64,000 nucleotides of DNA, taken from Desulfobulbaceae bacterium (GTDB lineage Bacteria; Desulfobacterota; Desulfobulbia; Desulfobulbales; Desulfobulbaceae). Each line of letters opens with the position of its first letter. Position 1 is the first letter of the stretch. Position numbers and translations under genes: made by a program. The stretch covers positions 62,001-126,000 of the forward strand of contig JAMJFO010000003.1 of the NCBI GenBank assembly GCA_023544645.1, read 5' to 3'. The notes under the pieces were generated by a model. That model made no database searches, had not been told where the DNA came from, and was given only the letters and a program-made list of their open reading frames with translations. Of the stretch, positions 1-64,000 are shown piece after piece.

Positions 1-841
1 AACTTATACCTCCTCAACATGTGAAGCCCTATCTGAGAGGCAACAAAAATGATTATAACGATGCTCGCGCCATCGTCGAGGCAGCAAGTCGACCATCTAT
101 GCCGGTTGTCGCAATCAAAACACCAGAAGAGCAGGATATGCAAGCCATTCACCGAATGCGTTCCCAGTGTCTTCGGGATCGCACGGCGCTATGCAATTCC
201 ACCCGAGGACTCTTGGGTGAATACGGTATTGCCATGGCTAAAGGCGTTAGCAAATTGCGGAGCCTCATTCCCCGGCTTTTGGAAGATGCGCAGAACGGGC
301 TGAGCGATCTTTTCCGTGAATTGCTTGCCCGTCGCTATGAGCAACTGATCGAGTTGGATGTGGGCAACTGATCGAGTTGGATGCTCATATAGAGTTTTTT
401 ACGAGCAAACTTAAAATACTCGCTCAGCAGAATGACTCTTGTCAACGCTTGCAGACGATACCAGGCTTTGGCCCTATTGTTGCCAGTGCCTTTTGCGCAG
501 TCATCGGAGATGGCCGTGCTTGTTGCCGTGGGCGAGATGCCGCTGCATCTTTGGGGCTGGTTCCCCGCCAGCACAGCACCGGCGGCAAAAACGTCCTTCT
601 CGGCATAAGCAAACGAGGAGATAGCTATTTGCGTAGCCTGCTCGTTCACGGAGCACGTGCGGTCGTTCAACAAGCGGCCGGCAAAGAGGATAAGCTGAGC
701 CGATGGATCAACCGAATATGCGAAGAGCGCGGATGGAACAAAGCGGTAGTCGCCATGGCAAACAAGATGACTCGTATGGGTTGGGCCATCTTGCGATATA
801 ACACCAGTTATCAACCTGTTGTAGGCAGTCCTGTTCATTAA
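1..841 (+). pseudogene. IS110/IS1111-family transposase, frameshifted and cut by the window edge
   Basis: This is the transposase of an IS110-family insertion sequence, a DEDD-type recombinase. The open frame already runs through the left edge: codons from base 3 read LIPPQHVKPYLRGNKNDYND, the typical end of the catalytic N-terminal domain, so the start and first catalytic residues lie outside. The first frame stops at 371. The C-terminal Transposase_20 part (ending GLVPRQHSTGGKNVLLGISK and so on) continues in another frame, from about 377 to 841. The break is a tandem duplication: a 23-bp unit at 338-360 is repeated at 361-383 with one mismatch. Removing one copy rejoins the frames as EQLIELDAHIEFF. 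The gene is therefore very probably inactive unless frameshifting rescues it. The family call is firm; the subgroup is inferred. Confidence 0.9.
338..383. repeat. 23-bp tandem duplication inside the transposase
   Basis: Two head-to-tail 23-bp copies, 338-360 and 361-383, are identical except for one base (A340 against G363). The length is not a multiple of three, so it shifts the transposase frame into a TGA at 369-371. One mismatch shows the duplication is recent but not brand new. Confidence 0.93.
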
Positions 842-1119
842 CAGAGTCTTACTTAACAACAAAACGAGAAGGAGATATCCCGCCAAAAATTGCGAAGGCA
901 TTTTAAGTAACGATGACGAAACAGGTCAGACCAGCATATCGAAAACCTGACACTCACGGAGGTCCCCAAGACCGGGAATCCGATAAGGACGATATGAGCA
1001 GATTTCATCAAGGTCCGAGAGCATCACATTCTCTCAAAATGAGACCGGATATACGGCAGCAATCCTGTCCCTGTCATTTTAACTTAAAAACCCTTGCAAA
1101 AAGGGGGGAGACCATATAC
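842..1119 (+). ncRNA. Candidate IS110-type bridge RNA region / right end of the element
   Basis: Between the transposase stop and the putative element end lie about 275 bases without a convincing gene; the reading frame at 913-1251 has no family-like features. Short complementary arms suggest folding: CAGGT 922-926 with ACCTG 945-949; CGGA-GGTC 957-964 with GACC 970-973 and TCCG 979-982; GAGAG 1017-1021 with CTCTC 1031-1035. In the IS1111 group of IS110 elements the bridge RNA, which guides target and donor recognition, is encoded in the end downstream of the transposase. The placement fits that group. The G-rich run ending in ACCAT (1103-1114) looks like the terminal repeat seen at such ends. 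The exact RNA limits are not determined. Confidence 0.5.
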
Positions 1120-1178
1120 GTGAGCGTTCGAGAAGGGCATAAACAAGGCGGCAACGATGTTGATAATACTGATGGTAT

Positions 1179-1262
1179 ATCAACGAGTTGTCAACACAGC
1201 AGATGCGCCCTTATCGGGCGCCCCGCAGGGCGGCGGGGTGAACCCGGATAACAACGGTTGAT
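1179..1262. repeat. Branched inverted repeat (cruciform-like) beside the IS right end
   Basis: An outer stem pairs ATCAAC..GTTGT (1179-1191) with ACAAC..GTTGAT (1251-1262). It encloses two hairpins, GCGCCC 1205-1210 with GGGCGC 1216-1221 and CCCCGC 1221-1226 with GCGGGG 1233-1238. IS1111-type elements often insert into folded targets such as REP or attC sequences, so this could be the target structure. That role is inference. Confidence 0.5.
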
Positions 1263-1264
1263 TC

Positions 1265-1286
1265 AAGTTATTTTTTTAAATAACTT
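1265..1286. terminator. AT-rich 9-bp hairpin, possible weak terminator
   Basis: A perfect stem AAGTTATTT (1265-1273) / AAATAACTT (1278-1286) with a TTTT loop lies downstream of the flavodoxin-like gene on the minus strand. It has few GC pairs, so termination strength is doubtful. Confidence 0.35.
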
Positions 1287-1336
1287 ATACTTACCTGTGA
1301 AAACAGCACGAAGCCGTCACGGATTCAGGGATATTT

Positions 1337-2029
1337 CTATGGCCGTGAAAGAGGGGTGTTAAAATCAAGCGACTGAATGTCGCCGTCGTCTTCGCTCATC
1401 TCCCTGCCGATCATCCGTCCGAATCGTTCAGCCTCTTCGAGCTGCTTTCTGCTGTGACCGTATTTCCGATATTTTTTCCGCAGCCAGGATCTTTTTTCCG
1501 GTATTTTACCGGCCAGCTTCAAAAAGACCCCAATGGTCCGCCAGGGCTCAATGCTTGGGTGGGAGAATACGATGAAGTTCCCGACCCGAGCTCCGCATTT
1601 CTGCAGGAGCCGTTTCAGACCCCAGGCGTGCAGGCGCCAGTAACCGCGGCATGATATCAGCGGCAGCACCTCCTGCCCGGGAAAAAGTTTATTGCCATCC
1701 CGGTTGATGAGAAAAAGAATGGGTCCGCTGGGATTGTATGACCATGTAGGGCCTGCCAGAATGATCAGATCATAGTTTTCAAAACACTGGGGGGATAAAG
1801 GTAGGATCGGCATGCGCTTGCGAAAGAACGTCTCCACCATCATGCTCATGGTCCCGGAAATGGTGCCTATGGGAAAACGAAGCTGCTCCAGCGGAATCAA
1901 CCTTTCCCGGAAAACTTCAACACGGTACTCCTCCAGACCGGTAACAAGGGTTTGGACCAGATTATTGGTCTGGCTGGAAAAGGAGTAATAAAGGAGCAGA
2001 ATGCGTTTCTTGCCCGCAGATGATTCCAT
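1337..2029 (-). CDS. Flavodoxin-like / NADPH-dependent reductase-type flavoprotein
   Basis: A 230-residue soluble protein with a flavodoxin fold. Strand 1 (RILLLYYSFSSQTNNLVQ) contains the serine/threonine-rich loop that holds the FMN phosphate. A later strand (DLIILAGPTWSYNPSG) matches the flavin-ring loop of the family. The basic, Arg/Lys-rich C-terminal third (about 170-215) is unlike minimal flavodoxins. It probably binds FMN and moves electrons or reduces a small substrate; the partner is unknown. It lies beyond the terminator of the dsrMKJOP operon and so is probably transcribed on its own from the gap at 2030-2094. No strong Shine-Dalgarno is seen before its ATG. Confidence 0.7.
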   Translation of the reverse strand: MESSAGKKRILLLYYSFSSQTNNLVQTLVTGLEEYRVEVFRERLIPLEQLRFPIGTISGTMSMMVETFFRKRMPILPLSPQCFENYDLIILAGPTWSYNPSGPILFLINRDGNKLFPGQEVLPLISCRGYWRLHAWGLKRLLQKCGARVGNFIVFSHPSIEPWRTIGVFLKLAGKIPEKRSWLRKKYRKYGHSRKQLEEAERFGRMIGREMSEDDGDIQSLDFNTPLSRP

Positions 2030-2094
2030 GGAAGATCTTTTTTCAGTTAGCGTTCACCAATTTCAGTAGACGCTATATAGCACATGCGCGGGAC

Positions 2095-2130
2095 AAAAAA
2101 AAGCCCCCGGTCAATTTTGACCGGGGGCTT
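2095..2130 (-). terminator. Rho-independent terminator of the dsrMKJOP operon
   Basis: A 13-bp perfect stem (2101-2113 with 2118-2130, core CCCCCGGTCA/TGACCGGGGG) with a 4-nt loop. On the minus strand it is followed by a run of T (2095-2100), just after the dsrP stop. Confidence 0.93.
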
Positions 2131-2150
2131 GGATTGATATGTGGACTAAA

Positions 2151-3320
2151 TCAGGATTCGATTTCGTGTTCCACGCTGATAGCGATTTTGTAGAGAACAG
2201 TCAGAATGAAAAATCCTGTACACCAGACGGCAATGGTGATCATGATTTCGTTAAGGGTCGGATAGTATTCAACGACTTCCTCAAGAGGAGTGGGAACAAA
2301 ACCGCCCAGGACAAAACCGATGCCTTTATCCAGCCAGAGGCCGAAGAAGATAGCCGCGGAGCCGATGCCGAGCCACAGATCATTGCGCCGGGTATAGGGA
2401 ATTGCCAGCAGAGCGATACCTGACGCGCAGAGAACGACAAACCCCCAGAGATAGGGAACGAGGTTGTTGTATACATGCCCGTCATGCTCAAGGCCAAAGA
2501 ACAGGTATTCCAGGGTGTGTTTATGGCCGGGAATATTGCTGTAGTAGCCGACAAAGAATTCAAGCATCAGAAAAAAGGCATTAATTATGGCTGCATACAG
2601 AATGATGGTGACGATTTTGTCTTTTGCCTCCTTTCCGACATCAAAGTTTGCCACCCTTTTAAGAATCAGGCCAACCAGCAGGATTAATGCGGGACCCGCG
2701 GCAAAAGCAGAGGCCAGAAAGCGTGGGGCAATGATGGCGGACAGCCAGAAGTGCCTTCCGGGCAGACCGCAGTACAGCATAGCGGTGACGGTATGGATGG
2801 AAATGGCAAAGGGTATGGAAATATAGACGAAAATATAGATCCATTTCGGCGGCTTAACCTGTTTGCGTTCCGCGGTCAATATGACCCAGCCGCAGAGAAT
2901 ATTGAGGAACAGGTACCCGTTGAGCACAATCATGTCCCAGAAAAGCATGGAATTGGGAGTGGGGTGCAGGAGGACGTTCAAAGCCCGCAACGGCTGCCCG
3001 AGGTCGGCAATAATGAACATCAGGCACATGGTCAGAGCGGCAATGGCAAGAAATTCACCAAGAATGGTTATCCTGCCGAACGCTTTGTAGTTGTGAATAT
3101 AATATGGCAGCACGAGCATAACCCCTCCGGCGGCCACACCGACCAGAAAGGTAAACTGCGAAATGTACAGCCCCCAGGATACGGATCGGCTCATCCCGGT
3201 CAAACCGAGACCATAATTGTACTGTCTGATGTAACAGAGAGCACCGATGGCCATGAACGTGCCGAGAAAGGCCAGCCAGATCCAGTAATAATTGTTTCCT
3301 TTTAGCGCTTTTTCAAACAT
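2151..3320 (-). CDS. dsrP: DsrP, NrfD-like integral membrane subunit of the DsrMKJOP complex
   Basis: A polytopic inner-membrane protein of the NrfD/PsrC family with about ten hydrophobic helices. It forms the quinone-interacting module with DsrO and DsrJ. I place the start at the ATG at 3320 (MFEKALKG), preceded by GAGGT six bases upstream, rather than 14 codons earlier; this gives 389 residues, normal for DsrP. It is the last gene of the operon, 7 bases after the dsrO stop and followed by a strong terminator. In known sulfate reducers the complex links membrane quinol and periplasmic electrons to cytoplasmic sulfite reduction through DsrC. That role is taken from the family. Confidence 0.93.
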   Translation of the reverse strand: MFEKALKGNNYYWIWLAFLGTFMAIGALCYIRQYNYGLGLTGMSRSVSWGLYISQFTFLVGVAAGGVMLVLPYYIHNYKAFGRITILGEFLAIAALTMCLMFIIADLGQPLRALNVLLHPTPNSMLFWDMIVLNGYLFLNILCGWVILTAERKQVKPPKWIYIFVYISIPFAISIHTVTAMLYCGLPGRHFWLSAIIAPRFLASAFAAGPALILLVGLILKRVANFDVGKEAKDKIVTIILYAAIINAFFLMLEFFVGYYSNIPGHKHTLEYLFFGLEHDGHVYNNLVPYLWGFVVLCASGIALLAIPYTRRNDLWLGIGSAAIFFGLWLDKGIGFVLGGFVPTPLEEVVEYYPTLNEIMITIAVWCTGFFILTVLYKIAISVEHEIES

Positions 3321-3327
3321 GGCTACC

Positions 3328-4179
3328 TCATACAATAAAAAAGACTGATGGTTGTGTACCAAGAGCGGGTTTACGCTGTATCGTAAAGTTCTCCTTCAAT
3401 ACCTGCCTGATCTCCGAGTTGGGATCGTTGAGGTCGCCGAACACCATGGCTTTGCTGGCGCCGGTGGCTTCAACGCAAGCGGGCTGGAGTCCGCGGGGAA
3501 GCCTGTCGACACAGAAATTGCATTTTTCAACAACACCGCGCATCCTGGTGGGAAATTCGCGATTTATCTTGTTCATGTCCAGACCGTTGCGCGGGTCCTG
3601 CCAGTTAAAGGAACGGGCGCCGTAGGGACAGGCAGCCATGCAGAACCGGCAGCCTATGCATCGGTGGTAATCCATGGCGACAATGCCGTCCTTGTTCTTG
3701 AAAGTGGCCTTGGTCGGACAGGCCCTGACACAGGGTGGCGAGTCGCAGTGATTACAAAGAACGAGAACCTGGTTCTTCTCCAGATTTTCATCCTTATGAT
3801 AGTGGCTGTGATCGGGGAAGGCATTTCCATAACCGGTCAGCCATATCCATTTGATTTCGTTATTCTTTTCCGCCAGGTCCGGAACATTATGCACGGAATG
3901 ACAAGCCTTGATACAGGCTTCGGCCATGGCCGGATTTTCATTGAACTTGCGGACGTCAATGACCATGCCGTAACGGGTGCCGCTCGGGACTGTATCGCTG
4001 CCGTGTCCAGCTGTTGAAGCTTGATCTCCAGCGCCTTCGCCCGGGGTTACCTCACGGGCTGCCCTGGCCGCAAGCGGATAGGAACCGGTTATCAGGCGGT
4101 CAACCACCGCCGGAGCACCAAGACCAGCCAGGGTGGAAATGCCGGCAATTTTGAGGAACTCTCTTCTCTTTTTGTCCAT
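3328..4179 (-). CDS. dsrO: DsrO, periplasmic ferredoxin-like iron-sulfur subunit
   Basis: An iron-sulfur protein of the DsrO/HmcB type exported by the Tat route: the N-terminus MDKKRREFLKIAG carries the twin arginines and a hydrophobic segment. Cysteine groups suited to [4Fe-4S] clusters lie at about 142/145/150/154, 174/177/180/184 and 220/223/235. The start at 4179 is chosen because AGGAGG lies about ten bases upstream. A start at 4206 would overlap dsrJ and put extra residues before the Tat signal. It probably relays electrons between DsrJ and DsrP on the outer face of the membrane. Length (283 residues) is as expected. Confidence 0.94.
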   Translation of the reverse strand: MDKKRREFLKIAGISTLAGLGAPAVVDRLITGSYPLAARAAREVTPGEGAGDQASTAGHGSDTVPSGTRYGMVIDVRKFNENPAMAEACIKACHSVHNVPDLAEKNNEIKWIWLTGYGNAFPDHSHYHKDENLEKNQVLVLCNHCDSPPCVRACPTKATFKNKDGIVAMDYHRCIGCRFCMAACPYGARSFNWQDPRNGLDMNKINREFPTRMRGVVEKCNFCVDRLPRGLQPACVEATGASKAMVFGDLNDPNSEIRQVLKENFTIQRKPALGTQPSVFFIV

Positions 4180-4198
4180 CAGTTTATATCCTCCTTGG

Positions 4199-4579
4199 TT
4201 ACTCACTCTCGACAGGAGCCAGATGGCAGTCCCAGCAATAGGGAGTTACTGACGCGTATTCATGGCAGGTGTCACAGAATTTTTTCTTGCTGGTGTGACA
4301 CGTAATACACGCGTTCTGCAGGCTCTTCTGATACTTTTTTCCTTCCAGTTCAAAATATGCGCGGTCACCGGTGCGCAAAACCTCGTCGCGCCATTCATTG
4401 AGCAACTGCATATGCTTTGATCGCATTACATTAACCGAATCGACACATTTCTTGGAGTCCTTCGGCAGTTCAGGTTTAGGCACATCTCCTGCAACACCAT
4501 GGTTGTACCAGATGGGAAATGTGACCAGCAGGACAAAAATGATCAGTCCCGGAATAATAATACCTCTGTCGTACATCAC
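4199..4579 (-). CDS. dsrJ: DsrJ, triheme cytochrome c
   Basis: A small membrane-anchored periplasmic cytochrome of 126 residues. An uncleaved-looking N-terminal helix (about 6-25) is followed by three heme attachment motifs: CITCH (91-95), CDTCH (102-106) and CWDCH (115-119). An additional Cys45 (KKCVDS) matches the conserved cysteine proposed as an unusual axial heme ligand in this family. It lies between dsrK and dsrO, its usual position. Periplasmic electron exchange within the DsrMKJOP complex is its accepted role; the exact redox partner remains open in the field. Confidence 0.95.
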   Translation of the reverse strand: MMYDRGIIIPGLIIFVLLVTFPIWYNHGVAGDVPKPELPKDSKKCVDSVNVMRSKHMQLLNEWRDEVLRTGDRAYFELEGKKYQKSLQNACITCHTSKKKFCDTCHEYASVTPYCWDCHLAPVESE

Positions 4580-4603
4580 TCTTCCTCCACTTCAGCCAGA
4601 GAG

Positions 4604-6235
4604 TTAAACCAAAGTCCGTAGACCTTCATCAAGTTCCTGCCGTTGTTCGCCTTCAAGCACCAGAGAGTTGCCGACCAGTTCTGTCAGACCTGCCACAGTA
4701 ACCTCAGGCACCCAGTAGTTCATCAAGGATGTAAGGGTCGCCCGGTCAATGGCGCAAACACATCCCAGGGTATTGACGCCATACCTTTCATGTACATACT
4801 TGACGGCGTTTGCTCTCGGCAGGCCGCCGCGCATCCGGATTTCCATGATCTCGTCAGTATTCAGGCCGGTGCCTGAGCCGCAGCAGAATGTTTTCTCACG
4901 GATGGCATTTTCAGGCATATCGACCCAGTTGTTGACCACGTTGTCAAGGATATACCTCGGTTCTTCCAACAGGCCCATGCCGCGTGATGTGTTACAGGAG
5001 TCATGCCAGGTTGCGTAGACGTGATCATTACGGCTTTTATCGATATTCAGCTTGTTGTTCTTGATCAGATCGGCGGTGAACTCACTGATGTGGATCATCT
5101 TGGTCGAAGCCGCGTTGTCAAAAACAGTGCTGGTGATCGGTGATTTAGGCACTTCCAGGAAATCCGCCGGCCCGTTCATGGTATCCATATACTGGTGGAG
5201 GACGCGCCACATGTGACCGCACTCCCCGCCGATGATGTACTTGACGCCCAGGCGTTTTGCCTCGGCATACATCTTGGCATTCAGTTTTTTCATGGTCTGA
5301 TTGTTGGTGAACAGCCCAAAGTTGCCGCCTTCTGAGGCATAGGTTGACCAGGTGTAGTCCAGGCCGATGGCATGGAACAGGATCAGGTACCCCATGGCGG
5401 TGTATAATCCGGGCTCGGCAAAGACATCAGCTGACGGGGTGATAAAAAGAATTTCCGCCCCTTTTCGGTTGAAAGTGGGCTCAACGCGCACACCGGTAAG
5501 GTTTTCAACATCATCGACCAGAAAATCGACGTTGTCTTTAAAGGTGTGCGGCTGCAGACCCATGTGATTGCCGGTGCGGTTCGAGTTGGATGCCGGTTCC
5601 AGGATCCAGTTGATGCCGACCCCGACGAGATGCAGCATCTCGCGCATCATCATTGTAATTTCGGCCTGGTCTATTCCGTAAGGACAGAACACCGAGCAAC
5701 GTCTGCATTCAGTGCACTGGTAGGCGTACATGAACCATTCCTTAAGCACACCCACGGTCATTTCACGTGCCCCGGCCATTTTGCCGAGCAGTTTACCGGC
5801 CAGCGTGAAATCATTGCGGTAGACTGAGCGGAGCAGTTCTGCCCGCAGGACCGGCATGTTCTTGGGGTCGCCGGTGCCGAGGAAAAAATGGCACTTGTCG
5901 GCGCACGCACCGCATCGGACACAGCAGTCCATAAAAATCTTCAGGGAGCGGAACTTGTCCAGCCTGTCCTTGAGGCCGTTGATGATGATTTCCTTCCAGT
6001 TTTCAGGAAGTTTCCAGTCATCATCTTCCGGCCACCATTCGCGGGCGTTGGGAAAGCTCAACCCCTGTTGACTGTTCATGTATTCAACCTTTTCCTTCTT
6101 GGCCGGGTAGGCGAAGTTGCCAGGTTTGAATACCGCCGGTACCTCCATCCAATCTTTGGTCGGGTAGGAGCCGGTCATCAGGGAAGGTCCCTGAAAAACA
6201 CTCTTTGCTAATTTATCAACCTTTACAATTGCCAT
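4604..6235 (-). CDS. dsrK: DsrK, HdrD-like cytoplasmic iron-sulfur subunit
   Basis: The catalytic subunit of the complex, related to HdrD of heterodisulfide reductase. Two ferredoxin-type motifs (C105-C108-C111-C115 and C174-C177-C180-C184) bind [4Fe-4S] clusters. A CCG-type site (Cys414, Cys451-Cys452-Gly, Cys492/Cys494) fits the special cluster that reduces a disulfide or trisulfide. In sulfate reducers the likely substrate is DsrC trisulfide, which links sulfite reduction to the membrane. The 543-residue length is normal for the family. It follows dsrM by 34 bases, consistent with co-transcription. Confidence 0.95.
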   Translation of the reverse strand: MAIVKVDKLAKSVFQGPSLMTGSYPTKDWMEVPAVFKPGNFAYPAKKEKVEYMNSQQGLSFPNAREWWPEDDDWKLPENWKEIIINGLKDRLDKFRSLKIFMDCCVRCGACADKCHFFLGTGDPKNMPVLRAELLRSVYRNDFTLAGKLLGKMAGAREMTVGVLKEWFMYAYQCTECRRCSVFCPYGIDQAEITMMMREMLHLVGVGINWILEPASNSNRTGNHMGLQPHTFKDNVDFLVDDVENLTGVRVEPTFNRKGAEILFITPSADVFAEPGLYTAMGYLILFHAIGLDYTWSTYASEGGNFGLFTNNQTMKKLNAKMYAEAKRLGVKYIIGGECGHMWRVLHQYMDTMNGPADFLEVPKSPITSTVFDNAASTKMIHISEFTADLIKNNKLNIDKSRNDHVYATWHDSCNTSRGMGLLEEPRYILDNVVNNWVDMPENAIREKTFCCGSGTGLNTDEIMEIRMRGGLPRANAVKYVHERYGVNTLGCVCAIDRATLTSLMNYWVPEVTVAGLTELVGNSLVLEGEQRQELDEGLRTLV

Positions 6236-6269
6236 TGTTCTATCCTTCTCACCTTGATTCCAAGCCGAC

Positions 6270-7292
6270 TTATTCTTCGTCAGCCTTTGGGGGCAACTCT
6301 TTTTCTACCGGGATGCCAGCATCGACCATGAACTCCCTGAACTCATCCTCATATCCGGCGTATGAATGAGGCTTGATGTCCGGGTTCCACGGGTTGATGT
6401 GCCGCCGCATGCGGGAGTCATTGGCCAGATTCCTGGTCGGGCTGAGGAATACACCTCCCAGATGCATAAGTTTGCTGAATGGAAAGTAGGCAAGCAGCAC
6501 GCTGACCAGAAAGAGGTGGATATAAAAAATAGAGCCGATATTCGTCGGTATGGTCGGCTGGAGGGTCGCCAGACCGATGGCAAGCCGTTTGATGGCTACG
6601 ATATCAATATCGGTGCGCAGAAAGAAGCGCATCAAAATGCCGGTCACAACGATGCCGAAAATCAGGAACAGGGGAAAATAGTCATTGGCAAGGGATATGT
6701 ATTTCACCTGCCGGTTGATCAATCTGCGGCCGAAAAGAAGTATGAGGCCAAGCAAAATGGTGACATCGGTAAGATATATTGACGGGGCGCCGATCTGCAG
6801 GATGCCGTCGCCAAATTCCAGGACATTTATAAACCCGGGCACGGGATCAACAAACAGCCGTATGTGCCGTAGGATAATAACCAGAAAACTGTAGTGAAAG
6901 AGAATGCCGAAAAGCCACAGCCATTTGCTCGATTCATAGGTCAGTTTCGGTCCTTCGTGCACCTCAGCTTTTGTGTTGCGCCAGAGTGAACGGAAAAGGA
7001 AGATTTCCAGGAACATCCTGGCCACTACCTGGGAGGTGGTTGCCGGGGATTCAAGCTTGTCATGCTTGATCCAGGGCAGCGAGTATCCCTGACCACAGGT
7101 CGTCGGAATTTTAAAAGGTACTGGTGATTTTGCCCAGTGGACGACCCGGTAGCAGAATCCGATTATAAAGGTTGCCACGGCTAACCATGGAATAACCACA
7201 CCGAACAGATACTGCATGCCGGGAATCTTGGACCCGATCCACGCAATCAACACCAAGGCAATGACTGCCGCCAACGGGAAGGTGTACTTCAT
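6270..7292 (-). CDS. dsrM: DsrM, heme b membrane subunit (NarI-like)
   Basis: A 340-residue integral membrane protein with two N-terminal helices, then a NarI-like domain of about four helices with conserved histidines (for example LFHYSFLVIILRHIRLF) that bind two b hemes. It anchors DsrK and is thought to oxidise menaquinol and pass electrons to it. It is the first gene of the dsrMKJOP series. The 132-bp leader upstream has a small inverted repeat (GCAATC/GATTGC at 7327-7345). It is separated from the RsbRD-N-like gene by that leader but lies on the same strand. Confidence 0.93.
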   Translation of the reverse strand: MKYTFPLAAVIALVLIAWIGSKIPGMQYLFGVVIPWLAVATFIIGFCYRVVHWAKSPVPFKIPTTCGQGYSLPWIKHDKLESPATTSQVVARMFLEIFLFRSLWRNTKAEVHEGPKLTYESSKWLWLFGILFHYSFLVIILRHIRLFVDPVPGFINVLEFGDGILQIGAPSIYLTDVTILLGLILLFGRRLINRQVKYISLANDYFPLFLIFGIVVTGILMRFFLRTDIDIVAIKRLAIGLATLQPTIPTNIGSIFYIHLFLVSVLLAYFPFSKLMHLGGVFLSPTRNLANDSRMRRHINPWNPDIKPHSYAGYEDEFREFMVDAGIPVEKELPPKADEE

Positions 7293-7424
7293 CGATCACT
7301 CCCTCGCTTCAAGTTAAACAGAACACGCAATCAACAAGAGATTGCATAGTACGCGAAATGCCGGCAGTCCCCTCGTCCGCCGGCGCAAGGCAGGTCATCC
7401 CGCCCTGTAATCTATCCTGAAAGG

Positions 7425-7961
7425 TCAGTTTATTTTGCCGCTATCATCCACCCGGGTCCTCTCCAGCAGGGAAGATGGGCACGGGGAATCAGACAAAATA
7501 TAACTTCCGCTTTTCAGTTCCTTTATCCTTACCTGGAACAGCTGCTCCCGACATTCCATATACTTGTCAAAGGCAGCCAGCGCCAGGCGGTCTATTTCGC
7601 AGTCCAGATCGGTAAGTTCCTGAGTCAGGTGTCTGGTATTTTTATTATCATTCAAAATTTGCCGGATTATCCACTTTAATTCGAGAAAAGGGACAACGGC
7701 CTGGGAAGGTGAGAAATCCTGAACTGCGCGGATCCGGATAATCTGATCGAGCGGCCCTGCGTATTCCTGCTGGTCCCCGCCGGCAAGGAGGAGATCAATG
7801 ATGCGGGAAAGGCCTTCACGGATATTGGCGCCAGTGGGATTGGCTATGGTGTCCAGAGACTTTTTGAAAAAACCCGACGATGTGTAGCTGTCCAGGGTTC
7901 GCTCCGCCCAGACGCTTAAGATCTGCTTTTTTTTCTCTTGCAGAGTTTCGAACAGGTTCAT
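7425..7961 (-). CDS. RsbRD N-terminal-domain-like protein upstream of dsrM
   Basis: A 178-residue, mostly helical cytoplasmic protein resembling the RsbRD_N sensor domain: the opening MNLFETLQEKKKQILSVW and a later LEL.WIIR helix are typical. No DNA-binding or STAS domain follows. Genes of this type are, to my knowledge, a regular neighbour of dsrMKJOP in sulfate reducers, which suggests a regulatory or sensory role for the complex. The function is not established. The leader at 7962-8056 contains an ATGAAT/ATTCAT inverted repeat that could be an operator. Confidence 0.7.
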   Translation of the reverse strand: MNLFETLQEKKKQILSVWAERTLDSYTSSGFFKKSLDTIANPTGANIREGLSRIIDLLLAGGDQQEYAGPLDQIIRIRAVQDFSPSQAVVPFLELKWIIRQILNDNKNTRHLTQELTDLDCEIDRLALAAFDKYMECREQLFQVRIKELKSGSYILSDSPCPSSLLERTRVDDSGKIN

Positions 7962-8056
7962 TTCCCCTCGGTCAGTCGTATGCTTATAAAAATGAATGAA
8001 GATTCATGCATTCGTAGTCATCTATCATGATTGAAATTTCTTTTCAACAAAAATTT

Positions 8057-10201
8057 TTACTGAGAGGTTTTAATGCCTTGGGATGGTGGGACCATTTCGT
8101 TCATGAGCGACACGGCCAGTTGCACGTAGGGGTCTTCCTCCAGTTGTTCTCTGAGCGGCACATTTTTGTCGTCGGCACCGGCAGATTCATCGGAACCTGT
8201 GAGGTGTGCCGGTGAGCCATTATCGTCCCTGGTCAGCTCGGCGAGCTCCAGCCGGTTTTTTACCGCGCCTTCCAGGTGGACGGGCATGGTCGTGCGTTCG
8301 ATCCGCTCGGCGGCTTTGGCGGTTCGCTCTTTTATCTTATTGAATTCAGGGCTGGAAGCTATCCATTGCGCACTGAGCTGCCTGGCTTTTCGTACGTCGA
8401 ACCGGTAGGACTGCCACGGCGTGAATTTCACGGTTTCAATCTTGTCCCAAGGCAGGGAATAGTCCTGATATTTTTCTCCGCTTTGTAAATGATCCAGTGT
8501 GGTGGGGACAACAATATCCGGCTCAATCCCTTTGTATTGGGTCGATTCGCCGTTTATCCGGTAAAATTTCTGGATGGTCAGCTTGAGAGCGCCCAGGTCC
8601 TCATACTGCCTCCGGTGGAGTATGGGCAGATTGTGATTCAAGTCCAGGATTGTCTGCACTGTTCCTTTGCCGTGGGTATGGTCTCCGCCGATGACCAGGG
8701 CCCGACCGTAATCCTGGAGGGCGGCGGCGAGGATCTCGGAAGCCGAGGCGGAGAATTTGTTGATGAGGATGATAACCGGTTCTTTGAAATAGATATGTTT
8801 ATCCGTATCGTCGAGCACCTTTATCTCGCCCTGGGAGCTTTTTACCTGGACAATCGGCCCGCCGGCCAGAAACAGACCGGAAATGGTAACTGCATCGGAC
8901 AGGGACCCGCCGCCATTGTTTCTCAGGTCGATGATCAGGCCGTTCACCGGATCTTCGTTCTTCAGTTTATGGAGTTCCTTGATCATGTCGCGGGTGGCGT
9001 TTCTGGACTGGCTCTTTGCGCCTGAATCGGCAAAGTTCCGGTAAAAACTGGGAATGCGGAGGTATCCGATTTTCTGTCCTTCGCTGTTTTCAAGGACTTC
9101 TGATTTAATGTAGGTTTCCTCTATCTGCACCACGTCGCGGACAATGGAGATGGTTTTTTTAGCGCCGTCGGGTTTCTGTATGGTCAGGACAACTTCGGTG
9201 CCCTTGGCGCCCCGGATGTAGCTTACCGCTTCCCGTATCCGCATGTCATGGATGTCCACCGGATCTTCTCCTTTTTCCGCCACCGCCAGGATAACGTCTT
9301 CCGTCTGCAGCTGGCCATGGCGTTCAGCGGCGCTGCCGGGAATAATCCTGACAACCTTGATGTTGCCGTCCTCCTCGCTGAGCAGGGCGCCGATGCCTTC
9401 AAGGGAGCCGCTCATATGGATGTCGAAATCCTCTTTGGAGGTTGGCGCCATATAGGAGGTATGCGGGTCAAAAGCCCTGGCAACGGAATCAAAAAAGCGA
9501 TTATAATGCTCCTGGCGGGTTTCCTGCAGCTGCCTGGCAAAGAAGCGGCGGTTTCGGTCGCGGGTTTTCTCCATGGCCTCTGCCCAGAGCGAATCATTGA
9601 TGGTGTCGGTGGGAAGCAATGTTTCGGGCGGGCCGGCTTCGCTGTCATCCTGGTCGTCGGCCGATTCTGTCTTTTTCTGTTTTTCCAGCAGGTCAAGGTA
9701 GGTTTCCAGTGCTTGCATCTTGAGAGTTCGCCGCCAACGGTCGCGCAGTTCATCCATGGTGGAGGCATATTCGATTTTTTTTACATCTGTCTCCAGGTGG
9801 TCGATGCGGAATGGATCAAAGCCGGCATCGAGTAATTGTTCGGTGATGATCTCCACTTCCTTTACGCGCCTGGTAAGAATACCCAGACCGGTATCAGGGA
9901 GGGGGGTTAACCCCTTGCGCAGGTCTTCATCGATGCGATTGGCAAAGGTGCGGAGTTCCTGCGCGTCTTCCTGAAGGAGGAAACGTTTTCTCGGATCGAG
10001 CTGCCGGAGGTACAGGTCAAAGGCGGCTGGTGATACGTCGTCAAGGGATTTGTGGGCAAAGTGCTGCGAGGTCAACTGGTGACTCAGCATGTAGGCCAGT
10101 AGGCGGTTGCGGCCGGCATCAAAGTCGGTGGGCATCACTCCGGCACTGGCCGGCAGTGCAAAGAGCGCCAGGCAGATTGCCACGATGCGAAGTACGTTCA
10201 T
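8057..10201 (-). CDS. prc: C-terminal processing (tail-specific) protease, Prc/Tsp
   Basis: A 714-residue periplasmic S41-family serine protease that degrades or trims proteins from their C-terminus. It has a signal peptide (residues 1-20, ending ALPASA), an N-terminal helical domain, a PDZ domain at about 255-345, and the catalytic core. The nucleophile serine lies in FSASASEI (483-490) and the general-base lysine in HGKGT (Lys512). A C-terminal DUF3340-like region follows. Length and order match the long Prc of proteobacteria, not short CtpA. GGAG precedes the ATG. It is transcribed alone, upstream of the RsbRD-like gene. Confidence 0.93.
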   Translation of the reverse strand: MNVLRIVAICLALFALPASAGVMPTDFDAGRNRLLAYMLSHQLTSQHFAHKSLDDVSPAAFDLYLRQLDPRKRFLLQEDAQELRTFANRIDEDLRKGLTPLPDTGLGILTRRVKEVEIITEQLLDAGFDPFRIDHLETDVKKIEYASTMDELRDRWRRTLKMQALETYLDLLEKQKKTESADDQDDSEAGPPETLLPTDTINDSLWAEAMEKTRDRNRRFFARQLQETRQEHYNRFFDSVARAFDPHTSYMAPTSKEDFDIHMSGSLEGIGALLSEEDGNIKVVRIIPGSAAERHGQLQTEDVILAVAEKGEDPVDIHDMRIREAVSYIRGAKGTEVVLTIQKPDGAKKTISIVRDVVQIEETYIKSEVLENSEGQKIGYLRIPSFYRNFADSGAKSQSRNATRDMIKELHKLKNEDPVNGLIIDLRNNGGGSLSDAVTISGLFLAGGPIVQVKSSQGEIKVLDDTDKHIYFKEPVIILINKFSASASEILAAALQDYGRALVIGGDHTHGKGTVQTILDLNHNLPILHRRQYEDLGALKLTIQKFYRINGESTQYKGIEPDIVVPTTLDHLQSGEKYQDYSLPWDKIETVKFTPWQSYRFDVRKARQLSAQWIASSPEFNKIKERTAKAAERIERTTMPVHLEGAVKNRLELAELTRDDNGSPAHLTGSDESAGADDKNVPLREQLEEDPYVQLAVSLMNEMVPPSQGIKTSQ

Positions 10202-10329
10202 AATTGCTCCGTTATAATTGTCGAGAAGGGGTCCGGCGTCGCGGGTTCCTTCTGCAGGTCAGTGTTTACCGCAGAGTTGCGTCCGGATGACCTGCGCGGC
10301 ATTCCGGTAATCCAATATAATTTTGCGGA

Positions 10330-10358
10330 TTGACAACTATGCTAAAGTACGATAAATT
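10330..10358 (+). promoter_or_regulatory. Sigma-70-type promoter of the AcsE-like gene
   Basis: TTGACA (10330-10335), a 17-bp spacer and TAAATT (10353-10358). The -35 box is perfect. The inferred transcription start is about 60 bases before the ATG, which has AAAGGAG upstream. Confidence 0.65.
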
Positions 10359-10427
10359 AACATCTTTTCACAAAAAATGAAATAACCTTTTAGGGCTATC
10401 AATTATTATTCTTAAAGGAGAAAACAA

Positions 10428-11324
10428 ATGGCGATGACGGTGAAAGCAATTGCTGAGAGTATTAATATTATGGGCAATAGAAGCGGCGGCGCGATGAAAG
10501 AGCGTAATCCCGCTCCTGTGCAGGAGATGGCCAAGGAGGAGACAAATGCCGGAGCCGCCTATCTGGATCTCAATATCGGTCCTGCCCGCAAGGACGGCAC
10601 GGAACTGATGCCCTGGGTCGTGGAGACTGTTCAGGCGGTTGTTGACACACCCCTCTGTCTTGATACAACCAATACCGATGCAATGGCCGCCGGCTTTAAG
10701 GTTGTCACCAATAAAACCCAGGCCATTATGAACTCCATTTCCGCCCAGCCGGAACGGATGGAGAAGCTGATTCCGGTGGCCGCCGAGGCCGGCTGCGACG
10801 TTATTGCCCTGCTCTGGGGGCCTGATGGTATGCCGCGTGATTCCAATGAACGTGCCTCCATGTCAGTTGACCTGATGATGGCCATGAACGAGGCCGGCAT
10901 TCCCAATGAGAAAATTCTGTTCGACCCCATCGGCACGCCGATCACTCTTGGCGCCGAGCAGATCGCTTCCGGGCTTGAGTTCATGATGATGCTGCAGGAT
11001 ATAGCGCCCGGCGCCGGATCTACAGTGGGTCTGTCCAATGTGTCCAACGGGGTGGCCGAGCATCTGCGGAAGTACCTGGATCGGACCTACCTGATCATGT
11101 TGATGAAGTATGGTATCAGCACGGCCATCGTCAATTCTTATGACAGTGAACTGATGGCGATCTGCAAGGGTGAGCGGCAGGAACTGGTGGACCTGGTGCA
11201 CGGGATGATGGACGGCAATGATCCTGATCCTTCAACCCTTGAAGGGACGGCTCTTGAACATTATAAAACCTACAAGGCCCTTTCCGGTCAGATGGTTTTT
11301 TCCGAGTCCTGGCTCCAACTGTAA
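10428..11324 (+). CDS. Pterin-binding methyltransferase, AcsE/MtrH-like
   Basis: A 298-residue TIM-barrel protein of the pterin-binding family. GAAYLDLNIGPARKDG and a following LCLDTTN strand match the methyltetrahydrofolate site shared by dihydropteroate synthase and methyltransferases. It probably moves the methyl group between methyltetrahydrofolate and a corrinoid protein, as AcsE does in the Wood-Ljungdahl pathway. It is not a folate-synthesis DHPS: it lacks the DHPS signatures and sits alone, flanked by its own promoter and terminator. No other acs gene is visible nearby, so the corrinoid partner must be encoded elsewhere. Confidence 0.75.
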   Translation: MAMTVKAIAESINIMGNRSGGAMKERNPAPVQEMAKEETNAGAAYLDLNIGPARKDGTELMPWVVETVQAVVDTPLCLDTTNTDAMAAGFKVVTNKTQAIMNSISAQPERMEKLIPVAAEAGCDVIALLWGPDGMPRDSNERASMSVDLMMAMNEAGIPNEKILFDPIGTPITLGAEQIASGLEFMMMLQDIAPGAGSTVGLSNVSNGVAEHLRKYLDRTYLIMLMKYGISTAIVNSYDSELMAICKGERQELVDLVHGMMDGNDPDPSTLEGTALEHYKTYKALSGQMVFSESWLQL

Positions 11325-11350
11325 TAACAGCAGGCCACAACATGTTTTTC

Positions 11351-11390
11351 TCGACGAGAGGCGGCCTGACAGCCGCCTCTCGTCGATTTT
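11351..11390 (+). terminator. Rho-independent terminator after the AcsE-like gene
   Basis: A perfect 15-bp stem, 11351-11365 with 11372-11386 (core GAGAGGCGGC/GCCGCCTCTC), a 6-nt loop and a TTTT tail. Confidence 0.92.
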
Positions 11391-11430
11391 GCGGCAGGAG
11401 CAACCCTCGGATTGAGGCTGGTTCAGAACA

Positions 11431-12024
11431 ATGATCGATACCTCCGGCCATCATATTGTATACGGTACGCTGCATGATTTTCTGACCGGCGAGGAACTGC
11501 CTGATACCGATGATGAACGATACCGGCAGCAGTTGGCCCGTTTCCTCGTCCAGGAGAAAGGATATGCGGCCGGTGAGCTGCAGCCGCGGCTCACAGTAGA
11601 GACGCAGTTCAATAATCAGTTTGTCAGGTCGGTTATTGAGCTCACCGTCCGCATGGCAGACCGGCGGGTGATGCTTGTCCGCTATGGGCCGGGATCGCTG
11701 GTCACCAGGGAGAGACCGGCAATTGCCGCCGCCAGGATTCTTGATCCTGCCTATCGGATCCCTCTGGCAGTGGTGACGAATTGCCGTGACGCCGAGTTGC
11801 TGGACACCGGGACCGGCAAGGTGCTCGATTCCGGAATGGGCGGCATTCCGGACCGCGAAAAACTGGCGGGGATGCTGGCAACGTTACAATTTGAACCTTT
11901 TGTAGACGAGCACGCCCGGGAACGGGAGGCCAGGATTCTCAATGTGTTTGATGTGGAAGTCTGCTGCCGCAACAACTCGTGTGAACTGCCGCCGGATGGC
12001 GGCGGAACTGATAAAAATACATAA
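11431..12024 (+). CDS. Orphan HsdR N-terminal-like (PD-(D/E)XK-fold) protein
   Basis: A 197-residue protein whose N-terminal half (LHDFLTGEELPDTDDERYRQ to QEKGYAAGEL) resembles the type I restriction enzyme R N-terminal-like domain. No helicase, specificity or methylase gene is nearby, so this is not a restriction system. The acidic and lysine residues of an active nuclease site are not evident in the following strands, and a short Cys pair lies near the C-terminus (VCCRNNSC). Such stand-alone proteins occur in Desulfobacterota; their job is unknown. It precedes the DAHP synthase by 47 bases and may share its transcript. Confidence 0.6.
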   Translation: MIDTSGHHIVYGTLHDFLTGEELPDTDDERYRQQLARFLVQEKGYAAGELQPRLTVETQFNNQFVRSVIELTVRMADRRVMLVRYGPGSLVTRERPAIAAARILDPAYRIPLAVVTNCRDAELLDTGTGKVLDSGMGGIPDREKLAGMLATLQFEPFVDEHAREREARILNVFDVEVCCRNNSCELPPDGGGTDKNT

Positions 12025-12071
12025 TAAAATTTTGTACAAAAATTACTGGATCAGGTGAGGAAAATACGATC

Positions 12072-13421
12072 ATGACAGAACATGCCCGGGACTGGAACAA
12101 ATCAAGCTGGCAGAACCGTCCGGCCCTTCAGCAGCCGAACTGGCCGGATAAAATGAAATATGACGAAGTGCTGTCCAATCTTTCAACTCTCCCCCCGCTG
12201 GTGTTTGCCGGGGAGATCCGGGCTCTCAAACAGATGCTCGCCAAAGCTGTCACCGGCGATGCCTTTCTGCTGCAGGGAGGTGACTGTTCCGAGGAATTTA
12301 CCAACTGCACCGCCCCTCGTATTCGTGAAACATTGAAGGTTTTGCTGCAGATGGCGGTTATTTTGACATATGCCGGCGGCAAGCCGGTGGTCAAGGTCGG
12401 CCGGATCGCAGGCCAGTACGCCAAGCCCCGTTCCAGTGATACCGAGATCGTTGACGGTGTGGAGATTCCAAGCTACCGGGGCGATATGGCCAACTCGGCC
12501 GAACCTATCCCTGAAGCCCGAATTCCGGATCCGGAACGGATGCTCAAGGGATACTATCTTTCCGCTGCCACTCTCAACCTGCTGCGAGCCTTCACCAGGG
12601 GTGGTTTTGCCGCCTTGCACCGGGTTCAGGCCTGGAACCAGGAGTTTGTCAAGCAGTCGCCCATGGGACGATCATATGAACGACTGGCCAGGCAGATCAG
12701 CCAGGCGCTCGATTTCATGGAGACCATCGGCATCTCCACTGATATTCCCCAGATGAACCAGGCCCAGTTTTTTACTTCGCATGAAGCCTTGTTCCTGGGA
12801 TATGAAGAATCACTGACCCGTGAGGACTCGACCACGGGCGGATGGTATGATTGTTCTGCTCATATGCTGTGGATCGGCGACCGTACCCGCCAGATCGACG
12901 GCGCCCATATCGAATTTCTCCGCGGGGTGCTTAATCCGCTGGGCATGAAGATCGGTCCGAAATACGAACTGGCTGATATCCTGGCAATTATTGAACGGCT
13001 GAATCCGGACAATGAACCGGGGCGGATGACCCTGATCACCCGCTTCGGGGCCAAGGGGATTGAAAAATTCCTGCCGCCGCTGATACGGGGAGTGAAGAAG
13101 GCCGGATTCCATGTGGTGTGGAGCTGCGATCCCATGCATGCCAACACTTTTACCGCGGCCAGCGGGCCGAAGACCAGGAATTTTGATGACATTCTTTCCG
13201 AGCTGCGGTGCTTTTTTGAACTGCACTGGTCCGAAGGCACGGTTCCGGGCGGCGTGCATTTTGAACTGACCGGCGAGAATGTGACCGAATGTATTGGTGG
13301 CGCCCGGCAGCTGGCTGACGAGCAGCTCAACCTCAATTACCTGACGACCTGTGATCCCAGGCTTAACGCTGAACAGAGTCTGGAGATGGCGTTTCAGATT
13401 GCGGAAATGATCCGTCGGTAG
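12072..13421 (+). CDS. 3-deoxy-7-phosphoheptulonate synthase, class II
   Basis: Catalyses the first step of aromatic amino-acid synthesis: phosphoenolpyruvate plus erythrose 4-phosphate to DAHP. The 449-residue length and motifs (FLLQGGDCSEEF near residue 65, GRIAGQYAKPR, SCDPMHANT, GGVHFELTGENVTEC) are those of the class II (plant/Mycobacterium) type, which is distinct from AroF/G/H of E. coli. Metal-binding Cys, His, Glu and Asp lie in these motifs. It follows the HsdR-N-like gene on the same strand and converges on the ptsN operon. A hairpin with a T-run inside the end of ptsN (13511-13545) may stop its transcript. Confidence 0.93.
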   Translation: MTEHARDWNKSSWQNRPALQQPNWPDKMKYDEVLSNLSTLPPLVFAGEIRALKQMLAKAVTGDAFLLQGGDCSEEFTNCTAPRIRETLKVLLQMAVILTYAGGKPVVKVGRIAGQYAKPRSSDTEIVDGVEIPSYRGDMANSAEPIPEARIPDPERMLKGYYLSAATLNLLRAFTRGGFAALHRVQAWNQEFVKQSPMGRSYERLARQISQALDFMETIGISTDIPQMNQAQFFTSHEALFLGYEESLTREDSTTGGWYDCSAHMLWIGDRTRQIDGAHIEFLRGVLNPLGMKIGPKYELADILAIIERLNPDNEPGRMTLITRFGAKGIEKFLPPLIRGVKKAGFHVVWSCDPMHANTFTAASGPKTRNFDDILSELRCFFELHWSEGTVPGGVHFELTGENVTECIGGARQLADEQLNLNYLTTCDPRLNAEQSLEMAFQIAEMIRR

Positions 13422-13474
13422 GATCCTGACGGGTCGTTTTGCCTGGGAAGCCCGGTGGGCTGCATGTCTGCAGG

Positions 13475-13930
13475 TTACTCGGCTTGCTGGAAAATATCGA
13501 TGACTTCCCCGGGGCTCTCTGTTGTACGGAGAGCCCTTCGTTTTTCCGGTTGTTTCAGCAGGCGGCTGATTCCGGCCAGGGTTTTCAGGTATTCGTCAAT
13601 CACCTGCACGGGAGAGAGGATCATGACCAGGAGGTGTACCGGCTGGTTGTCGATGGATTCATAACCGATGCCGTTGCGGCTGCGTCCGAAACCGAGAAGG
13701 ATGCGGTCAAGCCCTTCAACCTTTCCATGGGGGATGGCCACGCCATTCCCCACCCCGGTTGAGCCGATCAGCTCACGATCGCGCAGGACCTGATACAGGG
13801 TTGCAATCTTCAGGTGCGGACAGTGTTTATGAAGAACCCCGGCCAGTTCCTTCAGAGCTCCTTCCTTATTTCGGGCCTTGAGGTCAAGGAGGACGTCCTG
13901 CTCCTGCAGCTGGATCATGCTTCCGCTCAT
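13475..13930 (-). CDS. ptsN: PtsN, nitrogen-PTS EIIA-type regulatory protein
   Basis: A 151-residue EIIA(Ntr)-like protein that is phosphorylated on a histidine and acts by protein-protein contact, not sugar transport. The site is in GVGNGVAIPHGKV (His near residue 68). Its ATG overlaps the rpoN stop by four bases (ATGA), so translation is coupled. The rpoN-ptsN pairing is conserved in proteobacteria, though hpf, often between them, is absent here. It closes the lptA-lptB-rpoN-ptsN series. Confidence 0.9.
   Translation of the reverse strand: MSGSMIQLQEQDVLLDLKARNKEGALKELAGVLHKHCPHLKIATLYQVLRDRELIGSTGVGNGVAIPHGKVEGLDRILLGFGRSRNGIGYESIDNQPVHLLVMILSPVQVIDEYLKTLAGISRLLKQPEKRRALRTTESPGEVIDIFQQAE
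13511..13545 (+). terminator. Possible plus-strand terminator embedded in the 3' end of ptsN
   Basis: GGGCTCTC (13512-13519) pairs with GAGAGCCC (13529-13536), followed by TTCGTTTTT on the plus strand. It lies about 90 bases after the class II DAHP synthase stop and inside the opposite-strand ptsN coding sequence. Confidence 0.5.
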
Positions 13931-15375
13931 TTTTTGCGCCGGTATTTGACCGGCAGGATCCCCATCTGGTCCCGATATTTTGCCACGGTCCGGCGCGCTA
14001 CCTGGATATTTTCCGTTGCCAGCATTTCAGATATCTTGTTGTCGCTCAGCGGCTTTACCGGATTTTCCGCCTGGACCAGTTGACGGATCCTGTTGCGGAT
14101 GCTTTCCGAGGCGACCGATTCTCCGTCCATGGTGGCCACCGCGGTGCTGAAGAAATACTTCAGTTCGTAGATGCCCTGCGGGGTGTGGGCGTACTTGTGT
14201 GACGTAACCCGGCTGACCGTTGATTCGTGCATGTCGATGTCGTCCGCAACATCTCGAAGGATCAACGGGTTAAGATGGGATGGTCCGTATTCGAAAAAAT
14301 CTCTCTGGAATTTGAGGATGCTTTCCATGACCTTGTAGATGGTTCGTTGCCGTTGCTGCAGGGATTTAATGAACCATTCGGCGCTGCGCTGTTTTTCCCT
14401 GAGGTATCCCACCGATTCATTGGTCAGGTTTTTTTTCTGCTTGAGCAGCGCCAGGTAATCGCCGGACAGTTTGAGCTGGGGCAGTCCGTCGTTGTTGAGC
14501 TGAATTATAAACTCGCCATCAACCTTGTACACATAGACATCCGGCACAATGTAGTTGATATCATCGTTGGAGAATTCATTGCCGGGGAAAGGAGTGAGGC
14601 TGGTGATTATTTCAATTTCCTTGGTCACGCTGCGGACGGTGGTTCCGGTCTTCCTGGCGATGAGCGCGTGGTTGCGGGTTTCAAGCAGGCCTATGTGTTC
14701 ATCGACAATGCGGTAGGCAAGCGTGTTTTCAAGGCCTTTGCGCTGGAGCTGCAGGAGGAGTGATTCGCGGATATTGCGGGCTGCTATCCCCGGTGGATCA
14801 AGTCCCTGGATCAGCCCCAGCACCTGCTCCGCTGTTTCCTCGGAGCAGCCGGCATATGCGCAGATATCATAAATGTCCGCCTGGAGAAAGCCGTGCCGGT
14901 CAAGATTGCCGATGATGAACATGGCAATGTCCATCTGGCGGTCGTCGAGCTCCAGGTCGGCCAGCTGCCAGTGCATATGCGCCGAAAGCCCTGGTTTGGC
15001 CGAGATGAAGTCAAACTGTGACGGAGCGTCTGCCGCGGGTTTTTCGCGGGCAAAGGAGAAGTCGGTGTCAAAGCTGTTTTCGTAGTCGGACCAGTTGACC
15101 TCGCCGATGCTGGACGGGTCGTCTCCCGGAACCTGGGTGGTGACATCGGCTTCCGGAATTTCCCGGTTTTCCTCCACCTGCCGGGCGTCGGATTCGGTCA
15201 GCGGGCTGGCCTCCTCTGTAAATTCTTCGAGCAGTGGATTCTGTTCTATTTCAGCCTGCAGGGCGTCGGTCAGCTCCAGGCGATTGAGCTGCAGCAGCTT
15301 GATCGCCTGGCGCAGCTGGGGTGTCATCACCAGTTTCTGCGCCAGCTTGAGCTGTTGCCTCATTTCAAGAGCCAT
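13927..15375 (-). CDS. rpoN: RNA polymerase sigma-54 factor
   Basis: The alternative sigma factor that recognises -24/-12 promoters and needs an ATP-driven activator. The N-terminal glutamine-rich activator region (LKLAQKLVMTPQLRQAIKLL), the core-binding domain, a helix-turn-helix (DMHESTVSRVTSHKY) and the RpoN box (ARRTVAKYRD near residue 462) are all present in 482 residues, so it is intact. A consensus sigma-54 promoter occurs in this window at 38436-38451. The gene lies 92 bases downstream of lptB and overlaps ptsN. Confidence 0.96.
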   Translation of the reverse strand: MALEMRQQLKLAQKLVMTPQLRQAIKLLQLNRLELTDALQAEIEQNPLLEEFTEEASPLTESDARQVEENREIPEADVTTQVPGDDPSSIGEVNWSDYENSFDTDFSFAREKPAADAPSQFDFISAKPGLSAHMHWQLADLELDDRQMDIAMFIIGNLDRHGFLQADIYDICAYAGCSEETAEQVLGLIQGLDPPGIAARNIRESLLLQLQRKGLENTLAYRIVDEHIGLLETRNHALIARKTGTTVRSVTKEIEIITSLTPFPGNEFSNDDINYIVPDVYVYKVDGEFIIQLNNDGLPQLKLSGDYLALLKQKKNLTNESVGYLREKQRSAEWFIKSLQQRQRTIYKVMESILKFQRDFFEYGPSHLNPLILRDVADDIDMHESTVSRVTSHKYAHTPQGIYELKYFFSTAVATMDGESVASESIRNRIRQLVQAENPVKPLSDNKISEMLATENIQVARRTVAKYRDQMGILPVKYRRKK

Positions 15376-15467
15376 AGTCGTTTACCGTACCGGCAGATCA
15401 GGTGTCTGCGGTTGTTTAGTCCTGCGGTTGATGGGAGTAAAACTGTTCTGCGGTGTCATTTCGTGTT

Positions 15468-16199
15468 TCACATGCTGAAGTTGTCGCCAAGATACATTTT
15501 ACGGGCCACTTCACTTTCAATGATATCTGCCGCCACCCCGCTTGTCAGGATCTGCCCGTTGTTCATGATGTAGGCAAAGTCGCAGACCTGGAGGGTTTCC
15601 CGGACATTGTGGTCGGAGATAAGCACGCCCAGGCCTTTTCGTTTGAGTTCGCGGATAATCTGCTGCAGATCGGCGACTGAAAGCGGATCAACCCCGGCAA
15701 AGGGTTCATCGAGCAGAATAAAACTCGGCCTGGTGGCCAGGGCCCGCATGATCTCCACCCGCCGGCGCTCCCCCCCGGACAGCGCGTGACCCTTGTTGCT
15801 GGCGAGGTGCTCGATCTTCAGGTCGGCCATAAGTTCTCCGATGATGCTGTTGATTTCGTTTGCCGCCAGTCCCAGGGGTTCGAGGACAATGCGGACATTT
15901 TCCTCAACGGTCAGTTTCTTGAACACCGATGGCTCCTGGGCAAGATAGGTGATCCCCTTCCACGCCCTTTTGTGGATCGGCAGGTTGGTTATGTCCTCGC
16001 CGTTAAGATAAATATGACCGCCGTCCGGGCGGATAAAACCGACAATGGAGTAAAATGTCGTTGTCTTGCCGGCTCCGTTGGGACCGAGCAGGCCGACAAC
16101 CATGCTGTCCCGCACCTGGAGGTTGACCTGGTCGACAACCCGCCGGTTCCGGTACTCCTTGATAATGTTTTTCGTTTCCAGGATCGATTGAGCAGGCAT
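15468..16199 (-). CDS. lptB: LptB, ATPase of the LPS export ABC transporter
   Basis: A 243-residue cytoplasmic ABC ATPase that powers extraction of lipopolysaccharide from the inner membrane by LptFGC. It has Walker A (GPNGAGKTT), the signature LSGGERRR, Walker B (FILLDEPFAGVD) and the switch His in SDHNVRETL. The C-terminal half ends as typical LptB. It directly follows lptA with a 6-base gap, which separates it from the similar LivG ATPases. Confidence 0.95.
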   Translation of the reverse strand: MPAQSILETKNIIKEYRNRRVVDQVNLQVRDSMVVGLLGPNGAGKTTTFYSIVGFIRPDGGHIYLNGEDITNLPIHKRAWKGITYLAQEPSVFKKLTVEENVRIVLEPLGLAANEINSIIGELMADLKIEHLASNKGHALSGGERRRVEIMRALATRPSFILLDEPFAGVDPLSVADLQQIIRELKRKGLGVLISDHNVRETLQVCDFAYIMNNGQILTSGVAADIIESEVARKMYLGDNFSM

Positions 16200-16205
16200 G
16201 GGCGT

Positions 16206-16766
16206 TTATTTCTTTGCGGCATCAGGATGGATGACCGCCTTGACCCTGCCCGCTTTGCCTTCCCCCTGGTCCGGTTTGCCCTCGGCGGTTACCGGGCTTT
16301 CAACAATGGAGCGACCCTCATCCAGGAAATAGGTGATGGTTTTGCCGGCTACCATGTTCTGTCCCTGCCACCCCTTGGCGTCACCGGACAGGATGACTTT
16401 GCGGTCCCGGGCGTAGTAGTCCATGCGGTTGCCGGTTCCCAGCCAGTCGCCCTGGGATATCTGGACATTGCCCCTGCAGATAAGTTTGTGGACTTCGCTT
16501 GCCGCCTTTTTTCCGCCGGCGCTGTCGTCCTGGATATAGTAGACGGTCATTTCGTCGGTCCTGATCAGCAGGTCGCCCTGGCGGGCATCCACATTGCCGG
16601 TGAAGATGACGGAATTGTCCTTTTCCTGCGAAACCATGCGGTCGGCTTCGATATGGATCGGCACCTGCTGATTTTCCACAGCGCTAGCCGGCGAAAATAA
16701 CACCAGGATTCCCGCGAACAGGAGGAGTGCCGAATGTATCGTATTGAAACGAGGTCGTAATTTCAT
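16206..16766 (-). CDS. lptA: LptA, periplasmic LPS transport protein (OstA-like)
   Basis: A periplasmic beta-jellyroll protein that bridges LPS from LptC to LptD. I start it at 16766 (MKLRPRFN...), with GGAG upstream; an in-frame extension to 17153 crosses into the divergent argB region and has no matching features. This gives 186 residues: a signal peptide (about 1-30, SPASA), then an OstA domain (IEADRMVSQEKDNSVIFTGN, and a YYARDRKVILSGDAKG segment). A basic tail follows. No lptC-like gene is found in the window; the region upstream is the divergent argB promoter. Confidence 0.9.
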   Translation of the reverse strand: MKLRPRFNTIHSALLLFAGILVLFSPASAVENQQVPIHIEADRMVSQEKDNSVIFTGNVDARQGDLLIRTDEMTVYYIQDDSAGGKKAASEVHKLICRGNVQISQGDWLGTGNRMDYYARDRKVILSGDAKGWQGQNMVAGKTITYFLDEGRSIVESPVTAEGKPDQGEGKAGRVKAVIHPDAAKK

Positions 16767-16983
16767 GAAAAGCTCCGCTAAAAAACGTCCTTTCGGCGTT
16801 TCAGGTTTGTTTCTTGCATATGGATAAATCTTACTTGCTCCCATGGGAAATGTAAAGAGCATATAACAGGATATTCTCTCCCCGCAAGGAGGAAGAGAAC
16901 TGTTTACAGCTGTCTGCGGCGAGAGTAATATAAATGATCTGAATGTCAATATTGGTGTAACCTGCGCCGCTTCGGAGAGGAAA

Positions 16984-17868
16984 ATGAAAGAAAGTGTTGC
17001 CAAGGCCAAGGTGCTCATTGAGTCACTGCCGTATATCCGTGAATTTAATAACAAAACTGTTGTTATTAAGTATGGCGGCCACGCCATGGTCGATGAACAG
17101 TTGAAACGCAATTTCGCCCTGGATGTGATCCTGATGAAATATATCGGCATCAATCCGGTAATCGTCCATGGCGGCGGACCGCAGATTAATCGTTTTCTGG
17201 AAAAAATGCAGATTACCTCGAATTATATCCAGGGGATGCGGGTTACCGACGGCGAGACCATGGATGTGGTTGAGATGGTCCTGGTGGGCAAGGTTAACAA
17301 GGAGATCGTCGGCCTGATCAATCATTGCGGCGGCAAGGCCGTCGGCCTCTCCGGCCGTGACGGCGATCTTCTGCAGGCGCGCAAGCTCAAGCTGGAGATC
17401 CGGCCGGATGATCCGGCCCGCACTCCGGAGCTGATTGATCTCGGCCGGGTAGGGGAGGTAACCCACGTAAATACCGATATCCTGGACGCCCTGGACCAGC
17501 AGGATTTTATTCCGGTCATCGCCCCGGTGGGAGTGGGGGAGGATGGCCAGGCATATAATATCAACGCCGATCTGGTGGCCGGGGCCATCGCCTCGAAGTT
17601 GAATGCGGTGAAGCTTATCCTGCTGACCGATGTTGAAGGGGTCAAGGACAGGTCCGGCGATCTGGTGTCGACCATCCGTAAAGACGATGTGGAGGATTTT
17701 ATAGCGTCAAAGGTCATTTCCGGCGGGATGATTCCCAAGGTGCGGTGCTGCATGTCGGCTCTCGAAAGCGGGGTCGCCAAAACGCATATTATCGATGGCC
17801 GGCAGGAGCATGCCATCCTGCTTGAGATTTTTACCCATGAAGGTATCGGGACGGAGATCATCAAATGA
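16984..17868 (+). CDS. argB: Acetylglutamate kinase
   Basis: Second step of arginine biosynthesis: phosphorylates N-acetylglutamate. The 294-residue amino-acid-kinase fold shows [15 protein letters not shown] near the N-terminus, IVHGGGPQI (phosphate loop) and LLTDVEGV. The N-terminal helix (ESLPYIREF) marks the hexameric, arginine-inhibited type. GGAGAGG precedes the ATG. It opens the arginine cluster and overlaps argD by four bases. Confidence 0.96.
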
Positions 17869-19067
17869 CAGGCAACAGCGAATGGAAAGAGCGAGGTGAC
17901 AAAGTGTTTATAGGAACCTACAGCAGATTTCCCGCTGCCATGGTGCGGGGAAAGGGGTGCAGGCTCTGGGACGCGGATGGGCGGGAGTATGTGGATTTTC
18001 TCTCGGGCATAGCGGTGTGCTCCCTGGGGCACTGTCATCCGGCCGTTACCGAGGCGGTCTGCACCCAGGCCGGCACGCTGATGCACGTGTCCAACCTGTT
18101 CTATACCGCGCCCCAGATAGAGCTTGCCGAGATGCTGACGGCCAATTCCTTTGCCGATAAAGTGTTCATGGCCAATTCGGGCGCAGAGGCCAATGAAGCA
18201 GCAATCAAGCTGGCCAGGATTCATAGCGGCCCGGACCGCTACGAGATTATTTCTCTGTCCGGTTCCTTTCATGGCCGAACCCTGGCAACAGTCGCCGCCA
18301 CGGGGCAGCCGAAATTTCACCGGGGATTTGATCCCCTGCCACAGGGATTCGTTCATGCCGAGTTCGGCGACCCCTTGTCGCTGGAAGGACTGATCAACGA
18401 AAAGACCTGTGCCATACTGTGTGAACCGCTGCAGGGCGAGTCCGGAGTAAGGCCGCTTGAGCCCGAGTACCTCCAGACGATCCGGAAATTGTGCGACAAG
18501 CATGACCTGCTGCTTATTTTTGACGAGGTTCAGACCGGGATGGGCAGAACCGGCACGTTGTTTGCCTACCAGCAGCTGGGAGTGGTTCCGGATATAATGA
18601 CGGTGGCCAAGGCGCTGGGCAATGGCCTTCCCATTGGCGCCATGCTGACCAGGGAGGATATAGCGGTATCTCTGGGGGTCGGCACCCACGCTTCCACCTT
18701 TGGCGGCAATCCGGTGGCCGCAGCTGCCGCGGTGGCGGTCATGCGGATAATGCTGGAAGATGGTTTTTTTGCCGGAGTGCGGGAACAGGGGGAATATCTC
18801 GCCGGCCGGCTGACCGGAGTTGCGGCGCGGTTTCCCGATCTGGCCACGGGTGTCCGGGGAAGCGGACTGCTGCTCGGCCTGGTGCTGACCGAGAAAGGGA
18901 TAAATCTGGGAGCTGAAATTGTCGAACAGCTTTTTCAGCAGGGAGTGCTGATCAATTTTGCCGGCAACAGGGTGCTGCGTTTTATTCCGCCCCTTATTGT
19001 CGGTCGGGCGGAAATTGATGCCCTGATCGACAGGCTTGCCGAAGTCCTGGCAGGGCTTTCTTCCTGA
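17865..19067 (+). CDS. argD: Acetylornithine aminotransferase
   Basis: A PLP enzyme converting N-acetylglutamate semialdehyde to N-acetylornithine; it may also serve as succinyl-diaminopimelate aminotransferase. In 400 residues it shows [28 protein letters not shown] and the PLP lysine in [13 protein letters not shown]. Translation is coupled to argB (ATGA). The remaining arginine genes follow only after a 2.4-kb interruption by a histidine kinase on the other strand. Confidence 0.95.
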
Positions 19068-19076
19068 GGGGCTTGG

Positions 19077-21011
19077 TCAGCCTCCGTAATCCCGACTGAA
19101 GATCTCCATGATCCGGGCGTTGACGTCCTTCATTGTATAAGGCTTCTGTAGCAACCCCTGCGCCCCCATGTTCAGTATTTCCATGGTGTCCTCATCCATG
19201 ATGTAACCGGTGGATACCAGCACCGGGATATCCGGCCTTATCCGCATGAAGTGCTGATATGCGTCCCGGCCGCACATGACCGGCATGTTGATGTCGAGGA
19301 TGATCAGGTCGATGCGGTCCTTGTTGTCCCGGAGCAGGTCAACCGCAATCCTGCCGTTTTCGGCGGTCATTGTCTTGCAGCCCAGGCTTTCCAGGTGGGT
19401 TTTCAGCATGGCCGCGACCATGGGCTCGTCATCGACGATCAGGATTGTTTTGCCGGTGGGCGTGAGTGAAGAAGAAGGAGAGAGGACGCTTTTTCCCGTC
19501 TGCGGCTCGATGGCCGGCAGATAGATCTTAACGGTCGTTCCCTGTCCCGGGACCGAGGCAATGGTGCAGAGCCCTTCATGGTTCTGCACTATGCCGTAGA
19601 CCATTGCCAGGCCGAGACCGGTTCCCTTGCCCACCTCCTTGGTGGTGAAAAAGGGATCGAATATGCGCGGGAGGATTTTTTCGTTAATTCCATATCCCGT
19701 ATCCTGCACGGTCAGCAGCACATACGGCCTCTGCCTGGCCTCCTGGTGCTGGTCGCGGAAGGCCTGGTCCGGTTCAAACAGTTCGGTACGGATGGATATC
19801 TCGCCTCCTTCCGGCATGGCATCCCTGGCGTTGACGCATAAGTTGATGATAACCTGTTCCAGCTGCGCCCCGTCGCCTGAAACAGCGGGAAGCTGTTCGC
19901 TCAGGTCCAGGTTCAGCTTGATGAGCTTGTCAAAGGTGTTGCTGATCAGCTGCACCACATCATTGATGCACTTGTTGATGTCGGTATCCTGCCGCACCAT
20001 CGGTTTTTGACGGGCAAAGGTCAGCAGCTGCTTGACAAGATCAGCTGCCCGGAATCCGGCCTTTTCGATGGTGGCAATGGTTTTGAGATATTTTTCTTCC
20101 TGGGGAATCTGTTTGGCAAGGATGTTGAGGTGGCCGATCATGGCGCAGAGAATATTGTTGAAGTCATGGGCAATGCCGCCGGCCAGGGTGCCCAGGGCGG
20201 TGAGCTTCTCTGCTTCGACCAACTGCTTCCGGGTGTCCTGCAGTCTCTTGATATGAAGCTTTTCCTGCTCCCTTTTATGGGCAAGCGACTCGCTCATCCG
20301 GTTGAAAGCTTCTATGAGCTCCTGGAATTCTCCTGTTGTCTGAAAATCGGTCTGGTGTCCCCAGTGGCCGTCGGCTATTTTTCGGGTGCTGTTCACCAGC
20401 TCATCAATGGGCGCTGTAATGCTTTTGGTCAGGTGCCGGGCAATGAGGAGCGCCAGAATGAGTGCGGCCAGCAGGGTCGCTCCCACCAGAAAATAAACCC
20501 GGTGGAGTTCTTTCATGGCTTTTTCGGTCCGCCGGTCAATGGTGAGAGCGGCAACATTGACCATTGTCTGGACCTTGTCGAGAATTTCCGAACTGGCATG
20601 GTACGCGTCTGTCTGGATTGCGTGGCGTTGTTCATTGTCCGCAACTGTGGTGGTCAGATGGCCGAGCTGCTTTTCGAGACGATCAGCCAGCTGCTGTGTT
20701 TCATCAAGATCCTGCTGCACGCCGGGTGCGTGATGGCAGTCGTTGCAGCGCCGTATCGCCTTATGCATGGTGTTGGTGTTGAGGAGGATCTCATCAAGAT
20801 GATCGGCAAAGACATCCGGGGTGGCAAAAACATATGATGAGACTCGCTGGATGCTGCTGAAAAGCTCCTGGCGGATATCTTCAATTTCGTGCAGTCCGAT
20901 CAGATAGCTGAGCCTGTTGGAAGTGGTGACCAGATTGTAGACCGTGATTCCGGAGCCTGCCAGAAAAAGAGTAAAGATCAGGCCAAAGGCAATAATGATC
21001 TTAGCGCGCAT
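19077..21011 (-). CDS. Membrane hybrid histidine kinase with periplasmic c-type heme motif
   Basis: A 644-residue two-component sensor. Order: membrane helix (about 5-28), periplasmic helical domain (30-170) with a CNDCH heme c motif at 89-93, second membrane helix (172-192), HAMP (190-245), HisKA with phospho-acceptor His282 ([10 protein letters not shown]), HATPase (about 380-500, with [11 protein letters not shown]), and a C-terminal receiver (about 525-640, acceptor Asp in LIILDINMP). The heme motif suggests redox, gas or electron-transport sensing, but ligation has not been shown. It interrupts the arg operon in the opposite direction. A separate response regulator is not seen next to it. 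Its own ATG has no clear Shine-Dalgarno and overlaps a small upstream ORF. Confidence 0.88.
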
Positions 21012-21132
21012 TTTTCAGGCCGATGGTGATTTTCCCCCGGGCCGGTAGAGGGAGCGCCATAAGGGTAATGGCTGCGCCGGACGTGATGGCGAACAAGATC
21101 TTTGCTGCAGAAAACAAATTATCTGAATTCAT
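21001..21132 (-). CDS. Small ORF (43 aa) overlapping the kinase start
   Basis: Begins at an ATG at 21132 with AGGA about eight bases upstream and ends in a TAA at 21001-21003, overlapping the kinase start by 11 bases. The product opens with a polar N-terminus, has a hydrophobic stretch (ILFAITSGAAITLMALPLPA) and then [11 protein letters not shown]. It looks like a signal peptide plus a first beta strand, possibly the remnant of a periplasmic binding protein of the PhnD type. It may act as a leader that couples translation to the kinase. It could also be chance. Confidence 0.45.
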   Translation of the reverse strand: MNSDNLFSAAKILFAITSGAAITLMALPLPARGKITIGLKNAR

Positions 21133-21171
21133 GCCGGCTTCCTTGCTGAACTGGTCTTATCCCTGCCGTTA

Positions 21172-21217
21172 TTAACGCGCCTGATACCCGAATTTTAACG
21201 CGCCTGATACCCGAATT
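21172..21217. repeat. Perfect 23-bp tandem repeat between the kinase and argF
   Basis: Two identical adjacent 23-bp copies, 21172-21194 and 21195-21217, each containing CGCGCCTGATACCCG. The 518-bp interval 21012-21529 otherwise holds the small ORF at 21001-21132, this repeat and the argF promoter. Confidence 0.95.
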
Positions 21218-21406
21218 GGGTGAGCATTATTTATGGATGAGTATATCACAATATGGTTATCATGCAAAAATTGATTGAATCGGTGTGCTTTTTTCCGGGG
21301 CGCAGAGAGTTGTCCCCCAAGGGCGCGGAGGGATGGAATCGCATGATTGGAGTAAAATTATTGACCGAACATTTTGCCTTACCGACCGGAAGTCGAGGAA
21401 AAATCT

Positions 21407-21434
21407 TTGCAATGCCGGTGTTTTTTTGTATAAA
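21407..21434 (+). promoter_or_regulatory. Candidate sigma-70 promoter of argF
   Basis: TTGCAA (21407-21412), 16-bp spacer and TATAAA (21429-21434), about 95 bases before the argF start. Because the kinase interrupts the arg cluster on the other strand, argF needs its own promoter. Confidence 0.5.
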
Positions 21435-21529
21435 TTATATTTTTTGGCTCGACAGGAAATGAAATCTGCCGGATCCGGCCTGTTTTTCTGCTCTCTGCCG
21501 AGCCGTTTTGCGCAAAATGAGTAGGGATT

Positions 21530-22441
21530 ATGACTAGCCACCTGATAGCACTGAAGGATTTCAGCAAGCCGCAACTGGCCTCGCTGGTTGACCGGGCCCT
21601 GGCCCTGAAAAAAGACGCACTGGCAGGCAGGCGTCATCTGAATCTGGCCGGGCGGACGATCAGTATGCTGTTTGACAAGCCTTCCACCCGGACCCGGGTT
21701 TCCTTCGAAGCCGCTATGTATGGGCTTGGGGGACAGGTGATCCATATGACCTCCAGGGAATCTCAATTGACCAGGGGGGAGCCGTTGAAGGACACGGCGC
21801 GGGTTCTGGCCCGGTATGTTGATGCCATTGTGGTCCGGACGTTCGGGCAGTATGTGGTTGAAGAACTTGCCCGTTACTCCAAGGTACCGGTGATCAATGC
21901 CCTGACCGACCTGTACCATCCATGCCAGGTGCTGAGTGACATCATGACCGTGGTCGAGAATAAGGGCGAGCTGGAAGGGCTGAAGATAGTCTGGCTCGGT
22001 GACGGCAACAATATGGCCAATTCCTGGGTCGAAGCCGCCTCGGTCTTTGGATTTCCTCTAACGCTTGCCTGTCCGGAAGGCTACGAACCCGATGCCGATG
22101 TGCTTCAACAGGCGCAGGCCAGCGCCGAAAAGCCCATTGTGCTTCTCCACGATCCGGTTGAAGCGGTTCGCGATGCCGATGTGCTCAATGTGGATGTCTG
22201 GGCCTCCATGGGGCAGGAGGACGAGCAGAACAAGCGGCTGGATATATTTCAGTCGTTCCAGCTGAATACCGATCTGCTCGGGATGGCCGACAACAATGCC
22301 ATCGTCCTTCACTGCCTGCCGGCTCACCGGGGGGAGGAGATCACCGATGAAGTGCTGGAAGGGCCGCAGAGCGTGGCGTTTGACCAGGCCGAGAACAAGA
22401 TGCATATTCACAAGGCTATTCTGGAGCATTTTATCAAGTAA
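21530..22441 (+). CDS. argF: Ornithine carbamoyltransferase
   Basis: Joins carbamoyl phosphate and ornithine to citrulline. Of 303 residues, SMLFDKPSTRTRVSFE binds carbamoyl phosphate (STRT), HPCQVLSD is the second substrate motif, and HCLPAHRGEE near the end is the ornithine site. GAGTAGGG lies upstream of the ATG. It restarts the arginine cluster and is followed by argG after 83 bases, a gap that contains a small ATCCCC/GGGGAT hairpin (22446-22460). Confidence 0.96.
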   Translation: MTSHLIALKDFSKPQLASLVDRALALKKDALAGRRHLNLAGRTISMLFDKPSTRTRVSFEAAMYGLGGQVIHMTSRESQLTRGEPLKDTARVLARYVDAIVVRTFGQYVVEELARYSKVPVINALTDLYHPCQVLSDIMTVVENKGELEGLKIVWLGDGNNMANSWVEAASVFGFPLTLACPEGYEPDADVLQQAQASAEKPIVLLHDPVEAVRDADVLNVDVWASMGQEDEQNKRLDIFQSFQLNTDLLGMADNNAIVLHCLPAHRGEEITDEVLEGPQSVAFDQAENKMHIHKAILEHFIK

Positions 22442-22524
22442 ATCCATCCCCTGAGGGGATATGCGATACGCGTTAACCAGCTCTTGCTCCCGCCGGGAGT
22501 GACGGGTGCTTTGTAAAGGACGTT

Positions 22525-23730
22525 ATGAGTGTTGAGAAAATAGTACTGGCGTATTCCGGGGGGCTGGATACCTCGGTCATCCTTAAATGGCTGCGTGAAG
22601 AATATCAGTGCCCTGTTATCGCCTTTGCCGCGGATGTCGGGCAGCAGGAAGACTGGGAGGCTGTCCGGCAAAAAGGCATGGCAACGGGGGCGGAAAAGGT
22701 CGTGATATCAGACCTGCGGGAGGAGTTTGTCCGGGATTATATTTTTCCTGCCTTTCGGGCCAATGCCATATATGAAGGCTCCTACCTTCTGGGCACATCG
22801 CTGGCCAGGCCGGTCATCGCCCGGGAACAGGTGCGGATCGCCGCCCGGGAAGGCGCGGATGCGGTCAGCCACGGCGCCACCGGCAAGGGAAATGATCAGG
22901 TCCGTTTTGAGCTGGCCTATCTGGGGTTGAATCCGAAGCTGAAAATCATTGCTCCATGGCGGTTGTGGGATCTGAATTCCCGCAACAAACTGCTGGCTTT
23001 TGCCAGGGAGCATGATATCCCGGTGCCGGTGACCAAGGAAAAACCGTACAGTTCCGATGAAAACCTTCTGCATATCAGTTTTGAAGGGGGAATCCTCGAG
23101 GATCCCTGGAGCGAGCCTGAAGAAAGCATGTTCAAGCTGTCGGTGGCGCCGGAAAGGGCGCCGGACAAACCGATCTATGTTGAATTAACCTTTGCCCAGG
23201 GCACCCCGGTGGCAATTGACGGTGAGCGTCTCGGACCGGTGGCCCTGTTGACCAGGCTGAACGAGCTTGGCGGCAGCAACGGTATCGGCAGGCTGGATAT
23301 GGTCGAAAACAGGTTCGTGGGCATGAAGTCCCGCGGCGTCTATGAAACACCGGGCGGCACGATTCTGCGGGCAGCGCATCGTGACCTGGAAACCATCACC
23401 TTGGACCGGGAAGTCCTGCGCATCCGTGATTCGCTGGTGCCGCGGTATTCCGAACTGGTGTACAACGGGTTCTGGTTTTCTCCGGAAATGGAACTTCTGC
23501 AGAAAACCATGGATGAAACCCAGAAAACAGTCAATGGAATTGTACGCCTCAAACTGTACAAAGGCAACTGTATTCCGGTGGGACGTAAATCCGATAATTC
23601 CCTGTATCACGAAAGTTTTGCCACCTTTGAGGAAGACGAGGTCTATAACCAGGCGGATGCCGAAGGATTCATCAAGCTCAACAGCCTGCGCATGCAGATT
23701 CAGGCGCTGACCCGGAAAAACAAACAATGA
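22525..23730 (+). CDS. argG: Argininosuccinate synthase
   Basis: ATP-dependent joining of citrulline and aspartate. The 401-residue protein begins with the P-loop-like [10 protein letters not shown] and contains [15 protein letters not shown], which identifies the family. It has the usual bacterial length. Its stop overlaps the argH start (ATGA), so the two are translationally coupled. Confidence 0.97.
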
Positions 23731-25133
23731 GCGATACCGTTCAATCAACGCCGTCGACCAAGCTCTGGGGAGGACGGTTTTCCGAATCCACCCAGGCCTC
23801 GGTGGAACAATACACCGCATCGGTTCACTACGACTGGCGGCTCTACCGCCATGATATTCAGGGGTCCATGGCCCACGCCAAGATGCTTGCCCGCCAGAAA
23901 ATGATCACGGACCAGGAACGTGATGAGATCCTGCGGGGACTGGAAGCAATCGGCTCGGCCATAGAACAGGGCAGCTTTGATTTCCGCCCGGAACTGGAAG
24001 ATATTCATATGAATATCGAAAAAGCCCTGATCGACCTGATCGGTCCGGCCGGGGAAAAGCTCCATACCGCCCGCAGCCGCAACGATCAGGTTTCTCTGGA
24101 CCTGCGGCTCTATCTGCGTGAGGAAGGGGGAAAGCTCATCGACCTGGCGACCAGGGTGCAGAAAATGTTCGCCGGCCTGGCCCGGAAATACCTTGGCGCC
24201 GTCATGCCGGGTTATACGCATCTGCAGCGGGCGCAGCCGGTTCTGCTGTCGCACCATCTGCTGGCCTATGTTGAGATGTTCCAGCGGGATAAAGGAAGGA
24301 TGGCCGACTGTGTCAAGCGGCTGAACGTCATGCCTCTTGGGGTTGCGGCCCTGGCCGGTACCGGCCTGCCGGTGGACCGGGATTTTGTCGCCCGTGAGCT
24401 TGGCTTTCCCGAGGTGTCGGCTAATTCAATGGATACCTCGGGGGACCGCGATTTTGCCATGGAATTCCTCTTCTGCTGTACGGTTATGCAGATTCATCTC
24501 AGCCGTCTGGCCGAGGAGCTTGTTCTCTGGTCCAGCAAGGAATTCGATTTCGTGGAGATCAGTGATCGCTACTGTACCGGTTCATCGATCATGCCGCAGA
24601 AGAAAAATCCGGATATCCCTGAACTCATCCGGGGCAAAACCGGCCGCGTTGCCGGCTCACTGGTTGCCCTGCTGATGACCGTCAAGGGACTGCCGATGAC
24701 CTATAACAGGGATCTGCAGGAGGACAAGGAACAGGTTTTCGATGCGCTGGATACGGTCAAATCCAGCCTGTCGATTACTGCCGAACTCCTCGAGAACCTG
24801 TCGTTCCGGACGGAAAACCTGCGGGAAGCCACCAGGGGCGGCTTTATGACGGCCACCGATCTGGCTGATTATCTGGTCAGGAAAAAGATGCCGTTTCGGC
24901 AGGCGCACGGGGTGGTCGGTCGTATTGTGGCGCTTTGTCAGCAGCGCGATATCGAACTTGTTGAGCTGCCCATTGAAGAGTACCGTAAATTTTCCGATCT
25001 TATCGCGGCGGATGTAATGGAGTGCCTTTCCGTGGAGGGATCGGTGAACAGCCGAACGTCCATGGGCGGTACGGCAGGGACAAGGGTGGAGGAAGCCCTG
25101 GAAAGAATTGAAAAACAATTGGGAATAGCCTGA
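23727..25133 (+). CDS. argH: Argininosuccinate lyase
   Basis: Splits argininosuccinate to arginine and fumarate, the last step of the pathway. In 468 residues the fumarase/aspartase-superfamily signature [12 protein letters not shown] carries the catalytic loop serine; [16 protein letters not shown] and [10 protein letters not shown] complete the active site. It overlaps argG at the start and touches the downstream lipoprotein gene at the stop (TGATG), so arginine synthesis and that gene probably share a transcript. Confidence 0.97.
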
Positions 25134-26209
25134 TGGGGGGTTCTGAGACAATGACGGTAAGGAAAAATGTCGTATATGGCCTGACAGCTCTTCTGCTTCT
25201 GGTTGTTGCCGGAGCAACGGGCTGCGGTTACAAGACAATGCCGGTTCCTCCGGCAGAGATCGTTCCCAGAGCAATTGTTGACCTGCGCTATGAGCTCGAT
25301 GACCAGGGGGTAACGCTCAAATGGACATATCCGGAACAGAGCGTCAACGGTGACGCCCTGGAGAATATCGATTCATTCTCCCTGTTCCGTGGGGTTGTGC
25401 CCGCGGAACAGTACTGCGAAAACTGTCCCATCCCGTTTGGTGAACCGATCCTGGTCGAGGGCGGAGCAGTGGTTGCCGGAAATCCGAAAACCGCCGAGTA
25501 CCAGGCGACGCTGCTCAGACCGGGCCATCTTTATTTTTTCAAGGTTCGATCTTCATCCGGCTGGTGGGCGGAAAGCGATGATTCCAATATTGTCTCTTTC
25601 ATGTGGGATATACCCCCGGCGGCCCCACAGGATTTGAACGTCCAGGCCGGCGACGGGAAGGTTGATCTCCACTGGTCGCCGGTTACAACCCATATGGATG
25701 GAACGGTGATTGAAGAGCCGGTCAGGTACCAGGTCTTTCGCAGCGCCGGCAAAGGGGCTTTTCTGCCCATCGGAGGCCTCCTGGAAGGGGTCGAGTATAT
25801 TGACGGCCGGGTGATCAACGGCAGGAAATATCAGTACAGGGTTCAGGCGGTGACCATGTATGACAAGGGCCAGGTCGGCGGTGGTGTGTCGCCGACGGCT
25901 GCCGCTGTTCCTGTGGATCAGACACCGCCTCCCGTTCCGGGCGGAGTCCAGGGCATCCGGACCGGAGCCGGGGTCAAGGTCGTCTGGGATCGGGCCGAAG
26001 CCGTTGACCTGAAAGGGTACAGGGTATACCGCAGGCTGCCCGGGCAGACCGAACCGGTAATGATCGGCGAGGTGGATGCTCCTGCCGCCATGTTCGAGGA
26101 TACCGCTGTGCCGGAAGCCGATAAATGGTTCTATTCCATTTCAACCATTGACCGGGCCAGACCGGCCAATGAAAGTCAACGGTCAACGGAAGCGGCAGTC
26201 AGAAACTGA
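25133..26209 (+). CDS. Lipoprotein with fibronectin type III-like domains
   Basis: A secreted lipoprotein of about 358 residues. The N-terminus has basic residues, a hydrophobic core and a lipobox-like AGATGC, so it is probably lipidated and attached to a membrane. The rest shows two or three fibronectin type III-like units, recognisable from DLRYELDDQGVTLKWTYP, DLNVQAGDGKVDLHWSPV and GIRTGAGVKVVWDRAEAVDL. Such domains mediate binding; the partner is unknown. The ATG overlaps the argH stop. A second start at 25151 (MTVRKN) would give a more typical signal peptide. Its position between argH and lysA is conserved in related bacteria as far as I recall. Confidence 0.7.
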   Translation: MGGSETMTVRKNVVYGLTALLLLVVAGATGCGYKTMPVPPAEIVPRAIVDLRYELDDQGVTLKWTYPEQSVNGDALENIDSFSLFRGVVPAEQYCENCPIPFGEPILVEGGAVVAGNPKTAEYQATLLRPGHLYFFKVRSSSGWWAESDDSNIVSFMWDIPPAAPQDLNVQAGDGKVDLHWSPVTTHMDGTVIEEPVRYQVFRSAGKGAFLPIGGLLEGVEYIDGRVINGRKYQYRVQAVTMYDKGQVGGGVSPTAAAVPVDQTPPPVPGGVQGIRTGAGVKVVWDRAEAVDLKGYRVYRRLPGQTEPVMIGEVDAPAAMFEDTAVPEADKWFYSISTIDRARPANESQRSTEAAVRN

Positions 26210-26259
26210 TTAACATGAAATGTCCCGCTGCCACGGGGGGCCAGTGAAGCCAAACGGAT

Positions 26260-27525
26260 ATGCATTTTTTTCAATATAAAGATAACGAACTCTACTGTGA
26301 GCAAGTGCCGGTCAGTGACATTGCCCGGGATGTGGGAACCCCCTTTTTTCTCTACAGCGAGGCGACACTGACCAGGCATTTTCAGGCTTTTGACAGCGGT
26401 TTTGCCGGAATGCCGCACCTGACATGCTTTGCGGTCAAATCCTGTTCCAATCTGGCGATCCTCAACCTGTTCGGCCGTATGGGCGGCGGGGCGGATATTG
26501 TGTCCGGCGGCGAACTGTTCAGGGCATTGAATGCCGGCATCCCGGCCGATTCCATTATTTATTCCGGGGTGGGGAAGACGGAAAAAGAAATCCGTGAAGC
26601 TCTGGAGGCCGGCATCCTGATGTTCAACATTGAGTCGCCGCAGGAGCTTGACCGGGTGCAGCGGGTTGCGCTTGAACTTGATGCGGTGGCGCCCATCGGC
26701 TTCAGGGTGAATCCGGATGTGGATCCCAAGACCCATTCTTATATTTCCACCGGGCTGGCCAAGAACAAATTCGGGATTCCGGTTGAGGATGCTCTGCAGG
26801 AGTACAGGAGGGCCAGGGACATGAAGGGGGTTGTTATCCGCGGCGTGAGCTGCCATATCGGCTCCCAGCTTACCCGGATTGATCCCTTTGTCGAAGCCCT
26901 GCGCAAGCTCAAGGATTTTATCACCCGACTGGAGGCCGAGGGGATCAGGGTATCGTATCTTGACCTCGGCGGCGGGGTGGGTATAACCTATGATAATGAG
27001 CAGCCGCCGCATCCCCATGATTATGCCATGGCCATAAAAGATGAACTGGGCGATCTCGACTGTACCCTTATCCTTGAGCCGGGGCGGGTCATTGTCGGCA
27101 ATGCCGGCATCCTGGTGACCGAGGTACAGTATACCAAGGTGAATACCGGGGGTTCAGAGGACAAGCATTTCGTTATTGTTGACGCGGCCATGAATGACCT
27201 GACCCGGCCGAGCCTCTATGGAGCGTATCATGATATCACTCCTGTCAGGAAAACCGGCGCCGCCGAGGAGACGGTCGACATTGTCGGCCCCATCTGCGAA
27301 ACAGGGGATTTTATGGCCAGGGACCGCAAGCTGCCGAAGGTGGAGCAGGGTGACCTGCTGGCGATCATGAGCAGCGGGGCATACGGTTTTACCATGGCGT
27401 CGAATTATAATTCCCGGACCAGGGCGGCGGAGGTTCTTGTCCGGGGTGACCGTTATTTTGTGATCAGGTCCAGGGAGGATTACCAGGATCTGGTCAAGGG
27501 TGAAACCATTCCTGAGGTGGGATGA
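26260..27525 (+). CDS. lysA: Diaminopimelate decarboxylase
   Basis: Converts meso-diaminopimelate to lysine. A fold III PLP enzyme of 421 residues: PLP lysine in CFAVKSCSN near residue 50, the GGGVGI phosphate loop, and CETGD with the catalytic cysteine near residue 345. It starts the lysA-dapF-dapA-dapB series and overlaps dapF by four bases (ATGA), so the lysine genes are closely coupled. Confidence 0.96.
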   Translation: MHFFQYKDNELYCEQVPVSDIARDVGTPFFLYSEATLTRHFQAFDSGFAGMPHLTCFAVKSCSNLAILNLFGRMGGGADIVSGGELFRALNAGIPADSIIYSGVGKTEKEIREALEAGILMFNIESPQELDRVQRVALELDAVAPIGFRVNPDVDPKTHSYISTGLAKNKFGIPVEDALQEYRRARDMKGVVIRGVSCHIGSQLTRIDPFVEALRKLKDFITRLEAEGIRVSYLDLGGGVGITYDNEQPPHPHDYAMAIKDELGDLDCTLILEPGRVIVGNAGILVTEVQYTKVNTGGSEDKHFVIVDAAMNDLTRPSLYGAYHDITPVRKTGAAEETVDIVGPICETGDFMARDRKLPKVEQGDLLAIMSSGAYGFTMASNYNSRTRAAEVLVRGDRYFVIRSREDYQDLVKGETIPEVG

Positions 27526-28373
27526 AAATGCAGTTTACCCAGATGCCGCTGCCGTTTGTCAAGATGAGCGGAACCGGAAATGATTTCATCCTGATCGATC
27601 ACCGGCAGCCAAGGATCGCCAGGGAGATAATGCCGGAGTTTGTCCGCCTGGTGTGCCGGCGCAGATTTTCCGCCGGCGCGGACGGCCTGATCTTCATCGA
27701 AGATTCCGACCGGGCTGATTTCAAGTGGCTCTTTTTCAATGCCGACGGATCCGAGGCTGAAATGTGCGGCAACGGAGCCCGGTGCGCGGCAAGGTTTGCC
27801 TATATGAACGGCATTGCCCCGGCGCACATGCGGTTTGAAACAACGGCCGGCATCATTGAAGCCAATGTGGCGGATGTCAATGTCAGTGTGCTGATGCCCG
27901 TTCCCAGAAATTTCAGGCATGATATCAAGCTCAACTGTGACGGCCAGTCCATTCTGCTGCATTCGGTGGACACCGGTGTGCCGCACGCAGTAGTTTTTGT
28001 TGATGATTATGAACAGGTGGATGTCTGCCGGCTGGGCAGCGCTATCCGCCACCACCAGGAATTCATGCCCGCCGGCTCCAATGTCAACTTTGTCATGCCG
28101 CTGGGAGACGGCACCTTCAAGGTTCGCACCTATGAACGCGGCGTGGAAAACGAGACCATGGCCTGCGGCACCGGAGCGGTTGCTGCCGCTCTTATGGCAG
28201 CGGCGACCGGGCAGGCGGCATCGCCGGTTGATATCATCACCTCCGGTGGTGACCGGTTGGCGATCATTTTTGATCTGCATGAGGGGCCGGCAGCCAGTAA
28301 TGTCTTTCTCAAAGGACCGGCGCATGTAATTTACAACGGCGAGCTGACTGCTGAAGCCTTGATTGATAAATAA
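27522..28373 (+). CDS. dapF: Diaminopimelate epimerase
   Basis: Interconverts LL- and meso-diaminopimelate for lysine and peptidoglycan. It is a PLP-independent racemase using two cysteines: one in EMCGNGARC (near residue 85), the other in ETMACGTGA (near 215). The 283-residue length is normal. A second ATG two codons in (MQFTQ) is equally possible as start. Confidence 0.96.
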   Translation: MKMQFTQMPLPFVKMSGTGNDFILIDHRQPRIAREIMPEFVRLVCRRRFSAGADGLIFIEDSDRADFKWLFFNADGSEAEMCGNGARCAARFAYMNGIAPAHMRFETTAGIIEANVADVNVSVLMPVPRNFRHDIKLNCDGQSILLHSVDTGVPHAVVFVDDYEQVDVCRLGSAIRHHQEFMPAGSNVNFVMPLGDGTFKVRTYERGVENETMACGTGAVAAALMAAATGQAASPVDIITSGGDRLAIIFDLHEGPAASNVFLKGPAHVIYNGELTAEALIDK

Positions 28374-28417
28374 CAATATCCCCCAGAGGAATAATATGGA
28401 GAGTTCAGGAGGTATTT

Positions 28418-29302
28418 ATGAGTAAGATCCAGGGCGCAATTGTCGCCATCGTCACCCCGTTCATCGACGGCAAGGTGGATGAGCAGGGGTTGAAGGACCT
28501 GATCGAGTTTCAAATTGACCATGGGACCCGCGGCATTGTGCCCTGTGGGACGACCGGGGAATCGGCCACCCTTGATTTTGATGAGCACAAACGGGTAATC
28601 GAGCTGACGGTCAATACCGTTAAAGGACGTGTGCCGGTCATCGCCGGAACCGGCGCCAACAATACCCTCGAGGCCATTGAGTTGACCGAAAGCGCCAAGG
28701 CCAGCGGCGCTGATGCCACCCTGTCGGTGGTGCCTTATTATAACAAGCCGAGCCAGGAAGGGTTGTTCCAGCATTACAAGGCGATTACCGAAGCCGTCGA
28801 CATCCCGGTTATCCTGTACAACGTGCCAAGCAGGACCGTTACCAACATGCTGCCGGCCACGGTTGCCCGGTGCGCCAAAGAGCTGAAGAATATCATCGGC
28901 ATCAAGGAGGCGACCGGCAGCCTCAACCAGATCAGCGAGGTCATTCGGCTTTGTCCCGATGATTTCATAATTCTTTCCGGCGATGATTTTACCGCCATGC
29001 CCACGGTTCTCATCGGGGGCCAGGGCGTGATTTCCGTGACCTCCAACGTTGAACCGCGGGGAATGGCCGAAATGATGGAGGCGGCGCTGGCCGGAGACCT
29101 TGAAAAGGCTAATTTTCTCCATTACCGGCTTTTTCCCCTGATGGGGGCCATGTTCTGCTATCCCAGCCCGGCTCCGGCCAAGAAGGCCCTGGAGCTCATG
29201 GGCAGAATTCGTTCTCCCGAAGTAAGGCTGCCCATGACCTCCATGGATAATGACAGCATAGATGTTTTGAAAAAGATCATGCATGAGGTCGGCCTGATCT
29301 GA
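28418..29302 (+). CDS. dapA: 4-hydroxy-tetrahydrodipicolinate synthase
   Basis: Condenses pyruvate with aspartate semialdehyde, the entry step of the lysine branch. In 294 residues the TIM barrel shows GTTGESATL, the Tyr in ILYNVPSRT and the Schiff-base lysine in IIGIKEATG. AGGAGG lies upstream of its ATG. It is followed by a 340-bp non-coding stretch before dapB. Confidence 0.96.
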   Translation: MSKIQGAIVAIVTPFIDGKVDEQGLKDLIEFQIDHGTRGIVPCGTTGESATLDFDEHKRVIELTVNTVKGRVPVIAGTGANNTLEAIELTESAKASGADATLSVVPYYNKPSQEGLFQHYKAITEAVDIPVILYNVPSRTVTNMLPATVARCAKELKNIIGIKEATGSLNQISEVIRLCPDDFIILSGDDFTAMPTVLIGGQGVISVTSNVEPRGMAEMMEAALAGDLEKANFLHYRLFPLMGAMFCYPSPAPAKKALELMGRIRSPEVRLPMTSMDNDSIDVLKKIMHEVGLI

Positions 29303-29500
29303 ACGGCGGGTGATTAAAGGAAAATAAAGGAAAATTTTTTTGCCATGGAATTTGCCATGCCCGTTTATCGGTAAACGTACACCCGGCAAGGCAACCACCA
29401 GTGGTGCTTTTACCAGCAGTTCTGCACGGTGCCTGCTGATTGCGTACTTTTATTGTTGGTGAACTCGCAGAAAGTCCATCACATATTAAACGATAGCTAA
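29303..29500. other. Non-coding spacer between dapA and the long palindrome
   Basis: No gene or recognised riboswitch. Small features: a direct repeat TTTGCCATG (29338-29358) and a CGTTTA/TAAACG hairpin (29362-29377). Lysine-riboswitch core sequences are not seen. Confidence 0.6.
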
Positions 29501-29611
29501 GTAAAAAATTCGATGTACAAGGAATAGTGGTGTCGGCCAAGCGGAGGCGTACATATGTTACGTCGAGCATTGGCCGTACCCGCTATGACGCAGTAGATCG
29601 GACTTTTTACG
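29501..29611. repeat. ~110-bp imperfect palindrome in the dapB leader
   Basis: The outer arms GTAAAAA-TTCGATGTAC (from 29501) and GTAGATCGGACTTTTTAC (to 29610) are near-perfect inverted copies. Inner arms CGGCCAA..CGTA and TACGTCGAGCATTGGCC also pair, around a central CATATG at 29552-29557. The centre of the outer arms agrees with the central CATATG to within a base. This looks like a mobile or extragenic palindromic repeat unit, not a gene. It ends about 30 bases before dapB. I have the impression that similar sequences recur in Desulfobacterota genomes, but could not check. Confidence 0.8.
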
Positions 29612-29642
29612 ACGCCATCATTGTTTATAACCGGAGAAAATA

Positions 29643-30455
29643 ATGACACGAGTAATCGTTGCAGGTGCTGCCGGCCGGATGGGTCAGCGCATCAGCTATA
29701 TGGTTCATACCAATCCCGGCCTTGAGCTGGCGGCCGCCTTTGAACATCCAGACAGCCCTGCGCTGGGACGTGATGTCGGAGAGAACTGCGGGGTCGGCGC
29801 TATCGGCGTTGCCATCTCCCCGGGCCTGGAGTCGGTGATCGATCAGGGAGATGTGATCATTGATTTTACCTTTCATGAGGCAACCATGGAATTCGCGGCC
29901 ATTGCCGCCAAACATGGGCGGGCCATGGTCATCGGAACCACCGGCTTGACCCGGAAAAATCTAGCTGAGCTCCGCAGGCTGGCGCAAGGTAATTTTCCCT
30001 GTGTGCAGGCGCCGAATATGGCTGTGGGCGTGAATGTTCTGTTCAAGCTGGTTGAAAAAACAGCGGCAATTCTGGGAGATGCATACGATGTGGAAATCGT
30101 TGAAGCCCACCACCGCATGAAAAAAGACGCTCCTTCCGGAACAGCGCTCAAGCTGGGCGAAATGGCTGCCGGGGCTTTGAACCGCGACCTCGCCCAGGTC
30201 GGAGTATATGAACGTAACGGCATCATTGGAGAGCGAACAGACAATGAGATTGGTATCCAGACCATCCGGGCCGGTGATATTGTCGGTGAGCACACGGTGT
30301 ACTTTGCCGGCGCCGGTGAACGGATCGAGATTACCCATCGGGCTCATAACCGGGATAATTTTGCCCGGGGCGCGACGCTGGCTGCCGGATGGGTTGCGGG
30401 AAAGCCCAACGGCATGTACACAATGTTCGATGTCCTCGGGCTGACCGATTTCTGA
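29643..30455 (+). CDS. dapB: 4-hydroxy-tetrahydrodipicolinate reductase
   Basis: Reduces the DapA product with NAD(P)H to tetrahydrodipicolinate. The Rossmann motif VAGAAGRMGQRIS is at the N-terminus, GTTGL follows, and the catalytic signature EAHHRMKKDAPSGTA lies near residue 155. With 270 residues it is complete. GGAG lies upstream of the ATG and just downstream of the ~110-bp palindrome. Confidence 0.96.
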   Translation: MTRVIVAGAAGRMGQRISYMVHTNPGLELAAAFEHPDSPALGRDVGENCGVGAIGVAISPGLESVIDQGDVIIDFTFHEATMEFAAIAAKHGRAMVIGTTGLTRKNLAELRRLAQGNFPCVQAPNMAVGVNVLFKLVEKTAAILGDAYDVEIVEAHHRMKKDAPSGTALKLGEMAAGALNRDLAQVGVYERNGIIGERTDNEIGIQTIRAGDIVGEHTVYFAGAGERIEITHRAHNRDNFARGATLAAGWVAGKPNGMYTMFDVLGLTDF

Positions 30456-30519
30456 TGCGCCGGCCGCGCATTGGTTGGCGGCGCGCGATACTTCCGGCCT
30501 TCCTGCATCGACTGTTTTT

Positions 30520-31056
30520 GTGAAAACCGCATATATCGGCATTGGTTCCAATCTCGGCGATTCGCTGCTGATTGTTCAAAAGGCCTGGGCCGCGCTCGGC
30601 TCAATGCCGGGCATCCGTGCCGGACGATTGTCCCATCCTTATCGGACGGAACCTGTGGATATGGTCAGTGACAACTGGTTCATCAATGCAGCCGGAGAGC
30701 TGAAAACAACTCTGCCTCCCGGGGATCTGCTCTATTCCCTGCACCAGGTTGAAGCGCAGTTCGGCCGGAGGAGAGATTCCGGTGGCGGCGGATACCGGGA
30801 CCGGATACTGGATTTTGATCTGCTGCTGTACGGCCGGGAGAAAGTGGTGAAGAGCGATCTGCATGTTCCTCATCCAGCCATGGAGAAGCGCCTGTTTGTC
30901 CTTCTGCCTCTGTGTGAAATCGCCGCTGATGTCCAGCACCCTGTCCTGGGCAGGAGCATGGCGGAATTGCTCGCTGTTCTGCAGGCTGAAAAAGAAAATC
31001 CGGTGGTGGAAATGCTTGAATGGCCGGGCCTGCTGGAGCTCCCGGTCCATCACTGA
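30520..31056 (+). CDS. folK: 2-amino-4-hydroxy-6-hydroxymethyldihydropteridine diphosphokinase
   Basis: Pyrophosphorylates hydroxymethyldihydropterin in folate synthesis. The family N-terminus YIGIGSNLGDS and the signature RDRILDFDLLLYG (with PHPAMEKRLFVLLPL) are clear. I place the start at the GTG at 30520 (VKTAYIGIGS), since the family begins just before this motif, although no strong Shine-Dalgarno is present. A TTG at 30475 would add 15 unrelated residues. Confidence 0.92.
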   Translation: MKTAYIGIGSNLGDSLLIVQKAWAALGSMPGIRAGRLSHPYRTEPVDMVSDNWFINAAGELKTTLPPGDLLYSLHQVEAQFGRRRDSGGGGYRDRILDFDLLLYGREKVVKSDLHVPHPAMEKRLFVLLPLCEIAADVQHPVLGRSMAELLAVLQAEKENPVVEMLEWPGLLELPVHH

Positions 31057-31105
31057 ATGGACTGCCGGCATAACCTGCATCCAGCTTATCTGAAAAAAGA
31101 TTAGG

Positions 31106-31134
31106 TTAGACTTTTATGCGTTCAGGGATATAAT
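31106..31134 (+). promoter_or_regulatory. Sigma-70-type promoter of the YHS-like / transaldolase pair
   Basis: TTAGAC (31106-31111), 17-bp spacer and a perfect TATAAT (31129-31134), about 38 bases before the ATG of the YHS-like gene. Confidence 0.65.
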
Positions 31135-31171
31135 GAAAAGTGTACATGATCGGCGTTAAAATGGGGTGGCA

Positions 31172-31447
31172 ATGTTCGTAATTCGTCTGGTGGCACTGGC
31201 CGTGCTGTTTTATGTCGGCTGGCGGCTGATCCGCGGGATCATGGGCGGTTCCGGTAAACAGACGGAAGTAAAAGGGAAGACGGCTGAAGATTCTCCGGTG
31301 CAGGACGTCCTGGTCGAGGATCCCGTCTGTCACACCCTTGTGCCTAAACACCAGGCCATCCGTCTGCGCCGGGACGGGAAAACCTATTATTTCTGCAGCG
31401 ATGAATGCTGTGATAAATTCAGTGAATCAGCAAGGGGAGAGGAATGA
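31172..31447 (+). CDS. Small membrane-anchored YHS-like protein
   Basis: A 91-residue protein with one N-terminal membrane helix ([20 protein letters not shown]) and a metal-binding-looking C-terminal module, DPVCHTLVP followed by [12 protein letters not shown]. This cysteine arrangement is the YHS/TRASH type, which may bind a metal. The role is unknown. The ATG at 31172 follows GGGG; a GTG at 31166 is the alternative. Its stop overlaps the transaldolase start (ATGA). Confidence 0.7.
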
Positions 31448-32088
31448 AATTTTTTATTGATACCGCGAATATCGACGAAATCAGGAAAGGCCTGGAAATC
31501 GGCATGGTGGACGGGGTTACCACTAATCCGTCACTGGTGGCCAAAGAGCAGAGACCCTTCCAGGATATCCTTCAGGATATATGCGCAATCGTTGACGGTC
31601 CGGTCAGCGCCGAGGTTGTCAGTCTCGATGCCGAGGGTATGGTGAAAGAAGGCCGTGAACTGGCCAAGCTGGCTGATAATATAGTCATCAAGGTGCCGAT
31701 GATCGAAGAAGGGTTGAAAGCGGTCAAAATGTTCAGCGCAGAAAATATCAAGACCAACGTCACCCTGGTATTCTCCGCGACCCAGGCCATGCTGGCCGCA
31801 AAGGCCGGCGCCTCTTTTGTCAGCCCTTTTATCGGCCGCCTGGACGACATTTCTCACAACGGCATGGAGCTCATCAGCGATATCATGAGTATCAACCGCA
31901 ACTACGGATTTTCGGCAGAGGTGATTGTCGCGTCGGTCCGCAACCCTTTGCATGTGCTCGACGCAGCCCTGATCGGAGCCGAGATTGCGACCATACCCTA
32001 CAAGGTTATATCCCAGCTGGCCAAACACCCCCTGACCGATATCGGGATGGAAAAATTCCTCGCCGATTGGGAGAAGCGGCAGAAGTAA
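31444..32088 (+). CDS. Transaldolase / fructose-6-phosphate aldolase-like protein
   Basis: A short transaldolase-family TIM barrel of 214 residues (the TalC/MipB/FSA type). [10 protein letters not shown] and [11 protein letters not shown] are family signatures, and Lys83 in NIVIKVP is the Schiff-base residue. Members act either as transaldolase in the pentose-phosphate route or as fructose-6-phosphate aldolase; sequence alone does not decide here. It is coupled to the YHS-like gene. Confidence 0.88.
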
Positions 32089-32092
32089 TCTC

Positions 32093-32773
32093 ATGGGTAT
32101 GCTACGATTATGTCGGCAGTGCATTGTGGTTTTTGCCCTGGTCATTCCGATCCAGGCCGGCGCCGAAATTTATGTTTACGAGGATGAAAACGGGGTCAGG
32201 CATTACACAAATACCCCCACGGGCAAGCACTACAAGCTTGCGACCCTCCCCAGGCTGAATACGCCCACCGGCAATGCATCCGGCAGCATGGACAGGGGAT
32301 CTGTCCGGATGCCTTCCGGCTCAGGCAATCCTGCCCGATATGACCAGCATATAGAAAAAGCCGCATACACGCATATGGTCGACCCTCTGCTCATCAAGGC
32401 GATTATCAAGGCCGAGTCGGATTTTGACCAGTTTGCCACGTCATCAAAGGGCGCCCAGGGGCTCATGCAGCTGATGCCGGCAACAGCACGGGATCTGCGC
32501 GTGGCAAATCCGTATAACGCCGTCCAGAATATCAACGGCGGCACCCGATACTTTAAAAAACTTCTCGATGCCTACGATGGTGATATGGCCCGGAGTCTGG
32601 CCGCCTATAATGCCGGCCCGGGAAGAGTGGCAAAGAATGGTCCCCTGCCAAGGATAAAGGAAACGCTGGACTACGTACAGAGGGTGACCAGGTATTACCG
32701 GGTCTATCAACAGGATCAATCCGCCGGTGTCTCCCCAAAGAACAGGTTGCAGAAACTGGTAACCCTGAACTGA
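32093..32773 (+). CDS. Lytic transglycosylase with DUF4124-like N-terminus
   Basis: A secreted murein-cleaving enzyme of 226 residues. A signal peptide (about 1-23, VIPIQAGA) is followed by a DUF4124-like strand pair (EIYVYEDENGVRHYTNTP) and a C-terminal SLT domain: KAIIKAESDFDQFATSSKGA holds the catalytic glutamate, then GLMQLMPATA, and AAYNAGPGRV. It would remodel peptidoglycan in the periplasm. Confidence 0.9.
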   Translation: MGMLRLCRQCIVVFALVIPIQAGAEIYVYEDENGVRHYTNTPTGKHYKLATLPRLNTPTGNASGSMDRGSVRMPSGSGNPARYDQHIEKAAYTHMVDPLLIKAIIKAESDFDQFATSSKGAQGLMQLMPATARDLRVANPYNAVQNINGGTRYFKKLLDAYDGDMARSLAAYNAGPGRVAKNGPLPRIKETLDYVQRVTRYYRVYQQDQSAGVSPKNRLQKLVTLN

Positions 32774-32779
32774 CTCATC

Positions 32780-33352
32780 GTGAATCATATATTCAATCTT
32801 CCCAATACTATAACAGGTATTCGCTTTGTTCTGGCGGCGGCGCTGGCGATTATGCTTATGATGGAGCAGACCGTCTGGATGGGGTTTTTCACCTGTCTGC
32901 TTTTTGTTGTCGCCGCCTGCACGGACTGGGTTGACGGGTATTGTGCCCGCCTCTACAAGAGTGAAACGGTGCTGGGACAGCTCATGGACCCCCTGGCCGA
33001 CAAGGTGCTGGTTGCCACTGCCCTGATCATGCTGATCCCCCTTGGCCGCGTTCCCGCGTGGCTGGTCCTGATCATCCTCTGTCGCGAGATAATCATCACC
33101 GGTCTGCGGGGTATTGCTGCTTCCTCCGGTATTGTCGTTGCCGCCAGCGGTCTGGGAAAGATCAAGTCAATCATCCAGTATATTGGTATCGGTACCCTTA
33201 TTTTTCCTCTGGGTCTCCTGCCTCTTCCTTTTCTCCATCGTCTCGGACTGGCCATTCTGTATCTGTCTCTGGTGCTGACTGTCTGGTCAGGACTTGATTA
33301 CTTCTACAAGCTGAAGCAGATATTTCTCTCTCCCCCCACCGCGGCTGACTAA
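32780..33352 (+). CDS. pgsA: CDP-diacylglycerol-glycerol-3-phosphate 3-phosphatidyltransferase
   Basis: Makes phosphatidylglycerol phosphate in the inner membrane. The CDP-alcohol phosphotransferase motif is intact: D-W-V-D-G-Y-C-A-R, eight residues, G-QLM-D-PLA-D. Several hydrophobic helices span the 190 residues. It starts with GTG, six bases after the transglycosylase stop. Confidence 0.93.
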   Translation: MNHIFNLPNTITGIRFVLAAALAIMLMMEQTVWMGFFTCLLFVVAACTDWVDGYCARLYKSETVLGQLMDPLADKVLVATALIMLIPLGRVPAWLVLIILCREIIITGLRGIAASSGIVVAASGLGKIKSIIQYIGIGTLIFPLGLLPLPFLHRLGLAILYLSLVLTVWSGLDYFYKLKQIFLSPPTAAD

Positions 33353-33454
33353 AGAGACACTGAACTGTAATCGTAATTATTCAAAGCCATATGAGCAGAT
33401 TCGCCGGGAAAAATTTTTTCTGTAAAGAGCAGAAGATATTCTCAGGAAAATAGA

Positions 33455-33997
33455 ATGCCCCGATTGTTTGTTGCCATTGACCTTCCGGCCGGCGTCAGAG
33501 ACCGGTTGTCGTCCATGTGTTGTGGTCTGCCGGGGGCCAGATGGGTTGATCCGGACCAGATGCACCTGACCCTCCGATTCATTGGGGATGTGGACAGCGC
33601 CGTTTTCACGGATGTCCGGGAAGCGCTGATTGATGTATGTTCAGAACCTTTTTCCCTGCAGCTTGAAGGCATCGGTTTTTTCCCTCCCCGGGGAGAGCCG
33701 CGGGTGGTCTGGGTTGGAGTCAGAAAAAACCAACAGCTCATCCTTCTGCGCAACCAGGTTGAAACGGTTCTGGTTCGCGCCGGCCTCCAGCCGGAGGGCC
33801 GCAAATATTCTCCGCATATCACTCTGGCCCGCTTGAAGAACACTCCCGGTCCAAAAGCCGGGGCTTTTCTCGCCCATCATGGCATGTTCAGGAGCGAGGA
33901 GTTCCCGGTCAACGAATTTTTTCTCTATTCCAGCGTATTGAACAGCAAGGGAGCAAAACATTTTATTGAAGAAGGATATTTGCTGACCCGGAAATAG
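33455..33997 (+). CDS. thpR: RNA 2',3'-cyclic phosphodiesterase (LigT/ThpR)
   Basis: A 180-residue member of the 2H phosphoesterase superfamily that opens 2',3'-cyclic phosphates or joins tRNA-like ends. Both signature HxTx motifs are present: HLTLRF near residue 41 and HITLAR near 126. The start MPRLFVAIDLP is typical. The in vivo substrate of this family is uncertain. Confidence 0.92.
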   Translation: MPRLFVAIDLPAGVRDRLSSMCCGLPGARWVDPDQMHLTLRFIGDVDSAVFTDVREALIDVCSEPFSLQLEGIGFFPPRGEPRVVWVGVRKNQQLILLRNQVETVLVRAGLQPEGRKYSPHITLARLKNTPGPKAGAFLAHHGMFRSEEFPVNEFFLYSSVLNSKGAKHFIEEGYLLTRK

Positions 33998-34069
33998 AAC
34001 GCAGGGGCAGGCCGGATATCTTGTTGACCATGGGAAAAAATTGCCCGCCAGGGTAAAGGTTTTCTGTAT

Positions 34070-34135
34070 TGGTGCGAAATGAATGGGCATACGGGCGAAG
34101 ATCACGGAGTCAGAAGACTTTTTACTCGCGCACCA
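34070..34135. repeat. ~66-bp element with terminal inverted repeats
   Basis: Ends TGGTGCG (34070-34076) and CGCACCA (34129-34135) are exact inverted copies. The interior is AT/GC mixed and contains GACTTTTTAC, also found in the palindrome at 29501-29611. It lies between thpR and the opposite-strand TPR gene. It may be a small extragenic repeat. Confidence 0.4.
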
Positions 34136-34174
34136 TTTAAGAGCCCTGCCTGTCTGCACAAAGGTCTTTGCGGG

Positions 34175-35578
34175 CTATTTTTTTTGCTGAAACAGGATTT
34201 TGATCACATTTCTGAGATGACTGGGCTGCGCAAGCACGAATTCAACATTTTTCAATGGTGAATACTTGAGGATCAGTTCACATATCGGCGAGGGATCGGG
34301 CATTAGTGTTGCGATGACCATGGTGCTGTCGTTGGCGGAAAGCGGCAGGATTTTCAGTTTTTCGATTAACTCGCGCGGGAGCTGGGAAAGAATTTTCCTG
34401 GACCCTTTCTGCTGCCGTAAATCAACAAAAGGGATGCGAAATTTTTCCGCCAGAGCCATATAGACTTCTTTTTCCTGGAGAATTCCCTTTTCGATGAGGA
34501 AATTGCCCAACTTTTTGTTATGGAGTTTTTTCTGGTACGCCAGCGCTTCAAGCACCTGTTCCTCACTCACCAGCCCGGCTTTGAGCAGGATCTCCCCTAC
34601 CTTGAGCTTTTGCAGCGGGTTTTCATATGCCCGCTGAATCTCTGATTCCACAGCGGAATAGAGAATTTTGGCCCGCTCCGCAATAATTCTTCCGAACTTG
34701 ATTTTTTTTAATTCATTATGTTCGTCCAGGGCATGCTGGAGGACATCTCCGGTGAGCAGCTTTTTATCGAGAAGGATCTGGCCAAGGTGCCGGCGCTGGT
34801 AGCGTTTCTTTATATTCTGCAATGGAATGAAGGTATATTTGAAGCGGGTCTCCTTTTTGGTTGAAAAGCCATACAGGACATTGTCCCGGTTTTGCAGCGG
34901 GTGAATGGCCTCGTAATAGATGTTGCCGTCGATGGTTTCAATTATTTCTACATGGCAGGCCTCATCCTTATTGCGGGCAAATCCGGTGGGCGCCCTGGTG
35001 GACCGGATACTGCTCAGCTGCTCAAGCGATATGATTCCGGGCTCCGCGCCCTCATCGCGGATAAGGGTAAGTTGATCCTTGCTCGGTTCGAACAGGTGGG
35101 TCCACGGAACTTCCTCGCGCCTGCCGTTCAGATATTCCAGGATAGTTGCAAAACCGGTTTTTTTTGTTTGCGGATTAGCAGGACTTTGAAGGATGGCGTC
35201 GGATTCCAGGATGTCGTCGGAAAAGGCATAATCAAAGAGATTAGTATCAAAGTCGATGTCATCCTCTCCGTCCTGGGTTAGATCATCGTAAATGCTGTCG
35301 ACATTGTTAAGATCGATTTTCTGTACGTTTTCAGGGCGTTTCTGCTTGTCCCGGCGGGGAATTCCGGAGGAGTTAAGGGCTTGAGCCATTCTGGTGTCGG
35401 CGGCAGCTTCATCGGTGTGTCCGAGCCTGGAAAATACAGCACTGCGGTTACGGTATGCTTCAGAATGATGAGGATCAATTTCAATGGCGAGGGTAAAGAA
35501 TTCCAGGGCCTCGCGCAGCTTATCGGCCTGCAGCATCTGCCGTCCCTGTTCAAGGTATTGTCCAGCGTTTTTTTCCAA
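34175..35578 (-). CDS. TPR protein with GspE N-terminal (MshEN-like) domains
   Basis: A 467-residue soluble protein. TPR-like helices at the N-terminus (about 1-70, REALEFFTLAIEIDPHHSEAYR) are followed by a spacer, a DUF4388-like middle region, and two or three copies of a GspE/MshE-type N-terminal unit (RRHLGQILLDKKLL, KLKVGEILLKAGL, KKLGNFLIEKGIL). No ATPase domain follows, so it is not a secretion motor. MshEN domains can bind cyclic-di-GMP. A role in type IV pilus or type II secretion regulation is inference. Confidence 0.7.
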   Translation of the reverse strand: MEKNAGQYLEQGRQMLQADKLREALEFFTLAIEIDPHHSEAYRNRSAVFSRLGHTDEAAADTRMAQALNSSGIPRRDKQKRPENVQKIDLNNVDSIYDDLTQDGEDDIDFDTNLFDYAFSDDILESDAILQSPANPQTKKTGFATILEYLNGRREEVPWTHLFEPSKDQLTLIRDEGAEPGIISLEQLSSIRSTRAPTGFARNKDEACHVEIIETIDGNIYYEAIHPLQNRDNVLYGFSTKKETRFKYTFIPLQNIKKRYQRRHLGQILLDKKLLTGDVLQHALDEHNELKKIKFGRIIAERAKILYSAVESEIQRAYENPLQKLKVGEILLKAGLVSEEQVLEALAYQKKLHNKKLGNFLIEKGILQEKEVYMALAEKFRIPFVDLRQQKGSRKILSQLPRELIEKLKILPLSANDSTMVIATLMPDPSPICELILKYSPLKNVEFVLAQPSHLRNVIKILFQQKK

Positions 35579-35706
35579 TGAGCTGCCCGTTGTCAGTGTT
35601 TTTGTTGCTTACGATAGTAAGTTTTCAATTAATCTAACAAAAATTATATAGTAATAGCTTCGAAAATACAAATTGATGAATATGGTCTCCTCAAATTATA
35701 CGTCGA

Positions 35707-36741
35707 CTACCTCTGCAGGCCAAGCACATCCGTCAATTTCCGGGTGAACGATCCGGCGTCGCGGAAATCAAGATGTGAGCCATCCGGGCAGTCAAAAAGG
35801 GAAAGGGCGGGATAGTCGGCAAAATGAACAGTGCGGGCAGAGGTGGTCGCAGCGAAACGGTCCCAGTACCCACGGCGTGGCCAGGTCTTCTCCTCCAGCT
35901 TGAGAATTTCGCCGCAGGACGGCATACGAAGAAAGATGACCCTACCGCCCCGTTGGTGGATCCGGCTCACCATGGCCTCGATCTCGCTGATACGGGCGGC
36001 AAATGCTTCCCCGGCCAGCGGGGCCGCCTCCTCGACGATCCGGCGCTGCCTCTGTATCCGTGCCTTGCGAAGTTGCGCAATGTCTATCCGGGAATAATCA
36101 GCGGGCCGGTATCTGTCTTCCCGCATGGGCGCATAGGGTGGCCGCGGAACCTCACCCCCCGTCAATTTCTCCCACAACTTGTCCGGCAGCAGCCCGGGAT
36201 AACGGAAGACAAAATGAGACTGCAGTAGCAGCGAAAGGCGGGTTTCGACCCTGGATGACCACTTCTGCTGATGGAATTTGCGGACCCATTTGGCGGAGCG
36301 CCCCTGGTCAGCGCTACCGTCAGCAAGCCACTGGGGGAGAAGGGAGCAGAGGACCAGTCCGGCAAAGGAATGATCTGCGGCAAGATCGGCCAGCACCGGC
36401 AGGGGAGAACTGCCGTCAATGGCGAGCATCACGGTTTCGACGCCTGTCGCTTCATGGAAAACCTGCGGATCGACATCAAGCTGCATCCGTGAGGAGCCGA
36501 GAAGAACGGCTGTCCGGCCGTCCCCTTTTTGAACGTTCCGGCGTTTGAGCGTCCATATCCCGAGATCATCCTCGATAACCGGAGCAAAACCCGCGCCCCG
36601 CCAGAAAGCCTCCCAGGCGCTCAGTATGACAAGGGCTGCCAGCAGACCGACCGCAAGGCTGCGAAGCCAGCCGTCATAGCCGCGGCGCTGTTTAGAACTG
36701 GAAGTAGATGAAGGCACGTTCTTCTCCGGGGGCAAGGGCAA
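35707..36741 (-). CDS. SGNH-hydrolase-like membrane-anchored protein
   Basis: A 344-residue protein with one N-terminal membrane helix (about 28-48) and a periplasmic domain. TAVLLGSSRMQLDVDP resembles block I of SGNH/GDSL hydrolases and DGSHLDFRDAGSF the C-terminal Asp-x-x-His block; the catalytic Ser/Asp/His set is plausible. It overlaps the preceding MBOAT gene by about 50 bases and is probably its partner, finishing O-acylation of a surface polysaccharide. The target is unknown. Confidence 0.7.
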   Translation of the reverse strand: MPLPPEKNVPSSTSSSKQRRGYDGWLRSLAVGLLAALVILSAWEAFWRGAGFAPVIEDDLGIWTLKRRNVQKGDGRTAVLLGSSRMQLDVDPQVFHEATGVETVMLAIDGSSPLPVLADLAADHSFAGLVLCSLLPQWLADGSADQGRSAKWVRKFHQQKWSSRVETRLSLLLQSHFVFRYPGLLPDKLWEKLTGGEVPRPPYAPMREDRYRPADYSRIDIAQLRKARIQRQRRIVEEAAPLAGEAFAARISEIEAMVSRIHQRGGRVIFLRMPSCGEILKLEEKTWPRRGYWDRFAATTSARTVHFADYPALSLFDCPDGSHLDFRDAGSFTRKLTDVLGLQR

Positions 36742-38107
36742 GTGAGAGCAATATAACCGCCAGGGCGGCGCTTCGCAGCCACCAGGGAATCAGGGATAAA
36801 GCCGCCCTGAAGTCCAGGTCGCGCAGGAGCCACTGCCCGGCAAGCATGAACACGGTGAGCAGGCATATCCGGGATACGGCCGCGGCTGAGAGGAGATCGC
36901 CTCCCTGGCCGCCGGTCATGGCTGTAAGCAGCATGAAAGCGGCGCCGGTATCCTGGGCCCTGAAAAACACCCAGGTAATACAGATGATGCAATAGGTGGC
37001 CAGCATGAGCGCCAGCCGGGCGCCGGCTCCACTGGTATCGATCCGGTCCTGAAAAACGGATTTCAGCGCCCGTTCGGCGGCCAGGAGAAAACCGTGAATT
37101 CCGCCCCAGATGACAAAATGCCATCCGGCGCCATGCCACAGTCCGCCGAGCAGCATGGTGGCCGAGGCATTGATCGTTGTTCGCAGCGGTCCCTTTCTGC
37201 TGCCTCCCAGCCAGAAGTACAGATAGTCGCGCAGAAAGGAGGAAAGAGAGATATGCCAGCGCCGCCAGAATTCGGAAAAGCCCATGGCCGCATAGGGAAA
37301 ACGGAAATTCTCCGGCAGGACAAAGCCGAGGCACAGCGCGACGCCGATGGCGCAGGTGGAATAACCGGCAAAATCGAAAAAGATCTGGGCGGAAAAGGCC
37401 AGGGTTCCCACCCAGGCATCGACCAGGCCCGCCCTGGCCGGAGCGCCGAATACCTGGTCGGCAACAGGTCCGGCCAGGGTATCGGCCAGGATAACCTTTT
37501 CGAAAAGCCCCAGGCCGAGCATGGCCAGCCCCCATCCCAGCTGCTCGGCTGTGGCGCGCCGCTCTTTTTTGCACTGCGGCAGAAATTCCACTGCCCGCAC
37601 AATGGGACCGGCCACCAGCTGCGGGAAAAAGGTGACAAACAGGGCGAAATCGAGAAAAGAGGGCCAGGGCTTGAGTTTGCCCCGGTAGATATCGAGGCTG
37701 TAGGATAGTGACTGGAAGGTGTAAAAGGAGATCCCCACCGGCAGCACTATACCGGGCGCGGCAGGCCGGAACCCGATTCCCATGAGCTCCAGCATTGCCA
37801 CGAAGTTCTCCAGCAGGAATCCGCCGTATTTGAAATAGCCGAGCAGCCCCAGGTTGACGGTCAGGCTCAGCCCGAGAAAAAATCGTCTGGTCCTGAGTCG
37901 GCGGGCCGCGGCGATCTTTCGGCCGGCCAGCCAGTCAACCAGGGTTGATATCCAGAGGAGGACAACAAAGGGGGGATTCCAGGCGGCATAGAAGAGGTAG
38001 CTTGCCAGGCAGAGATTGAGCTTTTTCACCTTCCAGGAGAGCGGCAGGTGATGCATGAACAGCACAATCGCCAGAAAAAGGATGAAGATGAGTGAGTTGA
38101 AAAGCAT
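36692..38107 (-). CDS. MBOAT-family O-acyltransferase (AlgI-like)
   Basis: A 471-residue polytopic membrane protein of the membrane-bound O-acyltransferase family. The conserved catalytic histidine is in LLGGLWHGAGWHFVIWGGIHG (only part of it is the motif, WHFVIWG). It passes an acyl group, usually acetyl, from the cytoplasm to a periplasmic acceptor. AGGGA lies before the ATG at 38107. Together with the SGNH-like gene it forms a typical polysaccharide acylation module. No biosynthesis genes for the polysaccharide lie nearby. Confidence 0.85.
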   Translation of the reverse strand: MLFNSLIFILFLAIVLFMHHLPLSWKVKKLNLCLASYLFYAAWNPPFVVLLWISTLVDWLAGRKIAAARRLRTRRFFLGLSLTVNLGLLGYFKYGGFLLENFVAMLELMGIGFRPAAPGIVLPVGISFYTFQSLSYSLDIYRGKLKPWPSFLDFALFVTFFPQLVAGPIVRAVEFLPQCKKERRATAEQLGWGLAMLGLGLFEKVILADTLAGPVADQVFGAPARAGLVDAWVGTLAFSAQIFFDFAGYSTCAIGVALCLGFVLPENFRFPYAAMGFSEFWRRWHISLSSFLRDYLYFWLGGSRKGPLRTTINASATMLLGGLWHGAGWHFVIWGGIHGFLLAAERALKSVFQDRIDTSGAGARLALMLATYCIICITWVFFRAQDTGAAFMLLTAMTGGQGGDLLSAAAVSRICLLTVFMLAGQWLLRDLDFRAALSLIPWWLRSAALAVILLSLALAPGEERAFIYFQF

Positions 38108-38515
38108 GGTCCCTACTATATCGCGGCGAAGCGATCAGGTCCACACCAAGATTCCATCTGGCGGGGACCATGACCGGTTCACATATACGGTCGGGGCCGG
38201 CCCATGGCTTGTCGCCTCGGGAGGATGGGAAAGGAAAAAAATTGTTTTTCCGTGCTGGTGAATAAATCAACCTGAACCATTGCGGTTCATGATTTTTTTT
38301 CCATGAAGGAAAAACCAGAATCTGGCTACCAGCCCACCAGTTATTGATCACTTCCGGCTCGCCTGGCTTTGGTGTCATTTCATAAAATCTATTCATTTCT
38401 TTGGCTTGCATGGTTGAACGGCAGATCGGTTAGTGTGGCACACATGTTGCTGTATACCAGACATGCGTAGCTGCTGCGATTTTCACCAACCACATCAAGC
38501 GAGAGGAAAGGAATC
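38108..38515. other. Divergent intergenic region between MBOAT and the secreted protein gene
   Basis: About 400 bases without a gene. It holds the sigma-54 promoter at 38436-38451 and an inverted repeat TGAACC-attgc-GGTTCA at 38273-38289, about 150 bases upstream of that promoter. The repeat is where an enhancer-binding activator could bind; this is inference. Confidence 0.5.
38436..38451 (+). promoter_or_regulatory. Consensus sigma-54 (-24/-12) promoter
   Basis: TGGCAC (38436-38441), five bases, TTGCT (38447-38451): an exact match to TGGCAC-N5-TTGCW. The predicted start is near 38462, about 54 bases before the ATG of the secreted protein, which has GAGAGGAAAGG upstream. Confidence 0.85.
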
Positions 38516-39943
38516 ATGAAAGCAGATAAGTTTCTGTTTGCCACAGCTTTGGCAATTTTTAGTACGGCAGGCGCGGTCCAGGCAGGTATCATCGACAGCT
38601 GGAACATGGATGGAGTTGATGTTTATCCAGGGCCATACACGGAATATGTAACATATTATAGCACTATTTATACCGATTTTACGATGACTGACACCAACGG
38701 CGTCATCTCCTGGAAAGAAACCGATGTTAAGGCGCCCGGCCTCAAGGTAGTCAACGGTGACGATGTGGATGGCTCCAACTGCCTCATGACCACCGGCTAC
38801 AATCCTTATGACATGAGTGATAAACAGTGCACCGATCCCCTGCAATCGAGCAAGCGTTTCAAGCTGAAAAATACCTTCAATGCCCCCGTTGACCTGAATT
38901 TTAATGTGGTTGACGGCGAAACCTCCAGCTACCGGGCACTGCAGAAATGGACCGACGGCACTGACCTGCCCTGGAGCGGATTTACCATTGAACTGGGTTT
39001 TACGGTGTACGGAGAGTTCGTACCCTCGGCCGACGGCGACGACCTGGGCTTTTCTGACAGCCGGGGCAGATATTTCACCAGGCCGGTTACTTCCTACCAG
39101 TCCAAGGCTGATATACTGTCGGCCCTCTTTGCCCAGGGTCTTGCCGGCGCTCCCGACAAGTATCATCCCGAGCCGGGTTATTTCAACCCGGTGGAAAGGA
39201 TGAGCTTCGGTCTGGTGGCCACTGAAGACAAAATCGCCAGCGACAGCATCTCCGCCAGCTATTCGGACGTTTTCGACCAGTGGGTCAACAGCCCTGGTGT
39301 GCCTATCGCCATCTTCTGGGATGATGACGGCGACATCAACACCGATAACGCGCTGATGGCCAACTGTGCCGATGCCGCCAACCTGGTCCACGTCGGCACC
39401 CATACCGGCGACGATGTGACCGGATTCAGCTGCGACGGCCAGTGGGTTACCTTCCGGGCCGAACCCGGTCTTGACCAGGATGGTCTGCCATACCTCTCCG
39501 ATGGGGTGCCCAAGGCCATCGAACTCACTGATCTGGCCCCGGTGGTCTATACCAGCATCGAAGCGGCGGTTGCCTCAGGTGATCCCCAGCCCATGTACGT
39601 GGATTACATCGAAGACGCTGCCAATCTCGGCTTCAACTTCTGGATCACTGTGGGTGACACAAGCAGCTGGCCGACTCCGGGCAGTTTCACGGTCCGTTAT
39701 ACCCCGGTGCCCTCTGACGGCGAACCGCTCGATCCCCCGGGAGGCACCGAGCAGTTCTGCACTGACGGTCTGGACAATGACGGGGACGGCCTGATCGACT
39801 GCGCTGATCCCGACTGCGAAGGCATCGAGATGTGCGGACCGGAAGGAAAGGGAGATACCTGCTCTGACGGCTACGACAATGACGGAGACGGCCAGATCGA
39901 TTGCTATGATTCAGGCTGCGCCAAGAACAGGGCCTGTCGTTAA
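38516..39943 (+). CDS. Secreted anchor-type protein (choice-of-anchor F-like) with Cys/Asp repeats
   Basis: A 475-residue exported protein: signal peptide about 1-23 (GAVQAG) and a large beta-rich domain that resembles the choice-of-anchor F family. The C-terminus has two repeats, CTDGLDNDGDGLIDCADPDC and CSDGYDNDGDGQIDCYDSGC (each ~20 residues). Their DNDGDG core is a calcium-binding type and is also common in surface-anchored proteins. There is no hydrophobic tail afterwards. It is expected to be calcium-stabilised at the surface. Expression appears sigma-54 controlled. Substrate or partner is unknown. Confidence 0.72.
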   Translation: MKADKFLFATALAIFSTAGAVQAGIIDSWNMDGVDVYPGPYTEYVTYYSTIYTDFTMTDTNGVISWKETDVKAPGLKVVNGDDVDGSNCLMTTGYNPYDMSDKQCTDPLQSSKRFKLKNTFNAPVDLNFNVVDGETSSYRALQKWTDGTDLPWSGFTIELGFTVYGEFVPSADGDDLGFSDSRGRYFTRPVTSYQSKADILSALFAQGLAGAPDKYHPEPGYFNPVERMSFGLVATEDKIASDSISASYSDVFDQWVNSPGVPIAIFWDDDGDINTDNALMANCADAANLVHVGTHTGDDVTGFSCDGQWVTFRAEPGLDQDGLPYLSDGVPKAIELTDLAPVVYTSIEAAVASGDPQPMYVDYIEDAANLGFNFWITVGDTSSWPTPGSFTVRYTPVPSDGEPLDPPGGTEQFCTDGLDNDGDGLIDCADPDCEGIEMCGPEGKGDTCSDGYDNDGDGQIDCYDSGCAKNRACR

Positions 39944-39970
39944 TCCCATTTATATTTCCACCCCACTCCC

Positions 39971-40016
39971 AGAGACCCGGTTGAGGCATCATGTCTGCCG
40001 GGTCTCTGTCCTTTTA
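39971..40016 (+). terminator. Terminator after the secreted protein gene
   Basis: A perfect 10-bp stem AGAGACCCGG (39971-39980) / CCGGGTCTCT (39998-40007) with a 17-nt loop, then GTCCTTTT. It lies 27 bases after the stop. Confidence 0.75.
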
Positions 40017-40144
40017 CCGCCATTACATACAATAATAGGAAGTTTGAGCGGAGTGTCGCGCAAAGCTGACTGTGGATAAACCGGTTTCCTGAATCATTCA
40101 GGTGTTTGTTCAGCCTGAACAGGTGGAAGGGAGTTGAACTCCAT

Positions 40145-40185
40145 AAAAAAAGGGTTTACAAGATACTGGCGTATCCGGTAAACCC
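40145..40185 (-). terminator. Terminator of tRNA-Cys
   Basis: On the minus strand: stem TGGGTTTA / TAAACCC (40152-40158 with 40179-40185), an inner GATAC/GTATC pairing, and a seven-base T run (40145-40151), eight bases after the tRNA. Confidence 0.85.
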
Positions 40186-40193
40186 ATATATTT

Positions 40194-40268
<75 letters not shown>

Positions 40269-40443
40269 CTTGATGATAGTGAGGGCACTTTATACCAAAG
40301 TTTCCAGATTTGACAAGGGGAAACCGTTGTAAAATATTTTTCCGGGTGGTTGGGAGACGTGGGTAAAGATCCTTGAATGCCGCATGATTTTATAAATAAA
40401 ACCTGGTCATTCGGGTCCGGATGTTTATTTTATCTGATTTGAG

Positions 40444-41175
40444 ATGGTTGCTACAATACAGACTCTGGTTCAGGACAACAGTGAACGGCTCGAAGAGCTG
40501 CAGGCGAGGATAGGATACCGGTTCAAGGATATCCGGCTGCTTCAGCTGGCGCTGGTCCATAGTTCATTTGCCTTTGAGCGCATGAAGCACGGCCGCCATA
40601 ACGAAACCCAGGAATTTCTGGGGGACGCGGTGCTTGATCTTACCCTGGGGTACATCCTCTTTACCCGTTTTCCTGAAATGCGGGAAGGCAATCTGACGCG
40701 GATCCGCGCCGCGCTGGTCAATGAATCCGGTTTGGCCGGAATGGCGCGGGCGATCAGTCTTGGCGACTACCTGCTCTTGGGGCATGGCGAGGAAGCGTCC
40801 AGGGGGAGGACCAAGCCGTCCATTCTTTCCTGCGCCTATGAGGCCTTGATCGGCGGCATTTTTCTGGATGGCGGCTATGACGCGGCCCTGTCTTTTGTCA
40901 GAAAATGGTTCGAGCCCCTGATAGACAGACGTCGTGAATTGCTCATGTCTGCCGATGCAAAAAGTTCCCTGCAGGAACTGCTGCAGGAGAGACATAATGC
41001 CGGTCCGGAGTATGTGCTGGACATTGAGGAGGGCCCTGCCCATGCCAGGATGTTCACCGTTTCGGTCCATTTCCAGGGCAATTCGCTGGGCACCGGCACC
41101 GCTTCCAGCAAAAAAGTAGCGGAACAGCAGGCTGCGCACGAAGCGTTGAAACATCTCAATTCCCCGGCCCATTAG
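40444..41175 (+). CDS. rnc: Ribonuclease III
   Basis: Double-strand-specific endoribonuclease for rRNA and mRNA processing. The 243 residues contain the catalytic signature ETQEFLGDAVLDL near residue 55, a second acidic cluster (YEALIGGIFLD), and a C-terminal double-strand RNA-binding domain ending in SKKVAEQQAAHEAL. It sits between the tRNA-Cys and a radical SAM gene. The Shine-Dalgarno before the ATG is weak. Confidence 0.95.
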   Translation: MVATIQTLVQDNSERLEELQARIGYRFKDIRLLQLALVHSSFAFERMKHGRHNETQEFLGDAVLDLTLGYILFTRFPEMREGNLTRIRAALVNESGLAGMARAISLGDYLLLGHGEEASRGRTKPSILSCAYEALIGGIFLDGGYDAALSFVRKWFEPLIDRRRELLMSADAKSSLQELLQERHNAGPEYVLDIEEGPAHARMFTVSVHFQGNSLGTGTASSKKVAEQQAAHEALKHLNSPAH

Positions 41176-41262
41176 CCCGCATTTCTCACAAGGGTTGCCG
41201 CGAGAAGCCGTAAAACCTGCAAAAACCGGAACGACCCGGTAACCGGAACGAAACCAGTTGTT

Positions 41263-42291
41263 ATGCCTTTGATCATTCCCGTTTTTATTCCCCACCAGGG
41301 ATGCCCGCACACCTGCATTTTCTGCAACCAGCACAGGATCAGCGGTCAGGCTGCCGGCGCATCCGTGACCGCGGCGGATGTGCGGCATACCATAACACTG
41401 TGGCTGAACCGCGCTCCGGGCAGGAAAGGTGATGATGTCCAGGTAGCCTTCTACGGCGGCAGTTTTACCGGTCTGCCATTGTCGAGGCAGCAGGAGCTGC
41501 TGCAGGCGGTGAAACCCTTTCTCGGCAATGGACGGGTCGGGTCGATCCGCCTTTCCACCCGCCCCGATTATATTGACGGCGCCGCAGTTGCCTTCCTGCA
41601 GGCGCATGGAGTGGCCACTGTTGAACTCGGGGTCCAGTCTCTGGATGACCGGGTGCTGGAAGCCAGTTGCCGAGGCCACAAGGCTGCGCATACGTACGAT
41701 GCGGCTAAGCACCTCAGGAGCCAGGGCATGGAAACAGGTTTCCAGCTCATGCTGGGACTGCCGGAGCAGTCAACGCGCTCCCTCATGCAGACAGTAAAAG
41801 AGGCTGTTGCCTTGCAACCGGATTTTGTCCGGATTTATCCGGTACTGGTATTACAGGGCAGCGGGTTGAACAGTTTGCGCGAACAGGGTATGTTCCAACC
41901 GCTCACCCTGGAAAAAGCGGTGGCCCAGGCCGCCTGGGCGAAAAAATTTTTTGCCGCGCATGACATCAGGGTTGTGCGGATGGGGCTGCAGCCGGGCCGG
42001 GAACTTGAAGAAAGCCTGATTGCCGGTCCTTATCACCCGGCCTTCGGCGAACTGGTCAGCTCCCGGATCATGCTGCAGCAGACAAGGAAGGCCCTGCAGT
42101 GTTCGGGAAGCAGCACCCGGCAGGCCTTGTCAATCTCGACCAGTGATGTTTCCATCTTCCGCGGTATGAAATCCTCGAATATCAGACGGTTGAAGGAACT
42201 CGGGCTGGAGGGGCGTTATGTGCTGATTACCGACCGGGAGCAGCCCCGGTTCACTCTCCGAAAACTCTCAACAGTTCCGATGAAAAACTGA
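41263..42291 (+). CDS. Radical SAM protein with C-terminal extension (Elp3/YhcC-like)
   Basis: A 342-residue radical SAM enzyme. The [4Fe-4S] cysteines are in GCPHTCIFCNQ (C14, C18, C21) and VAFYGGSFTG is the SAM-binding GGE-like motif. ELGVQSLDDRVL and a C-terminal basic domain match the radical SAM C-terminal-extension group that includes Elp3. There is no acetyltransferase domain, so it is not Elp3 itself. Substrate is unknown. It is followed immediately by the ABC-F gene (ATG at 42294). Confidence 0.82.
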   Translation: MPLIIPVFIPHQGCPHTCIFCNQHRISGQAAGASVTAADVRHTITLWLNRAPGRKGDDVQVAFYGGSFTGLPLSRQQELLQAVKPFLGNGRVGSIRLSTRPDYIDGAAVAFLQAHGVATVELGVQSLDDRVLEASCRGHKAAHTYDAAKHLRSQGMETGFQLMLGLPEQSTRSLMQTVKEAVALQPDFVRIYPVLVLQGSGLNSLREQGMFQPLTLEKAVAQAAWAKKFFAAHDIRVVRMGLQPGRELEESLIAGPYHPAFGELVSSRIMLQQTRKALQCSGSSTRQALSISTSDVSIFRGMKSSNIRRLKELGLEGRYVLITDREQPRFTLRKLSTVPMKN

Positions 42292-42293
42292 TC

Positions 42294-44273
42294 ATGCTCA
42301 CTGTCAATAATCTCAACCTCCAGTATGGCGGCAAACACCTGTTCCGGGATGTTTCGGCTCAGGTTCATCCCGATGACCGCATCGGCCTGATTGGGGTGAA
42401 CGGTACCGGCAAGTCCACCCTGCTGAAGATCATGAGCGGCCTGCAGGAGACCGACCCGGGAACAGTCAACCGGGCGTCCTGGTTTACCGTTGCCTACCTG
42501 CCCCAGGAGGTGACGGTCAGCCTGGGCTCCCGGAGCCTGTATGAAGAGGCGGAAACAGCCTTTCAGGATGTGTTGAACAAACAGGAGGAACTGCGGGAAG
42601 TCTCGGAACAGCTGGCGGTCATTTCCTCTGGTGACCCGGAGCTTGAGCCGTTGCTGCAGCGCCAGGGCGACCTGCAGCATTTTCTCGAAGGGCGTGATAT
42701 CTTCACCATCCGCCCCCAGATCGAGCGGATTCTCGGGGGGCTGGGTTTTTCCCAGGCAGACCTGAAAAAAGAGGTCCGGAGCTTTTCCGGCGGCTGGATC
42801 ATGCGGCTGCTACTCGCCAAACTGCTGCTCCAGAAACCCGCCCTCCTCCTGCTGGATGAGCCGACCAACCATCTCGATCTTGATTCTTTAACCTGGCTGG
42901 AAGACTTTCTGCGTCAGTACCAGGGCGCGATTATCGTTATCTCCCATGACCGCTCCTTTCTGGACCGTCTGACCACCTCGACCTGGGAACTGAGCCTGGG
43001 CCGGCTGACCGTATACCGGGGCAACTACTCCAAATACCTGGTGGAAAAAGAGGAGCGACTGGAAATCGAACGGGCCGCCTACAACAACCAGCAGGCGAAG
43101 ATCAAGCAGACCGAACGGTTCATAACCCGGTTCCGGGCCAAGTCCACCAAGGCGAAACAGGTTCAGAGCCGGGTCAGGCAGCTGGAAAAGATGGAGCGCA
43201 TCGAATTGTCCGAAACCGAGCGGAGTATCCGCTTCACCTTTCCCCCGGCGGCTCCTTCGGGAAAGCAGGTGCTGGAACTGCGCGGACTGAATAAAAGTTT
43301 TGATCATCATCCTGTTTTCAAGGATATCAATTTGTCTCTCAACAGGGGCGACAGGCTGGCCGTGGTCGGGGTGAACGGCGCCGGCAAAACCACCCTGATG
43401 AAGATTATTGCCGGCATGGAGCCTGCCGAAGGGGAGGTGCGGCTGGGCCATAATGTCATCCTTTCCTATTTCGGCCAGCATCAGGCCCAGGAGTTGTCCG
43501 GGGAGTTGACCGTACTGGATACGGTCTATCACGGCGCCGAGGACATGACCATGACCAGGGTCCGTTCCCTGCTCGGTGCGTTCCTTTTTACCGGCGACGA
43601 GGTGGACAAGAAAGTGCAGATCCTCTCCGGCGGCGAGAAAAGCAGGGTGGCCCTGGCCCGGATGCTCGTCACCCCGGCCAACCTCATGCTCCTGGACGAG
43701 CCGACCAATCATCTGGACATCAGCTCCCAGGAGGTTCTGCAGGAGGCAATGGCCCAGTATGAAGGCACCATCATCGTGGTTTCCCACAACCGTTTTTTTG
43801 CCAATTCCTTTGTTAACAAGGTTCTGGAGATCAGGGACGGCAGGGCGACAATATATGAGGGTAATGTTGATGATTATCTGGAGCGCCGCAAAAAAGAGCA
43901 GGCCGGGAATAAACCGGCTGAAACGGAAACGGTGCCGGAAGAAGATGCAGCCGGGGCAGGGATAAATGAACAGCCGGCGGACCGCAAGACTCTTCGCCGC
44001 GAGAGGGCGCTGATGCGCGAAAAGCTCGGCAGAAAGCTTACCCCGTTGAAAGACCGGGTCAGAAAGACCGAGGAGCAGATCCAACTGCTGGAAACCCGAA
44101 AACAGGAGCTGGAGTCGGTAATGGCTGATCCCGAATTATACCGGGATCAGGAAAAATGGGCCGAGGTGAGCCGGGAATATGCCGGGGTGGCAGGAAAGCT
44201 TGAGCGAAATTATGCCCAGTGGGAAGAGGTCCAGGAAATGATTGAAGCTATAGAGGGTTCCGCTGTTGAATAA
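42294..44273 (+). CDS. ABC-F family ATPase (Uup/EttA-type, no membrane domain)
   Basis: A 659-residue protein with two ABC ATPase domains and no membrane segments. Walker A sites are GVNGTGKST (near 33) and GVNGAGKTT (near 358); signatures FSGGWIMR and LSGGEKSR; two DEPTNHLD Walker B sequences. A coiled C-terminal segment (about 560-650) follows. ABC-F proteins act on ribosomes, in translation or antibiotic resistance. The specific member is not assigned. Confidence 0.9.
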   Translation: MLTVNNLNLQYGGKHLFRDVSAQVHPDDRIGLIGVNGTGKSTLLKIMSGLQETDPGTVNRASWFTVAYLPQEVTVSLGSRSLYEEAETAFQDVLNKQEELREVSEQLAVISSGDPELEPLLQRQGDLQHFLEGRDIFTIRPQIERILGGLGFSQADLKKEVRSFSGGWIMRLLLAKLLLQKPALLLLDEPTNHLDLDSLTWLEDFLRQYQGAIIVISHDRSFLDRLTTSTWELSLGRLTVYRGNYSKYLVEKEERLEIERAAYNNQQAKIKQTERFITRFRAKSTKAKQVQSRVRQLEKMERIELSETERSIRFTFPPAAPSGKQVLELRGLNKSFDHHPVFKDINLSLNRGDRLAVVGVNGAGKTTLMKIIAGMEPAEGEVRLGHNVILSYFGQHQAQELSGELTVLDTVYHGAEDMTMTRVRSLLGAFLFTGDEVDKKVQILSGGEKSRVALARMLVTPANLMLLDEPTNHLDISSQEVLQEAMAQYEGTIIVVSHNRFFANSFVNKVLEIRDGRATIYEGNVDDYLERRKKEQAGNKPAETETVPEEDAAGAGINEQPADRKTLRRERALMREKLGRKLTPLKDRVRKTEEQIQLLETRKQELESVMADPELYRDQEKWAEVSREYAGVAGKLERNYAQWEEVQEMIEAIEGSAVE

Positions 44274-44402
44274 GGACGAAATTACTTGCCTATCAGGGTG
44301 GCTTTGGGGTACTAATTCATATTTGTATTTTAACCATTCCTGTTGACGGATTTGACGAAGCCGTTACCACCTGCCGGCCGGAATAAATAAACTGGAGACG
44401 CC

Positions 44403-46094
44403 ATGATTATTTTACTGAAACATATCCTGTTCTTAATCACTGCGGCTGTTGCCTGCCTGCTCATTCCGGCCGGGTTGTCGGCCCAGGAGGCGGGAAAGGC
44501 TGTCGCGATTCTGCCTTTTCATCTCAATGCGCCTCCGGATAAAGAATATCTGACGGAAGGTATCCGGGACATGCTCGGCAGCAGACTGCGGACCGAGGTC
44601 GGGGCCCGGATCATTGGCCGGGGGGAGGTGCAGTCTGCCATGCAGGCTTCCGGAGGCCAGGCTGTTGCCGCGAACATGAGTGCAATCGCCGAGAAGGTCG
44701 GAGCCGATTACCTGATCTACGGAACGATCACCGCCCTTGGCGGAGGGATATCCATTGACGCCAGCGTTTTCTCGGCTGACTCCCAACAGGCCGAAGAAGT
44801 TCGGAATTTTTACACCTCGGCCATAACCAGCGACCAGGTTATGGGCGCAATCGATACCCTGTCCTGGGATATTATCGAAAATCTTTTTGGCAAAAAACGG
44901 CCTGCTTCATTGCTTCCCGCCGCACCGCAGGCCCCTGTACAGGGGGAAAAATCTTCCTTTACAACCGCCCATCCGGACAAAACCTTCATGTCCAGCGGCG
45001 GGGGATTCGCCCTCCGCGGCGGCCGCAATTTTGTCAAAACCCGCAATTTCAATATGGACCTGAGAGGGTTTGACATCGGCGATGTGGACGGCGACGGCCG
45101 GGCTGAAATCATTGTTGCCGACAAGAGCGAGGTCAAGGTTTTCAAACGTGACGGCACCAGGCTGAACCTTCTCGGCGCCATCAAGATGCTCGTCCGTTAC
45201 CCTGTACATGCGGTTAATGCCGCCGATCTGAACGGCAATGGCCGCGCCGAGATCTATATAAGCGCCGCCGACGCCACTGGACCCGGATCACGAGCGGTTG
45301 AATGGGACGGCACCGCGTTCGTCGACCTGTTCAGCGAGGCCAGATGGTATGTCCGGCCCATGGAGGTCCCGGGAACCGGGCTGGTTCTTGCCGGCCAGGC
45401 CGCGGGTCAGCTGGCGGTAATGCCCGGTATATTCTCCCTTACCAACGACAACGGCAAGCTGCGCAAGCAGGAGCGGCTGCCGGTGCCGGATGGTGTCAAC
45501 CTGTTCAATTTTGTTTTTGCCGATCTGGACGGGGATGGCCGGCATGAGATTGTGGCGGTGGACGATTCATTCAAGCTCCGGGTCATTCAGAATGGTACGA
45601 CCACGTGGAAAAGTGAAGAGCGATTTGGCGGCACCAAGCGGTTTATCGGCGGCGAACCGGCCATGGAAACGGGAAAAAACCCAATGAAGAATGATTTGGT
45701 GGACGCTGTTGGCGAACGGTTCAAGGAATTTTTTATTCCTTCCCGTATCCTGGTCAGTGATGTTGACCGCGACGGGGTGGATGATATTATTCTCAACCGT
45801 AATCCTGATACCATTACCACAGTGGCGCCGAGGATGATCCAGTATCCGAACGGTACTTTGGTCGGTCTGAAATGGAACGGCATCGGGCTTGAGGAAATGT
45901 GGCGCACCAGGAAGATCGACGGATATGTGATCAACTACCAGGTTAAATCGCTGGCCATGAGCTCAGAGGATATAACGGATGACGAACTGTTCATCGGCCT
46001 GATGCTCAACACCGGGTCCTATAATCCTTTCAGCAGCGACCAGGCCACGGTGGTGATTTATCCCTTTGATTTTGAACTGTCGGAATCTAACTGA
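44403..46094 (+). CDS. Secreted protein with CsgG-like region and FG-GAP/VCBS repeats
   Basis: A 563-residue exported protein. A signal peptide (about 1-27) is followed by a region (AVAILPFHLN through ARIIGRGEVQSAM to YLIYGTITALGG) resembling the CsgG/FlgO-like lipoprotein fold, then repeated calcium-type D-x-D-G-D motifs: DVDGDGRAEI, DLNGNGRAEI, DLDGDGRHEI and DVDRDGVDDI. These suggest a beta-propeller. A surface or periplasmic function is inferred. It ends 16 bases before iorA, so the two might share a transcript, though their functions are unrelated. Confidence 0.7.
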   Translation: MIILLKHILFLITAAVACLLIPAGLSAQEAGKAVAILPFHLNAPPDKEYLTEGIRDMLGSRLRTEVGARIIGRGEVQSAMQASGGQAVAANMSAIAEKVGADYLIYGTITALGGGISIDASVFSADSQQAEEVRNFYTSAITSDQVMGAIDTLSWDIIENLFGKKRPASLLPAAPQAPVQGEKSSFTTAHPDKTFMSSGGGFALRGGRNFVKTRNFNMDLRGFDIGDVDGDGRAEIIVADKSEVKVFKRDGTRLNLLGAIKMLVRYPVHAVNAADLNGNGRAEIYISAADATGPGSRAVEWDGTAFVDLFSEARWYVRPMEVPGTGLVLAGQAAGQLAVMPGIFSLTNDNGKLRKQERLPVPDGVNLFNFVFADLDGDGRHEIVAVDDSFKLRVIQNGTTTWKSEERFGGTKRFIGGEPAMETGKNPMKNDLVDAVGERFKEFFIPSRILVSDVDRDGVDDIILNRNPDTITTVAPRMIQYPNGTLVGLKWNGIGLEEMWRTRKIDGYVINYQVKSLAMSSEDITDDELFIGLMLNTGSYNPFSSDQATVVIYPFDFELSESN

Positions 46095-46109
46095 TACGAG
46101 GAGAGTCGC

Positions 46110-47921
46110 GTGAGCTTTAACAGTGAAGAAAGCCTCTGGCTTTCAGGAAACGAGGCCATCGCCCTCGGAGCCTGGGAAGCTGGTGTGCAGGTGGCTTCCG
46201 GGTATCCGGGAACGCCTTCTACGGAAATACTGGAAAATCTTTCAACCTATGACGGGGTGTACACCGAATGGGCGCCCAATGAAAAAGTCGGCCTGGAAGT
46301 TGCTCTTGGCGCTTCATTTGCCGGGGTCCGCGCCCTGGCAACCATGAAGCACGTGGGGCTGAACGTGGCCGCCGATCCCCTGTTCACCGCTTCCTATACC
46401 GGCGGCAGAGGAGGTCTTGTGGTGTTGACCGCCGACGACCCGGAAATGCACAGCTCCCAGAACGAGCAGGATAACCGGAATTATGCCTTTGCGGCAAAAC
46501 TGCCGATGCTGGAGCCGTCCGATCCTGCCGAGGCCCGGGATATGCTTGTCCGGGCCTTTGAATTGAGCGAACAGTATGACACCCCGGTTCTGTTCCGGAT
46601 TACCACCAGGATCGCCCATGTCAAGGGTGTGGTGCAAAAGGGCGCCCGCGCGGAACTCGCCTCCCCCTCCATTGAGAAGATCCCCGGCAAGTTTGTCATG
46701 CTCCCCGGCCCGGCCAGGGTGCGCAGGGGAGAAGTCGAAAAACGGATGATCGCCATGCGCGCGCACGCCGAAACTCTTGAGATAAACACCATCGAGGAGG
46801 GCGATACGCGCAGGGGGTTCATTACCTCCGGCGTCCCCTACAATTATGTCAAGGAGGCATTTCCGGATGCGGCGGTGCTCAAGCTGGGCATGGTCTGGCC
46901 GCTGCCCGCCGGCAAGATAGCCGATTTTGCCGCCCGGGTGGAGGAATTGATCATTGTCGAGGAGCTTGATCCTTTCCTGGAAACCCATATCAAGGCTATG
47001 GGCATTTCCTGCCGGGGCAAGGAGCTGATCCCGGCCCAGGGCGAACTCAATTCGTTCATTGTCCGGAAGGCGATCGATCCCGGCAGTATCGGCGAAATTT
47101 TCGCCCCGCTTGATCTGCCCATGCGGCCGCCCAACATGTGCGCCGGCTGTCCCCACCGCGGCCTGTTTTACTGCCTGTCCAAGATGAAGGACGTCTTTGT
47201 TTCCGGCGATATCGGCTGCTATACCCTGGGCTTCCTGCCGCCCCTTTCCGCCATGGATACCTGCGTCTGCATGGGCGCGTCCGTAACGGTCGCGCACGGC
47301 ATGGCCAAGGCGCTGGGCAAGGAAGGCGAGGGCAGGCTGGTGGCGGTGCTCGGGGATTCAACCTTCATGCACTCGGGCATCACCGGCCTGGTCAATTCGG
47401 TATACAATGACAGCTATACGACGGTTATCATCCTGGACAACCGCATCACCGCCATGACCGGTCACCAGCACAATCCGGCTTCCGGGTGCACCATCAAGGG
47501 CGAGCCGGCCAATGCCATTGATTTTGAACAACTGTGCCGGGCCGTCGGGGTTAAAAGGATAACCGTCGTCAATCCCCATGATATAGACGAAACCCGCCGG
47601 GTCCTGAAGGAAGAGGTCGCCATTCCCGAGACCACTGTGGTGATCAGCCGGGCGCCCTGCGTCCTGCTTCCTTCGGAGATAAAAAGGAAGAAGCCGCTTT
47701 ATTATACCAATACCGACAACTGCACCGGCTGCAGGGCCTGTGTCAATCTGGGCTGTCCGGCCATCAGCTGGACCCCCCTTACCCCGGAAGAGGCAGTGGA
47801 AAAAGGGTACAGGGAAAAACAGCAGGGCTTTGCGATGATCACCGAAGTCCAGTGCAACGGCTGCGGCCAGTGCGCCTGTGTCTGCAAATTCGATGCGATC
47901 ACCCTCAAGGAGGAAGAGTAA
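46110..47921 (+). CDS. iorA: Indolepyruvate:ferredoxin oxidoreductase, alpha subunit
   Basis: Oxidatively decarboxylates aryl 2-oxoacids, such as indolepyruvate, to aryl-acetyl-CoA, reducing ferredoxin. The 603-residue protein has an N-terminal pyrimidine domain (GNEAIALGAWEAGVQVASGY), a TPP-binding region with GDSTFMHSGI and C-terminal ferredoxin motifs (CTGCRACVNLGC and CNGCGQCACVCKFDA). A GTG start follows GAGGAGAG. The stop overlaps iorB (TAATG). It is oxygen-sensitive chemistry, in line with an anaerobe. Confidence 0.93.
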   Translation: MSFNSEESLWLSGNEAIALGAWEAGVQVASGYPGTPSTEILENLSTYDGVYTEWAPNEKVGLEVALGASFAGVRALATMKHVGLNVAADPLFTASYTGGRGGLVVLTADDPEMHSSQNEQDNRNYAFAAKLPMLEPSDPAEARDMLVRAFELSEQYDTPVLFRITTRIAHVKGVVQKGARAELASPSIEKIPGKFVMLPGPARVRRGEVEKRMIAMRAHAETLEINTIEEGDTRRGFITSGVPYNYVKEAFPDAAVLKLGMVWPLPAGKIADFAARVEELIIVEELDPFLETHIKAMGISCRGKELIPAQGELNSFIVRKAIDPGSIGEIFAPLDLPMRPPNMCAGCPHRGLFYCLSKMKDVFVSGDIGCYTLGFLPPLSAMDTCVCMGASVTVAHGMAKALGKEGEGRLVAVLGDSTFMHSGITGLVNSVYNDSYTTVIILDNRITAMTGHQHNPASGCTIKGEPANAIDFEQLCRAVGVKRITVVNPHDIDETRRVLKEEVAIPETTVVISRAPCVLLPSEIKRKKPLYYTNTDNCTGCRACVNLGCPAISWTPLTPEEAVEKGYREKQQGFAMITEVQCNGCGQCACVCKFDAITLKEEE

Positions 47922-48505
47922 TGAAACAGAGCGGCAACATCCTCTTTTCCGGGGTCGGCGGTCAGGGAATTCTGCTGGCCAGTGAATTGACCGCCTATGC
48001 GCAGCTGGCCGCGGGATTTGATGTCAAGAAAAGTGAAGTGCACGGCATGGCCCAGCGGGGCGGTTCCGTGGTTGCCCACTTGCGCTACGGGGAAAAGATT
48101 TATTCTCCCCTCATCGAACCGGGCAAGGCTGATATCCAGGTAGCATTCGAGGAACTGGAGGCGGCGCGCTACCTTCCCTATCTGCACAAAAACAGCGCCG
48201 TGGTGGTCAACACCCAGAAAATTCTGCCGCCGGCGGTTGCGACCGGCAAGACTTCTTATCCCACAAACATCCTGGACGAGCTGCGAAACAGGGATATCAG
48301 GGTCGTTGCCCTGGATGCGTTTGCCGTGGCCAGGGATATTGGAGAATTGAGAACAGCCAACGTCGTGATGGTGGGGGCCATGTCGCATTTTCTGGCGGTA
48401 AGCCCCCAGATATTTCTTGAGGTGATTGATCAGCGGGTCAAGCAGCAGTTCCGAGAGGTGAACAAAAAAGCATTTGCCGCGGGCCGCGATCTTGTTAATG
48501 CCTGA
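47921..48505 (+). CDS. iorB: Indolepyruvate:ferredoxin oxidoreductase, beta subunit
   Basis: The gamma-domain subunit (194 residues) of the 2-oxoacid oxidoreductase, which completes IorA. FSGVGGQGILLASELTAYA is the family start, and KSEVHGMAQRGGSV is the conserved CoA-region motif. The ATG at 47921 overlaps the iorA stop by one base; an open frame continues upstream inside iorA but is not used. Confidence 0.93.
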   Translation: MKQSGNILFSGVGGQGILLASELTAYAQLAAGFDVKKSEVHGMAQRGGSVVAHLRYGEKIYSPLIEPGKADIQVAFEELEAARYLPYLHKNSAVVVNTQKILPPAVATGKTSYPTNILDELRNRDIRVVALDAFAVARDIGELRTANVVMVGAMSHFLAVSPQIFLEVIDQRVKQQFREVNKKAFAAGRDLVNA

Positions 48506-48538
48506 TAAGGGCTGAGCTTGGACAGTAAAGGTGAGGGA

Positions 48539-49846
48539 ATGAATCTGATGCAGGTTGAAGAGGTTGAAAGACTGCCCAGGACGGGCTTGGAATCCATCCA
48601 GCTGCGGCGTCTGCAGCGGCTGGTGGCCAGGGTGTATGATCGGGTCCGGCCCTACCGGGAGAAAATGGATCAGGCCGGGGTGAAGCCGGATGATATCCAG
48701 TCTCTTGGTGACCTGAGCAAACTGCCGTTCACCACCAAGGATGATCTTCGGGACAACTACCCCTTCGGCCTGTTCACCGTGCCCATGGAGGATGTTGTCC
48801 GGGTTCATGCTTCATCCGGCACCACCGGCAAGCCGACGGTTGTCGGCTACACTGCCGCTGATATCAGCACTTGGGCGGATGTCATGGCCAGGTGCCTGGC
48901 CATGGGCGGAGTGTCCGAAGGGGATATGGTGCACAATGCCTACGGGTACGGCCTGTTCACCGGCGGTCTTGGCGCCCATTACGGCGCTGAACGTCTTGGC
49001 GCCACGGTCATCCCGGTGTCGGGCGGCAATACCAAACGGCAGATCACCATCATGCGTGATTTCGGCTCCTCGGTGCTGCTTTCCACCCCGTCCTACGCCC
49101 TGAATCTTGCCGAGGCCATGATTGATGCCGGAGTAACCCCGGATCAGCTGAAACTGAGGGTCGGAATCCACGGCGCCGAGCCCTGGAGCCGGAATATGCG
49201 CGACGAGGTGGAGAAAAAGCTTGGTATTCGGGCCCTGGATATTTACGGGCTCAGCGAGGTGATCGGTCCCGGTGTGGCCATGCAGTGTCCGGAAAGCGAA
49301 CACGGCATGCATATTCTTGAGGATCATTTTTTCCCGGAGATTGTCGATCCGGATACTTTTGAACCGCTGCCGCCCGGCCAGCCCGGGGAACTGGTTTTCA
49401 CCACCTTGACCAAGGAGGCATTCCCGATTATCCGCTACCGGACCAAGGATATTTCTACTCTTTACACCGAGCAGTGTGCCTGCGGGCGCACCCTGGTGCG
49501 CATGGAAAAGGTGACCGGCCGGACCGATGACATGCTGATTATCCGCGGCGTTAATGTTTTCCCGTCGCAGGTTGAACATGTGCTCATGGGCATCGAAGGC
49601 GTGGAGCCGCACTACCAGATCGAAGTGAACAGGGAGGGCTCCCTCGACACCATGAGTGTGCTGGTGGAGGTCAGCGACAATGTTTTTCATGACGAGGTCA
49701 AAGTTCTGGAGGGCCTTACCAGGACAATTCAGGCTGAAATAAAGGATTTACTCGGCGTAACCTGCAGTGTTAAGCTGGTCGAGCCGCGAACGATCCAGCG
49801 CAGTGAGGGCAAGGCCCAGCGGGTAATCGATAACCGGAAGATGTAA
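48539..49846 (+). CDS. paaK: Phenylacetate-CoA ligase (first copy)
   Basis: Forms an aryl-acetyl-CoA from the acid, ATP and CoA; run in reverse it can make ATP from the CoA ester that Ior produces. The 435 residues show the AMP-binding loop ([14 protein letters not shown] near 95), [16 protein letters not shown], and [12 protein letters not shown]. The start at 48539 ([12 protein letters not shown]), after GGTGAGG, is preferred to the TTG seven codons upstream. It lies 33 bases after iorB, which fits the pathway. The second copy is at 55277. Confidence 0.9.
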
Positions 49847-49882
49847 CGAGAAGGCAAAGTTCAAGCCTGGGAGGGATAATAC

Positions 49883-50314
49883 ATGAGAGTTGAACAGATC
49901 GCTGTTTTCTTGGAGAATAAATCAGGGCGCCTGGCTGATATCACTTCGGTGCTGGCGGAAAACAACATCAACATCAGGGCCCTGTCGGTTGCCGATACCG
50001 CCGATTTCGGTATTCTGCGGCTCATCGTCGACAAGGTTGATCTGGCCAAGAAGATTCTGAAAGAGAACGGATTCACGGTGGGCAAAACCAATGTCATTGC
50101 CGTGGAGGTGCCGGATCGTGTCGGCGGCCTGGCCGGTGTACTCAAGACCATTGACGCGGCGGGATTGAATGTCGAATACATGTATGCCTTTGTCAATAAG
50201 AGCGGTGAAAATGCCGTGCTCATTTTTCGTTTTGACGAAATTGACAAGGCCATAGCAGCCCTGCAGCAGGACAATTTTACCATTCTCACCGGCGAACAGG
50301 TCTGCGCGTTGTAA
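49883..50314 (+). CDS. Tandem ACT-domain protein
   Basis: A 143-residue protein with two ACT domains: [20 protein letters not shown] and, near residue 70, [23 protein letters not shown] domains bind amino acids, so it probably senses an amino acid and adjusts this cluster. It has no catalytic part. Proteins like this follow ior/paaK genes in other anaerobes. Confidence 0.88.
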
Positions 50315-50389
50315 AAAGGGTTTTTGGAAGCGGGGGGAGTCGGTTCTCTTTCCTGTTCTTTAGTTACTCTTCAACAAGGAGGTTGAGCA

Positions 50390-51544
50390 GTGAAAAACAT
50401 CGTGAAAAAAGCAGTAGTGGCCATTGCGGCTGTAGGTATGCTGGCGTTGCCTGGTCTGCAGGCGGCCATGGCGGATACCATCAAGATCGGTGCAATCCTG
50501 GCCGTGACCGGACCATCTTTCCTCGGTGTTCCAGAGGCCAACACATTAAAGATGCTGACCGATGAGCTGAACGCCAGGGGCGGGCTCAACGGCAACAAGG
50601 TCGAACTTATTATCAAGGATTCCGGCGGTGTTCCGGAAAAAGCCATTTCCTTTGCCAAGCAGCTGATCGAGGAGGAAAAGGTGTTCGCCATCATCGGGCC
50701 CTCCACCAGCGGCGCAACCATGAAGATCAAGAATATCGCCGAACAGTCCGAAACTCTTCTGCTCTCCTGCGCCGCTGCCGAGGTTATCGTCAATCCGGTG
50801 GCCAAATGGGTTTTCAAGACCCCGCAGATGGACAGTGACGCCGTCAGGAAGATCTACATGGAAATGAACAAGATGAACATTTCCAAGATAGCCGTCGTTG
50901 TCGGCAATACCGGCTTTGGCCAGGCTGGAAAAGGTCAGCTTCTGGAAATCGCGCCCGAATACGGTATCGATGTAGTGATCAGCGAGGTCTATGACAAGGC
51001 GGCAACCGATCTCTCCGCAGTTGTTGCCAAGCTCATGGCCAACAAGGACATCCAGGCCGTGGTTAACTGGTCCATCGTCCCGGCGCAGTCAATCATTATC
51101 AAGAACATCCGCCAGGCAGGCTGGGATGTGCCGATCTTCCAGAGTCATGGCTTCGGCAACATCAAATTCGTTCAGGCGGCTGGTGATGCGGCCGAAGGCG
51201 TAATCTTCCCGGCCGGCCGGCTCCTGGTTGCCGACGTCCTGCCCGAGGACAATCCCCAGAAGGAAGTTCTGGTGAAGTACAAGAATGACTATGAAAGCAA
51301 GTTCAAGGAAGACGCCTCAACCTTCGGCGGCCATGCCTACGATGCTTTCAAGATCCTTTGCCGGGCTATTGAACAGGTGGGTGTGGACAAGCACAAGGTG
51401 CGTGAGGCCATCGAAAACATGAAGGGCTTTGTCGGCACCGGCGGTGTTTTCAATTTCACGCCGGAAAATCATAACGGTCTCGGTCTTGACGCCTTTGAGA
51501 TGATGACGGTTAAAGACGGCAAATTCACCCTGTACCAGAAATAA
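50390..51544 (+). CDS. Amino-acid ABC transporter substrate-binding protein (LivJ/K-like)
   Basis: The periplasmic receptor of the Liv transporter. The 384-residue product has a signal peptide (about 1-28) and a type I binding fold (IKIGAILAVTGPSFLGVPEA and VFAIIGPSTSGATMKI). The specificity is not certain: the adjoining ior-paaK genes suggest an aromatic or branched amino acid. It starts with GTG after AGGAGG and is followed by a terminator before the permeases, which should raise its own expression over theirs. Confidence 0.88.
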   Translation: MKNIVKKAVVAIAAVGMLALPGLQAAMADTIKIGAILAVTGPSFLGVPEANTLKMLTDELNARGGLNGNKVELIIKDSGGVPEKAISFAKQLIEEEKVFAIIGPSTSGATMKIKNIAEQSETLLLSCAAAEVIVNPVAKWVFKTPQMDSDAVRKIYMEMNKMNISKIAVVVGNTGFGQAGKGQLLEIAPEYGIDVVISEVYDKAATDLSAVVAKLMANKDIQAVVNWSIVPAQSIIIKNIRQAGWDVPIFQSHGFGNIKFVQAAGDAAEGVIFPAGRLLVADVLPEDNPQKEVLVKYKNDYESKFKEDASTFGGHAYDAFKILCRAIEQVGVDKHKVREAIENMKGFVGTGGVFNFTPENHNGLGLDAFEMMTVKDGKFTLYQK

Positions 51545-51569
51545 AAAGAACGCTGTAGTGAAAATATAA

Positions 51570-51604
51570 AAAGAGTGGGGAGCTGAGAGTCCCCACTCTT
51601 TTTT
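51570..51604 (+). terminator. Terminator between the binding protein and permease genes
   Basis: A 12-bp perfect stem (51570-51581 with 51590-51601) and an 8-nt loop, ending in T. Since the liv genes continue, it probably attenuates read-through. Confidence 0.88.
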
Positions 51605-51639
51605 GTGCTTTTCGCTGCCGAAGCAGGCAACTGTTATCA

Positions 51640-52530
51640 ATGGAATTGTCTCTTTTTCTCCAGTATCTCTTTGCCGGAATCACCTATGGCATTATTTATG
51701 CCATTGTGGCCATCGGCTTTAATATTATCTACAACACCACCGGCATTATCAATTTCGCCCAGGGAGAATTTCTGATGCTGGGCGGGATGATTTCCATCTC
51801 TCTGCTGCATTTTATGCCCCTGCCGGCGGCAATTACAGTTGCGGTAGTCATTACCATGCTTGTCGGCGCGCTCATCGAGATAGTGTTTATTCGCTGGATA
51901 GAAAACCCTTCAGTCCTGCGGATGATTGTCATCACCATCGGCATATCCATTATCATCCGCGAAGCGGCTTTGCATATCTGGGGAGAAAGTGTGCGGGCGC
52001 TGCCTTATTTTATCGGCAGCGCGGTAACCTCGGTCTCTATCCTCGGCACCAAGATCTCCCCTCAGGTTCTGATCGTCATCGGGGTCTGTTCTGTGGTGGT
52101 TGTCTTCCTCAGCTTTTTTTTCAAGTTTACCTCCATCGGACGGGAAATGAGAGCCTGTGCCGCCAACAGGAGAGCGGCAACGCTCTGCGGCATCAATGTC
52201 AAGAATATGGTGACTTTTTCCTTCATGCTGTCGGCCGGTATCGGCGCCCTGGCCGGAGCGGTCATGAGTCCCATTACCTACAGTCAGTATGACAATGGCA
52301 CAGGCCTGGCCATCAAGGGATTCACCGTGGCCATTATGGGCGGACTCGGCAACAGCCCCGGCGCTGTAGCGGCCGGTCTTATGCTGGGTATTATCGAGGC
52401 GTTCAGTATTTCCGTCCTGCCCCTGGCGTTCCAGGATGCGGTGGCCATCGCCATCCTGCTCATCATCCTTTTTATCCGCCCCCACGGTTTGTTCGGCAGC
52501 AGTGAAGCGGCCCGGTTGAAAGAGTTCTGA
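51640..52530 (+). CDS. livH: Branched-chain amino-acid permease, LivH-like
   Basis: A 296-residue multi-helix inner-membrane permease. The start GITYGIIYAIVAIGFNIIYN and the loop NFAQGEFLMLGG are typical of LivH. Seven or eight hydrophobic spans are visible. Its stop overlaps the livM start (TGATG). Confidence 0.92.
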   Translation: MELSLFLQYLFAGITYGIIYAIVAIGFNIIYNTTGIINFAQGEFLMLGGMISISLLHFMPLPAAITVAVVITMLVGALIEIVFIRWIENPSVLRMIVITIGISIIIREAALHIWGESVRALPYFIGSAVTSVSILGTKISPQVLIVIGVCSVVVVFLSFFFKFTSIGREMRACAANRRAATLCGINVKNMVTFSFMLSAGIGALAGAVMSPITYSQYDNGTGLAIKGFTVAIMGGLGNSPGAVAAGLMLGIIEAFSISVLPLAFQDAVAIAILLIILFIRPHGLFGSSEAARLKEF

Positions 52531-53591
52531 TGGAATTTATCAAACGGTATCTGCCCATTGCCGGGCTCCTGGGGATCGTTATCGGTGTGCAGCTGCTGAC
52601 CAGCGCCACGGATACGGCCTATTACCTTACCCAGTTGACCATGGCCGCCTACTATTCTCTGCTGATCATCGGCCTTTGTGTGCTCATGGGCTATGCCGGC
52701 CAGATCTCCCTGGGGCATGCCGGGTTTTTCGCCATCGGCGGCTACCTCTCGGCGGCGCTGACCAGCAATGATTTTTCCGCCTACCGGGAAACCGCTGTTA
52801 TGCGGTTTATGGACACGGCCGGCCTGCTGCTGCACCGCCAGAGCCTGTACGGCGAGCCCCTCCTCAATATCCAGCCGTGGCCGGCCTGCATCATTGCGGT
52901 GGTGGTGGCCATTATTATTGCTTTTCTTCTCGGGATACCGGTGCTCAAGCTCAAGGGGCACTATCTGGCCATGGCCACTCTCGGTTTCGGGATTATTATT
53001 TTTCGCGTGGCGCTGGCCGCTGAATTTTTCGGTGAAGCGGATGGTATTTCAGAAGTTCCGCCGTTCCAGCTTTTTCCGGGCGTATCCGTTACCGGTGATT
53101 TTAGCGACCGGGTGCAGAACTATTATATCGCCTGGGGCCTGTTGCTGTTGGGGCTGGTTCTTCTGCTCAACCTCATTCATTCGCGGGTGGGTCGGGCGCT
53201 GCGCTCCATCCACGGCTCAGAGGAGGCGTCCGAGGCCATCGGAGTAAATACCGCCCGGTATAAACTCTACACTTTTGTGATCAGCGCAGCTTTTGCGGCA
53301 ATCGCCGGTTCTTTTCTCACCCACTATAACGGTGGCATCGGCCCGTCAGAAGCCGGTGTCATGAAATCGGTGCGCTATGTGGCCATCGTTGCCGTGGGCG
53401 GGATGGCCAACCTCTGGGGCGTTCTCATCATGGGCATCCTGCTGAATTTCATGTCGCTGCGCGGAATGTTCGGAACGTACGACGATGCGGTCTTCGGGGT
53501 TATCCTGATCCTGATCATGCTTTTTGCGCCGCAGGGCATACTCAGTCTGCGGATCAGAAATATTTTCCGGACGAAAAGAAACGACACCTGA
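52530..53591 (+). CDS. livM: Branched-chain amino-acid permease, LivM-like
   Basis: A 353-residue membrane partner of LivH with the family motif GYAGQISLGHAGFFAIGGY near residue 55 and about nine hydrophobic segments. It forms the translocation pathway with LivH. Translation is coupled to both neighbours. Confidence 0.92.
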   Translation: MEFIKRYLPIAGLLGIVIGVQLLTSATDTAYYLTQLTMAAYYSLLIIGLCVLMGYAGQISLGHAGFFAIGGYLSAALTSNDFSAYRETAVMRFMDTAGLLLHRQSLYGEPLLNIQPWPACIIAVVVAIIIAFLLGIPVLKLKGHYLAMATLGFGIIIFRVALAAEFFGEADGISEVPPFQLFPGVSVTGDFSDRVQNYYIAWGLLLLGLVLLLNLIHSRVGRALRSIHGSEEASEAIGVNTARYKLYTFVISAAFAAIAGSFLTHYNGGIGPSEAGVMKSVRYVAIVAVGGMANLWGVLIMGILLNFMSLRGMFGTYDDAVFGVILILIMLFAPQGILSLRIRNIFRTKRNDT

Positions 53592-53605
53592 CAACAGGAT
53601 GATCC

Positions 53606-54373
53606 ATGCTTGAATTATCAGCGGTGCATAAATATTTCGGCGGACTCCATGCCGTCAATAATGTCGGTTTCAAGGTTGCACCGGGCACCATTAAAGCGGT
53701 CATCGGGCCCAACGGCGCCGGCAAGACCACCCTTTTCAATCTTATTGCCGGCGGACTGGAGCCGTCGTCGGGAACCATCACCTTCAAAGGCCGTCCCATA
53801 CAGGGATTAAAGCCCCACCGGGTCGCCTCCCTCGGCATGGCCCGCACCTTCCAGAATATCAAGCTCTTTCACGGTATGACCGCGCTGGAGAATGTCATGC
53901 TTGGCTGTCATATTCGCAGTCGTTCCGGATTTCTGGCCGGGATGTTCAACCTGCCCCGGACCTGGAAGGAGGAAAAGGATATTCGTGCACGGTCCATGGC
54001 GCTTCTGGAACTGCTTGATATTGCCGGGTATGCGGATGTGGAGGCGACCAGCCTGGCCTTCGGCCAGCAGCGGGCAGTGGAGATGGCCCGAGCGCTGGCC
54101 ATGGAGCCGGACCTGCTGCTGCTGGATGAACCGGCAGCGGGGTTGAATATTTACGAGACCGCTGAGATTGCCCGCCTCATCGAACGGACCCGTGAAATGG
54201 GTATCACGGTTCTGCTGGTGGAGCACGACATGTCGCTGGTGATGGATATCTCGGACGAGATTGTTGTGCTCAGTTTCGGCGAAAAAATTGCCGAGGATGT
54301 GCCGGATGAAATTCAGCGCAATCCGGATGTCATAAAGATTTATCTGGGCGAGGATGAGGAGGCGGCCGTCTGA
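53606..54373 (+). CDS. livG: ABC transporter ATPase, LivG-like
   Basis: A 255-residue ATPase of the Liv transporter. Walker A GPNGAGKTT, Walker B LLLLDEPAAGLN; the signature position reads TSLAFGQQRAVEMARAL, a variant of LSGGQ seen in LivG. It is 14 bases after livM. Confidence 0.93.
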   Translation: MLELSAVHKYFGGLHAVNNVGFKVAPGTIKAVIGPNGAGKTTLFNLIAGGLEPSSGTITFKGRPIQGLKPHRVASLGMARTFQNIKLFHGMTALENVMLGCHIRSRSGFLAGMFNLPRTWKEEKDIRARSMALLELLDIAGYADVEATSLAFGQQRAVEMARALAMEPDLLLLDEPAAGLNIYETAEIARLIERTREMGITVLLVEHDMSLVMDISDEIVVLSFGEKIAEDVPDEIQRNPDVIKIYLGEDEEAAV

Positions 54374-54396
54374 GTTCGGGGCGACACGATTCAATT

Positions 54397-55122
54397 ATGC
54401 TGAAAATAAGAAACCTTGACTCCGGCTACGGCAAACTGCGGGTCCTGAAAAACATTTCCCTGCATGTTGACGGCGGCGAAATCGTCGCCATGATCGGAGC
54501 CAATGGCGCCGGCAAGACCACCCTCCTGCATACCATAACCGGGCTGGTGAAACCGACGGAAGGGCAGGTGGAGTTTCACGGCCGGGATTGCCGGCGTCTG
54601 CCGGCGCAGAAGATAGTTGCCAGCGGATGCTCTCTGGTGCCTGAAGGGCGGCAGGTTTTTGCCACCCTGTCGGTTGAGGAAAATCTTATTCTTGGCGGTT
54701 ATGTTCTGCAGAGGCAAAAAGGGAAGGGCGCGATCCTCAAGGAGCTCAATCACCAGTATGAACTTTTTCCCGTGCTCCGCGAACGGCGCAGCCAGCTTGC
54801 CGGCACCCTGTCCGGCGGTGAGCAGCAGATGCTGGCCATGGGCAGGGCGCTGATGTCCCGGCCCCGGCTGGTGATGATGGATGAGCCTTCAACCGGGCTC
54901 GCTCCCCTGATTGTCCGCGACATCTTCCGGGTGATCGTCCGGTTGCGGGAAGAAGGCAACACCGTCCTCCTGGTCGAGCAGAATGCCAGGGCCGCCCTGG
55001 CCATTGCTGATCGGGGCTATGTGCTGGAAACCGGCAAGATCATCCTGCAGGGTCCGGCCGAGGACCTGTTGGCCAACCGGGATGTCCAGCGCGCTTATCT
55101 GGGCAGAGAAAAGATAGAATAA
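54397..55122 (+). CDS. livF: ABC transporter ATPase, LivF-like
   Basis: A 241-residue ATPase paired with LivG. Walker A GANGAGKTT, signature LSGGEQQMLAMGRAL and VMMDEPSTGLAP identify LivF. It closes the transporter block; about 150 bases follow to the second paaK, with the ~21-bp direct repeat CTGCAAACT at 55227-55256. Confidence 0.93.
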   Translation: MLKIRNLDSGYGKLRVLKNISLHVDGGEIVAMIGANGAGKTTLLHTITGLVKPTEGQVEFHGRDCRRLPAQKIVASGCSLVPEGRQVFATLSVEENLILGGYVLQRQKGKGAILKELNHQYELFPVLRERRSQLAGTLSGGEQQMLAMGRALMSRPRLVMMDEPSTGLAPLIVRDIFRVIVRLREEGNTVLLVEQNARAALAIADRGYVLETGKIILQGPAEDLLANRDVQRAYLGREKIE

Positions 55123-55276
55123 TGACCTCAGCCATCGTGAATATGCTGGCCCTGTTTTTCGGATATATTGCTTCTACTGAATTATTGATTAGAGTTATTA
55201 GCGGGCGGTCGTCAAACGGTCAGGAACTGCAAACTGATAACTGATAGCTGCAAACTCAGAACGGCGAGAGAAGAAT

Positions 55277-56581
55277 ATGACAAAGTACTGGGAACCGGAA
55301 AAGGAATGTATGACCAGGGAGGCCCTGGAACAGCTGCAGCTGGAACGCCTGCAGTCCACGTTGTACCGGGTGGGAACCCATGTGCCGTTCTATCGGAAAA
55401 AATTCGAGGAGCTGAAGATCGATTATGACAACTTCCGGTCGCTGGAAGATCTTGGCCGCCTCCCTTTCACCACCAAACAGGATCTGCGGGACAATTACCC
55501 TTACGGGCTGTTCGCGGTGCCGCTGCGCGACGTGGTCCGCATCCATTCCTCCTCCGGTACCACCGGTTTGGCAACCGTGGTCGGCTATTCGAAAAACGAT
55601 ATCAAAAACTGGGCCAATCTGGCCGCCCGCATTCTCACCGGCGCCGGCGTGACCGCCGACGATGTCATCCAGATCGCCTTCGGCTACGGCCTGTTCACTG
55701 GCGGATTTGGCTTGCATTACGGCGCCGAGCGAATCGGCGCCTCGGTCATCCCCATCTCTGCCGGCAACACCAGACGCCAGATCCAGATCATGCAGGATTT
55801 CAAGACCACGGCCCTGGTCTGCACTCCCAGCTATGGTCTCATCATCGCCGATACCATGATGGAGATGGGGGTTAATCGAAATGGCCTGTCCCTGCGGGTA
55901 GGGCTTTTCGGGGCAGAACCGTGGTCCGAGGCCATGCGGCGGGAGATCAACGAAAAACTGGGAATTATCGCCACCGACAACTACGGCCTGTCGGAAGTTA
56001 TGGGGCCGGGGGTTGCCGGGGAATGCCAGGAATGCAATGGTCTGCATATCAACGAGGACCATTTTCTGCTGGAGGTCATTGATCCGCACACCCTGGAGCC
56101 GGTAGCCCCGGGGGAAACCGGCGAACTGGTGATCACCACCCTGACCAAGGAAGCCTTCCCGATGATCCGCTACCGGACCAGGGATCTCACCCGCCTCATG
56201 CCCGAGCCCTGTCCCTGCGGCCGGACATTCATGCGAATGCAGAGGATTATGGGACGTTCCGACGACATGCTGATCATCAAGGGGGTCAATGTCTTTCCGG
56301 TACAGATTGAAAAAGTCCTGTTCGAGATCGAAGGAACCGAACCCCACTACCAGATCATTGTTGACCGGGAAAACCATTCCGACAAGGTGACGGTACTGGT
56401 TGAAGTGGTCGAATCGATATTTTTTGACGAGATGAAAAAACAGCGCGGGATGGTGGACCACATCAAGGCCCGGCTTGCCGCGGAACTGGGTATTTCCGTT
56501 GCCGTCAAGCTGGTGGAGGAGAAGACCCTGGAACGGTCTGAAGGAAAAAGCAAACGGGTCATTGATAATCGCAAACTGTAA
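55277..56581 (+). CDS. paaK: Phenylacetate-CoA ligase (second copy)
   Basis: A 434-residue acid-CoA ligase similar in layout to the first copy. The AMP loop ([15 protein letters not shown]), [11 protein letters not shown] and [12 protein letters not shown] are all intact. The loop differs at the Lys of the first copy's TGKPT. The substrate may differ: isoforms with different acids in one cluster are common. It is transcribed downstream of livF. Confidence 0.9.
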
Positions 56582-56593
56582 CAGGAGGATCAA

Positions 56594-57073
56594 ATGCAAT
56601 CCGCAAAACAAATGTTAGCCATAGTAATGGCACTGACACTCTCAATGTTGTTCGTTTCATCACCCGGCCTCAGCAGGGATATGCAGGGTTGGGAAAAGGA
56701 TGGGGCATATAATAAACTGTATAAGGCCTCAGAGCTTGACCGGTTGAAATGCATGGTGAAGAAGGTCACCGAGGTCGTGCCCATGAAAGGGATGTCGCCG
56801 GCTGTCGCGCTTATTGTGGATGACGGTGATGGCGAGGAGATACTGGTCCATGTCGGACCGAAATGGTTTCTTGGCGATACCATAGCCGTAAAGCGTGGCG
56901 ACAAACTGAAGATACGGGGGTCCTGGGCCGAAATTGACGGCAGGGATGTCTTCCTGGCTTCCAAGATCAAGAAGGGGGATTTCTTTGAGCTCAAGGTCCG
57001 CCTGACTAAGGACGGCACCCCGTTCTGGACCATGACCCCGGAAGAACTGGCCCGGGAGCAGGCGCAGCAGTAA
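56594..57073 (+). CDS. Secreted small protein of unknown function (OB-like)
   Basis: A 159-residue exported protein. Signal peptide about 1-28, then a beta-rich domain (ALIVDDGDGEEILVHVGPKW, VKRGDKLKIRGSWAEIDGRDVFL) whose pattern recalls OB-fold proteins that bind small ligands. It follows the second paaK by 12 bases and shares its strand. Not recognised further. Confidence 0.5.
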   Translation: MQSAKQMLAIVMALTLSMLFVSSPGLSRDMQGWEKDGAYNKLYKASELDRLKCMVKKVTEVVPMKGMSPAVALIVDDGDGEEILVHVGPKWFLGDTIAVKRGDKLKIRGSWAEIDGRDVFLASKIKKGDFFELKVRLTKDGTPFWTMTPEELAREQAQQ

Positions 57074-57138
57074 ATCGCCATCCTGTCGTTTACGCGGCGG
57101 TAGTCTGCGTCCCCTGCTGAAGGAGAACGGTAAAGGGG

Positions 57139-58641
57139 TCAGGGAGAAGGGGAGGTTTCATTCTTCGCGGCACCAGTAGACTCGCGCAGTTCCTCAAAGT
57201 CAGCCAGCGGCTGAATTCGTTCGTTATGAATCGCCTCCAGCAGTTTGTCCGGCTCCCGGGCAAACTGCTCGGTCTGCTTGAGGGGATCAAAAAAGCAGAC
57301 ATTGTAGGCCGATATCAGGTTCAAGTGTTCCCACCGGGTGATATAGTAGTTGATGATCGAAGGGAGTTCCGTGAAAACACTTTTGTCCGGATCGGGGATG
57401 GAGTAGCTGGAGTTTTTGAGCTTTTCCGTGGACAGGGTCTGCGTCTGGTAGAAATTTTCCATAAACATCATCTCGGCCGGCAGCCGGGCATCGATGCCGA
57501 TTTTGTTCAACCCCTTGAGTATAAAACGCAGGAAGCCGGCGCCTAACCTGGCCATGGGATAGGAGATATATATTTCCTTGGGGATGTTTATATCCAGGAA
57601 GGACTTGATGGTCAGGATAAGCTGGCTCAGTTCCACCGGATTGTGGTCGACAAAATGGTAGGTCTGGCCGGTGAATTCTTCCCGGTGTTCGAGGATGTAA
57701 TGGACAAAAGGGGGAATTTTTTTGGTGCTTGTATAGGAATGCATCGCCCCCCTGGTTGTAAGCATGAACAGCATTGCCTGCTTGGCGATGGTGAACAGCA
57801 TCCGGTGAAATCCCTGGATCTTGTGGTCATGCTTGCCGTAGACAACGCCCAGCTTGATGATGGTATAATCAAGTCCCCTGGTTTCATGCAGGTGCTGGAG
57901 GGTTTTTTCCGCCATCAGCTTGGACTTGGCATAATTGGTCATATTTGCCGTCAGCGGGAGAATCTGGTCCTCGGTCAGGTTCTCTCCTGCAGGCAGGGTG
58001 GCGGCGGAACTGAAATGGATGTAGGGAATTTTCAGGGCCATGGCCACCCGGGCCAGATTGATGCTGCCCAGGTAATTGATTTCATAGGATAGCTGTTCAT
58101 CGCTGTCAAGGGCTGCGATGGCGCAGTTTATGATGAAATCCGGCTGGTATCTCTGGAAATACTGTTTAATGTCCTCGGGTTCGCGCAGGCTCAGTTTTTT
58201 GCTGTTGGGCGACAGGATTTCTATGTCGTCGGTTGTTTCTGTTTTGAAATAATGCATCAGTTCACCGCCGATCAGGCCGGAACCACCGATGAGTACGCCG
58301 AACTTCCGCCGGGAGACATCAATCTTTCTGGAGGGATTTTTCAACCGGGAGAGAAGAAAAAGAGGGCGTTGCAGCTTCTCGCCTTCCTCTCGGGCAACCT
58401 GGCGGTAAAATTCACATTTCTGGCAGACATCGTGTTTGGCCGCATATGTTCCCTGGACCTTCCCGCCGCACAGCGTTCCTGCCACCGCCCAGCAGGCCCT
58501 GCCGGAATTGATGCCGTCATGGATACCGTCCAGGCGTTTTTCTGTTGCCGCCGGACAGGGGGCAACGCCGGCAGCCGACCTGTTGTCAGGTCCCCTACCG
58601 CATTGTTTGTATTCCCAGCAATTTTGCTTTTTCTGTTTCAT
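57139..58641 (-). CDS. Two-CW-type Cys-rich domain fused to an NAD-dependent epimerase/SDR
   Basis: A 500-residue fusion. The first ~85 residues form a cysteine-rich module (NCWEYKQCGRGP, later RACWAVAGTLCGG and CQKCEFYR) of the two-CW type, usually found next to sensor or signalling domains. The rest (about 110-400) is an extended SDR/NAD-dependent epimerase: FGVLIGGSGLIGGEL is the cofactor loop, and FSSAATLPAG plus NYAKSKLMAEK give the Ser and Tyr-x3-Lys of the active site. The start at 58641 (MKQKKQNC), with GGGAAG upstream, is chosen over one 13 codons earlier. The substrate is unknown. Confidence 0.72.
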   Translation of the reverse strand: MKQKKQNCWEYKQCGRGPDNRSAAGVAPCPAATEKRLDGIHDGINSGRACWAVAGTLCGGKVQGTYAAKHDVCQKCEFYRQVAREEGEKLQRPLFLLSRLKNPSRKIDVSRRKFGVLIGGSGLIGGELMHYFKTETTDDIEILSPNSKKLSLREPEDIKQYFQRYQPDFIINCAIAALDSDEQLSYEINYLGSINLARVAMALKIPYIHFSSAATLPAGENLTEDQILPLTANMTNYAKSKLMAEKTLQHLHETRGLDYTIIKLGVVYGKHDHKIQGFHRMLFTIAKQAMLFMLTTRGAMHSYTSTKKIPPFVHYILEHREEFTGQTYHFVDHNPVELSQLILTIKSFLDINIPKEIYISYPMARLGAGFLRFILKGLNKIGIDARLPAEMMFMENFYQTQTLSTEKLKNSSYSIPDPDKSVFTELPSIINYYITRWEHLNLISAYNVCFFDPLKQTEQFAREPDKLLEAIHNERIQPLADFEELRESTGAAKNETSPSP

Positions 58642-59047
58642 CTGCTTCCCGGTTGTGCCTGAAGTACAAACACATCGCAATGGAAATGCCTTCTTCGAAA
58701 TGAGTGAAATGAAACATTAAGATATTCTCGCCTAATAATCTACCCTCATGCTGAAATAAATTGGAGATGTTTCGCATTGCTTGGGCAACAGTTCCGGGGT
58801 TTCGGTGGTGTTACGTGCATCAAACAGGAAATGGCTTTCCAGGGAGAAGGGGACTGTCGCGCGAATTACGGGGTGTAATTTTTATGTGCCTGATATGTTG
58901 TATATTTTTTTGCTGGTAAGCCGGAATTGGGAATTTATTGTTGACGGTGCCGGGGCAAGGGGTTTATAAAACGGGTTTTTTGTTTTGTGATTATTTCTTA
59001 TTTTCGAATTCAGAGGGAACGCCCTCAATGCGGAAGAGAACTGAAGA
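58642..59047. other. Divergent spacer between the SDR fusion and PilZ genes
   Basis: About 400 bases without a gene. It contains the PilZ promoter (58941-58970) and presumably the upstream region of the SDR-fusion gene. No other structured element is seen. Confidence 0.5.
58941..58970 (+). promoter_or_regulatory. Sigma-70-type promoter of the PilZ gene
   Basis: TTGACG (58941-58946), 18-bp spacer and TATAAA (58965-58970), with a predicted ~70-base leader. Confidence 0.55.
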
Positions 59048-59395
59048 ATGGATGATCGGAGAAAAAACCAGAGGGTGCGGCTAAAGGATGGCTGCATTAT
59101 TCACCACTCTGAAATAGTAGGCACAGTCAGGGATATCAGCATGGGAGGTATGTCGTGTACGTGTCTAGACCAGAGGGGGAGCGACAGGGATATCTCGACC
59201 CGGGGCAATATTTACTGCAACAGGCTCGAACTTGTTGTGGAAAAAATATCTATGAAAATCCTGGAGAGCCAAATCCTGCCGGGAAAATTTGCCGCCCATC
59301 TGGGGGTAAGAAAGTGCCGAGTCCTTTTTCACCAGCTTGATGATTCGCAGAAGGATCAGCTGGCACACCTTATTAAACACTCTTTTTGTTCATAA
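59048..59395 (+). CDS. PilZ-domain protein
   Basis: A 115-residue, single-domain PilZ protein, a candidate cyclic-di-GMP receptor. The RxxxR motif is visible as RRKNQRVRLKD and the second, D/N-x-S-x-x-G, as DISMGG near residue 30. Both parts needed for binding are present. Its downstream target is not indicated by the neighbours. Confidence 0.8.
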   Translation: MDDRRKNQRVRLKDGCIIHHSEIVGTVRDISMGGMSCTCLDQRGSDRDISTRGNIYCNRLELVVEKISMKILESQILPGKFAAHLGVRKCRVLFHQLDDSQKDQLAHLIKHSFCS

Positions 59396-59727
59396 CCTGT
59401 CTGCCGTTGGGCAGCCACCCGGAAAATTTGACTATACCCCGGCAGTTCCGCTGGATTGAGCCGGTAAAGCGCAGTGTTGAAAATGATCATCCCGGTCAGG
59501 GATCAAGTGGGTGATAAAACGGGGCGCGGGAAAGAGGCGGTTATAATCAATACCGCCAGGGTTCAAAATTTTCTGTTCGGTAAATGTTGCGGAAAAAATT
59601 GTCAGCAACGGTGTGTTGCCCGCTCTGCTGATCAAAGGGATGATCCGGTACTCCTTGCGCGGCAAGGGTACCGGATCATCCAGGCAAATCGCAGCGTTGA
59701 GCCACAGGTTTGCTGTAACCCCGAAAG
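59396..59727. other. Convergent non-coding spacer
   Basis: Between the PilZ and accDA stops. Its main feature is a strong hairpin at 59638-59681; a GTTGC/GCAAC pair lies around 59586-59608. Frames here have no supported gene. Confidence 0.6.
59638..59681. repeat. Strong intergenic hairpin, 20 bp
   Basis: A perfect 14-bp outer stem (59638-59651 with 59668-59681, core GATCCGGTAC/GTACCGGATC), a single bulged T, a 6-bp inner stem CCTTGC/GCAAGG and a 3-nt loop. It has no T run on either strand, so it is not a standard terminator. Confidence 0.9.
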
Positions 59728-61986
59728 CTACCTGTAATACAGGTTGGGACTGCCCATGGTCAGGAGGACCTTGTGCAGGTTCCGCCGGAATTCGCGGCGG
59801 TCCCATACCCCCTGGATATGCCCCCGTTTGAGGGCGTTGCGTGATTTTTGATAATCCGGCGGAATATCGTTGCCGGTGGTTTCCCTGATCACCCGCTGTC
59901 CGGCAAAACCGATCCTGCTGGAACGGATGGCGAACTGGTAGGGCGAGCAACCCAGAAAACTGGCCACTGGGCCGGCATACGAGTTGTTGTCATAGACAAC
60001 TATATACAGCCCGCCGGCATCGATGTATTCCCGCACGGCCATGGTGCATTTCGGCATCTGGACAACGCCCAGGGTTCCTTCCTGGATACGGATGCCGCCG
60101 GTTGTGTGCACGTAGGCCAGCAAAGGTCTTTTTTTCCGCTTGGCGATCTCGCAGGCCAGGACGAATTTCTCCCCTTCCGCCGAACCGACGGTGCCGTTGC
60201 GGAAATCCGAGTAGAGCATGGAAACAACCATGTTAATCCCCGAAACCTTCGCGTGGAAGGTGAGGTTGGCGCTCCCCATGCCTGTTTTGCTTTTTGACAG
60301 CTGCAGCCGTTCATCAAACCCATCGTAATCAAGCGGGTTCCGGGAATAAATATCGTTGTTGAACGCCCGTACCGAATGGGGGTCAAAGATATTTTTCAGG
60401 TACCACTGATACTCCAGCGGAAAATGGTGGCCGCAGGTTGTGCACACCCCGCCGAATTCGCCGTAAAGATCCGGTACCCACATATCCTGACAGCCATGTT
60501 TTTCCGCGTTGGGACAGGAGATGGTCCGGTCCACGTTGGCCAGGGGGCTGGTATAGGTGTCGGTGAGTTCCAGGGGGTCCTGGGCGGACGAGGAGGCAGG
60601 GGATATGATCTGCGGAGCAGGCGTTTTTTTGGTTTCCCGTCGGCTGAACAGACCGTATACGGCAGAGAATGGAGCTGTCACCCCGCGGATGAAGGCCGAG
60701 CCTTCTCCGGAAACCTCCTTGATGACCTTTTGCGCCTGTTTCTGCTGATTTTTCAGGACATCATACCGGAACGTATAATACACTTTTTCAGTGGTATTGA
60801 TGATGTTCTTGAAAAAGGTTTCGGCCGGCATGGTTTCGCTGTCGAAGCCATGGAGGGCGAGTGATCGGTATTTTTTGGAACGTTCGGCCAGCAGTCGGTT
60901 GATTTCCCTCTGGTCGAGATCCCAGGGGATATCCAGCTGCGGGGCTTCTTCCGGTTTTTCCGCTTTTTTCCGTTTTACCTCATATGCCCTGAATCCCCGG
61001 ACGCTTTTCGTCTTCAGGATCACTTCGTCGGTGGCCCTGATGATCTCCGAACGGATCAGGCCGAAGAAGTTGAAATCGTCACTTTTAGCGCCCAGGGGGG
61101 GCTCCTGGATTATCCGATCAATGCTGCCGAGCTGCAGATTGTCCGCCGCGGTTATTTTCAGCTGCGTGGCGCATTTTTCCACGAGCTCCGGCGGCACCTT
61201 GGTGCCCTCACGCACCTTGCCTTCAATGGCCGCCGCTCCTTCGGGGGAGATAACCGAATAATAGCCATGGGAGAACATCAGGCGGAAGTCGCTGAGGCCT
61301 ACTGCTTCAGCCCCGCCGGACCCCCCTTCCGAAATAACCGAGATCATGGGGATGCGGAGCTTGGTCATGGCATAGATGTTGCGCGCGATCTGCTGGGCCG
61401 CGCCGGGGTATTCCTCAATGGGGTAGGAGCCAGGGGTGAAGATATAGAAATGGATCGGGATGCCCTCGGTCTCGGCAACCTTCATGTAGCGCAGGGCTTT
61501 TTCATTACCCCAAGGCTTGCAGGAGCCGCCGTTGCGGAATTCTTCTCCATGGCCGGTTTCCTGGCCTATGACCATGGCCGACGAAGTGTAGGGCTTTTTC
61601 TTGATACGCCTGACAATGGTCGCCTTGGCCACCATCATTGCCGGGTCGATGTTGAATTCGCCCTCGCCGCCGAGTTCGGTATATTCTTCGTAGACGTTTT
61701 CCAGGATATCCTTGAGGGAGAAGCGCATGGGGCTGCGGACGATGCGTACCCGCTCCATGGGTGTCAGTTCTTCCTCGCACCGTTCTTCGAGAAAGGATAT
61801 CCCCTTGTTGAGCTTGTCCAGTTCAGCTGAAAACTGCTCCTTTTCCATGTCGAACAGGGATTTTTTGAGCTTTTCGCAGTCTGCCTGGAATCCGCTCAGG
61901 TTCCCCCAGTTGCTGGTGTTCTTGATATGGATGAGGTAGCTGATGCGCTGCTCAATATTTTTCAGTCGTTTTGCCAGATCGTTCAT
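59728..61986 (-). CDS. Fused acetyl-CoA carboxylase carboxyltransferase (alpha-beta, AccA-AccD)
   Basis: One 752-residue polypeptide carries both carboxyltransferase halves. The N-terminal ~360 residues resemble AccA (PYTSSAMVIGQETG, EGGSGGAEAVGLSD, SPEGAAAIEG). A linker (about 360-480) follows. The C-terminal ~270 residues resemble AccD, starting with a zinc ribbon (cysteines near 490, with CTTCGHH) and continuing through LTFHAKVSGINM and YVHTTGGIRIQEG. Order is alpha then beta. It would transfer carboxyl from biotin to acetyl-CoA for fatty acids. accB is not in the window. The stop to accC spacing (8 bases) supports co-transcription. Confidence 0.88.
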   Translation of the reverse strand: MNDLAKRLKNIEQRISYLIHIKNTSNWGNLSGFQADCEKLKKSLFDMEKEQFSAELDKLNKGISFLEERCEEELTPMERVRIVRSPMRFSLKDILENVYEEYTELGGEGEFNIDPAMMVAKATIVRRIKKKPYTSSAMVIGQETGHGEEFRNGGSCKPWGNEKALRYMKVAETEGIPIHFYIFTPGSYPIEEYPGAAQQIARNIYAMTKLRIPMISVISEGGSGGAEAVGLSDFRLMFSHGYYSVISPEGAAAIEGKVREGTKVPPELVEKCATQLKITAADNLQLGSIDRIIQEPPLGAKSDDFNFFGLIRSEIIRATDEVILKTKSVRGFRAYEVKRKKAEKPEEAPQLDIPWDLDQREINRLLAERSKKYRSLALHGFDSETMPAETFFKNIINTTEKVYYTFRYDVLKNQQKQAQKVIKEVSGEGSAFIRGVTAPFSAVYGLFSRRETKKTPAPQIISPASSSAQDPLELTDTYTSPLANVDRTISCPNAEKHGCQDMWVPDLYGEFGGVCTTCGHHFPLEYQWYLKNIFDPHSVRAFNNDIYSRNPLDYDGFDERLQLSKSKTGMGSANLTFHAKVSGINMVVSMLYSDFRNGTVGSAEGEKFVLACEIAKRKKRPLLAYVHTTGGIRIQEGTLGVVQMPKCTMAVREYIDAGGLYIVVYDNNSYAGPVASFLGCSPYQFAIRSSRIGFAGQRVIRETTGNDIPPDYQKSRNALKRGHIQGVWDRREFRRNLHKVLLTMGSPNLYYR

Positions 61987-61994
61987 AATGGGAG

Positions 61995-63398
61995 TTAAAA
62001 GGTCAACAGCTGGTCGAGGTGATTGCGAAGGTAATCCAGGTTGGTGATGATCCCGCCGCCGGAGCTGTCCTGACCTTCAATTATGCTTTGGTCGAGAAAT
62101 TGAAGCGCTCTCTGCTTTGCTTCGTCCATGGAATCACCCCAGACAAGAGCCAGGGCAAGGTTCGGGTCATATTCGCTGGGAATGGCGTAGGGCCTGTCCG
62201 TGGGGACATGCGTGTACACCGCGGACCAGTCGAACTGCGGAAAATCAAACCGGGTGATGGTGCCGATCCAGGGGGCGAAATCACGCTGGGTATTTTCGGC
62301 AACGATGCGCAGCTCAATGCTGGCTCCCCGGAATTCTATTTTTTTCTGTTTGTAACCCATCGGCTCCCCGAGGGCGAGGCGTATCTGCTCGCGGATGAGA
62401 TTGGGATGTTCGCCGTCAATATAGCTGATCCGCGCCGATACGTCATTTTCCACCTGGATGCGGGTGTTGACCTCAAGCAGGTAGGGCTTGCCGCTCCTGC
62501 TGACGATCCATTCCCAGGTGCCGACATTGTCGTAGCGTACATGCGCGGCAAGCTTCAGCGAGTAGTCGACGATCTGCTGCAGGACCTGTTCGGCATCGAA
62601 TTCATAGGCATAGCATGTTGCGTCAAAACCGGGCGCGGCTTCAATTCTTTTCTGCCGGCCTGTTGATTGAATGGTGCAGTTCCTGGAGCTGAAGTGCAAA
62701 CGTTCATTGTGCTGGGAGCAGACCAGCTGGACCTCGAGGTGATTGAAGTCTTTCAGGCACTGTTCGATCAGGACGCCGCCGTCACCGAACTGCCGTTTGG
62801 CGTAGTTCTGTACCTGCCGGTATACCCGTCGGAACTGCTCAATGCGGTGCACTTCCTCGATGCCCATGCCGCCGCCGCCGGCCGCCGCCTTGACCAGGAT
62901 CGATGGCTGTCCGGATTCCTGTTCCTGCTGGATCTCGAACAGCTGCAGGGCGATCTCCTCGGCTTCCATCTCGTTGTAGATGGGGCTGTCGGTGCCGGGG
63001 ATGGTGGGGATGCGAAGCTGGTTGGCGACCCGCTTGGTATTGATTTTGTCCCCCAGGCTTTTGATAACCTCCCAGTTGGGCCCGATAAAAGTCAGGGGCC
63101 GATCCCGAATGGTTACCCGCCGGGCAAAACGATAATCTTCGGAGAAAAAGCCATAGCCGGGATGGATAGCCGTGCACAGGGTGTGATCCGCTATGGCCAG
63201 AATATCATTGGGATCGGTATAGCTGGTCACCCGCCATGCGTTCTTGTCCTGACCTTCGGTCCGATTGAGCTGAACATGCTGCGAGTTGCGGTCAGCGTCG
63301 GTATAGACCACCACGTAATCCAGTCCCAGATCCTTGCAGGCATTCATGATCCGAATGGCTATTTCGCCGCGATTTGCAATGAGTACCTTGCCTTGCAC
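61995..63398 (-). CDS. accC: Biotin carboxylase
   Basis: ATP-dependent carboxylation of biotin on its carrier protein. The protein has VLIANRGEIAIR at the start, an ATP-grasp core with AAAGGGGMGIEEV, EVNTRIQVENDVSARI and the C-terminal domain. I choose the GTG at 63398 (VQGKVLIANRGE), preceded by AGAGG six bases upstream; an ATG eight codons upstream (MNYYKRFR) has no Shine-Dalgarno. This yields 467 residues, slightly above E. coli AccC. It is followed by the AccA-AccD fusion. A pyruvate or propionyl-type carboxylase role is possible but less likely. Confidence 0.9.
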   Translation of the reverse strand: MQGKVLIANRGEIAIRIMNACKDLGLDYVVVYTDADRNSQHVQLNRTEGQDKNAWRVTSYTDPNDILAIADHTLCTAIHPGYGFFSEDYRFARRVTIRDRPLTFIGPNWEVIKSLGDKINTKRVANQLRIPTIPGTDSPIYNEMEAEEIALQLFEIQQEQESGQPSILVKAAAGGGGMGIEEVHRIEQFRRVYRQVQNYAKRQFGDGGVLIEQCLKDFNHLEVQLVCSQHNERLHFSSRNCTIQSTGRQKRIEAAPGFDATCYAYEFDAEQVLQQIVDYSLKLAAHVRYDNVGTWEWIVSRSGKPYLLEVNTRIQVENDVSARISYIDGEHPNLIREQIRLALGEPMGYKQKKIEFRGASIELRIVAENTQRDFAPWIGTITRFDFPQFDWSAVYTHVPTDRPYAIPSEYDPNLALALVWGDSMDEAKQRALQFLDQSIIEGQDSSGGGIITNLDYLRNHLDQLLTF

Positions 63399-63730
63399 TC
63401 GAAACCTCTTATAGTAGTTCATGCAATATTACAACGCATCGTGCGCGGCCGCATGGAAGAAAAAAAGACTGGCGACCCGGTGTGGATTCCTGTGCGGCCA
63501 TGATGGATTTATTTTTATTGTAACAGTATACTTTACTCGACATGGACGTGCTTTAAAAGTCTGAAGTGCATTATTGCCGACGAATTTTTTGCCAGGACGG
63601 GTGAGCAGAGAATCTATTTTCCAGTTTTGCGGCGGCGATAAGCAACCGCCTCGCAGTTTGTTTTTTTTCTTGACTTTGCCGGTTCAATTAATAGACATGT
63701 ACACAGTAAACAAAGAGGTGAAAACAGCGA
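63399..63730. other. Divergent spacer between accC and the CorC-like gene
   Basis: AT-rich stretches suggest promoters for both genes: TATACT on the minus strand (near 63530) and TTGACT on the plus strand (63672-63677). No gene is supported. Predicted boxes are weak. Confidence 0.4.
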
Positions 63731-64000
63731 GTGAACACAGAAAAGACAGAAAACTCTCCTTCGGAGCCGGACGGGCTGCGCGGAGGGGACGATGATGGCG
63801 GCGAAGGTCCGCACAGGCCTGAGGAAAGCAGTGAGAAGAATTTCTGGCAATGGATGCGAATGGTATTGCGACTGCACCGCGGACCGGATACGACCGAGGA
63901 GCTTGAGCAAGAAATCCAGGATCTGCTCGAAGAGGGCGAAGTCCAGGGGCTGATCGGCAGCCTCGAAGAAAAACTGATCGGCAGGATTTTTGAATTCCGC
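63731..64000 (+). CDS. CorC/HlyC-like protein, N-terminal part (runs off the window)
   Basis: A GTG start at 63731 follows AAAGAGGTG. The first 90 residues are acidic and low-complexity, then FWQWMRMVLRLH and an ELEQEIQDLL/LIGSLEEKLIGRIFEFR segment. That last motif is the start of the CorC/HlyC soluble CBS-domain family, where IFEFRD is followed by the CBS region. If the family is right, it is a cytoplasmic protein tied to magnesium/cobalt handling. The rest lies beyond 64000. Confidence 0.65.
   Translation, partial: MNTEKTENSPSEPDGLRGGDDDGGEGPHRPEESSEKNFWQWMRMVLRLHRGPDTTEELEQEIQDLLEEGEVQGLIGSLEEKLIGRIFEFR

Follow-up and report, generated by a model that had tools for sequence, protein, structure and literature searches.

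What is the palindrome of about 110 bp that separates dapA from dapB in a lysine operon whose genes otherwise stand close together? The window, as the whole analysed stretch of 64,000 nucleotides is called here, carries this operon in the order lysA-dapF-dapA-dapB, and each of the four genes exceeds its NCBIfam cut-off. The genes lysA and dapF overlap, dapF and dapA are 44 bp apart, and it is because of this tight packing that the 340-bp spacer between dapA (28418..29302, plus strand; TIGR00674, 361.7 bits) and dapB (29643..30455, plus strand; TIGR00036, 310.2 bits) is unusual. We hold with considerable confidence that a MITE, a non-autonomous DNA transposon, probably mobilised by an IS1182-like transposase, lies between the two genes, with an effect that is most likely modest at best.

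The palindrome in its operon

An earlier note on this DNA had described a palindrome of about 110 bp with a CATATG centre and no T tail, about 30 bases from dapB and behind a spacer of about 200 bp in an otherwise tight operon, and this description has been confirmed. The palindrome at 29501-29610 is real, with arms GTAAAAAATTCGATGTAC.. and ..GTAGATCGGACTTTTTAC around the centre at 29552-29557; 198 nt separate it from the dapA stop (29302) and 32 nt from the dapB ATG (29643), and a terminator scan of 29200-29700 gave no T-tail terminator. The extent given in that note stands for the palindrome only, since the full unit comprises 162 bp (29458-29619), plus target duplications, and is both larger and asymmetric because its left end has an extra terminal hairpin at 29458-29480.

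The RNA of 29495-29620 has a predicted fold of -53.8 kcal/mol, which none of 200 dinucleotide shuffles matched (mean -31.7, sd 3.3; z = -6.6). The palindrome is imperfect, it was not picked up by an exact-seed inverted-repeat finder, its local arm-alignment score is nothing exceptional within the window, and its raw folding energy ranks only 69th of 3042 there, because the window is GC-rich. Therefore, the case has been built on the evidence for repetition and insertion and not on the hairpin. The same spacer also holds a second dispersed repeat, unrelated to the first, at 29385-29414 on the minus strand (GGTAAAAGC-N7-GTGGTTGCCTTGCC), which occurs at six genomic places with up to three mismatches, the reversed control giving none.

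Ends, copies and target duplications

A search with the palindrome stretch found about 16 near-complete and about 14 partial copies in the own genome. Several copies stop at contig ends, as is expected where an assembly would break in a repeat. The aligned copies share their start and end bases, which lie beyond the reported palindrome (left end GATGGACTCGTAAAAAGTCCATC, right end ..GGACTTTTTACGACGCCATC), and the complete copy in the window, at 29458..29619 on the plus strand, is delimited by the same bases at which the roughly 16 near-full copies end. Its terminal inverted repeats (TIRs) are about 19 bp long, with outermost GATGG..CCATC. The right TIR occupies 29601..29619 on the minus strand (reverse complement GATGGCGTCGTAAAAAGTC); the TIR pattern GATGGNNTCGTAAAAAGTCC has 73 matches in the own genome at up to two mismatches and the reversed control pattern has none. 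The left end consists of two tandem TIR-like units, an outer hairpin and an inner GATGGCTAAGTAAAAA, a layout that recurs in other species. In the window copy, alignment of the copies places the left TIR with its outer hairpin at 29458..29480 on the plus strand (GGTGAACTCGCAGAAAGTCCATC, decayed relative to the family sequence GATGGACTCGTAAAAAGTCCATC) and the inner unit at 29492..29510 on the plus strand (GATAGCTAAGTAAAAAATT). The palindromic core, supported by folding and by covariation across species, spans 128 bp (29492..29619). The element has no transposase gene, and only a 97-aa antisense frame overlaps part of it. The own genome also holds a second subfamily, whose members are 155 or 185 bp long and have ends with TCGCAAAAAGTC.

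The window copy is flanked by the exact direct repeat ATTGTT at 29452..29457 and 29620..29625 (both given on the plus strand), and the same 6-bp pattern is found at other copies. An exact duplication of 6-7 bp accompanies 17 of the 22 full copies in the own genome and 81 of 134 distinct elements from the own and other genomes, being 6 bp long in 72 and 7 bp in nine. Of the 72 6-mers, 70 begin with A and 70 end with T, the consensus being AANNTT, and random re-pairing of flanks of the elements from other genomes gave duplications in 1.9% of cases. In about 40% of the distinct elements an exact duplication is missing, for which decay, mis-paired ends or another mechanism are the alternatives.

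Comparison of dapA-dapB spacing, as the earlier note had advised, revealed gaps of 36-77 bp in the other congeneric genomes, and no relative examined has the TIR in this gap. Since these spacers are short and free of the TIR, the dapA-dapB copy is a lineage-specific insertion. Two relatives (L115 in G016 and L129 in G030) have long dapA-dapB spacers with a different repeat, CTGRATCCGTGAGCGTTCG ... CGTCACGGATTCAG, so that the gap has been struck by repeats more than once.

The TIR is present in 23 of the 37 genomes searched (the own genome and relatives), with 1 to 75 sites each, and a scan of species genomes gave at least 117 stretches with it; among the matches listed, the titles that name a group refer to Desulfobacterales, Desulfobulbaceae, Syntrophaceae and other Deltaproteobacteria or, less specifically, to Proteobacteria/Pseudomonadota. 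The likeness to related genomes that the earlier note had mentioned is thereby borne out: the sequence is multicopy both at home and in other Desulfobacterota, clearly not the single copy with arms unconserved in relatives that would have spoken against it. Convergent TIR pairs are less than 400 bp apart in 93 of 99 cases. Composite transposons were considered for the long pairs in other genomes (1.2-4 kb), which enclose ordinary genes such as those for a sigma factor, TsaD and a hydrolase, and were rejected, as these pairs are neighbouring copies. Matches to the TIR also occur on nine IMG/VR contigs classed as viral (L251-L259), three of which (L256, L258 and L259) have the flank gtatctaaattt in common. 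At L217, L191 and L251, the same or single TIRs flank other palindromic repeats (GTCATTGCGAG.., GTCATTCTGAG.. and GTCATTC..GGATTCCGG..), which suggests nested or swapped cores.

A candidate transposase and the rival agents of dispersal

Because of the TG..CA termini, transposases of the rve type (IS3/IS21/IS481) were suspected at first; their loci lack these ends. In the own genome, the IS1634-type transposase (L283) and the remaining PF01609 loci lack them as well. Among the PF01609 matches, a locus of G020, a genome of the same family as that of the window, holds a transposase fragment followed by TGATGGACCAGTAAAAAGTC. This transposase (L284) is closest to IS1182 (NF033551, PF13751), and it was used as the query of a phylum-wide search for related transposase loci. 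One of the loci, L299, is an intact insertion sequence (IS) that has a frame of 624 codons and both ends, with AATCTT as an exact duplication; L295 and L298 likewise carry the two ends, with a single mismatch in the duplication, and L296 has both ends and is directly adjoined by a 154-bp TIR element. Altogether the TIR stands in end orientation at 14 of 17 IS1182-like loci vs 0 of 56 control loci of other transposases. NF033551 is by far the best family for the transposases of L299 and L296, and its E-value for the partner transposases is about 1e-47; with 163 and 155 bits, respectively, these two do not reach the curated cut-off of 270 bits, and the partners are therefore named only 'IS1182-like'.

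Genomes with such an IS are often rich in elements too, with 88 TIR sites in G253, 84 in G190, 23 in G042 and none in G186 and G143. Many elements of G190 terminate in exactly the sequence of the IS end there, GATGGTTTCGTAAAAAGTC. Beyond about 19 bp, IS and element no longer match, which means that none of the IS copies seen would give the element by a simple internal deletion. The draft genome to which the window belongs, an assembly of 153 contigs, several of which break inside copies, yielded no IS with such ends, and the more distant NF033551 matches in the 37 relatives lack the ends, except for the G020 fragment. The contig of the window begins, outside the window (G000, C87:11-223), within a fragment of an IS1182/IS5-type transposase that lacks the ends in question.

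Shared TIRs, a duplication of fixed length, a size below about 500 bp without a transposase gene, dispersed copies and an empty site in relatives are what characterises a MITE, and all are found here, the autonomous elements with the same ends being the IS1182-like ones elsewhere in the phylum. Of the options left by the earlier note, the small mobile unit is thus the one upheld. That the same MITE was moved by another transposase, its shared 19 bp being due to convergence or borrowing, is improbable: no IS carrying these ends was found in the draft genome and the likeness is confined to the termini, as such a history would have it, but the association with IS1182-like loci and not with the controls, the identical ends within G190 and the duplication of the intact IS, of the same length and AANNTT pattern, all argue against it. 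Much less credible still is a REP/BIME-type extragenic palindrome spread by a RAYT (Y1 tyrosine transposase), the link that the earlier note had raised. The element shares with REP/BIME sequences its intergenic position, its palindromy and its many copies (PMC3733652), and the own genome has three weak Y1_Tnp matches; however, none of the Y1 loci has the TIR, and G020 has 75 TIR sites yet no Y1_Tnp match, so that no Y1 gene is tied to the repeats. REP units are GTAG-tagged hairpins of 20-40 bp (PMC3733652); the units found here measure 100-200 bp, are bounded by TIRs and are flanked by target duplications, a DDE-type signature. An attC/integron site and a riboswitch were also considered; neither has an Rfam match, the scan of the window returning only a tRNA elsewhere and nothing on the element, and the dispersed copies with duplications speak against attC.

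For the MITE, the current model proposes that an IS1182-like transposase, supplied in trans, would have bound the element ends, cut out or copied the element and inserted it at ATTGTT in the dapA-dapB gap, presumably after the lineage had split from its nearest relatives. The insertion would lengthen the transcribed leader by 168 bp, which may form a strong hairpin. The window copy looks old, and it is probably immobile now, because its left end has decayed and no transposase with these ends was found in the draft genome.

The core, dapB and known relatives

In 12 divergent elements the core stays paired though the arm sequences differ between species: changes on both sides were counted in 44 cells, whereas the shuffles gave 13.0 and none of the 500 reached 44. 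No slid version of the pairing exceeded 18 such cells, a comparison in which the fold, derived from the same alignment, is favoured over the slides. This covariation reflects either a selected hairpin or arms that correct each other by template switching, and such arm-to-arm copying explains it equally well. That selection maintains the core for its folded structure, in DNA or in RNA, with a part in mobilisation or in the control of host genes, is a rather doubtful proposition. If it were true, the elements would be separate, phylum-wide structured passengers with acquired IS1182-like ends, and not the remnants of IS deletions.

It could be argued that the hairpin is a regulatory RNA of the lysine operon, acting as an attenuator or as an mRNA-processing or stabilising signal for dapB. 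Its strong predicted fold, its position 32 nt ahead of dapB and a stem that covaries across species would agree with this. A parallel is also offered by the Gmet_R1005 family of Geobacter metallireducens, a 'predicted short RNA element' that is palindromic at its centre, intergenic and present in 24 copies, one of them between dapAB and dapL in a lysine operon (PMC2700814). We regard such a role as very unlikely, since the relatives examined lack the element at dapA-dapB, the same sequence recurs at unrelated places in the own genome, neither a terminator nor an Rfam family was found, and the covariation tracks the element and not the lysine operon. A conserved regulator of dapB is excluded, because the insertion is absent from relatives; a local effect of this copy is possible. 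An intrinsic terminator would have a GC-rich stem and then a run of U; the element has no such structure, and neither a promoter-like nor a terminator-like site was detected within 29200-29700. The likely ribosome-binding site of dapB, GGAG at 29633..29636 on the plus strand, lies outside the element and stays unpaired in the fold predicted for the spacer. With this site outside the element and no recognisable terminator, the operon is most likely still read through, and the stability or translation of the dapB mRNA would be changed modestly at most.

No earlier report of this element family was found in the literature searched, a scope that leaves out most subscription journals and ISfinder, and the family is apparently undescribed, although of an ordinary kind. 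The Gmet_R1005 palindrome, GRCGTA..TACGCC, resembles the cores described here, a likeness by description only; in contrast to the element, that family is described as RNA, with no TIR or target duplication in the part of the source available (PMC2700814). The Chunjie MITE of Geobacter uraniireducens (Chen et al. 2008), as far as it is covered by a review (PMC10969869), is likewise similar by description only, with TIRs, direct repeats and tens of intergenic copies. Its host was once grouped with the same deltaproteobacteria and the title of the original report speaks of operon insertion without disturbance, but its length is 178-235 bp vs the 162 bp found here. The likely partner is closest, with scores below the curated cut-off, to the transposase family IS1182, which includes IS1272 of staphylococci. 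IS1272 is reported to replace stem-loop targets and not to make ordinary target duplications (PMC5678879), unlike the element, which makes a 6-bp AANNTT duplication.

With this analysis, a repeat that is scattered over many Desulfobacterota genomes, and that breaks their assemblies, gains exact ends, an AANNTT target rule and a likely source enzyme. It also calls for caution, as intergenic palindromes in the biosynthetic operons of Desulfobacterota can be copies of a transposon and not regulators.
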